Assembly: GCA_012840345.1 (NCBI GenBank) | Contig: DULO01000093.1 | Span: 65,788-109,994, forward strand | Length of the DNA: 44,207 bases | Origin: Candidatus Fermentithermobacillaceae bacterium | GTDB lineage: Bacteria > Bacillota > Sulfobacillia > Fermentithermobacillales > Fermentithermobacillaceae | Reading direction: 5' to 3' | Part shown: positions 1 through 44,207 of the stretch, in pieces | Numbering within the stretch: the first letter of the stretch is position 1 | How the letters are laid out: each line of letters begins with the position of its first letter | Made by a program: the position numbers and the translations under genes | The notes under the pieces: generated by a model | The model's database searches: none | The model's input: only the letters and a program-made list of their open reading frames with translations | What the model was told of the DNA's origin: nothing

Positions 1-2397
1 GCGTCCATCGCCACGCACGCCAAGATTGAGGAGATGCTGGCCGAAGAGGGCACCAGCCGCTGGGAGCTGGGACGGGAGAAGTTCCTGGAAAGAGCTTGGG
101 AGTGGCGCGACAAGTACGGCCACATCATAACCGACCAGCTGAAAGCGCTGGGCTCTTCGTGCGACTGGTCCCGCGAGCGCTTCACCATGGACGAGGGCTG
201 CTCCAGGGCGGTCACCGAGGTCTTCGTCAACCTGTACGAGAAAGGCCTCATCTACAAGGGCAACTACATGGTGAACTTCTGCCCCGGATGCCACACGGTT
301 ATCTCGGACATAGAAGTGGAACATGAGGAAGCGCCATCATCGCTCTGGTACATCAGGTACCCCATCGAAGGCGCGGAGGGAGAGTACATCCAAGTAGCCA
401 CAACCCGTCCCGAAACGATGTTGGGCGACACAGGTATCGCGGTGAGCCCGAAGGATCCCCGTTACAAGGACTTCATCGGCAAGTACGCTATCCTGCCGCT
501 GGTCGGCCGGCGGATCCCCATATTCGCGGACGACCACGTCGATCCCCAGTTCGGAACCGGCGCGGTGAAGGTCACTCCGGCCCACGATCCCGACGACTTC
601 GAGATGGGCCAGACCCACAACCTGGAGTTCGTGAGCGTCATCGACACTCACGGAAAGATGACTCCCATCACGGGCAAATACGCCGGCATGGACAGGTATG
701 AGTGCCGTAAAGCGGTCGTCAAAGACCTGGAAGAGGGCGGCTACTTGGTCAAGATCGAGCCCTATAACCTGTCGGTGGGACACTGCCACCGCTGCGGCGA
801 GATCGTTGAGCCCCTGATTTCAGAGCAGTGGTTCGTCAAGATGAAACCCTTGGCCGAACCGGCCATCGAGGTCGTCAAGAACGGGACCATCAGATTCGTC
901 CCGGAGAGGTTCACCAAGGTGTACCTCAACTGGATGGAAAACGTCCGCGACTGGTGCATTTCCCGCCAGCTGTGGTGGGGCCACCGCATACCGGCCTGGT
1001 ACTGCCAGGACTGCGGCAAGATGATCGTGTCTAGGGAGACCCCGACTTCCTGCCCTGACTGCGGAGGCAGCCTGAAGCAAGATGAGGACGTTCTGGACAC
1101 CTGGTTCTCGTCGGCGCTGTGGCCTTTCTCAACCCTGGGATGGCCTGACGAGACTGAGGACCTCAAGTACTTCTTCCCCACTGACGTCCTGGTCACGGGC
1201 TACGACATCATCTTCTTCTGGGTCGCCAGGATGATCTTCTCATCCATGGAACAGATGAAGAAGGAACCGTTCCACCACGTGGTCATCCACGGAATGGTCA
1301 GGGACGGGCTAGGCCGGAAGATGTCCAAGAGCTTGGGCAACGGGATCGACCCGCTTGAGGTGGTCGAGAAATTCGGAGCCGACGCGCTCAGGTTGGCCCT
1401 TAGCATCGGGACGGCCATGGGCAACGATATGCGGCTCTACGACGAGAAACTTGAGGGCGCCCGCAACTTCTGCAACAAGCTGTGGAACGCCGCCCGGTAC
1501 TGCCTGGCGAACCTTGAAGGCCTGGATACTACCAAGCCCGTGCGGCCCAAGCAGGCATCGGGAAGGTGGATACTGTCTAGGCTGGAGCGCACCATCGAGA
1601 CGGTCAAGGGAGCCATGGACCGCTATGAGCCCGCCGAAGCCATCGGAGCCATCATGGATTTCGTCTGGGACGAGTTCTGCGACTGGTACATCGAAATCTC
1701 CAAGCAGGAACTGGCTGATCCCGAACTGGCCGGTGAGACTAAGCAGGTCTTGTGGGCTGTGCTCAAGGATATCCTGGCCCTCCTGCATCCCTTTACGCCG
1801 TTCGTAACCGAGGAGTTGTGGGACCACCTCCCTGGAAGAGCGGACGGCCCACAGGGAAGCCTGATCGTGGCCCCGTACCCCGCCCCGGGCAAGCATCCCA
1901 TAGACCAGGAAGCCGAGAGCATAATCGGGTCCCTCATCGACGCGACGAAAGCGATTCGCAATATGAGGGCCGAAGTGAACATCCCGACCGGAAAGAAGAC
2001 ACGGGTGGTCATCGCCGCGGATAAGCCGGAGGATTGGCGGTGGGCGACCAAGTACCTTGAGCGCCTGGCTTGGGCCGAACCCGTGGACATTGTCGAGCGT
2101 GCCAAAGGAGCGGAAGAAGCGCGTCAAGCCCTGACCAGCGTGGTAACGGGCGCCGACATCTATCTCCCGCTTCAAGGCGTAATCGACCTGGATAAGGAGA
2201 TTGCCAGGCTGGAAAGGGCGATCCAAGACGTCGCCAAGGACCTGGAGAGAACTGAGGCCCGGCTTGAGAATCAGGAGTTCCTGGCCAAAGCACCGCAGGA
2301 AATTGTCGACGCGCAGCGAAAGAGGTTCCTTGAGAGCAAGGAAAAACTCGAAGCGTTGGAAAAGAGAGCGGAGACGCTTAGGCGCGCCAGGTCCTGA
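1..2397 (+). CDS. valS: Valine--tRNA ligase (ValRS), 5'-truncated by window edge
   Basis: Class I aminoacyl-tRNA synthetase that charges tRNA-Val in the cytoplasm. The frame is open from base 1 and reads 798 residues to TGA. The ATG at 34 is internal; the N-terminal part with the HIGH signature lies outside the window. Visible parts in order: the CP1 editing domain with TTRPETMLGDT and the GTGAVKVTPAHD segment that hydrolyses mischarged Thr-tRNA; CxxC zinc-type knuckles (CHRCGE, CQDCGK, CPDCGG); DTWFSSALWPFSTLGWP; KMSKS at 1318-1332; the anticodon-binding helical domain; and a C-terminal coiled-coil arm of about 65 residues. It is co-directional with folC, with a hairpin in the 114-bp gap. 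The family assignment is secure. Confidence 0.97.
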   Translation, partial: ASIATHAKIEEMLAEEGTSRWELGREKFLERAWEWRDKYGHIITDQLKALGSSCDWSRERFTMDEGCSRAVTEVFVNLYEKGLIYKGNYMVNFCPGCHTVISDIEVEHEEAPSSLWYIRYPIEGAEGEYIQVATTRPETMLGDTGIAVSPKDPRYKDFIGKYAILPLVGRRIPIFADDHVDPQFGTGAVKVTPAHDPDDFEMGQTHNLEFVSVIDTHGKMTPITGKYAGMDRYECRKAVVKDLEEGGYLVKIEPYNLSVGHCHRCGEIVEPLISEQWFVKMKPLAEPAIEVVKNGTIRFVPERFTKVYLNWMENVRDWCISRQLWWGHRIPAWYCQDCGKMIVSRETPTSCPDCGGSLKQDEDVLDTWFSSALWPFSTLGWPDETEDLKYFFPTDVLVTGYDIIFFWVARMIFSSMEQMKKEPFHHVVIHGMVRDGLGRKMSKSLGNGIDPLEVVEKFGADALRLALSIGTAMGNDMRLYDEKLEGARNFCNKLWNAARYCLANLEGLDTTKPVRPKQASGRWILSRLERTIETVKGAMDRYEPAEAIGAIMDFVWDEFCDWYIEISKQELADPELAGETKQVLWAVLKDILALLHPFTPFVTEELWDHLPGRADGPQGSLIVAPYPAPGKHPIDQEAESIIGSLIDATKAIRNMRAEVNIPTGKKTRVVIAADKPEDWRWATKYLERLAWAEPVDIVERAKGAEEARQALTSVVTGADIYLPLQGVIDLDKEIARLERAIQDVAKDLERTEARLENQEFLAKAPQEIVDAQRKRFLESKEKLEALEKRAETLRRARS

Positions 2398-2447
2398 GCC
2401 GGCCGGCCGGACCGGATCGAGTCAACAAGCGATGGGGCGGCCGGAGT

Positions 2448-2483
2448 GCCGCCTTCGGGGCGGCTTAGATGCCGCCCCTTTCT
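2448..2483 (+). terminator. Two overlapping hairpins between valS and folC (terminator/attenuator candidate)
   Basis: GGGGCGGC (2457-2464), loop TTAGAT, GCCGCCCC (2471-2478), then TTTCT: a perfect 8-bp stem followed by a short T-run. The same GGCGGC (2459-2464) can instead pair with GCCGCC at 2448-2453 around a TTCGG loop, so the two hairpins exclude each other. The layout suits a terminator or read-through control after valS. The T-run is short, so termination may be partial. Confidence 0.55.
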
Positions 2484-2511
2484 AATAGCCTGGAGGAAGG
2501 TTGAAAACCCT

Positions 2512-3888
2512 ATGGACCGTTTGACCGGCACCACGTACACCGACACAGCATACGAAGAGGCTCTTTCTTGGATTCACTCTACCCTAAGGTTCGGGTCCAG
2601 ACTCGGCTTGGAACGAGTCCGCACGCTGCTGGAGCTTTTGGGCAATCCCCAGGACAAGAGCAAGCACATACATGTGGCCGGGACCAACGGCAAAGGTTCT
2701 GTCACGGCCATGATAGCCTCGGCCCTTAGAACCTGCGGGTACCGTACGGGCATGTACATCTCCCCCTACTTGGAGGAGTTTCGCGAGCGCATAACGCTAA
2801 ACGGGCACAAAATCCCGAAGAAAGACCTGACGGCCCTGGTAGCGGAAGTACGTCAGATAGTGGAGTCCCTGACCGAATCCGAAGGCGAACACCCCACCGA
2901 GTTCGAGATAATCACGGCTCTCGCGTTTTTGTACTACGCCAGGGAGCGCTGCGATTACGTGGCCCTGGAAGTGGGTTTGGGAGGACGCTTTGACGCCACC
3001 AACGTCGTTACCCCCCAGGTCTCCGTCATCACGACCATATCCCTGGACCATACGGACCGCCTGGGAGATACGGTCGGAAAGATAGCCTTTGAGAAAGCGG
3101 GCATCATCAAGCCCGGCGTGCCGGTGGTCACCGGAGCGGTCACAGATGAAGCCCTGGCCGTCATCTCGGAAAGAGCGCGCGAGCTCGGTTCCCCCCTGTT
3201 TACCGTCGGAACGTCAGGAACCCATGTCACCTGGGAGGAAGTATCCAGCACGGCAGACGGGCAAGTGGTGAACATCAACGGTCCTTGGTTCCAATACAAG
3301 AATCTGCGGGTTCCCCTCCTGGGGAGGCACCAGCAACAGAACGCGGCGATAGCCGTGACAGCGCTGGAGGTGGCCGAAAGGCACCCGGCTGCCGGCGCGA
3401 AAGGCCCCAACCTGGACCGCCACGCCGTCGCCGCGGGGATAACGCGGACCGTCTGGCCCGGCCGGATGGAGGTAATGTCCCGGAACCCCTTCATAATCAT
3501 TGACGGCGCCCACAACCCCGCGGGCGCCCTCGCGCTCAAAGACGCCATGTCGGTAGTGCCCCGCAAGAAGCTTATCTGCGTCTACGGGATCCTCGGCGAC
3601 AAGTCTTTCGAGGAAGCCACCTCTTATATAGCTCCCATGTGCGACGAGATGATCCTCACCCTGCCCGACACCCCCAGGGCCTTGGACCTGGGCCGTCTCA
3701 AGAGTGAGGTAGAAAAGTACGTCTCTCAGGTCAGAGTCGAACCTGATCTCCGGAAAGCGTTTGATCTGGCTTTGGAACGAACCGGCCCTGAAGATGCCTT
3801 GCTGGCGTGTGGCTCTTTGTATTTAGTTGGGCCTTTGCGAACCCATATCCGAAGGAGGCTTGGCATGACCGGCCCTTGTACGGAATAA
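2512..3888 (+). CDS. folC: Bifunctional folylpolyglutamate synthase/dihydrofolate synthase
   Basis: ATP-dependent Mur-ligase-family enzyme that adds glutamate to dihydropteroate and extends the gamma-glutamyl tail of folates in the cytosol. The product is 458 residues, normal for the family. The ATP-binding loop HVAGTNGKGSVTAM lies near residue 50. The central domain has EVGLGGRFDATNVV and ITTISLDHTDRLG, with the metal/ATP-binding His. The C-terminal Mur-ligase domain carries IDGAHNPAGALAL. The start is ATG 2512, preceded by TGGAGGAAGG at about 2490-2499; an in-frame upstream ATG at 2446 lies in the valS-folC hairpin region and is unlikely. It is followed closely by a SPOR-domain gene, an order familiar from Clostridia. 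Confidence 0.95.
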   Translation: MDRLTGTTYTDTAYEEALSWIHSTLRFGSRLGLERVRTLLELLGNPQDKSKHIHVAGTNGKGSVTAMIASALRTCGYRTGMYISPYLEEFRERITLNGHKIPKKDLTALVAEVRQIVESLTESEGEHPTEFEIITALAFLYYARERCDYVALEVGLGGRFDATNVVTPQVSVITTISLDHTDRLGDTVGKIAFEKAGIIKPGVPVVTGAVTDEALAVISERARELGSPLFTVGTSGTHVTWEEVSSTADGQVVNINGPWFQYKNLRVPLLGRHQQQNAAIAVTALEVAERHPAAGAKGPNLDRHAVAAGITRTVWPGRMEVMSRNPFIIIDGAHNPAGALALKDAMSVVPRKKLICVYGILGDKSFEEATSYIAPMCDEMILTLPDTPRALDLGRLKSEVEKYVSQVRVEPDLRKAFDLALERTGPEDALLACGSLYLVGPLRTHIRRRLGMTGPCTE

Positions 3889-3967
3889 GGATTGGCGATA
3901 TGGAAAAATCCATCTCTGTCGGACAAGGGACATGGGTCAAACCATCATCTGAGGAGGTGTGCATTCG

Positions 3968-4807
3968 ATGCGGAGAACCCGTCTGGGCAAAGCCCGGGCC
4001 ATCTCGAGCAAACTGGTCTTCGTCCTCATTGCTCTGGCCTTCGTGGGTTCAGGCTATCTAATCGGGAGGTACTTCCTCTCAGCTTTGTTCCAGGATAAGC
4101 CTGGAAACGGAGAACCTGTCTCGGGACAGCCCCAAGGCGGAGAACAGACAACAGCGACGGTTCAGATCGCCACCGACGCTCGCACCCTGTACCGGGTACA
4201 GATCGGGGCCTTTTCGAGCCGGGAGAACGCCGACAAGGCGGTTGAGACGGCCGGGCAAAAAGGCGTTGGCGCGGCTGTGATGAGTCCGGACCCGCTCTAC
4301 AAAGTGTACTGCGGTATCGCCGGCTCCAAGACTGTCGCGGAGACGATCGCGTCCAATGTCCAGCCGAAGCTGGCCGGAAGCGTCATCGGGAAGGATGACA
4401 AGCCGTACGTGGGCACCCTTGACGTTCCGTCGATCAGCTTCAGCATCACAGGTACCAAGGCCCAAGTAGAGGCGATCAAAGCAGCTTTCGACCGTGCCAA
4501 TGACGCCGTCGACTCTTTGGTCCAGTTCTGGGATGCCCAGTCTTCAGGGCAAGCCGGTACCGTGTCGCTGGCCACCATCAGGACGGACATAGGGTCGGCA
4601 AAGAACGCTCTGACCGCGTTCACTCCTGACGCAGCTCTAACAAATGCGTACAGTTCCGCTCTGAGGCTAATCACGGCCGTGGAGGACGCTGTCGCGGCCG
4701 CTGAAGCGAGCGTGGGCGGAGACAGCCAGAAGGGCGTTTCGGGCGTGCAGAGCTTCATAGCCTGCGTGGACAGCTTCGTGCAGGAGGTAAAGAACGCGGC
4801 CCCTTGA
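3968..4807 (+). CDS. SPOR-domain membrane-anchored protein
   Basis: The product is 279 residues. An N-terminal basic stretch is followed by one transmembrane helix (about residues 16-38, FVLIALAFVGSGYLIG), so the rest should lie outside the membrane. A SPOR domain at about residues 74-145 begins LYRVQIGAFSSRENADKAV; SPOR domains bind glycan strands lacking stem peptides at division or sporulation septa. The C-terminal part is Ala/Ser-rich, predicted helical, and not recognised. The ATG at 3968 is chosen because GGAGG at 3953-3957 is correctly spaced; the GTG at 3959 would overlap it. It sits 79 bp after folC and probably shares its transcript. The precise role is unknown. Confidence 0.85.
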   Translation: MRRTRLGKARAISSKLVFVLIALAFVGSGYLIGRYFLSALFQDKPGNGEPVSGQPQGGEQTTATVQIATDARTLYRVQIGAFSSRENADKAVETAGQKGVGAAVMSPDPLYKVYCGIAGSKTVAETIASNVQPKLAGSVIGKDDKPYVGTLDVPSISFSITGTKAQVEAIKAAFDRANDAVDSLVQFWDAQSSGQAGTVSLATIRTDIGSAKNALTAFTPDAALTNAYSSALRLITAVEDAVAAAEASVGGDSQKGVSGVQSFIACVDSFVQEVKNAAP

Positions 4808-4843
4808 TGGAGGCTCGTCTGGCAAACCGGGGCGTCACGGATC

Positions 4844-4876
4844 CCGGATGTTGACATCGCCGGTGTTAACATCCGG
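4844..4876 (+). terminator. Strong hairpin after the SPOR gene
   Basis: CCGGATGTT-G-ACA (4844-4856) pairs with TGT-T-AACATCCGG (4864-4876): 13 pairs including one G-T, with a 7-nt loop, followed by the moderately T-rich ATATTTACTT. It is a plausible terminator for the folC-SPOR transcript. A TTGACA sits inside the stem, so a promoter or operator role is also possible. Confidence 0.5.
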
Positions 4877-4964
4877 ATATTTACTTGTACTTGAGAATAT
4901 TGACGTGTGCATGTCAACGGAGCGGTAATCAGATACGCCGCGCGTCAACACACTGAGACGTCAA
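4851..4964. promoter_or_regulatory. Cluster of TTGAC/GTCAA half-sites upstream of rpsT
   Basis: Within 114 bp there are two TTGAC motifs (4851, 4900) and three GTCAA motifs (4913, 4944, 4960). The pair at 4900-4917 forms an inverted repeat TTGAC-N8-GTCAA. The motif resembles both a -35 box and regulator half-sites. No -10 box with good spacing could be chosen with confidence, so the rpsT promoter is not assigned. The rest of the 4808-5033 gap shows no gene. Confidence 0.3.
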
Positions 4965-5033
4965 TTGTTGCACTGGCGGAAGACTTGATGTTAATATTCA
5001 TTGGTACGAGATGTCTTGGTGGAGGTGCCGTTG

Positions 5034-5285
5034 TTGGCCAATATAAAGTCCAGTGAAAAAGACATAATCAGGTCAGAGATGCGCAGGCGGCGCAATGTCG
5101 CGGTGCGTTCTACTGTTCGAACTTACATTAGGCGCTTCAGAGAAGCGGTGGCTTCCAAGGATGAGGCCAAGATGCAGGCCGCGTATAAGGAAGCTCAGTC
5201 CGTAATCGACAAGGCTGTAAACAAGGGAGTACTGAAGGCCAATACCGGCGCAAGGTACAAGTCCAGGCTAGCGTCTTTGCTCTAG
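5034..5285 (+). CDS. rpsT: 30S ribosomal protein S20
   Basis: Small-subunit protein that binds the 5' domain of 16S rRNA. The product is 83 residues beginning (M)ANIKSSEKDIIRSEMRRRRN and ending KSRLASLL, a full-length S20 with its very basic helical-bundle composition. The start is TTG 5034, placed by GGAGGT at 5021-5026 and by the conserved (M)ANIKS N-terminus. An open frame continues upstream to 5001 but adds residues absent from S20. The gene converges on holA with only about 20 bp between stops. The holA/rpsT neighbourhood is common in Bacillota. Confidence 0.95.
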   Translation: MANIKSSEKDIIRSEMRRRRNVAVRSTVRTYIRRFREAVASKDEAKMQAAYKEAQSVIDKAVNKGVLKANTGARYKSRLASLL

Positions 5286-5304
5286 CGGCATAGGCTTCAA
5301 AGAA

Positions 5305-6315
5305 TTACCTGATCTCGCTTAGCGCGACCAGAAGGTTCTCGAGGCCCATGTCAGGGTCCATGCGCCCTCTCTTGATGGACTCATCCAGTTGTAGCATTAG
5401 GTACATGGCGGTCTCCATCTGCGCGAAGGTCCATCGTTCAGACTGCTGAAGAGCTTTCTTGGCTGAGTAAGGATGAACCCCTAGAGCTTTTCCCAAAGAG
5501 CTCTGGGGGATTCCTTTTTGCGTTTGTTCTTTTGCCCGCCACATGAGGCCGAAGTGGTTGGCTATCATGGACAGGAGCATGACAGGGTTGGCCCCTCTGG
5601 ACTTTAAGTCCCGCATCTCCAGCAGGGACCTCGCGGCGTTCTTCCCCGCCACCGCGTCGATGAAGTTGAAAGGCGTCTTCTCCGGGTCCTCCGACACGCA
5701 AGCGGCCACGGCTTCGGCCGTAATGAAACGCGCCGACTGGCGCCGGGATGCGTCTTCCCCCGCCGCGTAGAGGCACAGTTTTTCCGCCTCGGCCTCCAGT
5801 CTGTCCAGGCTTCTTCCGGTCAGCAAGATAAGCCTGTCCAGGGCATCCTTGGTGATCCTGAAACCGCGTTTCTTGAGCATGTCTTCCACAAACTCGGACG
5901 CTTCCTGAAAACTGGGGATGGCTGATTCCAAGACCCGGCCGCCCATCTTCCGCCATGTTTCCAGGAAATTCCTGGGGGCGGGGTTGTCTTTGACGGGACA
6001 AGACAGGACAAGACAGTTGCCCGGGCTTATCGAGGTTGGGGCCTGCGCCTCTTTGGAGGCGAACAAGGCTTGCGCGTCGCGGACGACCCAAAGCCGGGGC
6101 CCGAAGAAAGAGGGCTGCATCAAGAGTTCGCGGATGGTCTCCCAGTCGGTCTCGTCCCCCGCGGTAGTCTCCTTTTCGCCGCCGAACGCCTTCGCCAGGG
6201 CGTCTATCACCTTCCGGTGCCAGTACATCTCTTCGCCAAAGATGAGATAACCGGGCGCGGTCTCGCCCTGAACCGGACCTTTGCCTGCTAGAACCGTCTT
6301 GGCAGCGTCGGCCAT
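5305..6315 (-). CDS. holA: DNA polymerase III subunit delta
   Basis: Clamp-loader subunit that opens the beta sliding clamp during replication. The product is 336 residues, the usual length. The N-terminal region reads GYLIFGEEMYWHRKVIDAL, corresponding to the family's Y-L-x-G-E-E-x-h motif. The middle contains ALDRLILLTGRSLDRLEAEAEKLCLYA and the C-terminus AKKALQQSERWTFAQM...DMGLENLLVALS, both typical of delta. The start is ATG 6315 with GGAGGG about 5 nt upstream. It lies downstream of comEC on the same strand, with a VanW-type gene between them. Family assignment is firm despite the usual low sequence conservation of delta. Confidence 0.93.
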   Translation of the reverse strand: MADAAKTVLAGKGPVQGETAPGYLIFGEEMYWHRKVIDALAKAFGGEKETTAGDETDWETIRELLMQPSFFGPRLWVVRDAQALFASKEAQAPTSISPGNCLVLSCPVKDNPAPRNFLETWRKMGGRVLESAIPSFQEASEFVEDMLKKRGFRITKDALDRLILLTGRSLDRLEAEAEKLCLYAAGEDASRRQSARFITAEAVAACVSEDPEKTPFNFIDAVAGKNAARSLLEMRDLKSRGANPVMLLSMIANHFGLMWRAKEQTQKGIPQSSLGKALGVHPYSAKKALQQSERWTFAQMETAMYLMLQLDESIKRGRMDPDMGLENLLVALSEIR

Positions 6316-6372
6316 CTTGCCCTCCTTGTCTCCCCTCTTCCGGCAATCAGAAACGCGGCGCGTCGCCTAAAG

Positions 6373-6410
6373 CGCGCGGTCTCGGTTCTCTGCGTAATCT
6401 AGGCCGCGCG
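6373..6410 (-). other. Inverted repeat between the VanW gene and holA
   Basis: CGCGCGG (6373-6379) and CCGCGCG (6404-6410) form a perfect 7-bp stem with a 24-nt loop. No T-run follows on the minus strand. It may be a weak intercistronic structure. Confidence 0.25.
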
Positions 6411-6432
6411 GCGGGCAACGAGATGTACTCGC

Positions 6433-7659
6433 TTACTTAGGATCTGGATAGCTGGGCTGGTACAGCGAACGGACCACCAGGGTGCGCTTGACCTCCACCC
6501 CGTCTTTTTTCTCCACTCTCCACGTCTCCACGAGGAGACCCGGGTTCTTCCCTTCGGCCGGATACTCGGCAATTATCTTCGGTTCAAGGTGGAAAGTGCT
6601 CTCCAGCTCTCCTCCGAAGACCCTTACGGTCACCTGTCCGTCTTCTACCCAACTCCCAAACACGATGGGCTTGTCGGTGTTGTTCCTTATCTTGAGGTCC
6701 AGGTAGTTCCAGGCTACGGCGGCGTCGAGCCCGGGAGGGACATACGATACGGGGATCCCGTGGGCGTGGATCTCAGGGAAAATCAGGCCCGCTTGCCCCG
6801 CGGCGTTGAACAAGGTCGTGGTAACTTGGCAGATGCCGCCTGCCAGGCCGGGCTCAAGGTGGTCTCCCACGACCACCATCGCCCACCGATAACCCTTGGC
6901 TTCCGTTCTCTCGCCCGCGTCGGCATTGAAGCTGTAGGTCTGACCGGGCATCAGGACCTCGCCGTGCACAGCGTCGGAAGCGAGCTTCAGGTTCACGTTG
7001 CGGTCAGTGTCCGTTATGTCGTAAGGGGTGGAAAACTCACCGATCAAGGTCAGCTCGGGAAGCGGTTCACTTTCAACCGGGAGCAGGCTAACGTAAGGCA
7101 CCTGGATCTCCGAACCGTGTATGGTGGACAGCGCTGTCCTTACATCCTCAGGCGTCACTATCTGTCCCGCGATGGGCTCAAGGATCACAAGGTCTCTCCC
7201 ATCAAAACCGTACCTAGCGGGCATGCTGGACCTGGACAACTCATCCGCTATCTTCCGCAGCACTTTATCCAAGTCAGCCGCCCGGGATTCTGCCTGCGCG
7301 GCCAACTCTTCCTTGTCTCCCTTGGTCAAGAAGGACGCGGGAATGAGAGGAAACTTGGAGGCAATGTGCGTGCTGATCTGGGAAAGCATGCCGGACCGGT
7401 CAAGCACCAGCTCAAGTTCGCTTTGCGGCACTTCTACGGAAAGGTCGCCGGCCACAAAGACAATGGGGTTTTGCTCAATTTCCTCGATCCGTTGCATGAC
7501 AGTACGCTGGGCATCCTCGGGGGAAAGCCCCGCCAGGGGCACTCCCAGAGCCCAGACATTGCCCCCCACTATCTCCCGCCGCCCGCAGGCAGCCAACAAA
7601 ACGGCCAGCGTCAAACAGAGAACGACCAGTACCATTACTCGGTGCTTGTCCAATTTCAT
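6433..7659 (-). CDS. VanW family lipoprotein with peptidoglycan-binding-like N-domain
   Basis: The product is 408 residues. The N-terminus is a lipoprotein signal with a lipobox ending LLAACG, so the protein is probably anchored on the outer face of the cytoplasmic membrane. Residues of about 35-200 resemble the putative peptidoglycan-binding region that often precedes VanW domains. The VanW domain follows, with FSTPYDITDTDRNVNLKLA, GQTYSFN and GGICQVTTTLFNAAGQAGL. The function of VanW is not settled; it is linked to cell-envelope and glycopeptide-resistance clusters. The start is ATG 7659 with GGAGG about 9 nt upstream. It lies between comEC and holA on the same strand. Confidence 0.88.
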   Translation of the reverse strand: MKLDKHRVMVLVVLCLTLAVLLAACGRREIVGGNVWALGVPLAGLSPEDAQRTVMQRIEEIEQNPIVFVAGDLSVEVPQSELELVLDRSGMLSQISTHIASKFPLIPASFLTKGDKEELAAQAESRAADLDKVLRKIADELSRSSMPARYGFDGRDLVILEPIAGQIVTPEDVRTALSTIHGSEIQVPYVSLLPVESEPLPELTLIGEFSTPYDITDTDRNVNLKLASDAVHGEVLMPGQTYSFNADAGERTEAKGYRWAMVVVGDHLEPGLAGGICQVTTTLFNAAGQAGLIFPEIHAHGIPVSYVPPGLDAAVAWNYLDLKIRNNTDKPIVFGSWVEDGQVTVRVFGGELESTFHLEPKIIAEYPAEGKNPGLLVETWRVEKKDGVEVKRTLVVRSLYQPSYPDPK

Positions 7660-7727
7660 CCTATCCAGCCTCCAGTCTCGTTCTCATCCCGATTTTACCC
7701 CATTGGAGCACCGCCTGTCCCACTCAC

Positions 7728-10397
7728 CTACCGGGGAACGATGTAAGGATCCACATATACCTTTCCACTTTTCACCGTGAGTCTTACGGCCCCGCTCTTG
7801 TCCGTCCGCCATACGGGCAATCCTTGAGACTTGGCGCAATCCAAGACTTCCGGTGAAGGGTGCCCGTACGGGTTCTTGCCCACCGACACCAAGACGGCTC
7901 CGCCCCGGAGTCCCTCATATAGTTCGAAAACCAGGGAATGGACGCTTCCGTGGTGAGGAGCTTTCACTATCCTTAGGCCCGACCTGTCCATGTTGTTCAG
8001 AGTGGAGGATACCAGAGCTGAAGGCGCGTCTCCCCAAAACTCGAATACAACCGGGTCGCTTGCGGAGGTGTCCGTACGGCCGGCATCCGCCCAGACGCTG
8101 ACAATCATGCAGTTCTCATTGGCATCAAGGGAGGATAGGACGAGTCCGGGGTCGCGAGGCTCGACTCTGACGTTCCACTTCCCCACCTTGTAGACACCGC
8201 CCGGAACGGCTTCGATGACGGGGACACCCAGTCCCGCGAGTTCGGCCCCAGTGCCTGGCGCGGTCAGTATCCGGTTAACCCGCACTCTATCGCACAAGGT
8301 CTCGATTCCTCCGGCATGGTCGTCGTGAAGGTGGGACAAGACGCACAGGTCCACCTCTCTGATGCCTGCCCACCTGAGGTAAGCCAGGACCGTTCTCTCA
8401 AGGGCTTCACCTGTCCCCGTGTCCACCATCACCACGCTGTCACCGTACCTCAAAACAGCGCAGTCCCCTTGTCCGACGCTGAGGAACACCGCGCACGGCC
8501 AAGGGACGAACACCCTGACCAGAGAGGCGTACATGAGAGCTGCAGACACCAGCGGCAGCATGAGGCGCCGCGCCGCCCGGAGCGCACCGGGAGTTCGGGG
8601 TAGTCCCGCCCTGGACCTTGCCAGGTCCTCAAGGAACCACACCAGGAGCGCAAGAACGGCGTACCAGCATACAAGCATAGCGCCGGAAGGAGCCGGCAAG
8701 GGAAGCGAGGCCCAAGGAAGGGCCGCCAGGCGGGCCGAGATCACCCTGAGGCCCCTGGCTATCCAGTAAGGAAACCAGCCCAAGTAAGTCATGAGGGATG
8801 GCACGGCGGCGACTATCGCTGCCAAGAGAAGCAAGACAGAGATAACCGCGGCCCACAGTCCGCCTAGAGCGAAGCCGACTAGAGACACTTCCCGGAAGTC
8901 GAGAGCCATAAGGGGCAAAGCAAAGAGCGCCACGCTTATGAGGACGAGAGCGCCTGAACCCCATTTGGCGACAGGAAACGCCTCTTGAGCATCGTCGGAC
9001 TCTGCTCCGCGGCCTCCGGCCCTTGCCCAATACGCGCGGTACCTGCTGCCGGCGAAAGCTCCCGCGGACGCGGCGAAGCTCAGCCGGAAGCCGACGTCGC
9101 TTAACGGAAACGGAGTTGCCCAGACACAGGCCAAAGCGGCCGCCGATAGCCCGGCTACAGGGTTGTACTTGCGGCGGGCCAGGGGTGCCAGTGTCCTCAT
9201 GACCGAGGTCACGCAAGCTCGTATGGCGCCTGCGCTCCATCCGGCTCCCGCGGCGACTGCCACGGCGGCCAGGGCAGCACCAATCCTGGGAAGGCGGTAC
9301 CTCCGGGTGAGCCTTTGTAGGGCGGATTGGGTCGCCCACGAAGCGAGGGTCACGTGAAAACCTGTGACGTTCAAAAAGCGTCCTATGCCCGCGCGGTCCA
9401 AGTTGACCTCATCCTCTGGAGCGAGGAGCGAATCATCGCCCAGCAGAACTGCTTGCATCAGCGCTGCTTCTTCCGTAGGAAGCGCTTTTCCAATGGCAGT
9501 CCTAACCCGTTCCCTCAGTCGCCCGGCGGCGCCAAACACGGCACGCTGCCAATCTATCCGGCATTTCTGGACGGCACCGACTCGGCCTCTCTGCCCCTCC
9601 CCCTCTCTCGGCTCCCCCTCCCGCTGCCCTCTATCCGACTGCTCACCCTGCCCCTCAAGCGTTCCCTCCGCAAAGGGTACCAGCGTCCCCTCCAGCAAGA
9701 CAAAGACCCTCTTGCTCGCGAGGTATTTCCGGTAGTCGAACTCACCCGGGTTCATAGCTCCCATTGGAACAAGGAAGCGCCCACGGACCCGAACCACGTC
9801 TCCTGCTCTCAACTGTTCTGACTGCGCCTGCCCTGTCGTCGGCTGCCCTGACTCTAGCGAACTGGATGGTGACGGACCTACACGTACTGAGGGGTCCACG
9901 CGGACGAGGACGTAAGGTCCCGGGCTCAGTGGCGCGGTCTCGCCTGCGCCCAGGCGGAAGTCGATTATCCGCGCCGTGAAGGAAACCTTGCCTCCCGAGG
10001 TCTTCTCGGGATCTCCCCGGATGATCAGCAAGGTCTCACAGGTGCCCATACCTGCCAACTGCTCCGCGGCTTTCAGGTAGTCTCGCCACAGGGCCAAACG
10101 CCAAGTCCCGAGAAGGACCCCGAAAGCCACCGCCAGCAGCAAGGCACGGTGCTTGCCGCGGCATCGCGCCAAAACAAGGATCGCTGCCGCAACGCACACG
10201 GCAGCTGCAACGCGAATCCAGCCTGACAGTGTGACGCCTGCCCAAGGAGGTAACCTGACAGCGCTCGCGCCGGAGCCGGTAGGCCAAACCACGTTAGAGG
10301 CGGCCAAAGCGGCACACGCCGGAAGCAAGAGCGGGACACGGTGGTAAACGGGATAATCGGAAGGAGGAGTGACCTTCTTAAAAAGAAGCGATGCCAT
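7728..10397 (-). CDS. comEC: DNA internalization-related competence protein ComEC/Rec2
   Basis: Polytopic membrane channel for uptake of single-stranded DNA during natural transformation. The reading frame is 889 residues. It has N-terminal hydrophobic segments and an OB-like DUF4131 region. A highly charged Gly/Glu/Arg/Gln linker (coding 9565-9665) follows, then the multi-span Competence domain (VTGFHVTLASW), and a C-terminal metallo-beta-lactamase domain with VDTGTGE and HLHDDHAGG (about residues 688-697), the putative nuclease. The start is uncertain. ATG 10397 lies in the 3' arm of a terminator hairpin and has no clear ribosome site, so a downstream TTG/GTG start is possible. The DNA receptor gene comEA lies separately, 5 kb upstream. 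Confidence 0.9.
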   Translation of the reverse strand: MASLLFKKVTPPSDYPVYHRVPLLLPACAALAASNVVWPTGSGASAVRLPPWAGVTLSGWIRVAAAVCVAAAILVLARCRGKHRALLLAVAFGVLLGTWRLALWRDYLKAAEQLAGMGTCETLLIIRGDPEKTSGGKVSFTARIIDFRLGAGETAPLSPGPYVLVRVDPSVRVGPSPSSSLESGQPTTGQAQSEQLRAGDVVRVRGRFLVPMGAMNPGEFDYRKYLASKRVFVLLEGTLVPFAEGTLEGQGEQSDRGQREGEPREGEGQRGRVGAVQKCRIDWQRAVFGAAGRLRERVRTAIGKALPTEEAALMQAVLLGDDSLLAPEDEVNLDRAGIGRFLNVTGFHVTLASWATQSALQRLTRRYRLPRIGAALAAVAVAAGAGWSAGAIRACVTSVMRTLAPLARRKYNPVAGLSAAALACVWATPFPLSDVGFRLSFAASAGAFAGSRYRAYWARAGGRGAESDDAQEAFPVAKWGSGALVLISVALFALPLMALDFREVSLVGFALGGLWAAVISVLLLLAAIVAAVPSLMTYLGWFPYWIARGLRVISARLAALPWASLPLPAPSGAMLVCWYAVLALLVWFLEDLARSRAGLPRTPGALRAARRLMLPLVSAALMYASLVRVFVPWPCAVFLSVGQGDCAVLRYGDSVVMVDTGTGEALERTVLAYLRWAGIREVDLCVLSHLHDDHAGGIETLCDRVRVNRILTAPGTGAELAGLGVPVIEAVPGGVYKVGKWNVRVEPRDPGLVLSSLDANENCMIVSVWADAGRTDTSASDPVVFEFWGDAPSALVSSTLNNMDRSGLRIVKAPHHGSVHSLVFELYEGLRGGAVLVSVGKNPYGHPSPEVLDCAKSQGLPVWRTDKSGAVRLTVKSGKVYVDPYIVPR

Positions 10398-10422
10398 AGA
10401 ATGTGACTTCTACGGCATCGCT
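10376..10422 (-). terminator. Rho-independent terminator after the MacB-like permease, overlapping comEC ATG
   Basis: On the minus strand AGCGATGCC-g-TAGAA, a 6-nt loop, then TTCTA-t-GGCATCGCT (10422 to 10387): 14 pairs with one mismatch, followed by TCTTTTT. It lies 18 bp after the permease stop. The comEC candidate ATG (10397-10395) is inside the 3' arm. Confidence 0.8.
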
Positions 10423-10439
10423 GGAAATTCCTTCCTTGA

Positions 10440-11600
10440 CTACTCGCTCCGCAAGGCGTCAGCGGGCTGCAGTCTTGATGCCCTATACGCCGGGTACACG
10501 CCGAACACAAAGCCGACCAAAATCGCGAAACCGAAAGCGATTCCTATCGACATCGGAGCGATCCAAGTCTTAGTGCCCATACGTCGGACAATTTGTGAGG
10601 CCGCGATCCCTCCGATAACGCCCAGAACACCGCCGAAGGAGCAAAGCATAGCTGATTCCATCAGGAACTGGAACATGACCTGGTAACGCTTAGCTCCAAC
10701 TGCCATACGGAGCCCGATTTCTTTAGTACGCTCGGCGACCGCCACCAGCATGATGTTCATCACGCCGATTCCTCCGACCAATAGGGAGACTCCCGCGATC
10801 GCTCCCAACATGAGCGTCATAGTCCGGCTGGATTTCTGAAGTTCATCGATCATGGCCTGCTGGGTCCAAATGTATACCGAATCTGGGCCGTACCTGGCTT
10901 CGAAGATCTTCTTGACCATGAGCTCGACCACCGGGATCGAGTCTTTGTCTTTGGCTTTCAGGTACACTTGGTCGATCCTGTTGGTGCCCCGGTCCCTTTG
11001 GGCCACTGTTATGGGCACCAAGACCATCTGATCGACGCCTTCGCCCATGTTCTGGCCTATCTCCTCAAGCACGCCCACGATCTCGTAAGGCCGCTGGTTG
11101 ATATATATGGATTTCCCTATAGGGTTTCTCCCGGCGAACAGGTCCTGCATGACTTGCCAACCTATAACCGCGACAGGTCTCGAGATTTCAACCTCCACGG
11201 CGGTGAAGAATCTTCCCAGGTACAGATCGTGATTCCTGATCTTGGGGAAGATCTCTGTCACTCCTTGAGCCGAGGCGTATCTGACCTTGCCCTCGTACGT
11301 GACTTCCCCTCCCCACCAGACAGTGGGCATTGCCATCTCCAGGTCGGGGATTCGCTGCACCAGCTCATCAACCTGATCCTGCGTAAGGCGGGTATCCCAC
11401 CTGTTCATATAAAGTTGTAGGATGTTCGTACCCAGGCTCTCGAAGTTGGCTATGACTTCTCTCCTGGCGCCTTCGCCGATGGAAACCAGGGCGATGACGG
11501 AGGCTACACCTATGATTACACCCAGCATGGTCAAAGCTGACCTCATCTTGTTGCTGGTAAGCCCTTTCAGAGAAACCGACAGTATATTGCTAAGATGCAT
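10440..11600 (-). CDS. MacB-like ABC transporter permease (FtsX family)
   Basis: Integral membrane permease of the MacB/LolC type, probably part of a tripartite-like exporter. The product is 386 residues. TM1 is at about residues 20-42 (ALTMLGVIIGVASVIALVSIGEGA), a large extracellular MacB_PCD domain follows, and three C-terminal TM helices begin at about residue 270 (GAIAGVSLLVGGIGVMNIMLVAVAERTKEIGLRMAVGA), the classic FtsX signature. No nucleotide-binding domain is fused and no ATPase gene is adjacent, although MacB systems need one. The gene follows the adaptor gene by 78 bp on the same strand and ends in a strong terminator. Confidence 0.9.
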   Translation of the reverse strand: MHLSNILSVSLKGLTSNKMRSALTMLGVIIGVASVIALVSIGEGARREVIANFESLGTNILQLYMNRWDTRLTQDQVDELVQRIPDLEMAMPTVWWGGEVTYEGKVRYASAQGVTEIFPKIRNHDLYLGRFFTAVEVEISRPVAVIGWQVMQDLFAGRNPIGKSIYINQRPYEIVGVLEEIGQNMGEGVDQMVLVPITVAQRDRGTNRIDQVYLKAKDKDSIPVVELMVKKIFEARYGPDSVYIWTQQAMIDELQKSSRTMTLMLGAIAGVSLLVGGIGVMNIMLVAVAERTKEIGLRMAVGAKRYQVMFQFLMESAMLCSFGGVLGVIGGIAASQIVRRMGTKTWIAPMSIGIAFGFAILVGFVFGVYPAYRASRLQPADALRSE

Positions 11601-11678
11601 CCTGCTACCCCTCCCTTCGGGTCGGACGCGGGCTCAAAGGAACGGCCCGCGTATAGTTCAGCAACACCCGCGGTTCCA

Positions 11679-13244
11679 CTAGTACATAATGGGCTTCATG
11701 CCGCCGCCCGGGTTATTGGGGTCTTCCCTGGTCATGCCGATTACCACTTCCTGTCCCGGTTCCAGGCCGGAGATTATTTCGGCGTACATGTCATTCATGC
11801 TTCCGACCTCTACTTGAACCGGTTTTCTGTTCTTGCCGTCTTTCAGGTCAACATACCAGACGTCGTTTTCCTTATACAGAGCCTCAATGGGGCACAAAAT
11901 GACGTCGGACTTCTTGGAAACGAAGATGTGGGCCTCAGCGCCCATCCACGGGCGCAAGAAACCCGGGTTTACCAGGGATATGGTTATGTTGAACGACGCG
12001 TACCCGTCCCCTGGACTGCTCGCCGCGCCCAACTGCGTCACTTCCCCTTGGACCGTCTGCTGTCCATCACGGCCCCAAACCAGGATGTTGGCAGTCTGCC
12101 CGACCTCTACTTTCGGGATGTCGATCTCGTCCACCCTGAGCATGAGGTTCAAATTGGTGTAGTTCGAAACCCTGGTAACAGACGTTCCCATGCCTATCTG
12201 CATGCCCGGCTTTATGTTGACGCCCATGCACACCCCGTCAATCGGGCTTACGATCTCGAGGTTCTGGAGCTGGGCTCTGAGTCCTTCCAACTCCGCTAGC
12301 TGCTCCTTGTATGCCGCCTGCTTCGACATAGCGTCGTACAGAGCTATCCCCTGCTCAAGCTCTAGGATGACGTTACCGGCTTCAACGTACGTGCCTTCAG
12401 TTACCAGAAGCCGCTTTACGCGACCGCGGAAAGGAAGCGTAACGACCTCTTCCGAACCAAATGACGCCACTGTCGCTCTCTGCTGAAACTCCTCGGTTCC
12501 ATAAAAGATCAGGAGTCCCTCGTCGCCAACCCTGAGAAGGCCTGGGTTTGTGATCTCCACAGCTACATCATAGAAGTAAGCGTCGGCGCCCGCGATAGGC
12601 GTGGAGTTGGCCCTGGTCACGACGCCCGGCTCTTCGCCTGAGAACCTGTCGGGTCGGAAGCCCACCTTTGTACCCACTTTGATTAGGTCAAAGAGGGGCT
12701 TGGGCAATTGCAGCTTTATCAACAGTCTCTGGTCGTCTACTATGGTACATACGACGCTTCCCGCCCCCAGTTCCGTCCCGGCGGAGGCGTTTAGGCCGGA
12801 AATCCTGCCGGATATCGGAGCCTTGAGTGTGAGAGCTGCCTGCGGGTCAACCTGTCCCACCTGGTCAGGAGAAACTCCGAACGCCTTGGCCAGCTCTATC
12901 CGCAGGCTCTCCAAGCTCGCCTCGGCCTGCAGGATCTTCAGCTCCAGCGGACCGGGATCGATTCTTGCTAAGACCTGGCCTTTGGTGACTTGCTGTCCGT
13001 CACTGAAGAAGACTTCTTTGACTATGCCGCTGGCCCCCGCTATGGCGTCCTGCTCTTCGGAAGCCATGAGCTGTCCCCAACCGCGGACCACTACCTCGAT
13101 ATCTCCTCTGGTTATTTCTTTGACGGCCATAACGTAGGTGGTCTTATCCTCGTTTGAAAGCGCCTTAACGCCCCAATACCCCACACCCACGATGGCCAGA
13201 ATCACCACGGGTACTACTATCCATTTAACAGGAAATCGACGCAT
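11679..13244 (-). CDS. HlyD/MacA-type efflux adaptor with two lipoyl-like barrels
   Basis: The product is 521 residues. It has one N-terminal TM helix (about residues 6-28, VKWIVVPVVILAIVGVGYWG) and then an extracellular adaptor body. Two biotinyl/lipoyl-like modules can be traced. The first has GIVKEVFFSDGQQVTKGQVLARIDPG and later APISGRISGL; the second has FRGRVKRLLVTEGTYVEAGNVILELEQG and SPIDGVCMGVNIKPGM. Short coiled-coil segments separate the halves, and beta-barrel and membrane-proximal domains follow. The start is ATG 13244 with GGGGGAGG about 9 nt upstream; the open frame continues upstream to 13397 without support. It is probably co-transcribed with the MacB-like permease. The duplicated layout is unusual but not unique. 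Confidence 0.87.
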   Translation of the reverse strand: MRRFPVKWIVVPVVILAIVGVGYWGVKALSNEDKTTYVMAVKEITRGDIEVVVRGWGQLMASEEQDAIAGASGIVKEVFFSDGQQVTKGQVLARIDPGPLELKILQAEASLESLRIELAKAFGVSPDQVGQVDPQAALTLKAPISGRISGLNASAGTELGAGSVVCTIVDDQRLLIKLQLPKPLFDLIKVGTKVGFRPDRFSGEEPGVVTRANSTPIAGADAYFYDVAVEITNPGLLRVGDEGLLIFYGTEEFQQRATVASFGSEEVVTLPFRGRVKRLLVTEGTYVEAGNVILELEQGIALYDAMSKQAAYKEQLAELEGLRAQLQNLEIVSPIDGVCMGVNIKPGMQIGMGTSVTRVSNYTNLNLMLRVDEIDIPKVEVGQTANILVWGRDGQQTVQGEVTQLGAASSPGDGYASFNITISLVNPGFLRPWMGAEAHIFVSKKSDVILCPIEALYKENDVWYVDLKDGKNRKPVQVEVGSMNDMYAEIISGLEPGQEVVIGMTREDPNNPGGGMKPIMY

Positions 13245-13353
13245 GCTAGGATTCCTCCCCCACGAGCCCTTCTGGATGATCTTCTGGGATATATATGTAA
13301 CATCCTCCAGATGCCATAGACGAACCGCCGCGCTGTTTGTTCCCCAAACCCAG

Positions 13354-13393
13354 AAAAATCGAAAGGCCCGAAGGCTTTGTGCCCCGGGCCTTT
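13354..13393 (-). terminator. Rho-independent terminator after groEL
   Basis: On the minus strand AAAGGCCC (13393-13386), a 16-nt loop, GGGCCTTT (13369-13362), then a T-run matching AAAAA at 13354-13358 on the plus strand. It is placed 19 bp after the groEL stop. Confidence 0.8.
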
Positions 13394-13411
13394 CCAAAGG
13401 AGTGGTTCTCT

Positions 13412-15049
<1,638 letters not shown>

Positions 15050-15071
15050 CTAGCGGATAAGTATTTGCGGG

Positions 15072-15365
15072 CTATTGCTGGACCTTGATAGCCAAGATGT
15101 CCTGCTCGCGCACGACAAGGTGCTCTTCGCCGTCGATCTTAACCTCACTGCCGCTATACTTGGAGTAGATCACCCTGTCGCCTACCTTGACTTCGGGCGT
15201 GAGCCTGGTCCCATTGTCAAGGATGCGGCCGGGTCCAACCGCGACGACCTCGCCTTCCTGGGGCTTGTCTTTCGCGGTATCGGGGAGAACGATTCCTCCC
15301 TTAGTCTTCTCCTCCGCTTGGATTGGTTTAATCACAACGCGGTCGGCCAGTGGCTTTAGTACCAA
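15072..15365 (-). CDS. groES: Co-chaperonin GroES (Hsp10)
   Basis: Heptameric lid of the GroEL chamber. The product is 97 residues beginning (M)[28 protein letters not shown], with the mobile loop KTKGGIVLP and the roof region [20 protein letters not shown]. The start is TTG 15365: AAGGGGGG sits 7 nt upstream and the protein then begins at the conserved position. An open frame continues to 15425 through the CIRCE region and is not credible as coding. First gene of the groESL operon. Confidence 0.96.
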
Positions 15366-15418
15366 GAAGAAACCCCCCTTGTGTTGTTGTGCCAGTGCCT
15401 TGGGTTGGGCACCTGTTG

Positions 15419-15445
15419 TTAGCACTCTCGGTTGGTGAGTGCTAA
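15419..15445 (-). promoter_or_regulatory. CIRCE element (HrcA operator)
   Basis: TTAGCACTC (15419-15427), N9, GAGTGCTAA (15437-15445): an exact match to the CIRCE consensus. It lies between the promoter and groES, so HrcA should repress groESL and heat should relieve it. No hrcA gene is in the window. Confidence 0.97.
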
Positions 15446-15454
15446 CCGAAGGAT

Positions 15455-15484
15455 ATTATAGATACAGCCAGAAAGCGTTGTCAA
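15455..15484 (-). promoter_or_regulatory. Sigma-A promoter of groESL
   Basis: On the minus strand TTGACA (15484-15479), an 18-bp spacer and TATAAT (15460-15455): both hexamers are perfect. Transcription would start just before or within the CIRCE element. Confidence 0.88.
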
Positions 15485-15549
15485 CATTAGGCATGTGGGT
15501 TTGCGGGTCGTGGCACAGTGTCCGTGATGCGGAGCCCGTGACAAGAGTC

Positions 15550-16278
15550 TTATCTGACGACGATCAGGGGGGCCATCTTCTGATATGTCTTCTCGCCTAT
15601 GCCGGGAACTGCCACGACATCGTGAGGATCTTTGAAGGGCCCGTGTTCGGTGCGGTAGGTTATGATCGCGTTGGCCAGTGAAGGGCCGATCCCCGGCAGC
15701 GCCTCAAGTTCTTTTGCAGTCGCGGTGTTAAGGTTTATGGGGAAACTCACGCCGCCTGAACCAGAGTTGCCGCCTCCTGTCGATCCCGCTCCGGCTCCAC
15801 TTGTTCCTGCCATACCGGTCCAACCTGGGGGCAGACTCTCCCCTTTCCGGGGCACATATACTTTGTCAGAATCCCTGAGCACCGCCGCCAGGTTAAGCAT
15901 GTCCAAGTCCGCGTCATCGGCGGCTCCCGCCAGTTCAATGGCGTTGTGTACCCGTTGTCCTTCTATCAACTCGTAGACTCCGGGTCTCAGCACGGCGCCT
16001 GCCACGTGCACTACGATAGTGGGGACCTCCGGGGAACCGTCTTTGAGTCCGGACGAAGGACTGCCGTTATCCAGGTTGTCGTCACCCTGGTCTCCTGGAC
16101 CCGAACCGCCCGAAACCGGATAACCCTCAAGTCCGGTCCCGATACCGTCCTGGCCGAAAGGCTCAAGCACTACCCCTGAAGATGACGGCCAGACTCCGTG
16201 CCACCAGAGACTGACGGCCCCGATGAGGAACAAAGCGGACACGAGGTAGATAACGATATCCACGCGGTAGCGGTTCAT
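15550..16278 (-). CDS. comEA: ComEA family DNA receptor (SLBB plus helix-hairpin-helix)
   Basis: Membrane-anchored double-stranded DNA receptor for transformation. The product is 242 residues. The N-terminal TM helix is at about residues 8-28. An SLBB domain follows (IVVHVAGAVLRPGVYELIEGQRVHNAIELAGA), then a Gly/Ser-rich linker. The C-terminal two-hairpin HhH region has INLNTATAKELEALPGIGPSLANAIITYR and VVAVPGIGEKTYQKM. In many Bacillota comEA is directly upstream of comEC; here groESL and an export cassette lie between them. It is divergent from degV across a 258-bp gap. Confidence 0.93.
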   Translation of the reverse strand: MNRYRVDIVIYLVSALFLIGAVSLWWHGVWPSSSGVVLEPFGQDGIGTGLEGYPVSGGSGPGDQGDDNLDNGSPSSGLKDGSPEVPTIVVHVAGAVLRPGVYELIEGQRVHNAIELAGAADDADLDMLNLAAVLRDSDKVYVPRKGESLPPGWTGMAGTSGAGAGSTGGGNSGSGGVSFPINLNTATAKELEALPGIGPSLANAIITYRTEHGPFKDPHDVVAVPGIGEKTYQKMAPLIVVR

Positions 16279-16480
16279 GGCCCCAGTCTATCACATTTCC
16301 CAGGTCTTGGAAATAGCCGGAGGTCTCTCCTACAGATGCTTCCGATGGTCCGCCTCCTTTTTTAGCCACCTTGCAGGAAACCTGCCTGTGCGACCAGAAA
16401 ACCTTTTATGTGCGGAAACTTCTGGATTCAGAACGCTTTTCAGCCTCAAAGCTCGAGAGTTACGGAATTACGGCCTGAAC

Positions 16481-16494
16481 CCGGTAAATACCGG
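16481..16494. promoter_or_regulatory. Perfect palindrome upstream of degV
   Basis: CCGGTAAATACCGG is a perfect 14-bp dyad 43 bp before the degV start, in the comEA/degV divergent gap (16279-16536). It is a candidate operator. No convincing promoter hexamers were identified, and no other element was seen in the gap. Confidence 0.35.
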
Positions 16495-16536
16495 AGTTAT
16501 CCCGCTGTCAACGCAACACCAGAGAGGAGCCTCACC

Positions 16537-17385
16537 ATGAAAACAGTTCAAATAGTTACCGATAGCACAGCTAGCCTGGATCCGGAGGTGATCCGGAGGC
16601 ACGATATCAGCGTGGTCCCTCTCTGGGTGCAAGTCGGAGAAGAATCCTACAAAGACGGCGTTACGCTCTCAACCGAGGAATTCTACAAGAAGCTGGATGG
16701 CCCCGTCCTTCCCAGCACTTCATCCCCGCCGCCCGGCGACTTCGTGGAAGTCTACAGGCGGCTGGCCAAGAAGGCTAAGGACATCCTCTCCATCCACCTT
16801 TCCCGCGACGCTAGCGCCACTTGTCAAGCAGCCGAGGTGGCGGCAACATCGGTCTCAAACGAAGCGGACGTCACCGTCTACGATTCCAGATCGTTTTCCA
16901 TGGGTATCGGTTTTCTGGCCATGGAAGCGGCCAGATCAGCCGTGCAGGGTCTCTCTAAAGACCAGATCATCGCCAAGTTGGACTCGTTGAGAGACCGAGT
17001 CTATACCTACGTCGCCATCCCCACGCTGAAGTATCTTCGGAAAAGCGGCAGGGTCACGCAAGGTCAGGCGATTTTGGCCTCCATCCTGTCCATAAAGCCC
17101 GTGCTTGAGATACGCGATGGGATAGTCAAGGTAGTTGACCACGTCCGGACGTATTCGGGCGCGTTGGCGAGGCTGCTTGACCTTGCCCAAGAAAAAGCCG
17201 GGAACGTTCCGACCGTCGTAGCCGTCATGCATGCTAACGCCAGAGAAGAAGCGGAGAAGTTCGCGGTTTTGGTCAAGAAGCGGCTCAACGTAAAGGAGTT
17301 GTTCATCGGGGAAATGGGCCCGGTTCTTGCGGTTCACGGCGGACCCGGGATGATCGGAATCGTGTTTTACAACGACAAGCACTGA
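16537..17385 (+). CDS. DegV family fatty-acid-binding protein
   Basis: The DegV (FakB-like) family binds a fatty acid, and some members present it to the FakA kinase for acyl-phosphate formation. The product is 282 residues. The N-terminal VQIVTDSTASLDPEVIRRHDISVVPLWV is diagnostic, with the S/T-rich ligand loop (SSPPPGDF) and IHLSRDASATCQAAEVAA next. The C-terminal domain contains YLRKSGRVTQGQA and VHGGPGMIGIVFY. The start is ATG 16537 with GAGGAG 7 nt upstream; the open frame extending upstream to 16408 has no support. No fakA is visible here. Confidence 0.93.
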   Translation: MKTVQIVTDSTASLDPEVIRRHDISVVPLWVQVGEESYKDGVTLSTEEFYKKLDGPVLPSTSSPPPGDFVEVYRRLAKKAKDILSIHLSRDASATCQAAEVAATSVSNEADVTVYDSRSFSMGIGFLAMEAARSAVQGLSKDQIIAKLDSLRDRVYTYVAIPTLKYLRKSGRVTQGQAILASILSIKPVLEIRDGIVKVVDHVRTYSGALARLLDLAQEKAGNVPTVVAVMHANAREEAEKFAVLVKKRLNVKELFIGEMGPVLAVHGGPGMIGIVFYNDKH

Positions 17386-17504
17386 ATCCAAAAAACCAAC
17401 GTCAGACTCGTCCCGGCCGACACGCTCCAAGAACCGCCACGAGGATAAGGATGCCGCAAGAACTAGGTGCCCGCCAGGGCAAACTAGTTTTCTGGAGGCG
17501 ATGG

Positions 17505-18092
17505 ATGATGGCCGGTATGGAAGCAGAGCCACATGCGGCACGCGAAGTCCATTCAGCACATGCGGTTCCGGAAAGACCTTCTCTCGGAATTCCCGGTCCG
17601 GAATCCGTGCCTGAGGTAGTCAGCGTCTTTGAGTTTTACCGGGATGAAGCGGCTAAGTGCGCGGAGGCCGAAGCTTGCCTGGCCGGTTGCGTCCTCCTGG
17701 CGTCGGCGCTGGAAGCTTCTCTGCTTGCCATGACTCGCTGCTTCCCTGAAGAAGTCGAGGAATTCGTCAAGTCGTCCGACGCTAAGGAGTTTTCTAGGCC
17801 GCCGAAAGACTGGGGCCTGTCTCAGTTGCTGCTCGTGGCCAAAGGACTCGGCTGGCTCCCCAACAGCAAAGATGAAAGCGCGAGATTCGACCCCAGACGG
17901 GCGCAAGTAGGCGACCTGGTGGAAGTGGTCAGGATGGTGCGAAACCTCATCCATCCGGCTATCTATCTCAGGGAATACCCGGGAGAACCTCTTAGTTGGA
18001 AAGCTCTGGAGGTCTCGTTTGGGATCCTGGACGCCACTTGCTCCTGCCTCGCCGCCAAGATCGAGGAAGCGATGAAGGCCAAGAGGCTCTAG
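17505..18092 (+). CDS. HEPN-like hypothetical protein
   Basis: The product is 195 residues and was not recognised with certainty. It is alpha-helical and Ala/Glu-rich in composition, with the segment VRMVRNLIHPAIYLRE near residue 145, which resembles the R-N-x-x-H(P) signature of HEPN-fold proteins. No N-terminal membrane helix is seen. The start is ATG 17505 with GGAGG at 17494-17498; ATG 17451, also with an acceptable site, would add 18 residues of unconvincing sequence. It follows degV and converges on the yhaN-like gene. RNase or toxin activity should not be assumed from the motif alone. Confidence 0.6.
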   Translation: MMAGMEAEPHAAREVHSAHAVPERPSLGIPGPESVPEVVSVFEFYRDEAAKCAEAEACLAGCVLLASALEASLLAMTRCFPEEVEEFVKSSDAKEFSRPPKDWGLSQLLLVAKGLGWLPNSKDESARFDPRRAQVGDLVEVVRMVRNLIHPAIYLREYPGEPLSWKALEVSFGILDATCSCLAAKIEEAMKAKRL

Positions 18093-18166
18093 CCAGCGCC
18101 CGCGCGCGCAAGGCCGGCATCAAAGGATACCGACAAGTCGTGCGGACGCAGGCCAAAGCCTCATAG

Positions 18167-20959
18167 CTACAACTTCAACAGGTGATGGCTGAGCCCGAGT
18201 TTCCGTGCCAAAGCCTCCTCGCGGCCGTGGCACGAGAACAGCAGGATCTGATGGCGCGCGGCCAAGGCCGACAGCACTTGCAGTACTCCCTCTAACCTGC
18301 GGTCATCGTATTGGACAAAGGAATCATCCAAGAAGAGCGGGAAGCCGTCCTTCTTCGTGATGACTTCGGCGATGGCCACCCGGAGAGCGAAATAGCACTG
18401 GTCCAGGGTCCCGGCGGACAAAGCGTCTATGCTTACCAGGTTCCCCGTGTCCGGGTGCGCGACGCTCATTTGCAGGTCGGCAGATACCTTAAGCGCTTGG
18501 TAGCGGTTGTTGGTGATGGCCGCCAGGATCTCTCCGACCCGCTGGTTCAGAGCAGGAGCGAACTCTCTGCGTATACCCTTGGACAGGTCCTCCAAGGTGG
18601 AGTAAGCCAGGTCAAGGGCATCCCTATCAAGCGACATTTCTGACTCGAGCTCAAGGTAGCGGGCGGTCTCTTCCTCAATCTGGGCAAGAGAACGGCCCTC
18701 TTCGCTCCTGAGTTTGATCCCACGTTGAATGGATGCCAGTTCCGAGTTAATCTCGGCGAGCCGCGCTTTCACCTCATCAAGCTGCTGCCTTTTCTCCTCG
18801 TAGGCTTTCTGGCCTCCTTCAGGCAGCGGCTGAGCTTCGGGTATCTCGCCCAGCCTCGCCTCAAGGTCTCGCATTTCCGAGACCAAGTCTTCCAGAGACC
18901 GTCCCATCAGGAGGTCTTCCCTGCGCCGGAGGACTTCGTCCAGCGACCGCTTTAGGTCGTCATACTCCTCTTTGGCCCGCGCTTTCTCCATAAGCTCCTG
19001 AGCCGAAGAGACTTTGGCCGACGCGAGCAGCGCGCTCTCTCTTTGCAGAAGACCTTCCAGCCTCGCCCTGAGCTCTCCCAACGACTCTCTCGTCTCCTGC
19101 AAGCGCTCCGAAACCACTCGTTTCCCTTGGACCGCCGAAGCCAACTCCGATAGGTCTCTCTTCAACGATTCAACTGCCGAGTCGCTCACGTACTCGTTGG
19201 GGCCGATGGTGCCGGAGCTCCGCAACACCGAGAGCAGCTCCTTTTCGGCGGCGGCGTACTCCTGGGACGCCTCAAACCAGTAGTTTTGGGCAACCTCGTA
19301 CTTGTCCTTAGCGTTTTTCAACCTTGCCCGGACGGCGGCGGCTTCCCTGGATAAAGCCCGGAGCTGCTCAGGGGATGATACGCCCAAGCCGGCAAGGTAC
19401 TGGGACAAGGCCCGCCTGGCTTCCTCGACCCGTTCTTCCTGTTCTTTTACGAATCTTTCTTTCTCCGCCAGGACGGCCTCGTCGTCACGCCTCGCTTTGG
19501 CGGCCCTGCTTTGTCTGTAGAGTCCGAAGGCGAACATGGCCACAGCTACGGCGAAAGCGGGAACAGCCACAGGCCACCCCATCACCGTAAACACTACCGC
19601 GACCGCCAGAACCCCGAGGGACAGTCCATAGAGCCAGCCGGATGTCCCGCCGGGATGCCTAGATAGGACTTGAGCCCTCGTTCGCTCGGCTTCGACAGCC
19701 AGGCTATCCTTTTGCTTTTCCGCGATTTGGACGATAGACTGAAGCTCTTCTGCCTGCTTGATGGTCTCTTCGTTGAAGTCCCTGTCTAGTAGTCCGCACG
19801 TCTCGGTCTCTTCTTCCGCCGCCCTTAGTTCCTTCCTGGCGTCGTTGGCGACCCTCTCGCTCTTTGACGCGGTGGCTTTAGCCGAAAGATACCTGGTATA
19901 CATGGAAGCGAGGGCGGCCGCGTCAACGTTCACGGCCTGTACTCGTGATAAGCGGTCCAGTATCGCGTCGTAGTTCTTGGCTTTCTCTTGAAGGGCGTCC
20001 AGTTCCGCCTCGACCTCGCGGCATCTTTGGCTTAGAGACTCCTTCTCCTGAAGAATGGACTTGTAATTCCCCTCCTCGTCTTTGGGCAGGTCCTTGGCCC
20101 ACTCCCTCTCGGCCAGAGAATCCCGCAACCCCCTGGCCTTCTCATCTAACGCGGTTACCTGGGCCAAGAGGTCGGCTAGCAGTAAGTACCGTGTCCGGTC
20201 CAGATCGGCTTGACGGTCCCTACACTCTTCCTCAAGCCGGTCCCTATTCCGGCTCAGGGACGACGCCTCGATGAGCCAATCCCTCACTTGCTCCTCCCTG
20301 GCGGCGGCGTCTTGGGCTTCCTTCTTGAGTTCAGCCAGGCGCTGCATGACGACGTCCAAGCGTTGCTTCGTGCTCCTGGGGGACTTTATCTTGTTCCGCT
20401 CCTCAATGAGGGCGGATAGAGCTTTGGTCAGTGAGACGTCCTCGGCTCCGCCTTGGAGGATGTCGCCCAGCTTGCCTTGGATCTCCGTGCCCAAGCCGGG
20501 CTCTTGCGTGCTCCCCAGCTGGCGGATCCAGACCGTGTTTCGAAACTCCATGGCGGAAAGCCCCAGGTGGCGCTGGGCAAAGTCATATTCCTTGCGGGAG
20601 TCCTGGCTAAACCTGCGGGTTATGTCCTCTCCCGTGTCATCGTCGTAAATCCTGACCAGGTCCGGGTCAAACGAACGCTCAACCCGGTAGTTCGCGCCGT
20701 CCGCCTCATATCCGATCACGCCCCGGTACTCGCTGCCCGACCACGGGCGGTACCTGTCGAACTCGGGAAGCCTGGATATCCTGGACTTTCCCTCTTTCTT
20801 GAAACCGTAAAGCATCCCGTGGATGAAGGCTTCCAGCGTGGATTTTCCGGCTTCGTTGTCCCCAACGATAAGGTTAAGCCCGTCTTGCAGGACTATCGGT
20901 TCTTTCAGATGGAACTTACCGAAGGCGGCCGGCAAAAGGTATCGAAGCTTCAATTCCAC
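18167..20959 (-). CDS. YhaN/SbcC-like AAA ATPase with central membrane segment
   Basis: The product is 930 residues. Walker A VGDNEAGKST lies at about residues 32-41. Long coiled-coil arms occupy most of residues 170-790. They are interrupted at about 440-485 by a hydrophobic hairpin (WLYGLSLGVLAVAVVFTVMG ... AVAVAMFAFGLY), as in Bacillus YhaN. The C-terminal lobe has a signature-like IDALSAGTLDQCYFALR, Walker B FPLFLDDSF and a His switch in LFSCHGREE. There is no central zinc hook CxxC. It overlaps the yhaO-like gene by 10 bp, implying translational coupling and a two-protein nuclease-ATPase complex, probably near the membrane, for DNA end processing. Substrate unknown. Confidence 0.88.
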   Translation of the reverse strand: MELKLRYLLPAAFGKFHLKEPIVLQDGLNLIVGDNEAGKSTLEAFIHGMLYGFKKEGKSRISRLPEFDRYRPWSGSEYRGVIGYEADGANYRVERSFDPDLVRIYDDDTGEDITRRFSQDSRKEYDFAQRHLGLSAMEFRNTVWIRQLGSTQEPGLGTEIQGKLGDILQGGAEDVSLTKALSALIEERNKIKSPRSTKQRLDVVMQRLAELKKEAQDAAAREEQVRDWLIEASSLSRNRDRLEEECRDRQADLDRTRYLLLADLLAQVTALDEKARGLRDSLAEREWAKDLPKDEEGNYKSILQEKESLSQRCREVEAELDALQEKAKNYDAILDRLSRVQAVNVDAAALASMYTRYLSAKATASKSERVANDARKELRAAEEETETCGLLDRDFNEETIKQAEELQSIVQIAEKQKDSLAVEAERTRAQVLSRHPGGTSGWLYGLSLGVLAVAVVFTVMGWPVAVPAFAVAVAMFAFGLYRQSRAAKARRDDEAVLAEKERFVKEQEERVEEARRALSQYLAGLGVSSPEQLRALSREAAAVRARLKNAKDKYEVAQNYWFEASQEYAAAEKELLSVLRSSGTIGPNEYVSDSAVESLKRDLSELASAVQGKRVVSERLQETRESLGELRARLEGLLQRESALLASAKVSSAQELMEKARAKEEYDDLKRSLDEVLRRREDLLMGRSLEDLVSEMRDLEARLGEIPEAQPLPEGGQKAYEEKRQQLDEVKARLAEINSELASIQRGIKLRSEEGRSLAQIEEETARYLELESEMSLDRDALDLAYSTLEDLSKGIRREFAPALNQRVGEILAAITNNRYQALKVSADLQMSVAHPDTGNLVSIDALSAGTLDQCYFALRVAIAEVITKKDGFPLFLDDSFVQYDDRRLEGVLQVLSALAARHQILLFSCHGREEALARKLGLSHHLLKL

Positions 20960-22125
20960 CGCCTCCCTCTAAGAAGTACCTTTCCTTGACGCAGCGCGTC
21001 GAGCCCGTAGTAGATGGCCAGCTCGGCTATCTCCGCGCCCCGCGAGTCGCCCTGGGCCCGCCGCTCGTCCGCCATTTCGCGGAGGTGCCTTACGAACCTT
21101 CCCTCCAGGCTTTGATTGTCGGGATCGGCCAAGGCTTGCAGGTCATAGTCCGGCCAGTAATCGGTGGATATTCGTAGGGAGAAAAACTCGCCCGAGAGTT
21201 CCCTCTCCAAAGACTGGGTTTCAAAGGAGATCTCCGGTTCAACCCGCCCGGTGAGGGTTATCGCCCACAAGTCCCTCTTACGCGCCTCGGGCGCGTCCAC
21301 GCTCAAAATGGCGTTGCGGACGCGTTCTTCAGTGTCCAGTCCGGTTATGTCAACCTCCGCGGATTTCATCTGCCGTTTGGCTATGGGCTTGAATTCGGGT
21401 TTCACCGAGAAATCCCCGCGGGCGGTTTTTTCCGCGGTCACAAGATAGATGCCGCGCTCGCCTTTGTCTCCGAAATCCAAAGGCTCCGGGCATCCCGCGT
21501 AGACAGCCGCAGTATCGCCCAACCGTACGCTTGACGGGGCGTGGATATGGCCTAAAGCCAGGTAGTGGATTCCCGAACCGATAACGTCCTCCGGGTAGAT
21601 GGGCAGGTACTCGGACCCCTCCAAAGAGCGGTTCACCAGTTCACCATGAACCAGCATCAAGTTCAAGAGGTCGGAGCGTCTGGCGTGAAAGCCCCGGAGG
21701 AGCGGTTCCGTCTCCCGGTATGTAGTCCATCCCCGTCCGTACACCGCCACGCCCTTGTCCTCCATGACTACCTCCGACCACTCAGGTGAGAGCAACACGG
21801 TCACGTTTTTCGGCCACGGGGTGCTGAGGTATAGGGAGTCCTTAAGGACCGGGTCGTGGTTACCGGGAGCTGCAAATACTCTGGTATCGGGTATGGAGCC
21901 CAGAGCTTCGGCGGCCTCCCGCGCCCAGGAAGGTCTCGCGTACTTGTGCTCAAATAGGTCGCCTGAGATGAGGAGCAGGTCTGCCTTTTCCTCCCGGGCA
22001 ATCTCCACTATTCGAAAGAGGGTCTCTTCAATCTCTTTCCGCCTCGTAAGCGCCTTTTCGGGACCCAACTCAAGCGAGGCGGGCCTGCCCGCGTGGATAT
22101 CCGCGCAGTGCACAATCTTAATCAT
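20950..22125 (-). CDS. YhaO/SbcD-like DNA repair metallophosphoesterase
   Basis: The product is 391 residues. Metallophosphoesterase motifs occur in order: CADIHAG (D-x-H), LLISGDLFEH (GD), APGNHDP (GNHD), MLVHGEL and LALGHIHAP (GHxH), so the dinuclear metal site looks complete. It is the nuclease partner of the YhaN-like ATPase. The C-terminal domain (after about residue 270) probably caps the active site or binds DNA. The start is ATG 22125 with GGAGG 7 nt upstream. First gene of the pair; no promoter was confidently placed in the gap ahead of it. Confidence 0.9.
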   Translation of the reverse strand: MIKIVHCADIHAGRPASLELGPEKALTRRKEIEETLFRIVEIAREEKADLLLISGDLFEHKYARPSWAREAAEALGSIPDTRVFAAPGNHDPVLKDSLYLSTPWPKNVTVLLSPEWSEVVMEDKGVAVYGRGWTTYRETEPLLRGFHARRSDLLNLMLVHGELVNRSLEGSEYLPIYPEDVIGSGIHYLALGHIHAPSSVRLGDTAAVYAGCPEPLDFGDKGERGIYLVTAEKTARGDFSVKPEFKPIAKRQMKSAEVDITGLDTEERVRNAILSVDAPEARKRDLWAITLTGRVEPEISFETQSLERELSGEFFSLRISTDYWPDYDLQALADPDNQSLEGRFVRHLREMADERRAQGDSRGAEIAELAIYYGLDALRQGKVLLRGRRWN

Positions 22126-22250
22126 AGCTTGTCCTCCAGGAAGCCAACTAGTAGCCTTTCAAGGAACTCGTCATATGAACACGTTAACCAAGACCGGTTC
22201 ATGACGGTTCAAGGCAATGACTTCGCTTCCACGAGACCCATATCCTTCAC

Positions 22251-22272
22251 AAAAAAACGCCTTGAGGAAGGC
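22251..22272 (-). terminator. Rho-independent terminator after the activase gene
   Basis: On the minus strand GCCTT-CCTC-AAGGC followed by GTTTTTTT (plus-strand coordinates 22272 to 22251). It lies 165 nt beyond the activase stop, so the transcript would carry a 3' UTR containing the 22-bp periodic repeats. Confidence 0.75.
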
Positions 22273-22413
22273 TTAAAGGCAGCGTAAACGTGGCTAGAAA
22301 GCAGCGCAAAGACAGGGCAAAAGCAGCCCCGAAGATCGCTCGGAGGCAGCACAGTAACAATACGAAGGCGGCTTAACACATGCCGGAAAGCGGGTTGAGA
22401 GCAGAGCGAAGCC
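22273..22413. repeat. Degenerate 22-bp tandem repeat in the 3' UTR of the activase gene
   Basis: A RRGCRGC-type core recurs at 22279, 22301, 22323, 22346, 22368 and 22390 (spacings 22, 22, 23, 22, 22), with a weaker seventh near 22411. Sequence between cores is A-rich but poorly conserved. It fills most of the gap between the activase stop and its terminator. No gene is seen in it. Confidence 0.55.
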
Positions 22414-22436
22414 TTCGTGCGCTCACTAGACGCCTA

Positions 22437-23459
22437 CTAGATAACCTTGGCGGAATGAGCGTCCGTCTTTTCAGAGGGACTTTTCCTGCTCAAGTCCTCC
22501 CACTTGCCGCACCTGGAACCCCACCGGGCGACAGGGGCCTGGTCTATGAGGATTTCTTGAATCTCGCAGTTGTTGGCGCAATCAGAGCACGGGAAGCCTT
22601 GGCTTACGGCGGTAAACCTCGCTATCCTGGATACACCCCTGAAGCGAGTCTCGGGAATCCGGTCTTCTATGAACCTCTCCTTTGCGATAAGCGCCGCTCC
22701 AAAGGCTCCCATGACTTTGAAATGGGGCGGCACGGTCACTTCCAGGCCAATCTTGTCTTCCAAGGCTTTCTTGATGCCCTTGTTGGCGGCCACTCCGCCC
22801 TGAAAAAGCACTCTCGGACGGATCTTCTGCCCCCTGGCTACATTGGTGATGTAGTTGGTGGCCAGCGCGGCGCAAAGCCCGGCTATCAGGTCTTCTTTCC
22901 TGTAGCCCATCTGCTGCTTGTGGATGAGGTCCGATTCGGCGAAAACCCCGCAGCGCCCGGCGATCCTTGCGGGCGAACGGGACTTGAGCGCCCATTCGCC
23001 GAACTCCTCTATGGGGATGCCCAGGCGGGTCGCTTGGTGGTCCAAGAACGACCCCGTACCTGCGGCGCAAACGGTGTTCATATTGAAACTGACAGGGTAG
23101 CCCGATTGGAAGAACACTATCTTTGAGTCCTGTCCTCCGATGTCAATGAGTGTCCCGACATCGGGAAAGAGGTGCGAAGCGGCGCGGGCGTGGCAGGAAA
23201 TCTCGTTTTTCACGACGTCGGCTCCCGCGATGACCTTCGCCAGTTCTCTCCCGGATCCGGTGGCCCCGACCGCCTGAATCTTGTCGGTGATGCCCTGGGC
23301 GTCCAGGTGCCTGAAGCCTGTTTGAAGCGCTCCGATAGGGCCGCCCTCATTGCGGATGTAGTCTTCGAAGATGATGCTGTCATCGCTGTCTATAACCACT
23401 ACTTTGGTGGTGACGCTTCCTACGTCGATCCCTAAGAACCTGTGTCCTTTACGAACCAT
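22437..23459 (-). CDS. Acyl-CoA dehydratase activase (HgdC/BadF-type ATPase)
   Basis: ASKHA-fold ATPase that couples ATP hydrolysis to low-potential electron transfer through a [4Fe-4S] cluster. The product is 340 residues. Visible motifs are FLGIDVGSVTTKVVVID (phosphate 1), TLIDIGGQDSKIV (phosphate 2), the cluster-ligand cysteines in NTVCAAGTGSF and IAGRCGVFAES, and LFQGGVAANKG (adenosine). It has an extra Cys-containing C-terminal tail (FPCSDCANNCEIQ). The start ATG overlaps the upstream partner gene by 11 bp, so the two proteins are very likely made together. The enzyme it activates is not identified. Oxygen sensitivity is expected for the family and fits an anaerobe. Confidence 0.92.
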   Translation of the reverse strand: MVRKGHRFLGIDVGSVTTKVVVIDSDDSIIFEDYIRNEGGPIGALQTGFRHLDAQGITDKIQAVGATGSGRELAKVIAGADVVKNEISCHARAASHLFPDVGTLIDIGGQDSKIVFFQSGYPVSFNMNTVCAAGTGSFLDHQATRLGIPIEEFGEWALKSRSPARIAGRCGVFAESDLIHKQQMGYRKEDLIAGLCAALATNYITNVARGQKIRPRVLFQGGVAANKGIKKALEDKIGLEVTVPPHFKVMGAFGAALIAKERFIEDRIPETRFRGVSRIARFTAVSQGFPCSDCANNCEIQEILIDQAPVARWGSRCGKWEDLSRKSPSEKTDAHSAKVI

Positions 23460-25716
23460 GTTTTTGAGCTCTCTTTCTCCTTCCCGCCAGAAGGTCGCAA
23501 AACGCCTCGAGCCTGGTCTGAAGCCCTTGCACCCCGGTTTGCTCCGATATCATCAGGGACAACACCGGAATATCAAGCTCTTTGGACACCCTGACAAGCA
23601 CGTTCTGGGCTATAATCTCGGGCATGCACGTAAACGGGAATAGGTGCAGGACTCCGTCTATTTGGCGGGTCTTGGCGAGCACCGTCTCGCCCACAGACTC
23701 GCGCCCGTGCCCGCCCACGTCCGGCGCGAGGTACGGGGCGGCAGCCGCGGCTACTTGATGGTAGTTCTTGACCGCCCGAGGCATCTTCAAGAGGTGATAG
23801 GCGACCCACTCGCTGATCCCGAGGTTGTTGTACACCCTCACCCGTTCCTCAAGGGAACCCAGGATCTTCTCCGCGTCCTTGCTTGCAAAAGGCTCATTCA
23901 CGACGTAAATCTCGCCCACGATCAAGACGTTTATGGGGTCCACCGGATCGGTGGGGATCTTCTGTACCTCACGGGCAAACCGTATCAAAGTGCGTTCGAT
24001 GGCAAGGAACGACTTGGCCTCTCTGAGTTCCAAGAGGAATTGGGCAAACTTCTTGTCTCCCTCACCGCGGACACTCTCCCTTGCTCTGATCTCACGCAGT
24101 ATGTCGGAAGCCCTGTCCATGACCGCGAGTTTTCTGATGGCCAGCGCCAGGCCTCCCAGCGCTCTGGCCGCCCCGGTCCCGCCCGCTATTTCGTTGTATG
24201 CTTCCAAGAACGCCTTGCCCTTGTCCCTCCAGGGGAACGGCGAGTCCACCGCAACAAGGCGCACTTGGTATCCGGCCCTGTCGAGTATGGTCTGCATGAC
24301 CTGAGAGTACCAGCCCAGCCGGCATCTCCCCTTGCCCTGGATCATGAGAATCCGGTCTATCCCCCTGTCGGCGAGATACCTGACCTGCCCCAGTACGTTT
24401 ACCATGGGAGAACAGATGAACTCAGGCGCGAGCTCTTTCCCGGCCAGCGCCATGTCTTCGGTGACAGCCGGCGCGCGGACCACGGGAACTCTCATGTAGT
24501 TGAACATGGCTTCCAGGGCTATGCCCAAGTTGCCCATATTAACCAGGCCAAACGGCGCGGATGACGGCAGGCGCCTACCGGAGAATGCCGCAGCCCTGTC
24601 ACCGCCGACCGCCTGTCGCGCAATGTCCCCGCACTGAATGCGGCTGGATTGCTTCCTGTTGACGTCATGGGATTCGCGCGAATCCGCGGCAATCCGCTCC
24701 CCCGCCGCCGGTCTCACGGGAGCCGGCCGCACCGAATCCATGAACGCCTCAAGCCTCGTGATCAGCCCGGCGTCTCCGAAATGCTCATCCACCGCCAGGT
24801 TCAGGAGGGGGATCCCCTGGTTCTCCGCTTCCTTCACTATGTAGTTTTCGATGATGGACGCCGGCCCGCAGGAAAACGCCGTTACGAACACCATCCTTTC
24901 CACTTTCCTCTGCTTAAGGAGGTGCAAAGCGGCGCCGAGGATCCGGGCCTCTATAGTCCATGCCTTGTCTCCATCAGGTATTTCTTTGAGCGCTTCGTTG
25001 GCGTCCTCAACGGGGACTTCCTCTGGGGTGATCACGCTCCCGTAACCGCTTAGGACCTTCATCACTTTCTTGCCGAAGACGTCGTGGAGGATATAGGCGT
25101 GCCCCATGACCCCGGTTGTCCAGTGATCCCGGTGTCCATCCGGGTGTTCCTTCGCCCGCGCGAGTTCTCCTAAGTCCAGGCCGCAAGGATTGACGGAGCC
25201 CTCGATTACCTCGATTACCGGCGTCTTACTGGACGCGAGGTACCGCTCGGTCTTGCGCCACGCTTCGAGCCCCTTGTCAAGGGCGCGGTTCGCCAGTTCG
25301 GGATCGTCCACCCCCAGCCTGTGGGCGGCCTCGATCCACGACAGCCTCCACTTGTCAGGGTTGTCTTTGAAGTCGATGGTCGGGCTCAAGAGTCGTGAGT
25401 CGTCCAGCCCCAATCCGGCCTTCAGCATCGACGGCAGGCCGATCATCTTCGGGCAGCAATACGCGGTGTTTGAAAGAGATACCACCGTGGGCACAAGGAG
25501 AATGTCCGCTCCCCTGTCCAAGAGGTTCTTGGCGTGGGCGAACGCTACCTTGACCGACACGCAGGGCTCGTCGGTGGGACACAAATCCAAGTAAGTCAGG
25601 TCGTGTTCGCTGGTCCGCGGCGACTCAAGCCACAAGACGCCGAGTTCGTTGAGAAAGGACCTGATGAAAGGAAATAAATAATAGAAGCTCAGGCTTCTGG
25701 GAACGCCTACGCGCAT
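23449..25716 (-). CDS. Activase-related DUF2229/HgdB-like fusion protein
   Basis: The product is 755 residues. The N-terminal half starts MRVGVPRSLSFYYLFPFIRSF, typical of DUF2229, with cysteines in LDLCPTDEPC and AYCCPKMIGLP that could bind an iron-sulfur cluster. The second half (after about residue 385, FGLVNMGNLGIALEAMFNYM) resembles the 2-hydroxyacyl-CoA dehydratase (HgdB) fold. A low-complexity linker rich in Arg/Ala/Ser joins them (coding about 24550-24730). In several clostridia the two halves are separate genes, so a fusion is likely. The start is ATG 25716; a TTG at 25743 has no ribosome site. No ordinary dehydratase subunits lie nearby. Substrate unknown. Confidence 0.82.
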   Translation of the reverse strand: MRVGVPRSLSFYYLFPFIRSFLNELGVLWLESPRTSEHDLTYLDLCPTDEPCVSVKVAFAHAKNLLDRGADILLVPTVVSLSNTAYCCPKMIGLPSMLKAGLGLDDSRLLSPTIDFKDNPDKWRLSWIEAAHRLGVDDPELANRALDKGLEAWRKTERYLASSKTPVIEVIEGSVNPCGLDLGELARAKEHPDGHRDHWTTGVMGHAYILHDVFGKKVMKVLSGYGSVITPEEVPVEDANEALKEIPDGDKAWTIEARILGAALHLLKQRKVERMVFVTAFSCGPASIIENYIVKEAENQGIPLLNLAVDEHFGDAGLITRLEAFMDSVRPAPVRPAAGERIAADSRESHDVNRKQSSRIQCGDIARQAVGGDRAAAFSGRRLPSSAPFGLVNMGNLGIALEAMFNYMRVPVVRAPAVTEDMALAGKELAPEFICSPMVNVLGQVRYLADRGIDRILMIQGKGRCRLGWYSQVMQTILDRAGYQVRLVAVDSPFPWRDKGKAFLEAYNEIAGGTGAARALGGLALAIRKLAVMDRASDILREIRARESVRGEGDKKFAQFLLELREAKSFLAIERTLIRFAREVQKIPTDPVDPINVLIVGEIYVVNEPFASKDAEKILGSLEERVRVYNNLGISEWVAYHLLKMPRAVKNYHQVAAAAAPYLAPDVGGHGRESVGETVLAKTRQIDGVLHLFPFTCMPEIIAQNVLVRVSKELDIPVLSLMISEQTGVQGLQTRLEAFCDLLAGRRKRAQKHGS

Positions 25717-25786
25717 GAGGTGCTTCTTGCCACCTTCTCCCAATATTCCTAACGCAGGTATTATGCCCAGAAGAAGGTGGAGGTAG

Positions 25787-26731
25787 TCAGAACGCGGTGT
25801 CTTTGCGGATGAGGCTGACCTTTCCTACGCCGCAGCTTACTGTGAGGTCAAGTTTGGTGGTCGCGCTGTCATAACCCGGAGTGATCCACACGTCTCCGGA
25901 TTTCTCCAGGCCCTGCTTTGAGAAGTCGCGGGAAATGAGCCCGCCGCTTATGTCGATTCTTACTCCAGCGGACGCGGGGACGACGACCTTCACGTTCCCC
26001 ACGCCGCCCGTTACCAAAACCCCGGTTTTCTTCCCCGAAAGCCCGAGGTTTAGGTCGAGGCTAGTGACGCCCGCTGACAACACGACGTTCTCAACGTACA
26101 ACCGGCTGGCGTCCAACTTGAGGTTGGCGACGCCGCCGGTCAGATTGAGGCGAGTGGTCAGCGACGAATTGACTGCCAGAACCCATTCCTGTGTGCCTGC
26201 CTGGGAAGTATCGACTGGGACCGACGACTTAAGTGTGGCCTTCAAGGTGTCCCCGGAGGACACCTCTGTGACCACCGGCCCGTACTTGTCCCACCGCAGC
26301 TTACCCTGAAGCGCCCCGGGAGGATCGATGTCGTTAAGGTCGGGCAGTCCTGCGACCTCAACATCCATCCCGGGCGCTTCGCAGTTCAGTTCCAGCTTAG
26401 ACACGGCAGGTTCCAAGTCCAGAGACCAGTCTTTTTCCGAAACCTCCAGCTGCATCGTGGGAAAGAACCGGAATTGCCAGCTTCTCTGGAACACGCCGTT
26501 GTTTGCGTACGGGTTCATGGCTCCCAGAATAAGTATGGCGATGATGGCCAGGGAAAGGCCGGGTATCTTCCACCGGGACAACGCTATCTGCACGCCCAAG
26601 CCTATCAGGAGCACCGGCCAGTAAGTGAGCGCCGCTCCCCATACGTCCCACGGGAGAGAGCCGGTTGTATTCATCAAGAGGATAATGCCGATAACGACCA
26701 GCGTAAGGCCGTTTAGCAGGCGACTAACCAC
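25787..26731 (-). CDS. LiaF-like transmembrane protein (cell-wall-active antibiotic response family)
   Basis: The product is 314 residues. Three to four N-terminal TM helices (about residues 5-70, including LTLVVIGIILLMNTTG and WPVLLIGLGVQIAL) resemble DUF5668. The C-terminal half is beta-rich and ends LDLTVSCGVGKVSLIRK, typical of LiaF/toast-rack proteins. LiaF in Bacillus inhibits the LiaRS envelope-stress system. The start is GTG 26731 with GGGGAGG about 9 nt upstream, inside the end of the PspC gene. It is the last gene of a four-gene unit with an ECF sigma factor. Confidence 0.85.
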   Translation of the reverse strand: MVSRLLNGLTLVVIGIILLMNTTGSLPWDVWGAALTYWPVLLIGLGVQIALSRWKIPGLSLAIIAILILGAMNPYANNGVFQRSWQFRFFPTMQLEVSEKDWSLDLEPAVSKLELNCEAPGMDVEVAGLPDLNDIDPPGALQGKLRWDKYGPVVTEVSSGDTLKATLKSSVPVDTSQAGTQEWVLAVNSSLTTRLNLTGGVANLKLDASRLYVENVVLSAGVTSLDLNLGLSGKKTGVLVTGGVGNVKVVVPASAGVRIDISGGLISRDFSKQGLEKSGDVWITPGYDSATTKLDLTVSCGVGKVSLIRKDTAF

Positions 26732-26737
26732 GATGAA

Positions 26738-27307
26738 TTACCTCCCCTTTAAGGCGCCGAAAATGAGCGCAAAGCCCAACGCGATTATCGCTAACGGCCA
26801 CCAGCTTCTAAGCAGCTCGAAAGGCATCCTCCATACGTAGCGGGGGACAAAACTCCTAAGAAGCGCTATCACGCCTATGCCTATCAACAGGTAGCCGAAG
26901 AATTGCTTGCCCTTGTCGGATTCCCTATCCTCCGTGTTTGTCGTTCCAGGAGAAACGCTGGGAACGCTGGTTACCGGCGCGGTTCCGCTCTGCCCCAGTA
27001 TCTCATCTGCTGTAGGCGGCAGCGGTTCGGAAACCGGCGCGTACGAGTCCGCGGTCTGGGTTGTACCCTGGCTTGTCCTCTGACCTGCGCTCTGGGTCGT
27101 AGTCCTGTACGGTTCTGATGCCACTGCCGGCTCCTCGGGTATGATCACCCACGCGAGGATGTACGCGACAATAACCTGAGGCATGACCAGGCCTGCCAAG
27201 ATAAACAGGAGCCTCATTAGCGTGATGTCTATTCCGAAATACTCCGCGGTTCCGGCCGCCACCCCGCCGAGAACGCGGAACTGCCTTGACCTATAGAGCC
27301 GCTTCAA
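26738..27307 (-). CDS. PspC-domain membrane protein
   Basis: The product is 189 residues. The PspC domain is at residues 1-58 (KRLYRSRQFRVLGGVAAGTAEYFGIDITLMRLLFI, then an amphipathic/TM segment ending VIIPEEP). A Ser/Thr/Pro-rich linker of about 60 residues follows. The C-terminal membrane pair FFGYLLIGIGVIALL and WWPLAIIALGFALIFG resembles DUF5668. PspC proteins sense or respond to membrane stress. It starts 3 bp after the anti-sigma stop and ends 6 bp before the LiaF-like start, a tight operon. Confidence 0.88.
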   Translation of the reverse strand: MKRLYRSRQFRVLGGVAAGTAEYFGIDITLMRLLFILAGLVMPQVIVAYILAWVIIPEEPAVASEPYRTTTQSAGQRTSQGTTQTADSYAPVSEPLPPTADEILGQSGTAPVTSVPSVSPGTTNTEDRESDKGKQFFGYLLIGIGVIALLRSFVPRYVWRMPFELLRSWWPLAIIALGFALIFGALKGR

Positions 27308-27310
27308 CGC

Positions 27311-27949
27311 TTATCGCCTCCACTTTCGCGACGACCGCAGTTGGTTAATGAAAACCGCGGTCACGATACCGCCAAATACAAGTACGCTCACAATCTGAGT
27401 TGGTACAGTGTCGCCAAGAATTCTCAGAGAGGAGATTCCGTCCACGCGGATAGCCGCGACCACATCCTTGAGGCTCCTAAGCCAGGCTCCCGAAAACAGG
27501 AAGTTCCAAAGGCTGTCCAGTTCCGCGAAGGACATCAAGTACTTGCCCTGAAGAATGGGCGGCAGTATGTCTGAAAAACGCCACTGCAGGAAGCTCATCA
27601 CGAAGAACGCCGCGGTTGCCAAGCTCCAGCGGAGCCTGATCCCTTTCACCTCCGGCTCTGCGCCTTCTTCCTCCAGGTACGCTTTGGCTACATCCTCTAC
27701 CAGCGGTTCCGGCGGAGGGAAGTCCCATGAAGCGACTTCCGCCAGAAGCTTGTCGGAGAATCCTTCTGGTGGCTCAAGCACGGGAATGTCTTTTAGGACC
27801 GACTGGAAAGCACGAAGGTCCGAAAGCCTTTTTCGGCACGACGGGCACAAAAGCGTGTGGACTCGAACTGTCACAGATTCAATCGTGGAGAGATCCCCAG
27901 AGATAAACGATTCCAGTTGTAAATCATCCGGGCATTTGCCCCTACTCAT
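27311..27949 (-). CDS. Zinc-finger anti-sigma factor, membrane-anchored
   Basis: The product is 212 residues. The N-terminal cytoplasmic domain carries the ZAS motif H-x3-C-x2-C (HTLLCPSC, about residues 31-38), with an earlier Cys in KCPDDLQLESFISGDLS. TM-like segments are near residues 107-123 (WSLATAAFFVMSFLQW) and 185-202 (IVSVLVFGGIVTAVFI). The expected role is to hold the upstream ECF sigma factor at the membrane until an envelope signal arrives. It lies 46 bp after the sigma gene. AGGTGG precedes ATG 27949. Confidence 0.87.
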   Translation of the reverse strand: MSRGKCPDDLQLESFISGDLSTIESVTVRVHTLLCPSCRKRLSDLRAFQSVLKDIPVLEPPEGFSDKLLAEVASWDFPPPEPLVEDVAKAYLEEEGAEPEVKGIRLRWSLATAAFFVMSFLQWRFSDILPPILQGKYLMSFAELDSLWNFLFSGAWLRSLKDVVAAIRVDGISSLRILGDTVPTQIVSVLVFGGIVTAVFINQLRSSRKWRR

Positions 27950-27995
27950 GGCGTCGCACCACCTGTGTTCTCGCCAAGAAAAACACTGATGCTAC

Positions 27996-28589
27996 TTACG
28001 CTGTCCATGTTATCCCACCTGATTCAAGCATCTTTCTCATCATCTGACGTCCCCTATACAGCCTGTTCTTGATCACTGTATCCTTCATTCCGGTAATGTC
28101 CGAGATTTCTTTGATCGACAACCCGTCAACATGAAACATAACCACAAGCTCTCTGTACCCTTCCGGAAGTCTCGCTATGGCGCTGTCAAGAACCTCTTTG
28201 AGTTCCTTTTTCTCATAGCTCCTATCGGGGCCCGGTTCCTGGCTTCTTAGCTTGATCGACTCCATCTCGTTGTCATCGATGGAATCCTCACGGGGGGTAC
28301 GGCCTATCTTCCGTCCCCTGTCGGCGCATATATTCCAGGTTATCCGGTACACCCACGGAAGAAAGGGCTTTTCAGGGTCGAAGGACCTAATAGCCCTGTA
28401 CACCCTGAGCAGAACCTCTTGGGTGACGTCCATGGAATCCTCGCGGTTTCCGGTCATCCTATAAGCCAGGTTATAGATGTTCTTATAGTACCTTTGGACC
28501 AGTTCGGCAAAGGCATCCTTGTCACCGCCAAGGATTCTCTGTAACAGTTCCCGGTCTTCCAAACCCTTGACAAAGCCTCCAAGAGGCAC
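27996..28589 (-). CDS. ECF (group IV) RNA polymerase sigma factor
   Basis: Redirects RNA polymerase to stress promoters. The product is 197 residues. Sigma region 2 is at about 20-85 (AFAELVQRYYKNIYNLAYRMTGNREDSMDVTQEVLLRVY ... PFLPWVYRITWN). Region 4 is at about 135-190 (LPEGYRELVVMFHVDGLSIKEISDITGMKDTVIKNRLYRGRQMM), with its helix-turn-helix. GTG 28589 has no ribosome site. TTG 28562, with GGAGG 13 nt upstream, would give a more typical N-terminus (EDRELLQRILGGDKDAF), so the start is unsettled. It heads the anti-sigma/PspC/LiaF unit, and autoregulation is likely by analogy. No promoter was assigned in the 28590-28784 gap. Confidence 0.92.
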   Translation of the reverse strand: MPLGGFVKGLEDRELLQRILGGDKDAFAELVQRYYKNIYNLAYRMTGNREDSMDVTQEVLLRVYRAIRSFDPEKPFLPWVYRITWNICADRGRKIGRTPREDSIDDNEMESIKLRSQEPGPDRSYEKKELKEVLDSAIARLPEGYRELVVMFHVDGLSIKEISDITGMKDTVIKNRLYRGRQMMRKMLESGGITWTA

Positions 28590-28784
28590 GCTCGCGCTCT
28601 ATGTCACTTACTACGAAGCGCGCCTTCTAAAGTCTGAAAGCAACCCCGTGACACTCACATTCGAATTCTAACAGATAAATGGTCCCTGCTATATGCGGTT
28701 TAGCCACGTTCACTGGTATATTGGAATGGATAGGACACGGCGAGGGAGAACCACATATGAACCACGCATAAGGAGGGACCCCAT

Positions 28785-30416
28785 TTGTTCGATGTGCTGC
28801 TCAGAGGCGGAACGGTCGTAGACGGCAGCGGTCGCCCCGGTTTCCGGTCAGACGTGGCCATTAAGGACGGGAAAATACAAGCGGTACAAGACTTGTCCGA
28901 GGCAGTCGCGGAAAAAGTAATTGATGTCAAAGGATTGGTCGTTTCCCCCGGTTTCATAGACATGCATTCCCATTCAGATCTTTCCATCCTGACTCATCCA
29001 AAAGCCGAGAGTTCCATTTCCCAAGGTATTACTACCGAAATAGTGGGCAGTTGCGGATGGTCGCTCGCGCCCGTCAAAGAGGAAACCAAACAGAGCGTCT
29101 TGCGGGGCCTCCTGTCAGGTCTCGTTCACCCTGAAGCCTACGAGAAACTGGACTGGTCGTGGCATTCCTTTGGTGAACTCATGGACAAGATGGACAAGGC
29201 CGGCACCGGCGTCAACGTCGCCCCGCTGGTGGGCCAGAGCCTCTTGCGAGCGCACGTCGTCGGTACTGAAAAGCGGGGTGCCGTAGGCGGCGAGATTGAC
29301 GCAATGAAATGCCTCCTGCGAGACGCCTTGGAAAGCGGAGCGTGGGGCATGTCCACCGGCCGCAGCTACCTCCCCGGAGGGAACGCGCCCACGGAGGAGA
29401 TCATCGCCTTGGCCCAAGTGGTCGCCGAGTTCGACGGACTCTACTCAACTCATATGAAAAATGAAAGCGATGAACTGTTTGAAGCCGTAGACGAAGTGAT
29501 TAGAATAGCGGAACTCACGGGCGTAAAGGCCGAAATCTCCCACCACAAAGCCCTGGGCAAAAGGAATTTCGGCAAAGTGAGAAGGAGCCTCGAGATGATC
29601 GAGAACGCGCGTCGAAAGGGATTGCGCATCTCGGCGGACTGCTATCCCTATGAGTTCTCTCAAGCCTCCTCCCTCGCCAGGTACCTGCCTCCCGAAGCCA
29701 TGAAGCTCCTCGAGTCGCCCGACGGCACCGCGCCGGCCGCACCGACCATGGCTACTTTTGAGCGGGCGCAACGGCTCTTGAGAGACCCCGGTTTCATGGC
29801 CAAGGTTAAGGACCTGCCGGAAGTACAGGCCGCTTCAAAGAGGTTCGGTGATTACTACATCGTGAAGTGCCCGTCCCGTCCGGAAGCGGAAGGGCGAGTA
29901 CTGGAAGAGTACGCGGCCGAAGCAGGTAAAGACGCGCTTTCTCTGGTTTTTGAGTTCCTTCTCGCTGACGGCTTGGACGTATGGGCGGCTTCGGCCATCA
30001 GCATGGACGATGTGCACGATGTAATAAGCGCCGCGTTCGTCATGCCGGGCACCGACGCCTTCGCTCTCGATCGCCCGATAACGCCAATACCTGCCCATCC
30101 GAGGCACTACGGCACTTTCCCTAGGGTAGTCGGACGGTTCGTAAAGGAAGGCCTCTTCTCGCTGGAGACCGCGGTCATGAAGAGCACGTGGCTGCCGGCG
30201 AGAGCGGTGGGACTGTCCCAGAGGGGCCTAATCGAGCCCGGGTACTGGGCGGACTTGGTCGTGTTCGACCCCGATACCTTGATGGATACGGCCACGGGTA
30301 CCGAACCCTACGCCCGCGCGGAAGGCATCAAGCATGTGTTCGTAAACGGCGTGCAGGCTATGGAAAACGGCGTGGTGAAGGCGGCGTTCGCGGGGAGGGT
30401 TCTTAGGAAGAACTAA
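28785..30416 (+). CDS. N-acyl-D-amino-acid deacylase / D-aminoacylase family amidohydrolase
   Basis: Zinc amidohydrolase expected to release D-amino acids from N-acyl-D-amino acids. The product is 543 residues. The beta-sandwich plus TIM-barrel layout shows FDVLLRGGTVVDGSG at the N-terminus, the metal pair HSHSD (H61, H63) after GFIDM, the catalytic loop SCGWSLAP with Cys, YSTHMKNESD, KAEISHHKALG, and a C-terminal VFDPDTLMDTAT strand. The start is TTG 28785 with AAGGAGG 8 nt upstream. It is divergent from the sigma operon. A dipeptidase-like or other cyclic-amide specificity in this broad family cannot be ruled out. Confidence 0.9.
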   Translation: MFDVLLRGGTVVDGSGRPGFRSDVAIKDGKIQAVQDLSEAVAEKVIDVKGLVVSPGFIDMHSHSDLSILTHPKAESSISQGITTEIVGSCGWSLAPVKEETKQSVLRGLLSGLVHPEAYEKLDWSWHSFGELMDKMDKAGTGVNVAPLVGQSLLRAHVVGTEKRGAVGGEIDAMKCLLRDALESGAWGMSTGRSYLPGGNAPTEEIIALAQVVAEFDGLYSTHMKNESDELFEAVDEVIRIAELTGVKAEISHHKALGKRNFGKVRRSLEMIENARRKGLRISADCYPYEFSQASSLARYLPPEAMKLLESPDGTAPAAPTMATFERAQRLLRDPGFMAKVKDLPEVQAASKRFGDYYIVKCPSRPEAEGRVLEEYAAEAGKDALSLVFEFLLADGLDVWAASAISMDDVHDVISAAFVMPGTDAFALDRPITPIPAHPRHYGTFPRVVGRFVKEGLFSLETAVMKSTWLPARAVGLSQRGLIEPGYWADLVVFDPDTLMDTATGTEPYARAEGIKHVFVNGVQAMENGVVKAAFAGRVLRKN

Positions 30417-30436
30417 TCCCTTTCCGTGTGTAAGCA

Positions 30437-30537
30437 GCGAGCGGCCTGCCGGGAGGCTTTCGCCCATCGAGGGTCTCGATTATCAGCCCCCATCGAACGT
30501 TCTAGGACCGGTGGGGACTGTCCGGCAGGCCGCTCGC
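30437..30537. other. 101-bp three-way-junction inverted repeat
   Basis: A perfect 16-bp stem (30437-30452 with 30522-30537) encloses two further helices: ATCGAG-GGT-CTCGAT (30466-30480), and CAG-x-CCCCA (30484-30492) with TGGGG-x-CTG (30512-30520). It lies between two convergent genes. No T-run follows on either strand, so it is not an ordinary terminator. It could be a structured RNA, a processed 3'-end element or a small non-autonomous repeat. No target-site duplication was seen. Confidence 0.6.
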
Positions 30538-30556
30538 GTCAGCCTAATTATTTAGC

Positions 30557-31936
30557 CTAATGATTCAACGCGTCCTGCAATGCTTCTAGGATGACCTGCT
30601 TCACTTCGTTTTCGTCCATCTCCAAAGGTTCCTTGGAACCGACCTGAGCTAGCTGGGGGGTTCCTCCTCCCCTAGCCCCTACCAATGAGGCGATTCTGGC
30701 TGTCACCGTCCGGGCGTCCGGCTTCGAGTCGGAACTGGCCACAATCGCCTGGAACCTCGGCTCTAGCGTGAAGAAGACGGCAGGTACCTTGACCGCCTCC
30801 GATACTCGCTTCACGGCCATCCGCAGTTCTTCCACGCTCTTGCCCGGCAGGTGCTTTACCAGGGCTTCGTGGGCGGCTGCGCCGGCGGCCTCCCGGATCA
30901 TGCCGGCAATCTCCTGCTCCAGCAGGGCTTTCCGCGCGTCCTCCAGGGATTTCTCCAGGCTGACCACTTTATCGGTCAGGCCCGTTACGGCTGCCGGGAC
31001 CGACGTCCATGATTGGGACAAGATCTTGGCTGTCTCAGACAGGAACCGCTCCTTCTGCCGGTAGTCTCTGAGGGCCCGGTTTCCGCACCGGAACACGACG
31101 CGCACCCCTCCGTGGGCGCGGTCAATCTGGTTTATCTTGATCAGGCCGACTTGGCCGGTCGAGGTAACGTGGGTTCCGCCGCAGGCGCAGGCGTCAAAGT
31201 CGCCGACGTACACCACGCGGATGTTTTCGGCTGATATGGGCAACCGGGTCCTTATCTCTTCGGGAAGCTTCCCCGCCTCATACTCCTTGGCGAACACAGG
31301 GATGCTTCGGAAGACGATCTCGTTTGCCCTGTCTTCAACCCTGGCCGCGTCTTCTTCAGATAGGGACGGTATCGCCAAGTCAATGGTCACGTACTCCTCG
31401 CTCAGGTGAAAGCCGACGGTCTTGGCGTCCAAGAGTTCCTCAAAGGCACGTGACAAGATGTGCTGCCCCGTGTGCTGCTGCATCAAGTCAAACCTGAGGT
31501 CCCAGTCGATTTCACAAGTTACATTTGCGCCTCTGAGCAGGGCGGCGACCTCTTCCCGCGCGGGCGTCCCGGCCGTTCCTTCCGTATCCGCCGTCCCGGT
31601 CGTTCCTTCCCTATCTGCCGTCCTGGTCGTCTCCGCGGTCTCTGTTAGAGATGCCGCTAATGCCGTGGGGCTAAGAGATACGAAGTGGAGGATCTTGTCG
31701 CCTTCCTCAAGCACCTTGGAAACTGCCAGTTCCCCGCCCCCTAGCCTCTCTTGAATCGACTGGTCCTGGAGCCGTAACACCCCGGTGTCGGACGGCTGTC
31801 CTCCCCCTTCAGGATGGAAAATGGTCTCCTTTAGAACTACTTGTAACTGACCATCTTTAAACTCCGCCGAAAGCACTTGGGTGGAGTATGCCTTATCGAA
31901 AGGTAAATCCCAGTAAACCCGTTTGGTGCCGGTCAT
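30557..31936 (-). CDS. AlaX-type alanyl-tRNA editing protein (with DHHA1 domain)
   Basis: Hydrolyses mischarged tRNA-Ala (Ser or Gly). The product is 459 residues. The N-terminal barrel has ETIFHPEGGGQPSDTG. The editing domain carries the zinc ligands HTGQH (about residues 155-159) and CACGGTH (about 249-255). The C-terminal region is coiled coil plus DHHA1, with GARGGGTPQLAQVG. A Thr/Glu/Gly-rich insertion encoded by three 27-bp repeats separates the barrel from the editing core. The start is taken as ATG 31936; the adjacent ATG at 31939 is equally possible, and the open frame to 32044 has no ribosome site. Last of an ABC-F, nitroreductase, alaX series on the minus strand. Confidence 0.92.
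   Translation of the reverse strand: MTGTKRVYWDLPFDKAYSTQVLSAEFKDGQLQVVLKETIFHPEGGGQPSDTGVLRLQDQSIQERLGGGELAVSKVLEEGDKILHFVSLSPTALAASLTETAETTRTADREGTTGTADTEGTAGTPAREEVAALLRGANVTCEIDWDLRFDLMQQHTGQHILSRAFEELLDAKTVGFHLSEEYVTIDLAIPSLSEEDAARVEDRANEIVFRSIPVFAKEYEAGKLPEEIRTRLPISAENIRVVYVGDFDACACGGTHVTSTGQVGLIKINQIDRAHGGVRVVFRCGNRALRDYRQKERFLSETAKILSQSWTSVPAAVTGLTDKVVSLEKSLEDARKALLEQEIAGMIREAAGAAAHEALVKHLPGKSVEELRMAVKRVSEAVKVPAVFFTLEPRFQAIVASSDSKPDARTVTARIASLVGARGGGTPQLAQVGSKEPLEMDENEVKQVILEALQDALNH
31566..31646 (-). repeat. Three 27-bp tandem repeats inside the AlaX-type gene
   Basis: Units at 31566-31592, 31593-31619 and 31620-31646 (plus strand GTCCCGGCCGTTCCTTCC then GTATCCGCC, diverging in unit 3). 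The frame is kept, giving 9-residue repeats of the type TADREGTTG / TADTEGTAG. This is probably a variable-length linker. Confidence 0.75.
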
Positions 31937-32068
31937 CATGCGTCCCTCTTTCGCTATAGCACTGTCGCCTAAGCTGTCGCTTGAGCGCTGCTGCCAGGCA
32001 CGGCCGCAGGCAACGCTGCCGGAGCAGCACACCGGCACCAGCACCGGCGCGTTGCCTCGACTTCATCG

Positions 32069-32848
32069 TCAAAGCACGATGCCCTTTTCCGCCAGAAGCT
32101 GTTTCAGTATCTCGGATTGGGCCTGCCTCGCGTACTTCCTGGATATGTGTTCTCCCCAGCCATAGGTGTCGTAGTCAACCGTGTCTTCCCCGGCCTCAGG
32201 CTTGGGAATCTTGGCCCCCAGGTTCCTGTAGTATCCTTCACGGATCAAGCCGGCGTCCATCACGCTAAGCGCCTGAGCGACTTCATCCTCGGTCAGGTCG
32301 TGGTACTCGTCCTTGAACAGAACACACCATGTCGGGATGCGAGGCCTGGGACCCGGCTTTACGGCGGGATATCCGAGCGACATTCCGACCACAGGGTACA
32401 CTCTGTCCGGAAGTTTGAACATCTCGGTCAGCAAAGGCGCAATCATGGGGGCGCCGCCGAAGAAGCACGTGCCTAACCCCATGGCCTCGGCTGCCGTAAT
32501 CATGTTGGCCGCGGCGTACGCCACGTCCTGGATACCCAAGAAAAGCATCTGGACCTGGCCGGACTTGTTCTCCCTGCCCTTGTACGCGATGAACTTCTCC
32601 AGTTTCCGGAAGTCCATGCAGAACAAGATGAACACGGGCGCCTGGGCTAAGTGGCGGCCGAGGTGTTTCGCGAGGATTTCCTTCTTCTCCTTGTCGCGGG
32701 TGTAGATGAAAGCGTACATCTGCCCCGTAAACGGCGCCTGTTGAGCGGCCCTGGCCAGTTTTTCTATGACCTCATCGGGTACGTCCTTATCCAGGTAAGA
32801 ACGGACGGTCGCGCGGTTCAATATAGCGTCGAGAGCGGACTTCTCCAC
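32069..32848 (-). CDS. Nitroreductase family protein (NfsA-like)
   Basis: FMN-dependent NAD(P)H oxidoreductase. The product is 259 residues. The N-terminal FMN-binding region reads LNRATVRSYLDKDVPDEVIEKLARAAQQAPFTGQMYAFIYTRD. The centre has DVAYAAANMITAAEAMGLGTCFFGG, and VVGMSLGYPAVKPGPRPRIP follows. The C-terminal extension, with YDTYGWGEHISRKYARQ, is of the NfsA/Frp type. The physiological substrate is unknown; reduction of quinones, flavins or nitroaromatics is known in the family. It starts 30 bp after the ABC-F stop, suggesting co-transcription. Confidence 0.9.
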   Translation of the reverse strand: MEKSALDAILNRATVRSYLDKDVPDEVIEKLARAAQQAPFTGQMYAFIYTRDKEKKEILAKHLGRHLAQAPVFILFCMDFRKLEKFIAYKGRENKSGQVQMLFLGIQDVAYAAANMITAAEAMGLGTCFFGGAPMIAPLLTEMFKLPDRVYPVVGMSLGYPAVKPGPRPRIPTWCVLFKDEYHDLTEDEVAQALSVMDAGLIREGYYRNLGAKIPKPEAGEDTVDYDTYGWGEHISRKYARQAQSEILKQLLAEKGIVL

Positions 32849-32878
32849 GGCGGGAACCTCCCCATCTAGCGATTTAGC

Positions 32879-35005
32879 CTAGTTTTTCTCATCGGCCTCT
32901 TGCTTTCCTGCCAGGGCGGTCCCGAGCTCCTCCCATTTTGCGTAGAGAGCCTCAAGCTCCTTTTCCAGTTCGCTGAACTCCTTCATGGGCAGTTCTTTGG
33001 GATTTCCGTAGGAAGACGGGTCCCGGAAGAGCTCAAGCATTTCTTCTTTTCTGGCTTCCAAGACCTCTATCTCCGACTCGAGACGCTGCAGTTCACGCAT
33101 CCGCTCCCGCGTTTCCGCGTCCACAGTCCTCTGTGGTTTCCCCGAAGGCTGTCCCGTGGATTTGTCGGCTTTGTCGGATTTCCCGTGTTGAGGCGCCTTG
33201 CCGGACGCAGCCGCCCTGCCTGACGTTACCCTACCTGAGGGAGACACCCTGCCACCTGGTTGAGACGGGGCGACCCTAGCACCCCCTCGTCCGGCTCCGG
33301 ATGGCGACCTCCTCAAGAAAACGAACGATGGCCGTTCCTCCTCATAGATTATCTCGGCGCCGGATTCCACTTTCTCCCTGTACTCCGAGTAGGTGCCCTT
33401 GAATATGTGAATGGTCTCGCCATCGAATATCCAAAGGTGGGTAGCGATGCGGTCAATGAAGAACCTATCGTGGGACGCGAAAATAACCGTGCCGGGAAAA
33501 TCCTTCAAAGCCCGTTCCAGGACTTCCTTAGAGGCCATGTCCAAGTGGTTTGTGGGCTCGTCAAGAAACAGAAGGTTGCCCTTACCTGCCACGAGCTTGG
33601 TGAGGGCAAGGCGGTTCCTCTCGCCTCCCGACAGTTTGCCGACGGACTTCTCTACCTCGTCCCCGGAGAACAAGAACCTGCCCAGGAGATCGCGGCACGC
33701 CTGAGGCTCGAGCCCAAGCGAATGGACTTCTTCGTACAGGGTGTTCTGGTCGTTCAGGTCGTCCTGGCCCTGAGTGAAAAACCCGGTAACCACGTTTTGC
33801 CCGTATTTCACGGTGCCTGAGTACCCGCGGTCGGTCCCCGCCAGACAGCGCAGAAGCGTGGTCTTACCGCACCCATTGGGACCTACCAGCGCCGCGCGGT
33901 CGCCCTTGCGACACAGCCACGTGAAATTGTGAAAGAGACGCCGCATCTCTCCCGTCGGCTCGTCGTCCGAACCAATGACCGGGAACTCTCTGGAAAGGTC
34001 CTCTATCCAAAGGACCTCATCGCCAGATTCCACCTCAGTCTCGAACCGGAGTCCCATGGTCTTCTTCTCCTGCTTGGGTTTCTCCACCAGTTCCAGACGC
34101 TCAAGCATCTTCTCGCGACTCCGGGCTTGGCCGACACGAGTGGGCGTCGCCTTCCACTTCTTGATGAAGGCAGTGGTCCTTTCGATGAGCTCCTGCTGCC
34201 GCCTGTACGCTTCGGCTTGCAGCCTAAACTCCAGTTCCTTTTGCCGGACGTAAGCAGAGTAGTTACCCGTGTAGACCTTACCGTCTCCCCGGTCGAGTTC
34301 GATGATCTTGTGAGCCACCTTGTCCAGGAAATATCTGTCATGACTCACCAGCAGGACTCCGCCAGGATACGTACTGAGAAAACCTTCGAGCCACTCGACG
34401 CCGGGCAAATCCAGGTGGTTGGTGGGCTCGTCGAGCATCAGGAGGTCGGGTTCCAAAAGAAGGAGTCTCGCGAGGGTAAGCCTCACCCGTTCGCCACCTG
34501 AGAGGACGGAGACGTCCTTATGGAATTCGTCCGTGGTAAATCCCAGACCGGTCAAGATAGACTTGGCTTTGTGCTCCAGACTGTAGCCGTCCTGGGATTC
34601 AAAACGGGCCGTAGCCCTGGCATATTCGTCGAGAAGCTCCTCCATGCGGCGGGCATCTTCAGGGGATTCTTGGCCTATCCGGGCCATCTCTTCTTCAAGA
34701 AACGCAAGCTTGGACGAGAGGTCGGCGATGTCTTTTCTTGAAGACAGGGTTACAGACAAGACCGTCCCGTCCACAAGGGGTATGTCCTGCGACAAGTAGC
34801 CGAGAGTTCTCTTGCCGACGAGGCTTACGGATCCTTCGTCCGGCTCCAGCTCCCCCGCGATGACTCTGAGCAGCGTGGTCTTGCCTTCTCCGTTTCGGCC
34901 GATAACCGCGACTTTTTCTCCCTGTCCCACGGTGAAGGAAATGGATTTGAATATCAGTCTCGCGCCGAAATACTTAGCGAGGTTATTGGCGACTAGTACA
35001 GTCAT
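32879..35005 (-). CDS. ABC-F family ATPase (YdiF-like)
   Basis: Soluble protein with two ABC domains and no membrane part. ABC-F proteins act on the ribosome, as translation factors or by giving antibiotic protection. The product is 708 residues. ABC1 has GRNGEGKTTLL, LSGGERVRLTLARLL and LLMLDEPTNHLD; the P-site/linker helices follow (about residues 250-315). ABC2 has GPNGCGKTTLL, LSGGERNRLALTKL and LLFLDEPTNHLD. A low-complexity basic linker (about 565-630) leads to a C-terminal coiled coil ending LEALYAKWEELG. The start is ATG 35005 with GGAGGG upstream. A promoter, leader ORF and hairpin lie ahead of it, so regulation by ribosome stalling is plausible. Confidence 0.93.
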   Translation of the reverse strand: MTVLVANNLAKYFGARLIFKSISFTVGQGEKVAVIGRNGEGKTTLLRVIAGELEPDEGSVSLVGKRTLGYLSQDIPLVDGTVLSVTLSSRKDIADLSSKLAFLEEEMARIGQESPEDARRMEELLDEYARATARFESQDGYSLEHKAKSILTGLGFTTDEFHKDVSVLSGGERVRLTLARLLLLEPDLLMLDEPTNHLDLPGVEWLEGFLSTYPGGVLLVSHDRYFLDKVAHKIIELDRGDGKVYTGNYSAYVRQKELEFRLQAEAYRRQQELIERTTAFIKKWKATPTRVGQARSREKMLERLELVEKPKQEKKTMGLRFETEVESGDEVLWIEDLSREFPVIGSDDEPTGEMRRLFHNFTWLCRKGDRAALVGPNGCGKTTLLRCLAGTDRGYSGTVKYGQNVVTGFFTQGQDDLNDQNTLYEEVHSLGLEPQACRDLLGRFLFSGDEVEKSVGKLSGGERNRLALTKLVAGKGNLLFLDEPTNHLDMASKEVLERALKDFPGTVIFASHDRFFIDRIATHLWIFDGETIHIFKGTYSEYREKVESGAEIIYEEERPSFVFLRRSPSGAGRGGARVAPSQPGGRVSPSGRVTSGRAAASGKAPQHGKSDKADKSTGQPSGKPQRTVDAETRERMRELQRLESEIEVLEARKEEMLELFRDPSSYGNPKELPMKEFSELEKELEALYAKWEELGTALAGKQEADEKN

Positions 35006-35051
35006 GTTGAAGTCCCTCCGGGATAATGGCGATCGTTTGTTCGAGACAGCA

Positions 35052-35084
35052 AGGCATAGTGAGGCTAGGCTTGGCTAGATGCCT
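35052..35084 (-). promoter_or_regulatory. Leader hairpin overlapping the leader ORF stop codon
   Basis: AGGCAT (35052-35057) and ATGCCT (35079-35084) form a stem whose loop contains the leader stop codon (35077-35075). Within it, AGGC/GCCT segments allow an alternative pairing. It ends about 46 nt before the ABC-F start. There is no T-run, so if it is regulatory it would act at translation or together with another structure. Confidence 0.4.
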
Positions 35085-35119
35085 CTTTGGAGAACTACGC
35101 CTCTCGAACTCGATACCAT
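35075..35119 (-). CDS. Candidate leader peptide upstream of the ABC-F gene
   Basis: A 14-codon ORF, MVSSSRGVVLQRGI then TAG. It has the best Shine-Dalgarno in the area: AAAGGAG at plus-strand 35128-35134, 8 nt before ATG 35119. It lies inside the leader between the candidate promoter (35198-35225) and the ABC-F start (35005), and a hairpin overlaps its stop. Short leader ORFs of this kind control several antibiotic-resistance ABC-F genes through drug-stalled ribosomes. Translation and function here are inferred from layout only. Confidence 0.45.
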   Translation of the reverse strand: MVSSSRGVVLQRGI

Positions 35120-35197
35120 CTCCGAAGCTCCTTTCGTGACTTCAAGACAGGACATCAGAGCGGATAGTGAACGCGGATGAAATCTCGCGCCCATACG

Positions 35198-35225
35198 ACT
35201 ATACCATTACCGTCAAGGAGAACAA
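35198..35225 (-). promoter_or_regulatory. Candidate extended -10 promoter for the ABC-F operon
   Basis: On the minus strand TTGTTC (35225-35220), 16 bp, then TATAGT (35203-35198) preceded by TGG, an extended -10. It would give a leader of about 185 nt before the ABC-F start. Confidence 0.5.
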
Positions 35226-35247
35226 AGCGCATAGCGGGTACTGGATG

Positions 35248-35269
35248 CTTCTCGCCCCGGTGCGAGAAG
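35248..35269. other. Hairpin at the left edge of the 31-bp array
   Basis: CTTCTCGC (35248-35255), loop CCCGGT, GCGAGAAG (35262-35269): a perfect 8-bp stem that overlaps the first array unit by two bases. It may mark the array boundary. Confidence 0.5.
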
Positions 35270-35671
35270 TAGCAGGATTCATACCACCGAGCGGAGGTAG
35301 TTGTAGGATTTCTACCACCGAGCCGAGGCAGTAGTAGAACTCGTACGACTAAGCCGGGGTGGTTGTAGAATTCCTACAACCGAGCCGAGGTAGAAGTAGA
35401 ATTTCTACGACTGAGCTGAGGCAGTGGTAGGATTCTTACCACCGAGCCGGGGTAGTAGTAGAATTCCTACCACCGAGCCGAGACGGTGGTAGAATTCTTA
35501 CCACCGAGCCAAGGTAGTAGTAGAATACCTACCACCGAGCTGAGGCAGTAAGTAGAATTCCTACAACTGAGCCGAGGTGGTCGTAGGATTCCTACCACCG
35601 CTCCGAGGCAGTAGTAAGATTCTTACCACTTACCCGAGGTAGTGGTAGAATTTCTACCACAAGGCCCGGTT
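35268..35671. repeat. Array of thirteen 31-bp palindromic tandem repeats
   Basis: Units start at 35268, 35299, 35330, 35361, 35392, 35423, 35454, 35485, 35516, 35547 (32 bp), 35579, 35610 and 35641. Each is a dyad close to GTRGTAGAATTCCTACYAC followed by a conserved CGAGCCGAGGY linker; there are no unique spacers. Paired changes keep the symmetry: unit 4 has T-A where units 6, 8 and 13 have G-C at dyad positions 3/17, and unit 12 has A-T instead of G-C at 7/13. The last linker base alternates T/C in most neighbouring units, hinting at growth by 62-bp duplications. 31 bp is close to three helical turns. The unit length and stops in every frame argue against coding. Confidence 0.95.
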
Positions 35672-35683
35672 AGTCTTTCGAAA

Positions 35684-36034
35684 GCCAGTTCGTGGGAATG
35701 GGACCCCCAGACTGGAGATCAATACCGGAGGATCGACCGGTACCTCTCGGAGCAAACGGTCAAGATTGACATGCATCCAGGAAAGACAGCCGCACGCGGC
35801 GCGAAATCTCCTTCAGGAAAACCCGCCCCAGGATCTCTTGACCAGACTCTGTCTTTCCACAGGCCGCTCCAATCCTACTTCAAACACCTGACCAACCAGG
35901 GCTTCGCGATAACCAGGCTTGAGGAGTGGATCTCCCACAAGAAGAGCCAGCCAGGCCCAAGAGCTGCCGCGGAGAACCGGGCGCGGAAAGAAATCCCTCT
36001 TTTCCTCTTCATAGAAGCCAGGGTTATCTTCTAG
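35684..36034 (+). pseudogene. C-terminal remnant of a class I SAM-dependent methyltransferase
   Basis: About 116 codons from SSWEWDPQTGDQYRRIDRYLS through MHPG, LSFHRPLQSYFKHLTNQGFAITRLEEWISHKKSQPGPRAAAENRARKEIPLFLFIEAR to TAG. This matches the C-terminal third of a common clostridial SAM-dependent methyltransferase type. The N-terminal Rossmann half, with the SAM-binding GxGxG, is missing; immediately upstream is the end of the 31-bp array. The open frame begins with a GTG at 35642 inside the last repeat, which cannot restore function. A roughly 15-residue insertion follows MHPG. I interpret it as a truncated gene, presumably inactive. Confidence 0.75.
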
Positions 36035-36075
36035 GAGCGACGACCTCCGATAGTTTCCGAGGTACTTCACTAGCC

Positions 36076-36140
36076 CCTGAATAGTCTTTCTAGGAAGACT
36101 CGTAACGGTATTCAGGTAGGATTCCTCGACCAAGCTCGAG
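36076..36140. other. Nested inverted repeats and a possible stray array unit
   Basis: An outer stem CCTGAATA (36076-36083) / TATTCAGG (36109-36116) encloses AGTCTT-TCTAGG-AAGACT (36083-36100). It is followed by GGTAGGATTCCT and then ACC and CTCGAG (36115-36140), which resembles a decayed unit of the 35268-35671 array. No gene is credible here; a minus-strand open frame to 36163 runs through it. Confidence 0.4.
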
Positions 36141-36171
36141 AATGGTGTATCATATAGGCACAAACAAGCGC

Positions 36172-36239
36172 GGTTCTGATTACGGTTTGGTTCGGACTAC
36201 GGTTCGCTTCTGATTACGGTTCGGTTCCGATTACGGTTC
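36172..36239. repeat. Four 17-bp tandem repeats upstream of the GNAT gene
   Basis: GGTTCTGATTACGGTTT, GGTTCGGACTACGGTTC, GCTTCTGATTACGGTTC and GGTTCCGATTACGGTTC run head to tail, ending 50 bp before the GNAT start. They could be regulator sites or simple repeats. Confidence 0.8.
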
Positions 36240-36289
36240 GCGGTGCCATTCTGAGTGACGAACTCTAGGCCGGGAGGCGCGCAGGAATA

Positions 36290-37135
36290 ATGGGCAGGAT
36301 GGATAGCCTCGTTGTCGATAAGTCCATAGCCACGAGATTGGAACTGGCTGAAGCCGAGATGACCGCCCGGTACGCTTGGGCATACGCCAACCTTTACCCC
36401 GGCTCGGGAGCATGCGCCACTCCGGTCGCTGGAGGATACGTCTCCTTTGCCGGAAGCCGGTCCCCTCTCAGCAGGGCTACAGGCATGGGGCTTACATGCC
36501 GGGTGAAACCCGCCGAACTGGATATGGTTGAAGACTTCCTCAGATACCGCCGCGCTCGTCCAACCATTGATATCTGCCCGTTTGTCGACGAGTCTCTCTT
36601 GGATCTCATAGCGGACCGGGACTACCGCATATTCCATTTCCTCAACCTGTTCGTACGTCCCCTGACTCCAGGAAAACCGGAGTTCACAGACTTTGGACCG
36701 GGGATCACGATCATCCCGATGAGGCAGAAGAATGAAGAGGATCTGAATCTTTGGAGTCTCACGGTCGCCAGAGGTTTCGCGGGTACAGACGAAGGCGTCC
36801 CCCATGACATCGATCTTTTCCGGGCGCTGTTCCGCACCGTTGGGATCATCTGTTTCCTGGCCAAGGTAGACGGCCAAGTGGCGGGAGGCGGAGCCCTCAA
36901 GATTATAGACGGGACGGCGCTTCTCTCAACAGCGAGCACGCTGCCTGCTTTCAGAAGGAACGGGGTTCAGTCCGCTCTCCTCAAGGCGAGGCTGTCGGCG
37001 GCTGCCCAAGCCGGATGCGACTTGGCCGCGGTCATGACCCAACCCGGGAACGCCTCACAAAGGAACGTCACCCGGGCCGGATTCTGTCTGGCCTATACCA
37101 GGATAACGATGGTGAGAGGCCCCAGAACAGACTAA
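36290..37135 (+). CDS. GNAT family N-acetyltransferase
   Basis: Acetyl-CoA-dependent acyltransferase, substrate unknown. The product is 281 residues. The N-terminal half (about 1-135) is divergent, as in two-domain GNATs. The C-terminal GNAT core has the beta4-beta5 strands FLAKVDGQVAGGGALKIIDGTALLSTASTLPAFRRNGVQSALLKARLSAAAQAGC; RRNGVQSA takes the place of the R-x-x-G-x-G/A acetyl-CoA loop. It ends GNASQRNVTRAGFCLAYTRITM, the usual final motif. ATG 36290 is used, with GGGAGG 12 nt upstream; ATG 36299 is an alternative. It stands alone on this strand downstream of the 17-bp repeats. Confidence 0.82.
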   Translation: MGRMDSLVVDKSIATRLELAEAEMTARYAWAYANLYPGSGACATPVAGGYVSFAGSRSPLSRATGMGLTCRVKPAELDMVEDFLRYRRARPTIDICPFVDESLLDLIADRDYRIFHFLNLFVRPLTPGKPEFTDFGPGITIIPMRQKNEEDLNLWSLTVARGFAGTDEGVPHDIDLFRALFRTVGIICFLAKVDGQVAGGGALKIIDGTALLSTASTLPAFRRNGVQSALLKARLSAAAQAGCDLAAVMTQPGNASQRNVTRAGFCLAYTRITMVRGPRTD

Positions 37136-37254
37136 CTGCCGGCAATGGACGCCGGGGTATCTCCAAACCCGTATGACCCAGCTTTCATGCGGTTCTGAGA
37201 AGTTTTTCCTACATCGCCGGTTAACATAAACCCTGGTTGAATGCGATATTTCCT

Positions 37255-37286
37255 CTAGTAATCTGTTCTTGTTCAGTGATTACTAG
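37255..37286. promoter_or_regulatory. Long-arm inverted repeat upstream of the hypothetical gene
   Basis: CTAGTAATC (37255-37263), 14 nt, GATTACTAG (37278-37286): perfect 9-bp arms about 40 bp before the gene start. It could be an operator or a leader hairpin. Confidence 0.45.
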
Positions 37287-37325
37287 CGCGAGCGGAGGTA
37301 AGGGAAGCATCTGGGGGTGTCTTTC

Positions 37326-38045
37326 GTGAAAGTCGCCGGCCCCACGGCAGTTTTCACAAACCGCCATTTCCAAGACCTAGAACAACGCCAAGTGGAGTTC
37401 TTGCGCCCGCGCGACCACAAAGCGCCTGCGTCCTCTGACCTTCTTGAGATATCCATGCAAGCAAAGAATGCGTATCTCAGCGCATCGCCGGCTGTCGCGG
37501 CACAAAGCCCGGAAATCATCATGCAGGATGCGCTTGACGTTCAGGGTCTGGTAGCCCCCCAGCACTATGCCATTGGGGCCCAAAGACTGGAAACCTCCAA
37601 GCAGGATGCCGTCAGGATGGCACTCCCGTCGCTGGAGGTCAATAAGCTCGACACCCGGGAGCCGCAGGAAATCACCATCGAGCACAAGTGCCTGGTCCTG
37701 GTCTTGTCTAAACTCCTGAGCATCCGGATAAAGGTGCCTGACGAACTGCAGGCTCATCCGAAGTTAAGACCTCTCAACCAACAGGAAGCAGGCAGTTCCT
37801 TGCCGTCCGCCTATCACTACAAAGAATGGAGCGAAACAGGTCGCATATACTTCAAAGCTACGGGCGAGTTGAAAACCGGGGACGGCCTGACAGTGCAAAT
37901 CGCGGCCGAACTCAACACCGACCGCGACTTCGTCCGGTCCTACGGACTAAACCTGGGCGCTGGGGACACACGCCTGGTAGACCCGTTAGTCATCCATTGC
38001 GACGCCCCCCGCCGGCGCACTCAGGTCAACCACATTCGTATTTGA
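37326..38045 (+). pseudogene. Conserved hypothetical protein with C-terminal frameshift
   Basis: A 239-residue frame. The N-terminus (MKVAGPTAVFTNRHF...) and middle (LVLVLSKLLSIRIKVPDEL) resemble an uncharacterised bacterial family. The family's beta-rich C-terminal part contains YHYKEWSETGRIYFKATGELKTGDG and the recurrent LNLGAGDTRLVDPLVIHCD. At 38005-38010 a C6 tract shifts the frame and the protein ends RRRTQVNHIRI. Removing one C gives APAGALRSTTFVFETRSDGT, the expected continuation, with the stop then at 38161-38163, overlapping the convergent permease gene. The start is GTG 37326 behind GGGGGTG; GTG 37317 is an alternative. The break may be a real mutation, slippage or an assembly error. 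Function unknown. Confidence 0.6.
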
Positions 38046-38103
38046 AACCCGTTCCGACGGGACGCTTGTAGGCTCCATCCGCGTGGGTAACAAGACTGCA
38101 CCT

Positions 38104-39309
38104 CTACTCGAACTTGGTCCTGGTCACGCCCAGCCCAAAGAACACCAAAGTGAAACCGGCTAGGACCAACAACGGCAAGTAGATGCTAGACAGACCCGCT
38201 CCCCGCGCCACGACATCGTTTAGAGCGCCCATCGCCCACGCCTGCGGCGTGAACTTGCTGATGGTCCTCATTGTTGGAGACACGATCTCCAAAGGCCAGT
38301 AGCATCCTCCCAGCATGCACGTGGCCGTAATCACGATCGGGGATAGGGCCTGAAGCTGAGCTGAAGTCCGGACTACGGTAGATAGAAGGATCCCCAATCC
38401 CGTGACGCACAGCAAAAACATCATCAGAATCGCCGCTACCAGAAGTGGACTAGGACCGTAATCGACCCCGAACAGGAATCTCCCGGCGAGGAACAACACA
38501 GCCACCTGACCCAGTCCGATTATATAGGCCCCCAGGATCTTCCCACCTAGGATGCTCGCGCGGGAGACCGGCGTCGTGAGAAGCCTCGCCCAAGTGCCTT
38601 CCTGCCGTTCTTCCAGGATGTCGCCGGCCTGGAATATGACCGTGAACATCGTAAACATCAGGTAGATACCCATGGAGAGATAGGACCGGGACTCTCCGGC
38701 ATCGTCGCCGCCGTCCTCAACTATCCGCATCACAACCGGCTCGTAGGCTACCGACAGAACCGGGCGGTCTTTCAAATCTGATAACGCCTCGGCTGCCACG
38801 CCCCGCGGGTCGATCACCTGGTCCAAACCAAGCGAATGAGCTGTCTCTTCCGTCACAGACGAAACAGCCTCCGACAAAATGTAATCGGCCACTACCTTCT
38901 CAACCAGGGATCCCACGGTCATCGCCAGCTTTGACGTGGAAAGGCTCAGCGCTTGAACAGGTAAGGGAGTGGACCCGCCCAGGGATTCCTGAAACCCCTC
39001 CGGAAAGACGTAACCCACCTCAAGCCGCCCTTCCCGGATATCTCTTCTAAGCTGGTCCTCTGTCAGTTTCGTTACCGAGTACGCGCCTGAAGATGCCAGT
39101 TCTGACGCGATGGCGCCGGTGAGCGGCGTGTTGTCGTAGTCGGCGATGCCCACCGGGATCTTTGGCAGTCCTCGGCCTCCGCCCGCGCCGAACACCGTCC
39201 CGAAGACAGACGCGAACAGCAGCGCCAGGCCCATCATTATCAGGAGAACCCACTTCTCCTTCCGGGTTTTCAAGAGAGACAGCCAGGCAACGTGCATCAT
39301 GGCCTTCAT
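38104..39309 (-). CDS. ABC-2 type transporter permease (distal)
   Basis: The product is 401 residues. It has one N-terminal TM helix (about residues 20-42, WVLLIMMGLALLFASVFGTVFG), a large extracytoplasmic domain of about 170 residues (PKIPVGIADYDNTPLTGAIAS...), then about five C-terminal TM helices with the ABC-2 signature region (FQAGDILEERQEGTWARLLTTPVSRASILGGKILG). It pairs with the similar permease encoded just upstream (12-bp gap) and the ATPase to make a heterodimeric exporter. Substrate unknown; related systems export drugs, lipids or peptides. Confidence 0.9.
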   Translation of the reverse strand: MKAMMHVAWLSLLKTRKEKWVLLIMMGLALLFASVFGTVFGAGGGRGLPKIPVGIADYDNTPLTGAIASELASSGAYSVTKLTEDQLRRDIREGRLEVGYVFPEGFQESLGGSTPLPVQALSLSTSKLAMTVGSLVEKVVADYILSEAVSSVTEETAHSLGLDQVIDPRGVAAEALSDLKDRPVLSVAYEPVVMRIVEDGGDDAGESRSYLSMGIYLMFTMFTVIFQAGDILEERQEGTWARLLTTPVSRASILGGKILGAYIIGLGQVAVLFLAGRFLFGVDYGPSPLLVAAILMMFLLCVTGLGILLSTVVRTSAQLQALSPIVITATCMLGGCYWPLEIVSPTMRTISKFTPQAWAMGALNDVVARGAGLSSIYLPLLVLAGFTLVFFGLGVTRTKFE

Positions 39310-39321
39310 CCAAGAACCCTC

Positions 39322-40539
39322 CTATTCCAACCGGATGCGCTTAAGGCCGAACCCCAGATACACCGCACCCATTAGGCCCATGACAAGCATAGGCTGAAGG
39401 GCTCCCGCAAGCCCTCGTCCTTCCATGATCGAGAGGAAGCCTTGGAGTCCCCACCTTGTGATAGTAAGCTGGCTAACGAAATGCAGCGCTGCCGGGAACG
39501 CGTATATGGGCATCGCGCATCCGCCAAGGAGCGCCATGAGCTGGACGCTTGCGTTCACCAAGCCATCGGCCACCCGCTCGGTCTTAGCCAAAGACCCGAT
39601 AAACATGGCGAACCCGGTGGACGCGAACGCCATGGCCGCCGCTACTCCTAAGACAGCGACGACGGGGCCACCCCAGTCCACTCTTAGGACCCCCCAGGTG
39701 AACCCGATCAAAACAAGCAACTGGAGCAGGCATATCAGAAAAGTGGCGAGCGTCTTGCCGAGAAGTATGTCCGCCTTGGTGGCCTTGGTGGCGAACAGCC
39801 TGGCCATGGTGTGCATTTTACGTTCCTCGATTATCGACTTGACGCCCAGCATGCCTCCGAACAACACAAACATGGTAGACATTCCCGCCGTGTAGTACTG
39901 GGCTGAGCTAATCCAGGTAGTCTCCATGGCGCTTTGTGCCAAGACGGTCCTGGACTTAAGCGTCTTTTCTGTGACGCTGTCCGCCACCTTGGACGCAAGT
40001 CCTGACAGGTCCTCACTGCTTAGAGCCACCTGGGCCTGGGCCGCGGCTCTCATGACCGCTTCGACGACGTTTCCGGTAGCCGCGTATACAGCCGAGTATT
40101 GGCTAGCGAAAACGTTGGCAATCCCCCGGACGATCTCAGGCCGTATGGAGTCCGCGGCGTCCCCCAGCACCTTGATTTCCAGGCTGTCCTGGGGGGACGT
40201 ACTCGAAGGCGCCTCCGGAATGATCACTGCGCAAGCCGCCTCACCTTTAAGTACGAGATCTCGGCCGTCCTCCTCTGTTGCCGCGTCTACGAGGGTAATC
40301 AAGTCCTTCAGTTCCTCCGAGGTGAAGACCTGACGCACGTAAGTCCCGATGTCGCCGCCGTTCAAGTCCACAAATGCCACTTTGAACGTGGCGATCCGAT
40401 CCTCCTTGGAAAACATGGGAGCCAAGGCCGCCCCCAGGATGACGATAAGAATGAGGGGCATAGCGATGATGAGCGTCAGCGCTTTGTAGTCCCGGACCAC
40501 GGTCTTGATGTCTTTGAAAGCTATCTCGAGGGCTCTCAT
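39322..40539 (-). CDS. ABC-2 type transporter permease (proximal)
   Basis: The product is 405 residues with the same plan as its neighbour. The first TM is at about residues 20-45 (LTLIIAMPLILIVILGAAL), then an extracytoplasmic domain starts at FKVAFVDLNGGDIGTYVRQVF. A multi-helix C-terminal region carries MLGVKSIIEERKMHTMARLFATKATKADILLGKTLA and ends LGFGLKRIRLE. It lies 10 bp after the ATPase gene and 12 bp before the second permease gene, so the three are one transcript. Confidence 0.9.
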   Translation of the reverse strand: MRALEIAFKDIKTVVRDYKALTLIIAMPLILIVILGAALAPMFSKEDRIATFKVAFVDLNGGDIGTYVRQVFTSEELKDLITLVDAATEEDGRDLVLKGEAACAVIIPEAPSSTSPQDSLEIKVLGDAADSIRPEIVRGIANVFASQYSAVYAATGNVVEAVMRAAAQAQVALSSEDLSGLASKVADSVTEKTLKSRTVLAQSAMETTWISSAQYYTAGMSTMFVLFGGMLGVKSIIEERKMHTMARLFATKATKADILLGKTLATFLICLLQLLVLIGFTWGVLRVDWGGPVVAVLGVAAAMAFASTGFAMFIGSLAKTERVADGLVNASVQLMALLGGCAMPIYAFPAALHFVSQLTITRWGLQGFLSIMEGRGLAGALQPMLVMGLMGAVYLGFGLKRIRLE

Positions 40540-40549
40540 CGCGACCCTC

Positions 40550-41485
40550 CTAGTCTCTGAGAGCCCGGCCTGTGAGGCTTAGGAACACACTTTCCAGGTT
40601 GGGCTCAGTGATATTGACGGACCTGACCTTGACGCCCGCCCTCAAGAGCACTTCGAGGATCTGGGGCAACCGTTCGTGACCTTGCTTTACCAGGACAGTA
40701 ACTACTCCGCTCCCGTCCGACACGCTTTGAACTTCTGGGATCGCTTCGATCTCCTTGAGGGCGGGAATCGCGCTCTCCCCGACGACGATTTCAATCTTAT
40801 CGGCGTCGCCCACCATCTTGGCCAGTTCGTCCTTTGTTCCGAGCGCCAGGACCTTTCCCCGGTCCATGATGGCCACACGACTGCAGAGGTGCTCCACCTC
40901 TTCCATGTAATGACTCGTGTAGATGACCGTCACACCTTCTGCATTCAACCTCAGCACTGTGTCGAGGATGTGAGTTCTGGACTGGGGGTCGATGCCGACT
41001 GTGGGCTCATCCATGATGAGAAGTTCGGGCTTGTGGAGAAGGGCCGCCCCGATGTTAATGCGCCGCTTCATGCCGCCTGAGTATGTCTCAATCCTGTCCT
41101 TAGCCCTGTCTGAAAGCCCGCAGTACTCGAGAGCCTCGTCAACGCGTTCGGCGAGAAGGCTTCCGCTCAATCCGTACATTTTTCCCCAGAAGGTCAGGTT
41201 TTCCCGCGCTGTCAGCGAGGGATACAGCGCGACGTCCTGGGGAACCAATCCCAAGACTTTCTTGATTTCCTGGGACGTCCGAGTGACTTCCTTTCCTTTC
41301 AGATAGATCTTGCCTGCCGTGGGGGTAAGCAGTCCACACAGCATGGAGATGGTAGTGGACTTCCCGGCCCCGTTAGGCCCCAACAACCCGAAAACCTCGC
41401 CCTGCTGGACCGAAAAACTGATTCCGTCAACCGCGACCGTGTTTCCGAACTCCTTCCGAAGGTCCCAAAGTTCCAGGAAATCCAT
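40550..41485 (-). CDS. ABC transporter ATP-binding protein
   Basis: Energises the two ABC-2 permeases encoded downstream. The product is 311 residues. It has Walker A GPNGAGKSTT, Q-loop LGLVPQDVALYPSLTARENL, signature YSGGMKRRINIG, Walker B LLIMDEPTVGID and H-loop YTSHYMEEVEHL. A C-terminal accessory domain of about 90 residues, typical of DrrA/CcmA-like exporters, follows. The start is ATG 41485. A hairpin and a small palindrome lie in the leader. Confidence 0.94.
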   Translation of the reverse strand: MDFLELWDLRKEFGNTVAVDGISFSVQQGEVFGLLGPNGAGKSTTISMLCGLLTPTAGKIYLKGKEVTRTSQEIKKVLGLVPQDVALYPSLTARENLTFWGKMYGLSGSLLAERVDEALEYCGLSDRAKDRIETYSGGMKRRINIGAALLHKPELLIMDEPTVGIDPQSRTHILDTVLRLNAEGVTVIYTSHYMEEVEHLCSRVAIMDRGKVLALGTKDELAKMVGDADKIEIVVGESAIPALKEIEAIPEVQSVSDGSGVVTVLVKQGHERLPQILEVLLRAGVKVRSVNITEPNLESVFLSLTGRALRD

Positions 41486-41514
41486 GTCCGTTCCCCCAGG
41501 TGTCGAGTTGCTGT

Positions 41515-41566
41515 CTCCGGAAGGCTCCCACCCGAAGCGTCTTTCCGGAGAAAGTTCAAACTTGAA
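41515..41566 (-). promoter_or_regulatory. Leader hairpin and palindrome ahead of the ABC-2 operon
   Basis: CTCCGGAA (41515-41522) and TTCCGGAG (41543-41550) are perfect inverted arms 20 bp apart. Next to them is the dyad TTCAAACTTGAA (41555-41566), which could be a repressor site. No promoter hexamers were convincing. Confidence 0.4.
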
Positions 41567-41597
41567 TACATAAATTCACAGAAAAAGTCTGATATCG

Positions 41598-41801
41598 CCG
41601 TGATAACATTAATGACGAGTTGATCTGAGTAATTCGCGCCAAGAGCATCGGCGGTTTGGTGAAGGGACTTGGCAGAGACTCCGTGATAGCATTGGTTAGA
41701 GGCGAGTTACCTCGGGAATCTCGCCCACAAAGTGCAATAGAGCTTGGCGGACACCGTGAGCAGGTTGGCCATAGGTGAATCGCCTCGGGAGGTCTCACGT
41801 C
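41598..41801. repeat. Three degenerate 73-83-bp direct repeats upstream of the hydrolase gene
   Basis: Segments beginning CCGTGATAACATT (41598), CCGTGATAGCATTGG (41681) and CCGTGAGCAGGTTGG (41754) each continue with a GAGTT/GAATC element and a CTCGGGA-TCTC-like end. Similarity is partial. The hydrolase ribosome site lies at the end of the third copy. No gene is seen between 41486 and 41801. Confidence 0.35.
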
Positions 41802-43199
41802 ATGAAGTCGTCTAGGTACTTGTTGGTGATGGCTCTGCTGGTGGCCGTGGTTTTTGCGGTTCTTACGCCGGCGTGTTCCAAGAAAGAGGCGCCGCCCCCG
41901 GTGTCGGAGCTGTCCGACGCGGAACTCGAGAGCAAGGCGCGGACGCTCATCGATCTTCTCAGCGCCTCTGAGGATAAGAGCGCGGAGGTCATCCAGATGT
42001 TTTCCGCGCAGATGGCCAAAGCTTTCCCCGCATCCCAGGTGAAACAAGTGTGGCCGGAGCTAGTTAGCCAACTGGGTAGTTACGAGGGCCAGGGGAACGC
42101 CCGCTTGGCCGAAGAGTCCGGGTACAAGGTCGTCTACATCACCTGCTCATTTGAGAAGGGTAATCTGGACTGCAAAGTAGTGTTTGACAACTCGGGCGCG
42201 GTTGCCGGACTATGGTTCCTCCCTGCCCAGTCCTCGTCAACCAACGAGTACAAGGCGCCCGCGTACGCGGACGCCGGGTCTTTCACCGAAGTCCAAGTCA
42301 CGGTTGGGGAGGGCGACTGGCAGTTGCCGGGCATCCTGTCCCTTCCGAAGGGAGAGGGCCCTTTCCCCGCTGTCGTGCTGGTGCACGGTTCTGGTCCCAA
42401 CGACATGGATGAGACGGTCGGAGCAAACAAACCCTTCAAGGACCTGGCCTGGGGACTGGCAACTCAAGGAGTGGCGGTCCTTCGGTACGAAAAGAGGACA
42501 CGGGAGCACCAATCCAAGATGGCCGAACTCACATCTTCCATGACAGTCGAGCAAGAAACCATCGAGGATGCACTCCTCGCGGTTGACCTCCTCAGATCGC
42601 ACGAACGCATTGACCCGAACCGGGTGTTCTTGCTGGGACACAGCCTTGGAGGAATGCTGGCTCCAAGGATAGCAACGGCGGTCACAAGCAGGCCGTCAGG
42701 TTCATCTACCTTGCGCGGCGTCATCTTGCTGGCTGCAAACGCCAGGAGCCTCCTGGATCTCATAGAGGAACAGATGGGCTACCTAGCGTCAACCGACGGC
42801 ACCATTTCAGCGGAAGAAGCCGCGCAAGTAGCATCCGTCAAGGCCGCCTGTGATTCGATTCGGAACGGCACACTTAAAGATAGTGACGTGGTGCTCGGAG
42901 CGGGCCGCGCGTACTGGGAGGACCTGATGGCGTATGACCCAGTTCAAACCGCCCAGGAGCTTGAGATGCCCCTCTTGGTCTTGCAAGGGGAACGGGACTA
43001 TCAAGTAACCATGGCCGATTTTGAGCTCTGGCAGAACGCGTTGGGAGACTCGCCCAACGCGACTCTCAAGTCCTACCCGGCACTGAATCACCTGTTCATC
43101 GCGGGAACCGGGAAGAGCCTTCCAGCCGAGTACGAGGTGCCCGGCAACGTGGACAAAGCAGTCGTGGACGACATCGCCGAATGGATCAAAGCGCAGTGA
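41802..43199 (+). CDS. Lipoprotein alpha/beta hydrolase with DUF3887 domain
   Basis: The product is 465 residues. A signal peptide with lipobox LTPACSKK suggests a lipid-anchored extracytoplasmic protein. A DUF3887 domain (about residues 30-140) is followed by an alpha/beta-hydrolase domain with the oxyanion region VLVHGSGPNDMDE, nucleophile elbow GHSLGGM (Ser near 281), Asp in LVLQGERDYQV and His in YPALNHLF, so the triad appears intact. Related proteins are peptidases or esterases; the substrate is unknown. The start is ATG 41802 with GGGAGG 9 nt upstream; the frame continues to an ATG at 41775 without a ribosome site. It is divergent from the ABC-2 exporter operon. Confidence 0.9.
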   Translation: MKSSRYLLVMALLVAVVFAVLTPACSKKEAPPPVSELSDAELESKARTLIDLLSASEDKSAEVIQMFSAQMAKAFPASQVKQVWPELVSQLGSYEGQGNARLAEESGYKVVYITCSFEKGNLDCKVVFDNSGAVAGLWFLPAQSSSTNEYKAPAYADAGSFTEVQVTVGEGDWQLPGILSLPKGEGPFPAVVLVHGSGPNDMDETVGANKPFKDLAWGLATQGVAVLRYEKRTREHQSKMAELTSSMTVEQETIEDALLAVDLLRSHERIDPNRVFLLGHSLGGMLAPRIATAVTSRPSGSSTLRGVILLAANARSLLDLIEEQMGYLASTDGTISAEEAAQVASVKAACDSIRNGTLKDSDVVLGAGRAYWEDLMAYDPVQTAQELEMPLLVLQGERDYQVTMADFELWQNALGDSPNATLKSYPALNHLFIAGTGKSLPAEYEVPGNVDKAVVDDIAEWIKAQ

Positions 43200-43346
43200 G
43201 TGGGCATAAGCCTACTAGATAGGTCAGGCGCAGTAGCTAGGTCAAACGCGCAATAGAAGCAGCATGTAGTCCTGTCATGGCTAGCCTGTCATGTGGTAAT
43301 ACGACCGAAGGCGAGTCACAATGTCCCTGCCTCATGCCGCACAGTT

Positions 43347-44075
43347 TCACGGAGTCGCAGAACCTCCGTGGTTGGCGCCCGTGACGGAAAGCGCTTCGAC
43401 ACGATAACGCTCCACCAAGTCACGGTAGGCGGCCATCTCCTGTACCGCTTTGTCCGTCAGCTCGTATTGCCCTCGGGCGACCCGCCTAAACCAACCGTAA
43501 TAGTTCTTATACAGTATTGACGCCGTCTTCTCTCCTGTACCGGCTTGCCGCAGCTTCTTGGGGGACGATGCCCCCATAACCTGCAAGAAACATGCTATCT
43601 TGATGGACGCCTCCCTGTAGGCGGTCACCAGCTTCTGACCGGTACTGCCTCCTTGGTTGAAGTCTCCCGAACGGGAGGCGGCCTCCTCTATAATCGCCCG
43701 GCGAATATCCCTCCTCTTGCGGATAGTTCGGACAGCGGGATGAAAGGGAATCTCCACCTCGGGATTGCTGCCGTCCAACGTCACGAGGACGAGTCCTAGT
43801 TCCAACCGCTTAAGGAGGGCGCACGTCCTTCGCCATTCGCGGGTGCGGACTCTCTTGCCCGGATGTGGGACTACCACGTATACCGAATCAGCCGCTTTCT
43901 GGCGTTCGACGGCTTGAGCGAGCAGAGGCACAGTGAGAGCAGTCTTCATCTCCAAGATGACCAGGTCGTCTCCCTTGATGGCCGTAATGTCGCAGCCTCG
44001 AACCTCGCTGCGAACCGTGTACCCCCTGGACAAAAGGAAGTCACGCACTGGCCCGTACAAATCAGTTTCCTTCAT
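43347..44075 (-). CDS. DUF2161-type PD-(D/E)XK nuclease-fold protein
   Basis: The product is 242 residues. The N-terminus MKETDLYGPVRDFLLSRGYTVRSEVRGCDITAIKGDDLVILEMKTAL carries the restriction-nuclease-like pattern E...D-x(n)-E-x-K (D in GCDITA, E-M-K in LEMK), and then QAVERQKAADSVYVVVPHPGK. The C-terminus (YYGWFRRVARGQYELTDKA) looks like a small winged-helix or DNA-contact region. It is a putative nuclease or phosphodiesterase with no known role. The start is ATG 44075 behind AGGGGTG; GTG 44081 is an alternative. No partner methylase or operon is visible; the window ends 126 bp beyond. Confidence 0.8.
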   Translation of the reverse strand: MKETDLYGPVRDFLLSRGYTVRSEVRGCDITAIKGDDLVILEMKTALTVPLLAQAVERQKAADSVYVVVPHPGKRVRTREWRRTCALLKRLELGLVLVTLDGSNPEVEIPFHPAVRTIRKRRDIRRAIIEEAASRSGDFNQGGSTGQKLVTAYREASIKIACFLQVMGASSPKKLRQAGTGEKTASILYKNYYGWFRRVARGQYELTDKAVQEMAAYRDLVERYRVEALSVTGANHGGSATP

Positions 44076-44163
44076 GCCCACACCCCTAATCGCCTTTGCC
44101 GCCCTACGCGCGCCCCGGGAAGGCCTTGCCTTACAGCGCTCCCTCCGGACAACTCTACTTCAT

Positions 44164-44207
44164 GCCTCTTGGTCTCAGCCTCTTGGCTTTCAGCCCCTTG
44201 GTTTCAG
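44164..44207. repeat. Short tandem repeat at the window edge
   Basis: GCCTCTTGGTCTCA, GCCTCTTGGCTTTCA and GCCCCTTGGTTTCA: three 14-15-bp units in a row. The array may continue beyond the window. Confidence 0.6.

Follow-up and report, generated by a model that had tools for sequence, protein, structure and literature searches.

The window, the whole stretch of 44,207 nucleotides analysed here from the draft genome of a Candidatus Fermentithermobacillaceae bacterium (G000), carries a 101-bp element at positions 30437-30537, between two convergent genes as the first-pass annotation of this DNA had placed it. Leading into it on the + strand is a 543-aa ORF of the amidohydrolase family (28785-30416; NCBIfam NF006560, 1.6e-54, 185 bits, under the 340-bit cut-off). 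Facing that gene on the - strand is a 495-aa AlaX-like ORF with an uncertain start (30557-32044), which matches TIGR03683, TIGR00344 and NF040865, all under their cut-offs. The product of the AlaX-like ORF is related to alanyl-tRNA editing proteins, and its best six named relatives are five from Candidatus Fermentithermobacillaceae and one from Bacillota. A 27-bp repeat (31552-31630; 2.9 copies) lies within this ORF, and its unit length is in-frame. The element sits near-symmetrically in the gap, 20 nt past the amidohydrolase stop and 19 nt from the AlaX-like stop.

The element is bounded by two 16-nt arms, 30437-30452 and 30522-30537, that form a perfect inverted repeat (100% complementary) around a 69-nt core (30453-30521); both the coordinates and the perfect 16-bp outer stem had been given exactly in the first-pass annotation. 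No 16-bp inverted repeat with a spacing of up to 150 appeared in 60 dinucleotide shuffles of the whole window, and inverted repeats whose arms reach 14 bp or more averaged 0.03 in such shuffles. As RNA, the + strand has a minimum free energy (MFE) of -67.7 kcal/mol (z -7.07) and the - strand one of -68.0 kcal/mol (z -8.27); of 200 shuffles, none matched or beat either. The DNA fold of the + strand has an energy of -36.8 (z -6.26). The three-way junction described in the first-pass annotation, an outer stem with two inner helices, is the MFE structure of the + strand RNA; it is not that of the - strand RNA, a four-way junction of the outer stem with three hairpins, nor that of the + strand DNA, which also has the outer stem and three hairpins. 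Taken alone, the core reaches a z of -2.6 on the + strand (4 of 500 shuffles equal or better) and -3.2 on the - strand (2 of 500). The folding surplus over shuffles thus sits mostly in the outer stem, with the core moderately above shuffles. The structure of the element is confirmed as real. Past the stem, 2 of the next 10 nt are T on the + strand and 3 of 10 on the - strand, in keeping with the original remark that a T-run is absent on both sides, and a terminator scan limited to loops of 3-8 found no site at the element.

Several other repeats were seen in the window. A tandem array at 35268-35660 holds about 12.6 copies of a 31-bp unit built on the imperfect palindrome GTGGTAGAATTYCTACCAC. 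In the genome this unit has 52 strand-counted matches with at most 3 mismatches (near-palindromic sites being scored on both strands), compared with 6 for the control, over 11 contigs and with many spaced 31 or 62 bp apart; at up to 2 mismatches none was seen in 13 family relatives. The 31-bp unit is a dispersed family of palindromic arrays and is more unusual than the 101-bp element. Overlapping the end of the array is a 130-aa ORF (35642-36034, + strand), the C-terminal part of which, judged by eye, presumably resembles the end of a methyltransferase; the ORF is perhaps a gene remnant. A 17-bp repeat (4.1 copies) lies at 36171-36240. At 15418-15446 there is an inverted repeat, GTTAGCACTC-N9-GAGTGCTAAC, which we take to match the CIRCE heat-shock operator.

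Stems after stop codons were surveyed over 712,564 of the 2,357,551 bases of the genome (30%), drawn from the larger contigs. Gene calling took the longest ORFs greedily, with a minimum of 90 aa, so that unannotated small genes or tRNA genes fall into the downstream regions; a palindrome lying between two convergent genes is tallied from both sides. A perfect Watson-Crick stem of at least 11 bp occurs in 34 of 402 downstream regions of at least 25 nt, whereas 10 shuffles averaged 0.3. In 12 of the 34 the stem is followed by a T-rich tail, defined as 5 or more T among the next 10 nt. The remaining 22 were called T-poor, a class that also takes in stems with the U-rich part inside the 3' arm; they represent 20 distinct palindromes, two of which, the element included, are seen from both genes. 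In a separate count of stems of at least 8 bp with G-U pairs allowed, 12 of the 47 stems reaching at least 12 bp have a T-rich tail. T-poor 3' stems are therefore common across the sampled 30%, alongside T-tract terminators, and they constitute a set that would be skipped by terminator finders requiring a T-tract. Among 185 downstream regions in a 390-kb sample, those holding the element have the lowest folding energy from either gene (-71.8 and -69.7; the next lowest is -62.1). Given that long stems are found in 34 of 402 downstream regions, with 22 of the 34 T-poor, the element stands at the extreme of a locally common feature. The first-pass annotation had considered it more than a simple terminator, which is borne out by its shape; the missing T-run, with 22 of 34 long-stem regions T-poor, does not set it apart.

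Other stems of this kind can be compared with the element directly. The palindrome at C111:14780-14842 (L220) also lies between convergent genes, 9 and 2 nt from their stops, and has 13-bp arms, a 37-nt core and no T-rich tail; its + strand MFE structure is unbranched and its - strand structure has two inner helices. At C39:79678-79734, 16-bp arms enclose a 25-nt loop 21 nt past a stop. The arms of the C111 and C39 stems are unlike those of the element in sequence, a difference that is expected if such stems are selected for pairing only. Contig C136 (L232) carries two neighbouring palindromes, 15486-15584 and 15610-15658, with the ends GGTGACACA/TGTGTCACC in common and differing interiors. 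In the genome, the gapped pattern GGTGACAC N20-50 GTGTCACC matches the 49-bp C136 palindrome alone, its span being too short to reach the 99-bp form.

In relatives the same gene junction looks different. By tblastn, the neighbouring order of ABC-F, nitroreductase and alaX was found in L072 (G001), L073 (G008) and L077 (G005), and the amidohydrolase gene is convergent with alaX in two relatives, G008 and G002. The convergent pair of G008 is separated by a bare 57-nt gap with weak folding (-19.2 kcal/mol over the first 70 nt). In G002, alaX is followed by another small reading frame, recognised by eye, and roughly 105 nt past the amidohydrolase stop stands a G+C-rich hairpin with an A tract on one side and a T tract on the other; this hairpin looks like a canonical two-way terminator. 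One syntenic relative is thus without a strong structure and another has an ordinary two-way terminator. As G008 keeps the pair with its 57-nt, weakly folding gap, the convergent pair does not need the element. The ORF after alaX is co-directional in G001 and G005. When 150 nt downstream of alaX were folded in nine relatives, seven were weak (-26.4 to -39.7), and the segments of G005 (-63.6) and G001 (-65.4) folded as branched junctions. The branched segment of G001 and G005, which at first resembled a homologue, finds matches in the four g2 genomes alone, at 83% identity in G005, G008 and G011, and none in G000. Its place is directly ahead of the co-directional ORF, or at that ORF's start, the ORF being a listed one in G001 and read from the sequence in G005; it carries an RBS-like AGAGAGGTGA, a GTG start is inferred for the ORF, and a MAFFT alignment of the segment with the element gave no convincing match. 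Homology with the element was rejected, and the segment was taken for a promoter/RBS region. A palindrome with an RBS-like stretch (L055:2474-2574, L053, L234, L236) is kept in four g2 genomes before an ORF that appears coiled-coil by eye, and is perhaps a regulated promoter.

Besides a structured 3' RNA, the first-pass annotation had offered a small RNA and a mobile miniature element with 16-bp terminal inverted repeats as identities. A reading as a separate structured RNA with a function of its own, either a small RNA or a cis-regulatory one, would suit the branched fold, which is far above shuffles on both strands, and is nevertheless very unlikely. Rfam gave no match in the window at gathering scores, and under relaxed settings seven hits of 9-18 bits against cut-offs of 37-90, the best having 18.4 bits against 70. 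A sigma-70 consensus scan found no promoter-like site adjoining the element, its sole site being at 29479. Readings as an integron attC site, a hammerhead or a riboswitch were dropped on the motifs of these elements, a comparison that the Rfam scans test in part. Searching 153 other genomes of the class turned up no credible homologue. At E 0.001 one of the 153 matched, G032 (31 nt, 87%, E 5.1e-4, query 66-96), and this match, inside long ORFs and in one genome among 154 searched, was taken as chance. With a 143-bp query and the E threshold relaxed to 1, 50 of 61 relatives matched, its own genome included; among the matches listed the non-self ones were short (about 15-40 nt), the G032 match being the best of them. 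A covariance model, R1, was built from a single sequence with the - strand fold and is hence insensitive; in 14 family genomes (13 relatives and its own, the latter alone representing genus g1) it recovered the element itself and one hit in G001, discarded at 20 bits and E 0.84 within a 446-aa ORF. R1 thus gave nothing credible in the 13 family relatives. Neither the orthologous locus nor other parts of the relatives' genomes yielded a homologue, genus g1 being represented by G000 alone, and a conserved RNA of the lineage finds no backing by Rfam, DNA or covariance model. A MITE-like element inserted between the genes, which we regard as quite improbable, would account for the long, perfect terminal arms, for the absence of the element at the same junction in G008 or G002, and for flanks that agree at 5 of the 7 bases on each side, their best match. 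Mobile elements of this type should, however, leave several copies, and searching the genome with the arm and with the whole element, as had been suggested, found a single copy in the 2.36-Mb draft (136 contigs, with gaps in which copies could be missed). The arm does not recur elsewhere in this genome at 0 or 1 mismatch. At up to 3 mismatches there are 66 arm-like sites, namely the two arms themselves, one site with two mismatches and 63 with three, compared with 42 for a reversed-pattern control. Thirty of the 66 were readable for a partner: the two arms of the element form one pair, and for the 28 other sites no inverted match with under 4 mismatches was present within 300 bp. Also against mobility, no exact flanking duplication of 2-12 bp was detected, phage and plasmid searches with the element gave no match at E 0.01, and none of 44 fetched IMG/VR viral stretches carrying one arm had an inverted arm pair within 400 bp. 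REP/BIME palindromes and MITEs are multicopy families, and intergenic palindromes of these types are often at convergent 3' ends. The element resembles them in being an intergenic palindrome at convergent 3' ends and differs in that one copy was found.

Two further explanations dispense with a role in RNA ends. The element might act as DNA, either extruding as a cruciform or binding a protein as a palindrome that insulates the convergent genes, for which its strong DNA fold (z -6.3) and its character as a long G+C-rich palindrome in an intergenic gap could be cited; cruciform extrusion is poor for arms 69 nt apart, though, and the arm sequence is not reused in the genome at 0 or 1 mismatch, making a DNA function highly improbable. 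It might instead be a functionless product of chance or drift, such as a template-switch palindrome, in line with the lack of a credible match in the 153 other genomes of the class and with its absence from the orthologous G008 junction. Against this stand the shuffles, 0 of 60 of which contained such arms, and the 34 long-stem downstream regions found where 0.3 is the shuffled mean. That excess of long stems past stops suggests selection on the class of stems, though not on this copy, and chance as the origin of the element is unlikely.

We favor the first of the three identities, a predicted structured 3' RNA end, as the best supported. The element is probably a bidirectional transcript 3'-end structure between convergent genes, which would end and/or protect both mRNAs. 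It lies between convergent genes, it is structured on both strands, and it has the U-less palindrome of an I-shaped terminator. Compared with a canonical intrinsic terminator, it has the G+C-rich stem soon past the stop (20 and 19 nt) and lacks the T/U tract, and because the element is without a U-tract, classical intrinsic release of the polymerase is unlikely. RNA from either strand, soon past the stop, would form the local inner hairpins and then the 16-bp G+C-rich clamp. By one route, the hairpin behind a polymerase meeting its head-on partner would block backtracking and so set both transcript ends. By another, the stem would halt 3'-to-5' exonucleases trimming Rho-terminated or read-through RNA, such that both mRNAs would end at the stem; rho (661 bits) and PNPase (1002.5 bits) are both encoded in the genome, over their cut-offs. 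We propose that one or both routes operate, and infer transcription through the element, termination, collision and protection. Counting against a two-sided 3' end, the outer arms would close only once 101 nt have been made, which is presumably slow for a terminator, and the element is not conserved, as the G008 junction shows.

Each proposed route has a precedent in systems described elsewhere. In sections of a preprint on E. coli, a nascent-RNA hairpin at ynaJ-uspE sets the position of head-on RNAP collisions in vitro and stabilises them, the collided complex having a half-life of 150 min with the hairpin versus 6 min without it (PMC13082048). The element is like the ynaJ-uspE type in being a hairpin between convergent 3' ends that is taken to act on both transcripts, but the ynaJ-uspE stem is given there as 8 bp, whereas the element has a 16-bp stem, a branched 69-nt core and no T-tract on either side, and would have a collision role by prediction (PMC13082048). 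At Rho-dependent ends, according to passages of PMC12350095, 3'-to-5' trimming stops at a stable structure. Our locus is similar in that its genome encodes rho and PNPase and a very stable structure lies close to the stop codon, and differs from the trimmed ends treated in those passages in that its 3' end is predicted from sequence (PMC12350095). The element also recalls the I-shaped (U-less) hairpins of the GeSTer class, as a G+C-rich palindrome past a gene with no U-trail, unlike which it is multibranched, has 69 nt between its arms, folds on both strands and is a terminator by prediction (PMC5335608, in part). In the same portion of that source, an M. tuberculosis I-shaped hairpin without a U-trail lowered a fluorescent reporter and had no significant effect when reversed, and evidence on the function of I-shaped hairpins is called contradictory (PMC5335608). 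A hairpin-cluster proposal, in the excerpt consulted, holds that the U trail is not essential (PMC8355165).

The element seems to be an ordinary type of signal in a large form, and resembles neither a conserved RNA nor a new mobile element. As one non-conserved copy, it leaves the broad picture unchanged. If the reading as a two-sided 3' end is right, it would offer a clean example from nature for studying how convergent transcription comes to an end in the absence of U-tracts. A wider proposal, which we hold to be doubtful, is that long, perfect stems lacking U-tracts are a common place for transcripts to end in this Firmicutes lineage, and that its convergent gene pairs use large branched palindromes of the element's type as collision-type two-way terminators. 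Were that true, the strength of the termination signal would lie in structure on both strands rather than in a T-tract.

Follow-up and report, generated by a model that had tools for sequence, protein, structure and literature searches.

The ABC-F gene and its upstream region

The window, which is the whole 44,207-nucleotide stretch of Candidatus Fermentithermobacillaceae DNA analyzed here, carries on its minus strand an ABC-F gene followed by two further genes and preceded by a short leader open reading frame (ORF). The genes and leader signals are as follows.

32879..35005 (ATG at 35005), minus strand: ABC-F ATPase of 708 aa with a Uup/YdiF-type C-terminal domain (NF000355; PF00005 twice, PF12848, PF16326)
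32069..32848, minus strand: nitroreductase-family protein, probably co-transcribed (PF00881)
30557..32044, minus strand: AlaX-like alanyl-tRNA editing protein, which probably starts downstream of the GTG listed for it (PF07973, PF02272)
35198..35206, minus strand: extended -10 promoter candidate TGG-TATAGT, from the sequence, with an equivalent site in g2 relatives and G047
35128..35134, minus strand: leader Shine-Dalgarno (SD) AAAGGAG, from the sequence; relatives keep AAAGGAG or AAAGGGG
35075..35119 (ATG at 35119 to TAG at 35075), minus strand: leader ORF of 14 codons encoding MVSSSRGVVLQRGI, with orthologous ORFs in 15 other loci

The original prediction had placed an extended -10 element, a 14-codon ORF, and a well-spaced AAAGGAG ahead of the ABC-F gene, and all of these were found at the expected place on the minus strand. 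The AAAGGAG is separated from the leader ATG by 8 nt and, as judged from the extended -10 element, transcription would start near 35191. A TATAGT lies at the matching position in the g2 relatives, where it is preceded by TG, and in G047, where it occurs alone; the promoters of other family members are of the TTGACT-N17-TGGTA type. When dinucleotide shuffles of the region were searched, an ATG ORF of 10 to 16 codons with a comparably strong SD was present in 0.4% of them and one with a loose SD in 4.7%. No Rfam family was matched in the window at the gathering score, and the leaders of the relatives gave tRNA only. A search of the literature outside subscription journals returned no description of the element.

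The ABC-F protein passed the cut-off of NF000355, the NCBIfam model for generic ribosomal protection-like ABC-F proteins (427 versus 380 bits), and missed the cut-offs of all of the named resistance ABC-F models (OptrA, 338 versus 1450 bits; Vga, 371 versus 725; Msr, 316 versus 680; Lsa, 215 versus 750). It carries the PF16326 C-terminal domain and aligns with almost the entire linker model PF12848, and it is probably a member of the broad YdiF group, which is paraphyletic and not placeable in the better-defined subfamilies (PMC6723617). The leader had been proposed to switch on the ABC-F, nitroreductase, and alaX genes together. Control of the ABC-F gene is probable, but comparison of gene neighborhoods showed that the other two adjoin it in genera g1 and g2 only, so that neither can be the original purpose of a switch; both were rejected in that role and are passengers at most.

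Just upstream of the ABC-F promoter, positions 35268-35660 hold 12.6 copies of a 31-bp unit with an imperfect 19-nt palindrome (like GTNGTAGAATTCCTACNAC). Related arrays with periods of 31, 62, or 124 bp occur in at least eight other places in the same genome (L076-L085), and 31 bp corresponds to approximately three helical turns. No array of this kind was seen upstream of the gene in the relatives, and the array was rejected as a component of the switch. A 17-bp repeat, CGGTTCTGATTACGGTT, is present in 4.1 copies at 36171-36240, before a GNAT acetyltransferase gene.

Conservation of the leader ORF and its hairpin

At E < 1e-60, the ABC-F protein has orthologs in 105 of the 154 genomes that represent the class. 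Sixteen genomes of the window's order, its own among them, have the ortholog, and in 15 of these a leader ORF preceded by a strong SD is located 96 to 114 nt before the ABC-F start. There are 16 leader loci in total: those of the 14 other genomes of the order, that of the window, and an apparently horizontally acquired sixteenth copy in G047, a genome of another family (L035 / L095, G047:C2; peptide (GTG)IERSNGVVMQSRA). The lack of conservation that had been named as a refutation was not found: both the leader ORF and a hairpin that sequesters the ABC-F SD are kept in 16 loci. The conserved frames are 11 to 14 codons long, with that of G010 extended to 15; in G009 the leader frame was lost and the 3' strand of the hairpin was retained. 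The peptides are related, most having R or Q followed by G and a C-terminal I, V, or L. Those of g2 are MIKGSRGVGLQSGV, MISVSRGAGLQIRV, MIKGSRGVGLQSGV again, and MVKGSRGVGLQSAV, that of family f2 is MVRSRDVLQLGL, found twice, and the remaining f1 peptides are MQSSQGHMMRV, MASLQGYMMRI, MASLQVHMMRK, MVSLHGHIIAI, MWSFRGYLMRI, MCSFQGYLIRI, MRTFQGYLMRI, and the extended MCSFQGYLIRNQRFD. In four f1 leaders, the last three residues before the stop are MRI or MRV, the Met being encoded by ATG.

Every leader-bearing ABC-F protein fell within one supported clade of the tree, which makes a single origin of the leader likely. The G047 protein clustered with the g1 and g2 proteins (support, 100/99), and the two listed congeners of G047 have no close ABC-F ortholog; from these two observations, it is likely that the ABC-F gene and its leader moved together into G047 by horizontal transfer. 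The leader was absent from the orthologs sampled in the remaining families of the class, as it was from 13 orthologs of other classes. A covariance model built on the f1 group scored group A and f2 below significance, and a second model was therefore built. The two models jointly matched 14 of the 154 genomes of the class, at one locus per genome and always at the ABC-F start.

In the f1-group alignment, identity dropped from 0.77 over codons 5 to 11 to 0.28 just after the stop. The position of the stop is conserved, yet TAG, TAA, and TGA are all in use. When the observed substitutions were placed randomly, each sequence alone kept its frame and stop with a probability of 0.24 to 0.68; the product of these values is small, and it falls short of proof because the sequences are related, so that retention of the frame supports selection without proving it. 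The pN/pS ratios of 0.59 and 0.93 indicate that selection at the amino acid level is weak, and constraint on the RNA at synonymous sites would also yield such ratios, which confounds their reading as selection.

Folding of the leader RNA gave the following elements.

35138..35145, minus strand: UUGAAGUC, 5' strand of a basal helix, pairing with GACUUCAA at 35014-35007 (minimum-energy fold; the window's member only)
35122..35127, minus strand: CUUCGG, the anti-SD within the spacer between leader SD and leader start, pairing with CCGGAG at 35021-35016 (folds; equivalents in relatives)
35102..35109, minus strand: GUUCGAGA, 5' strand of the middle stem within the leader ORF, pairing with UCUCGAAC (folds)
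35039..35046, minus strand: UCUCGAAC, 3' strand of the middle stem, with CGAAC kept in most relatives
35061..35085, minus strand: apical hairpin GAGGC-N15-GCCUC over the leader stop codon (fold; variable among relatives)
35014..35019, minus strand: ABC-F SD GGAGGG, sequestered as computed (pairing probability)

The conserved RNA is mainly a long hairpin with the leader ORF inside it, not the small hairpin at the stop codon. The latter had been predicted across the leader stop and is indeed present at 35085-35061, but a longer fold contains it as no more than a variable tip, in a region where identity past the stop is 0.28. In the computed larger hairpin, 35145-35102 pairs with 35046-35007, covering the ABC-F SD. 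The fold energy of the window's element was -47.9 kcal/mol, compared to -36.8 kcal/mol for shuffles (z = -2.9); a wider stretch of the window, folded separately, gave a z of -2.0, and 11 of 15 elements had a z below -2.5. When each element was folded separately, nearly all members shared one layout, in which the spacer that separates leader SD and leader start is paired to the ABC-F SD, the leader start codon and early codons pair higher up, and the 5' half is taken up by the leader ORF. The probability that the ABC-F SD pairs with leader positions -14 to +3 was 0.66 in the window and 0.72 to 1.0 in 14 relatives. G003 (L012) is an exception, as its minimum-energy fold drops the SD pairing once more upstream sequence is added. 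The letters of this pairing differ among genera (CUUCGG:CCGGAG, GUUCUCCU:AGGAGGAC, GAGACUUCCUUGG:CCAAGGAGGUCUC, CCUUACCUGG:CCAGGGAGG, and CCUUACCUGA:UCAGGGAGG). In the f1 group, 87.5% of alignment cells were paired, compared to 37 to 64% in a control with the partner strand slid, and compensatory double changes were few (three pairs in the f1 group and two in group A).

Other families of the class have a second type of leader before their ABC-F ortholog. It consists of short ORFs (for example, MMLLVSPVCAVRA and MAPSPCLMQKGFRG, each closed by a stop) and then a hairpin, AAGGGG-NCAGUCUN-CCCUUUU. At L036, L038, L041, L042, L044, L046, L050, L069, and L074, a short ORF is followed by the conserved hairpin AAGGGGNCAGTCTNCCCTTTT, and several of the leaders of this type carry a further terminator-like hairpin. 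With one mismatch allowed, the hairpin pattern occurred eight times in the 154 genomes, seven times before an ABC-F gene and once before a gene for an MFS-like transporter; the reversed control gave no occurrence. At L100 (G094:C23, ~557-577), the same hairpin and an upstream short ORF precede what appears, from a translation judged by eye, to be an MFS transporter gene. The presence of separate terminator-type leaders before orthologs elsewhere in the class suggests that control of ABC-F genes was invented there repeatedly.

Candidate mechanism, trigger, and alternatives

We consider the leader to be a ribosome-gated translation attenuator of the ABC-F gene, with a probability of approximately 0.7. 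In the resting state, the ABC-F SD region would form the 3' strand of the long hairpin, and the spacer between leader SD and start, together with the first leader codons, would form its 5' strand. Because the leader is transcribed first, a ribosome could load on it before the 3' strand exists. Normal clearance of the leader would let the hairpin shut and leave the ABC-F gene poorly translated; a ribosome held at the leader start or first codons would occupy the anti-SD and allow ABC-F translation. Alternatively, the anti-SD could be occupied by a queue behind a ribosome stuck at the end of the 11- to 14-codon frame. We infer that the leader is translated and that stalling on it opens the hairpin.

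The cost of opening the ABC-F SD was computed with a 30-nt ribosome footprint masked at each leader codon. The mean cost was 11.8 kcal/mol for the free RNA, approximately 7 kcal/mol with a ribosome on codons 1 to 6, 11.6 kcal/mol with a ribosome at the last codon, and 8.1 kcal/mol when the entire leader was masked, the state expected for two ribosomes in a queue. This profile suggests that the anatomy favors a ribosome near the leader start or a queue, the frame being approximately one ribosome long. Stalling at the stop codon was rejected as the direct opener, as no opening of the SD was computed there without a second ribosome. Almost no opening was obtained in this model for the window's own sequence (9.0 kcal/mol free versus 8.3 to 11.9), partly because the leader SD sits within the region closed by the basal helix UUGAAGUC:GACUUCAA. 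The comparison of folding with and without leader coverage that had been called for thus gave a lower mean cost for codons 1 to 6 but a negligible effect for the window itself. The claim that the position of a ribosome on the leader governs the ABC-F gene gained from the conservation of the ORF and the SD-sequestering hairpin, but the relevant hairpin is other than the one that had been named.

With regard to what trips the switch, drugs that act on the peptidyl transferase or on early elongation are a tentative choice at somewhat less than even odds, a shortage of the ABC-F protein itself is a rather doubtful one, and the general state of translation is more doubtful still. Initiation-stage or early-elongation inhibitors would fit both geometry and precedent, and self-sensing by the ABC-F protein would fit its apparent non-resistance type and the precedents for it. 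Drug sensing, as originally predicted, was not supported: the cut-offs for named resistance proteins were missed, and the peptides are unlike those of the vmlR, lsaA, and msrD leaders. The macrolide-arrest motif +x+ (Arg/Lys-X-Arg/Lys) is absent from the window peptide and is not conserved among those of its relatives. The known peptides of ABC-F drug leaders are MIN, MR[I/M], MK[L/Q], MAGN, and MYLIFM (PMC10201436, PMC10314930), and this consensus is not found in the leaders described here, the C-terminal MRI or MRV occurring in four f1 members only. Attenuation by amino acid starvation was rejected, as the leaders have no run of codons for one amino acid.

An unlikely but substantive alternative is autoregulation, in which the leader peptide is hard to translate and the ABC-F protein relieves the difficulty, so that low ABC-F leaves lingering ribosomes and more ABC-F is made with no drug involved, and sufficient ABC-F shuts the switch. 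It is similarly unlikely that the leader peptide is the natural stalling substrate of an uncharacterized non-resistance ABC-F subfamily, with ribosome dwell time reporting ABC-F activity and setting ABC-F synthesis through a one-hairpin design in which the leader's initiation site is the anti-SD. Autoregulation gains from the leader tracking the ABC-F gene rather than its neighbors and having apparently moved with it to G047, from the ABC-F protein not being of a named resistance type, and from two precedents, the action of E. coli EttA on the MgtL leader (PMC11282234) and the feedback of MsrD on its own leader (PMC10314930). However, the peptides have no known ABC-F substrate signature (no polyproline and almost no acidic residues), and the terminator-type leaders of the other families, one of them also before an MFS efflux gene, resemble the leaders of drug-induced genes.

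The other explanations are less probable. That the hairpin merely sets a low basal level, passively or as an RNA thermometer, with the ORF delivering ribosomes and no stalling signal, is improbable, even though the computed opening requires just the presence of a ribosome near the leader start and constraint on the peptide is not strong; late codons that are part of no stem match much of the paired sequence in conservation, and the stop is retained by means of different codons. Slightly less probable again is transcription attenuation, in which the long hairpin would act as an intrinsic terminator immediately ahead of the ABC-F start and leader ribosomes would block it. A U7 follows the SD-sequestering stem in the g4 relatives and a U4 in g5, the U7 of L010 and L012 lying directly after the stem and before the ABC-F start in a terminator-like placement on the start codon. 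In addition, leaders in other families of the class have a terminator-like hairpin with U4, and cplR terminates at its own start codon by the same logic (PMC10201436). Against this, the window and g2 have no U-run past the stem, a consensus scan of the window leader found no intrinsic terminator, and the loop is very long. Transcription attenuation may, by analogy with cplR (PMC10201436), have been added in the relatives with U-runs (U7 in g4 and U4 in g5). A chance ORF beside a chance hairpin is scarcely credible: short ORFs with a loose SD do arise in approximately 5% of shuffled regions, but this explanation is refuted by 16 loci that share the orthologous ORF and the pairing of the SD.

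If the ribosome-gated attenuator is the correct reading, leader control that senses ribosomes reaches beyond the proven resistance ABC-F proteins to a further ABC-F subfamily, and the leader is a natural short substrate for probing the role of that subfamily on the ribosome. With leader start and gene start joined through one helix, the single-hairpin layout is compact and easily rebuilt.

Comparison with known leader systems

In translation attenuators of the cat and ermC type, a ribosome on the leader frees a sequestered SD, and this is what the window leader is predicted to share with them. Their 5' strand is located at the stall codon or beyond it, whereas that of the window begins upstream of the leader start codon. 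Among the leaders of ABC-F genes, that of cplR in Clostridioides difficile, whose upstream ORF (uORF) is MRI, likewise has a short uORF inside a hairpin and a sequestered ABC-F SD that a stalled ribosome is predicted to free (PMC10201436), and four f1 leaders end in the same MRI or in MRV. The cplR leader differs in that its uORF has 3 codons and its RNA forms two hairpins and includes a true terminator (PMC10201436); the element described here has one long hairpin, a frame of 11 to 14 codons, and a leader start region that serves as anti-SD, and in the window it lacks a U-run. The vmlR leader of Bacillus subtilis (uORF MIN) also controls an ABC-F gene by attenuation, and its uORF, preceded by a good SD, sits at the foot of a stem-loop. 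It differs in using an antiterminator and a terminator as well as a separate hairpin for the SD, and the ABC-F protein that it controls is a proven resistance factor (PMC9226507). In the msrD system, a leader peptide, MsrDL (MYLIFM), controls an ABC-F gene, and the feedback by the ABC-F protein itself could be a further likeness; its erythromycin-dependent arrest at the stop codon and Rho-independent terminator set it apart, and its peptide is unrelated (PMC10314930). No intrinsic terminator, a feature of drug-induced uORF leaders, is present in the window leader, and U-runs are found only in the g4 and g5 relatives. The window leader does have what the uORF leaders of the resistance genes vmlR, cplR, lsaA, and msrD have, namely, a short ORF with its own SD and, as computed, a sequestered ABC-F SD. 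We regard the element as a variant of an already known kind, the uORF-controlled ABC-F genes.
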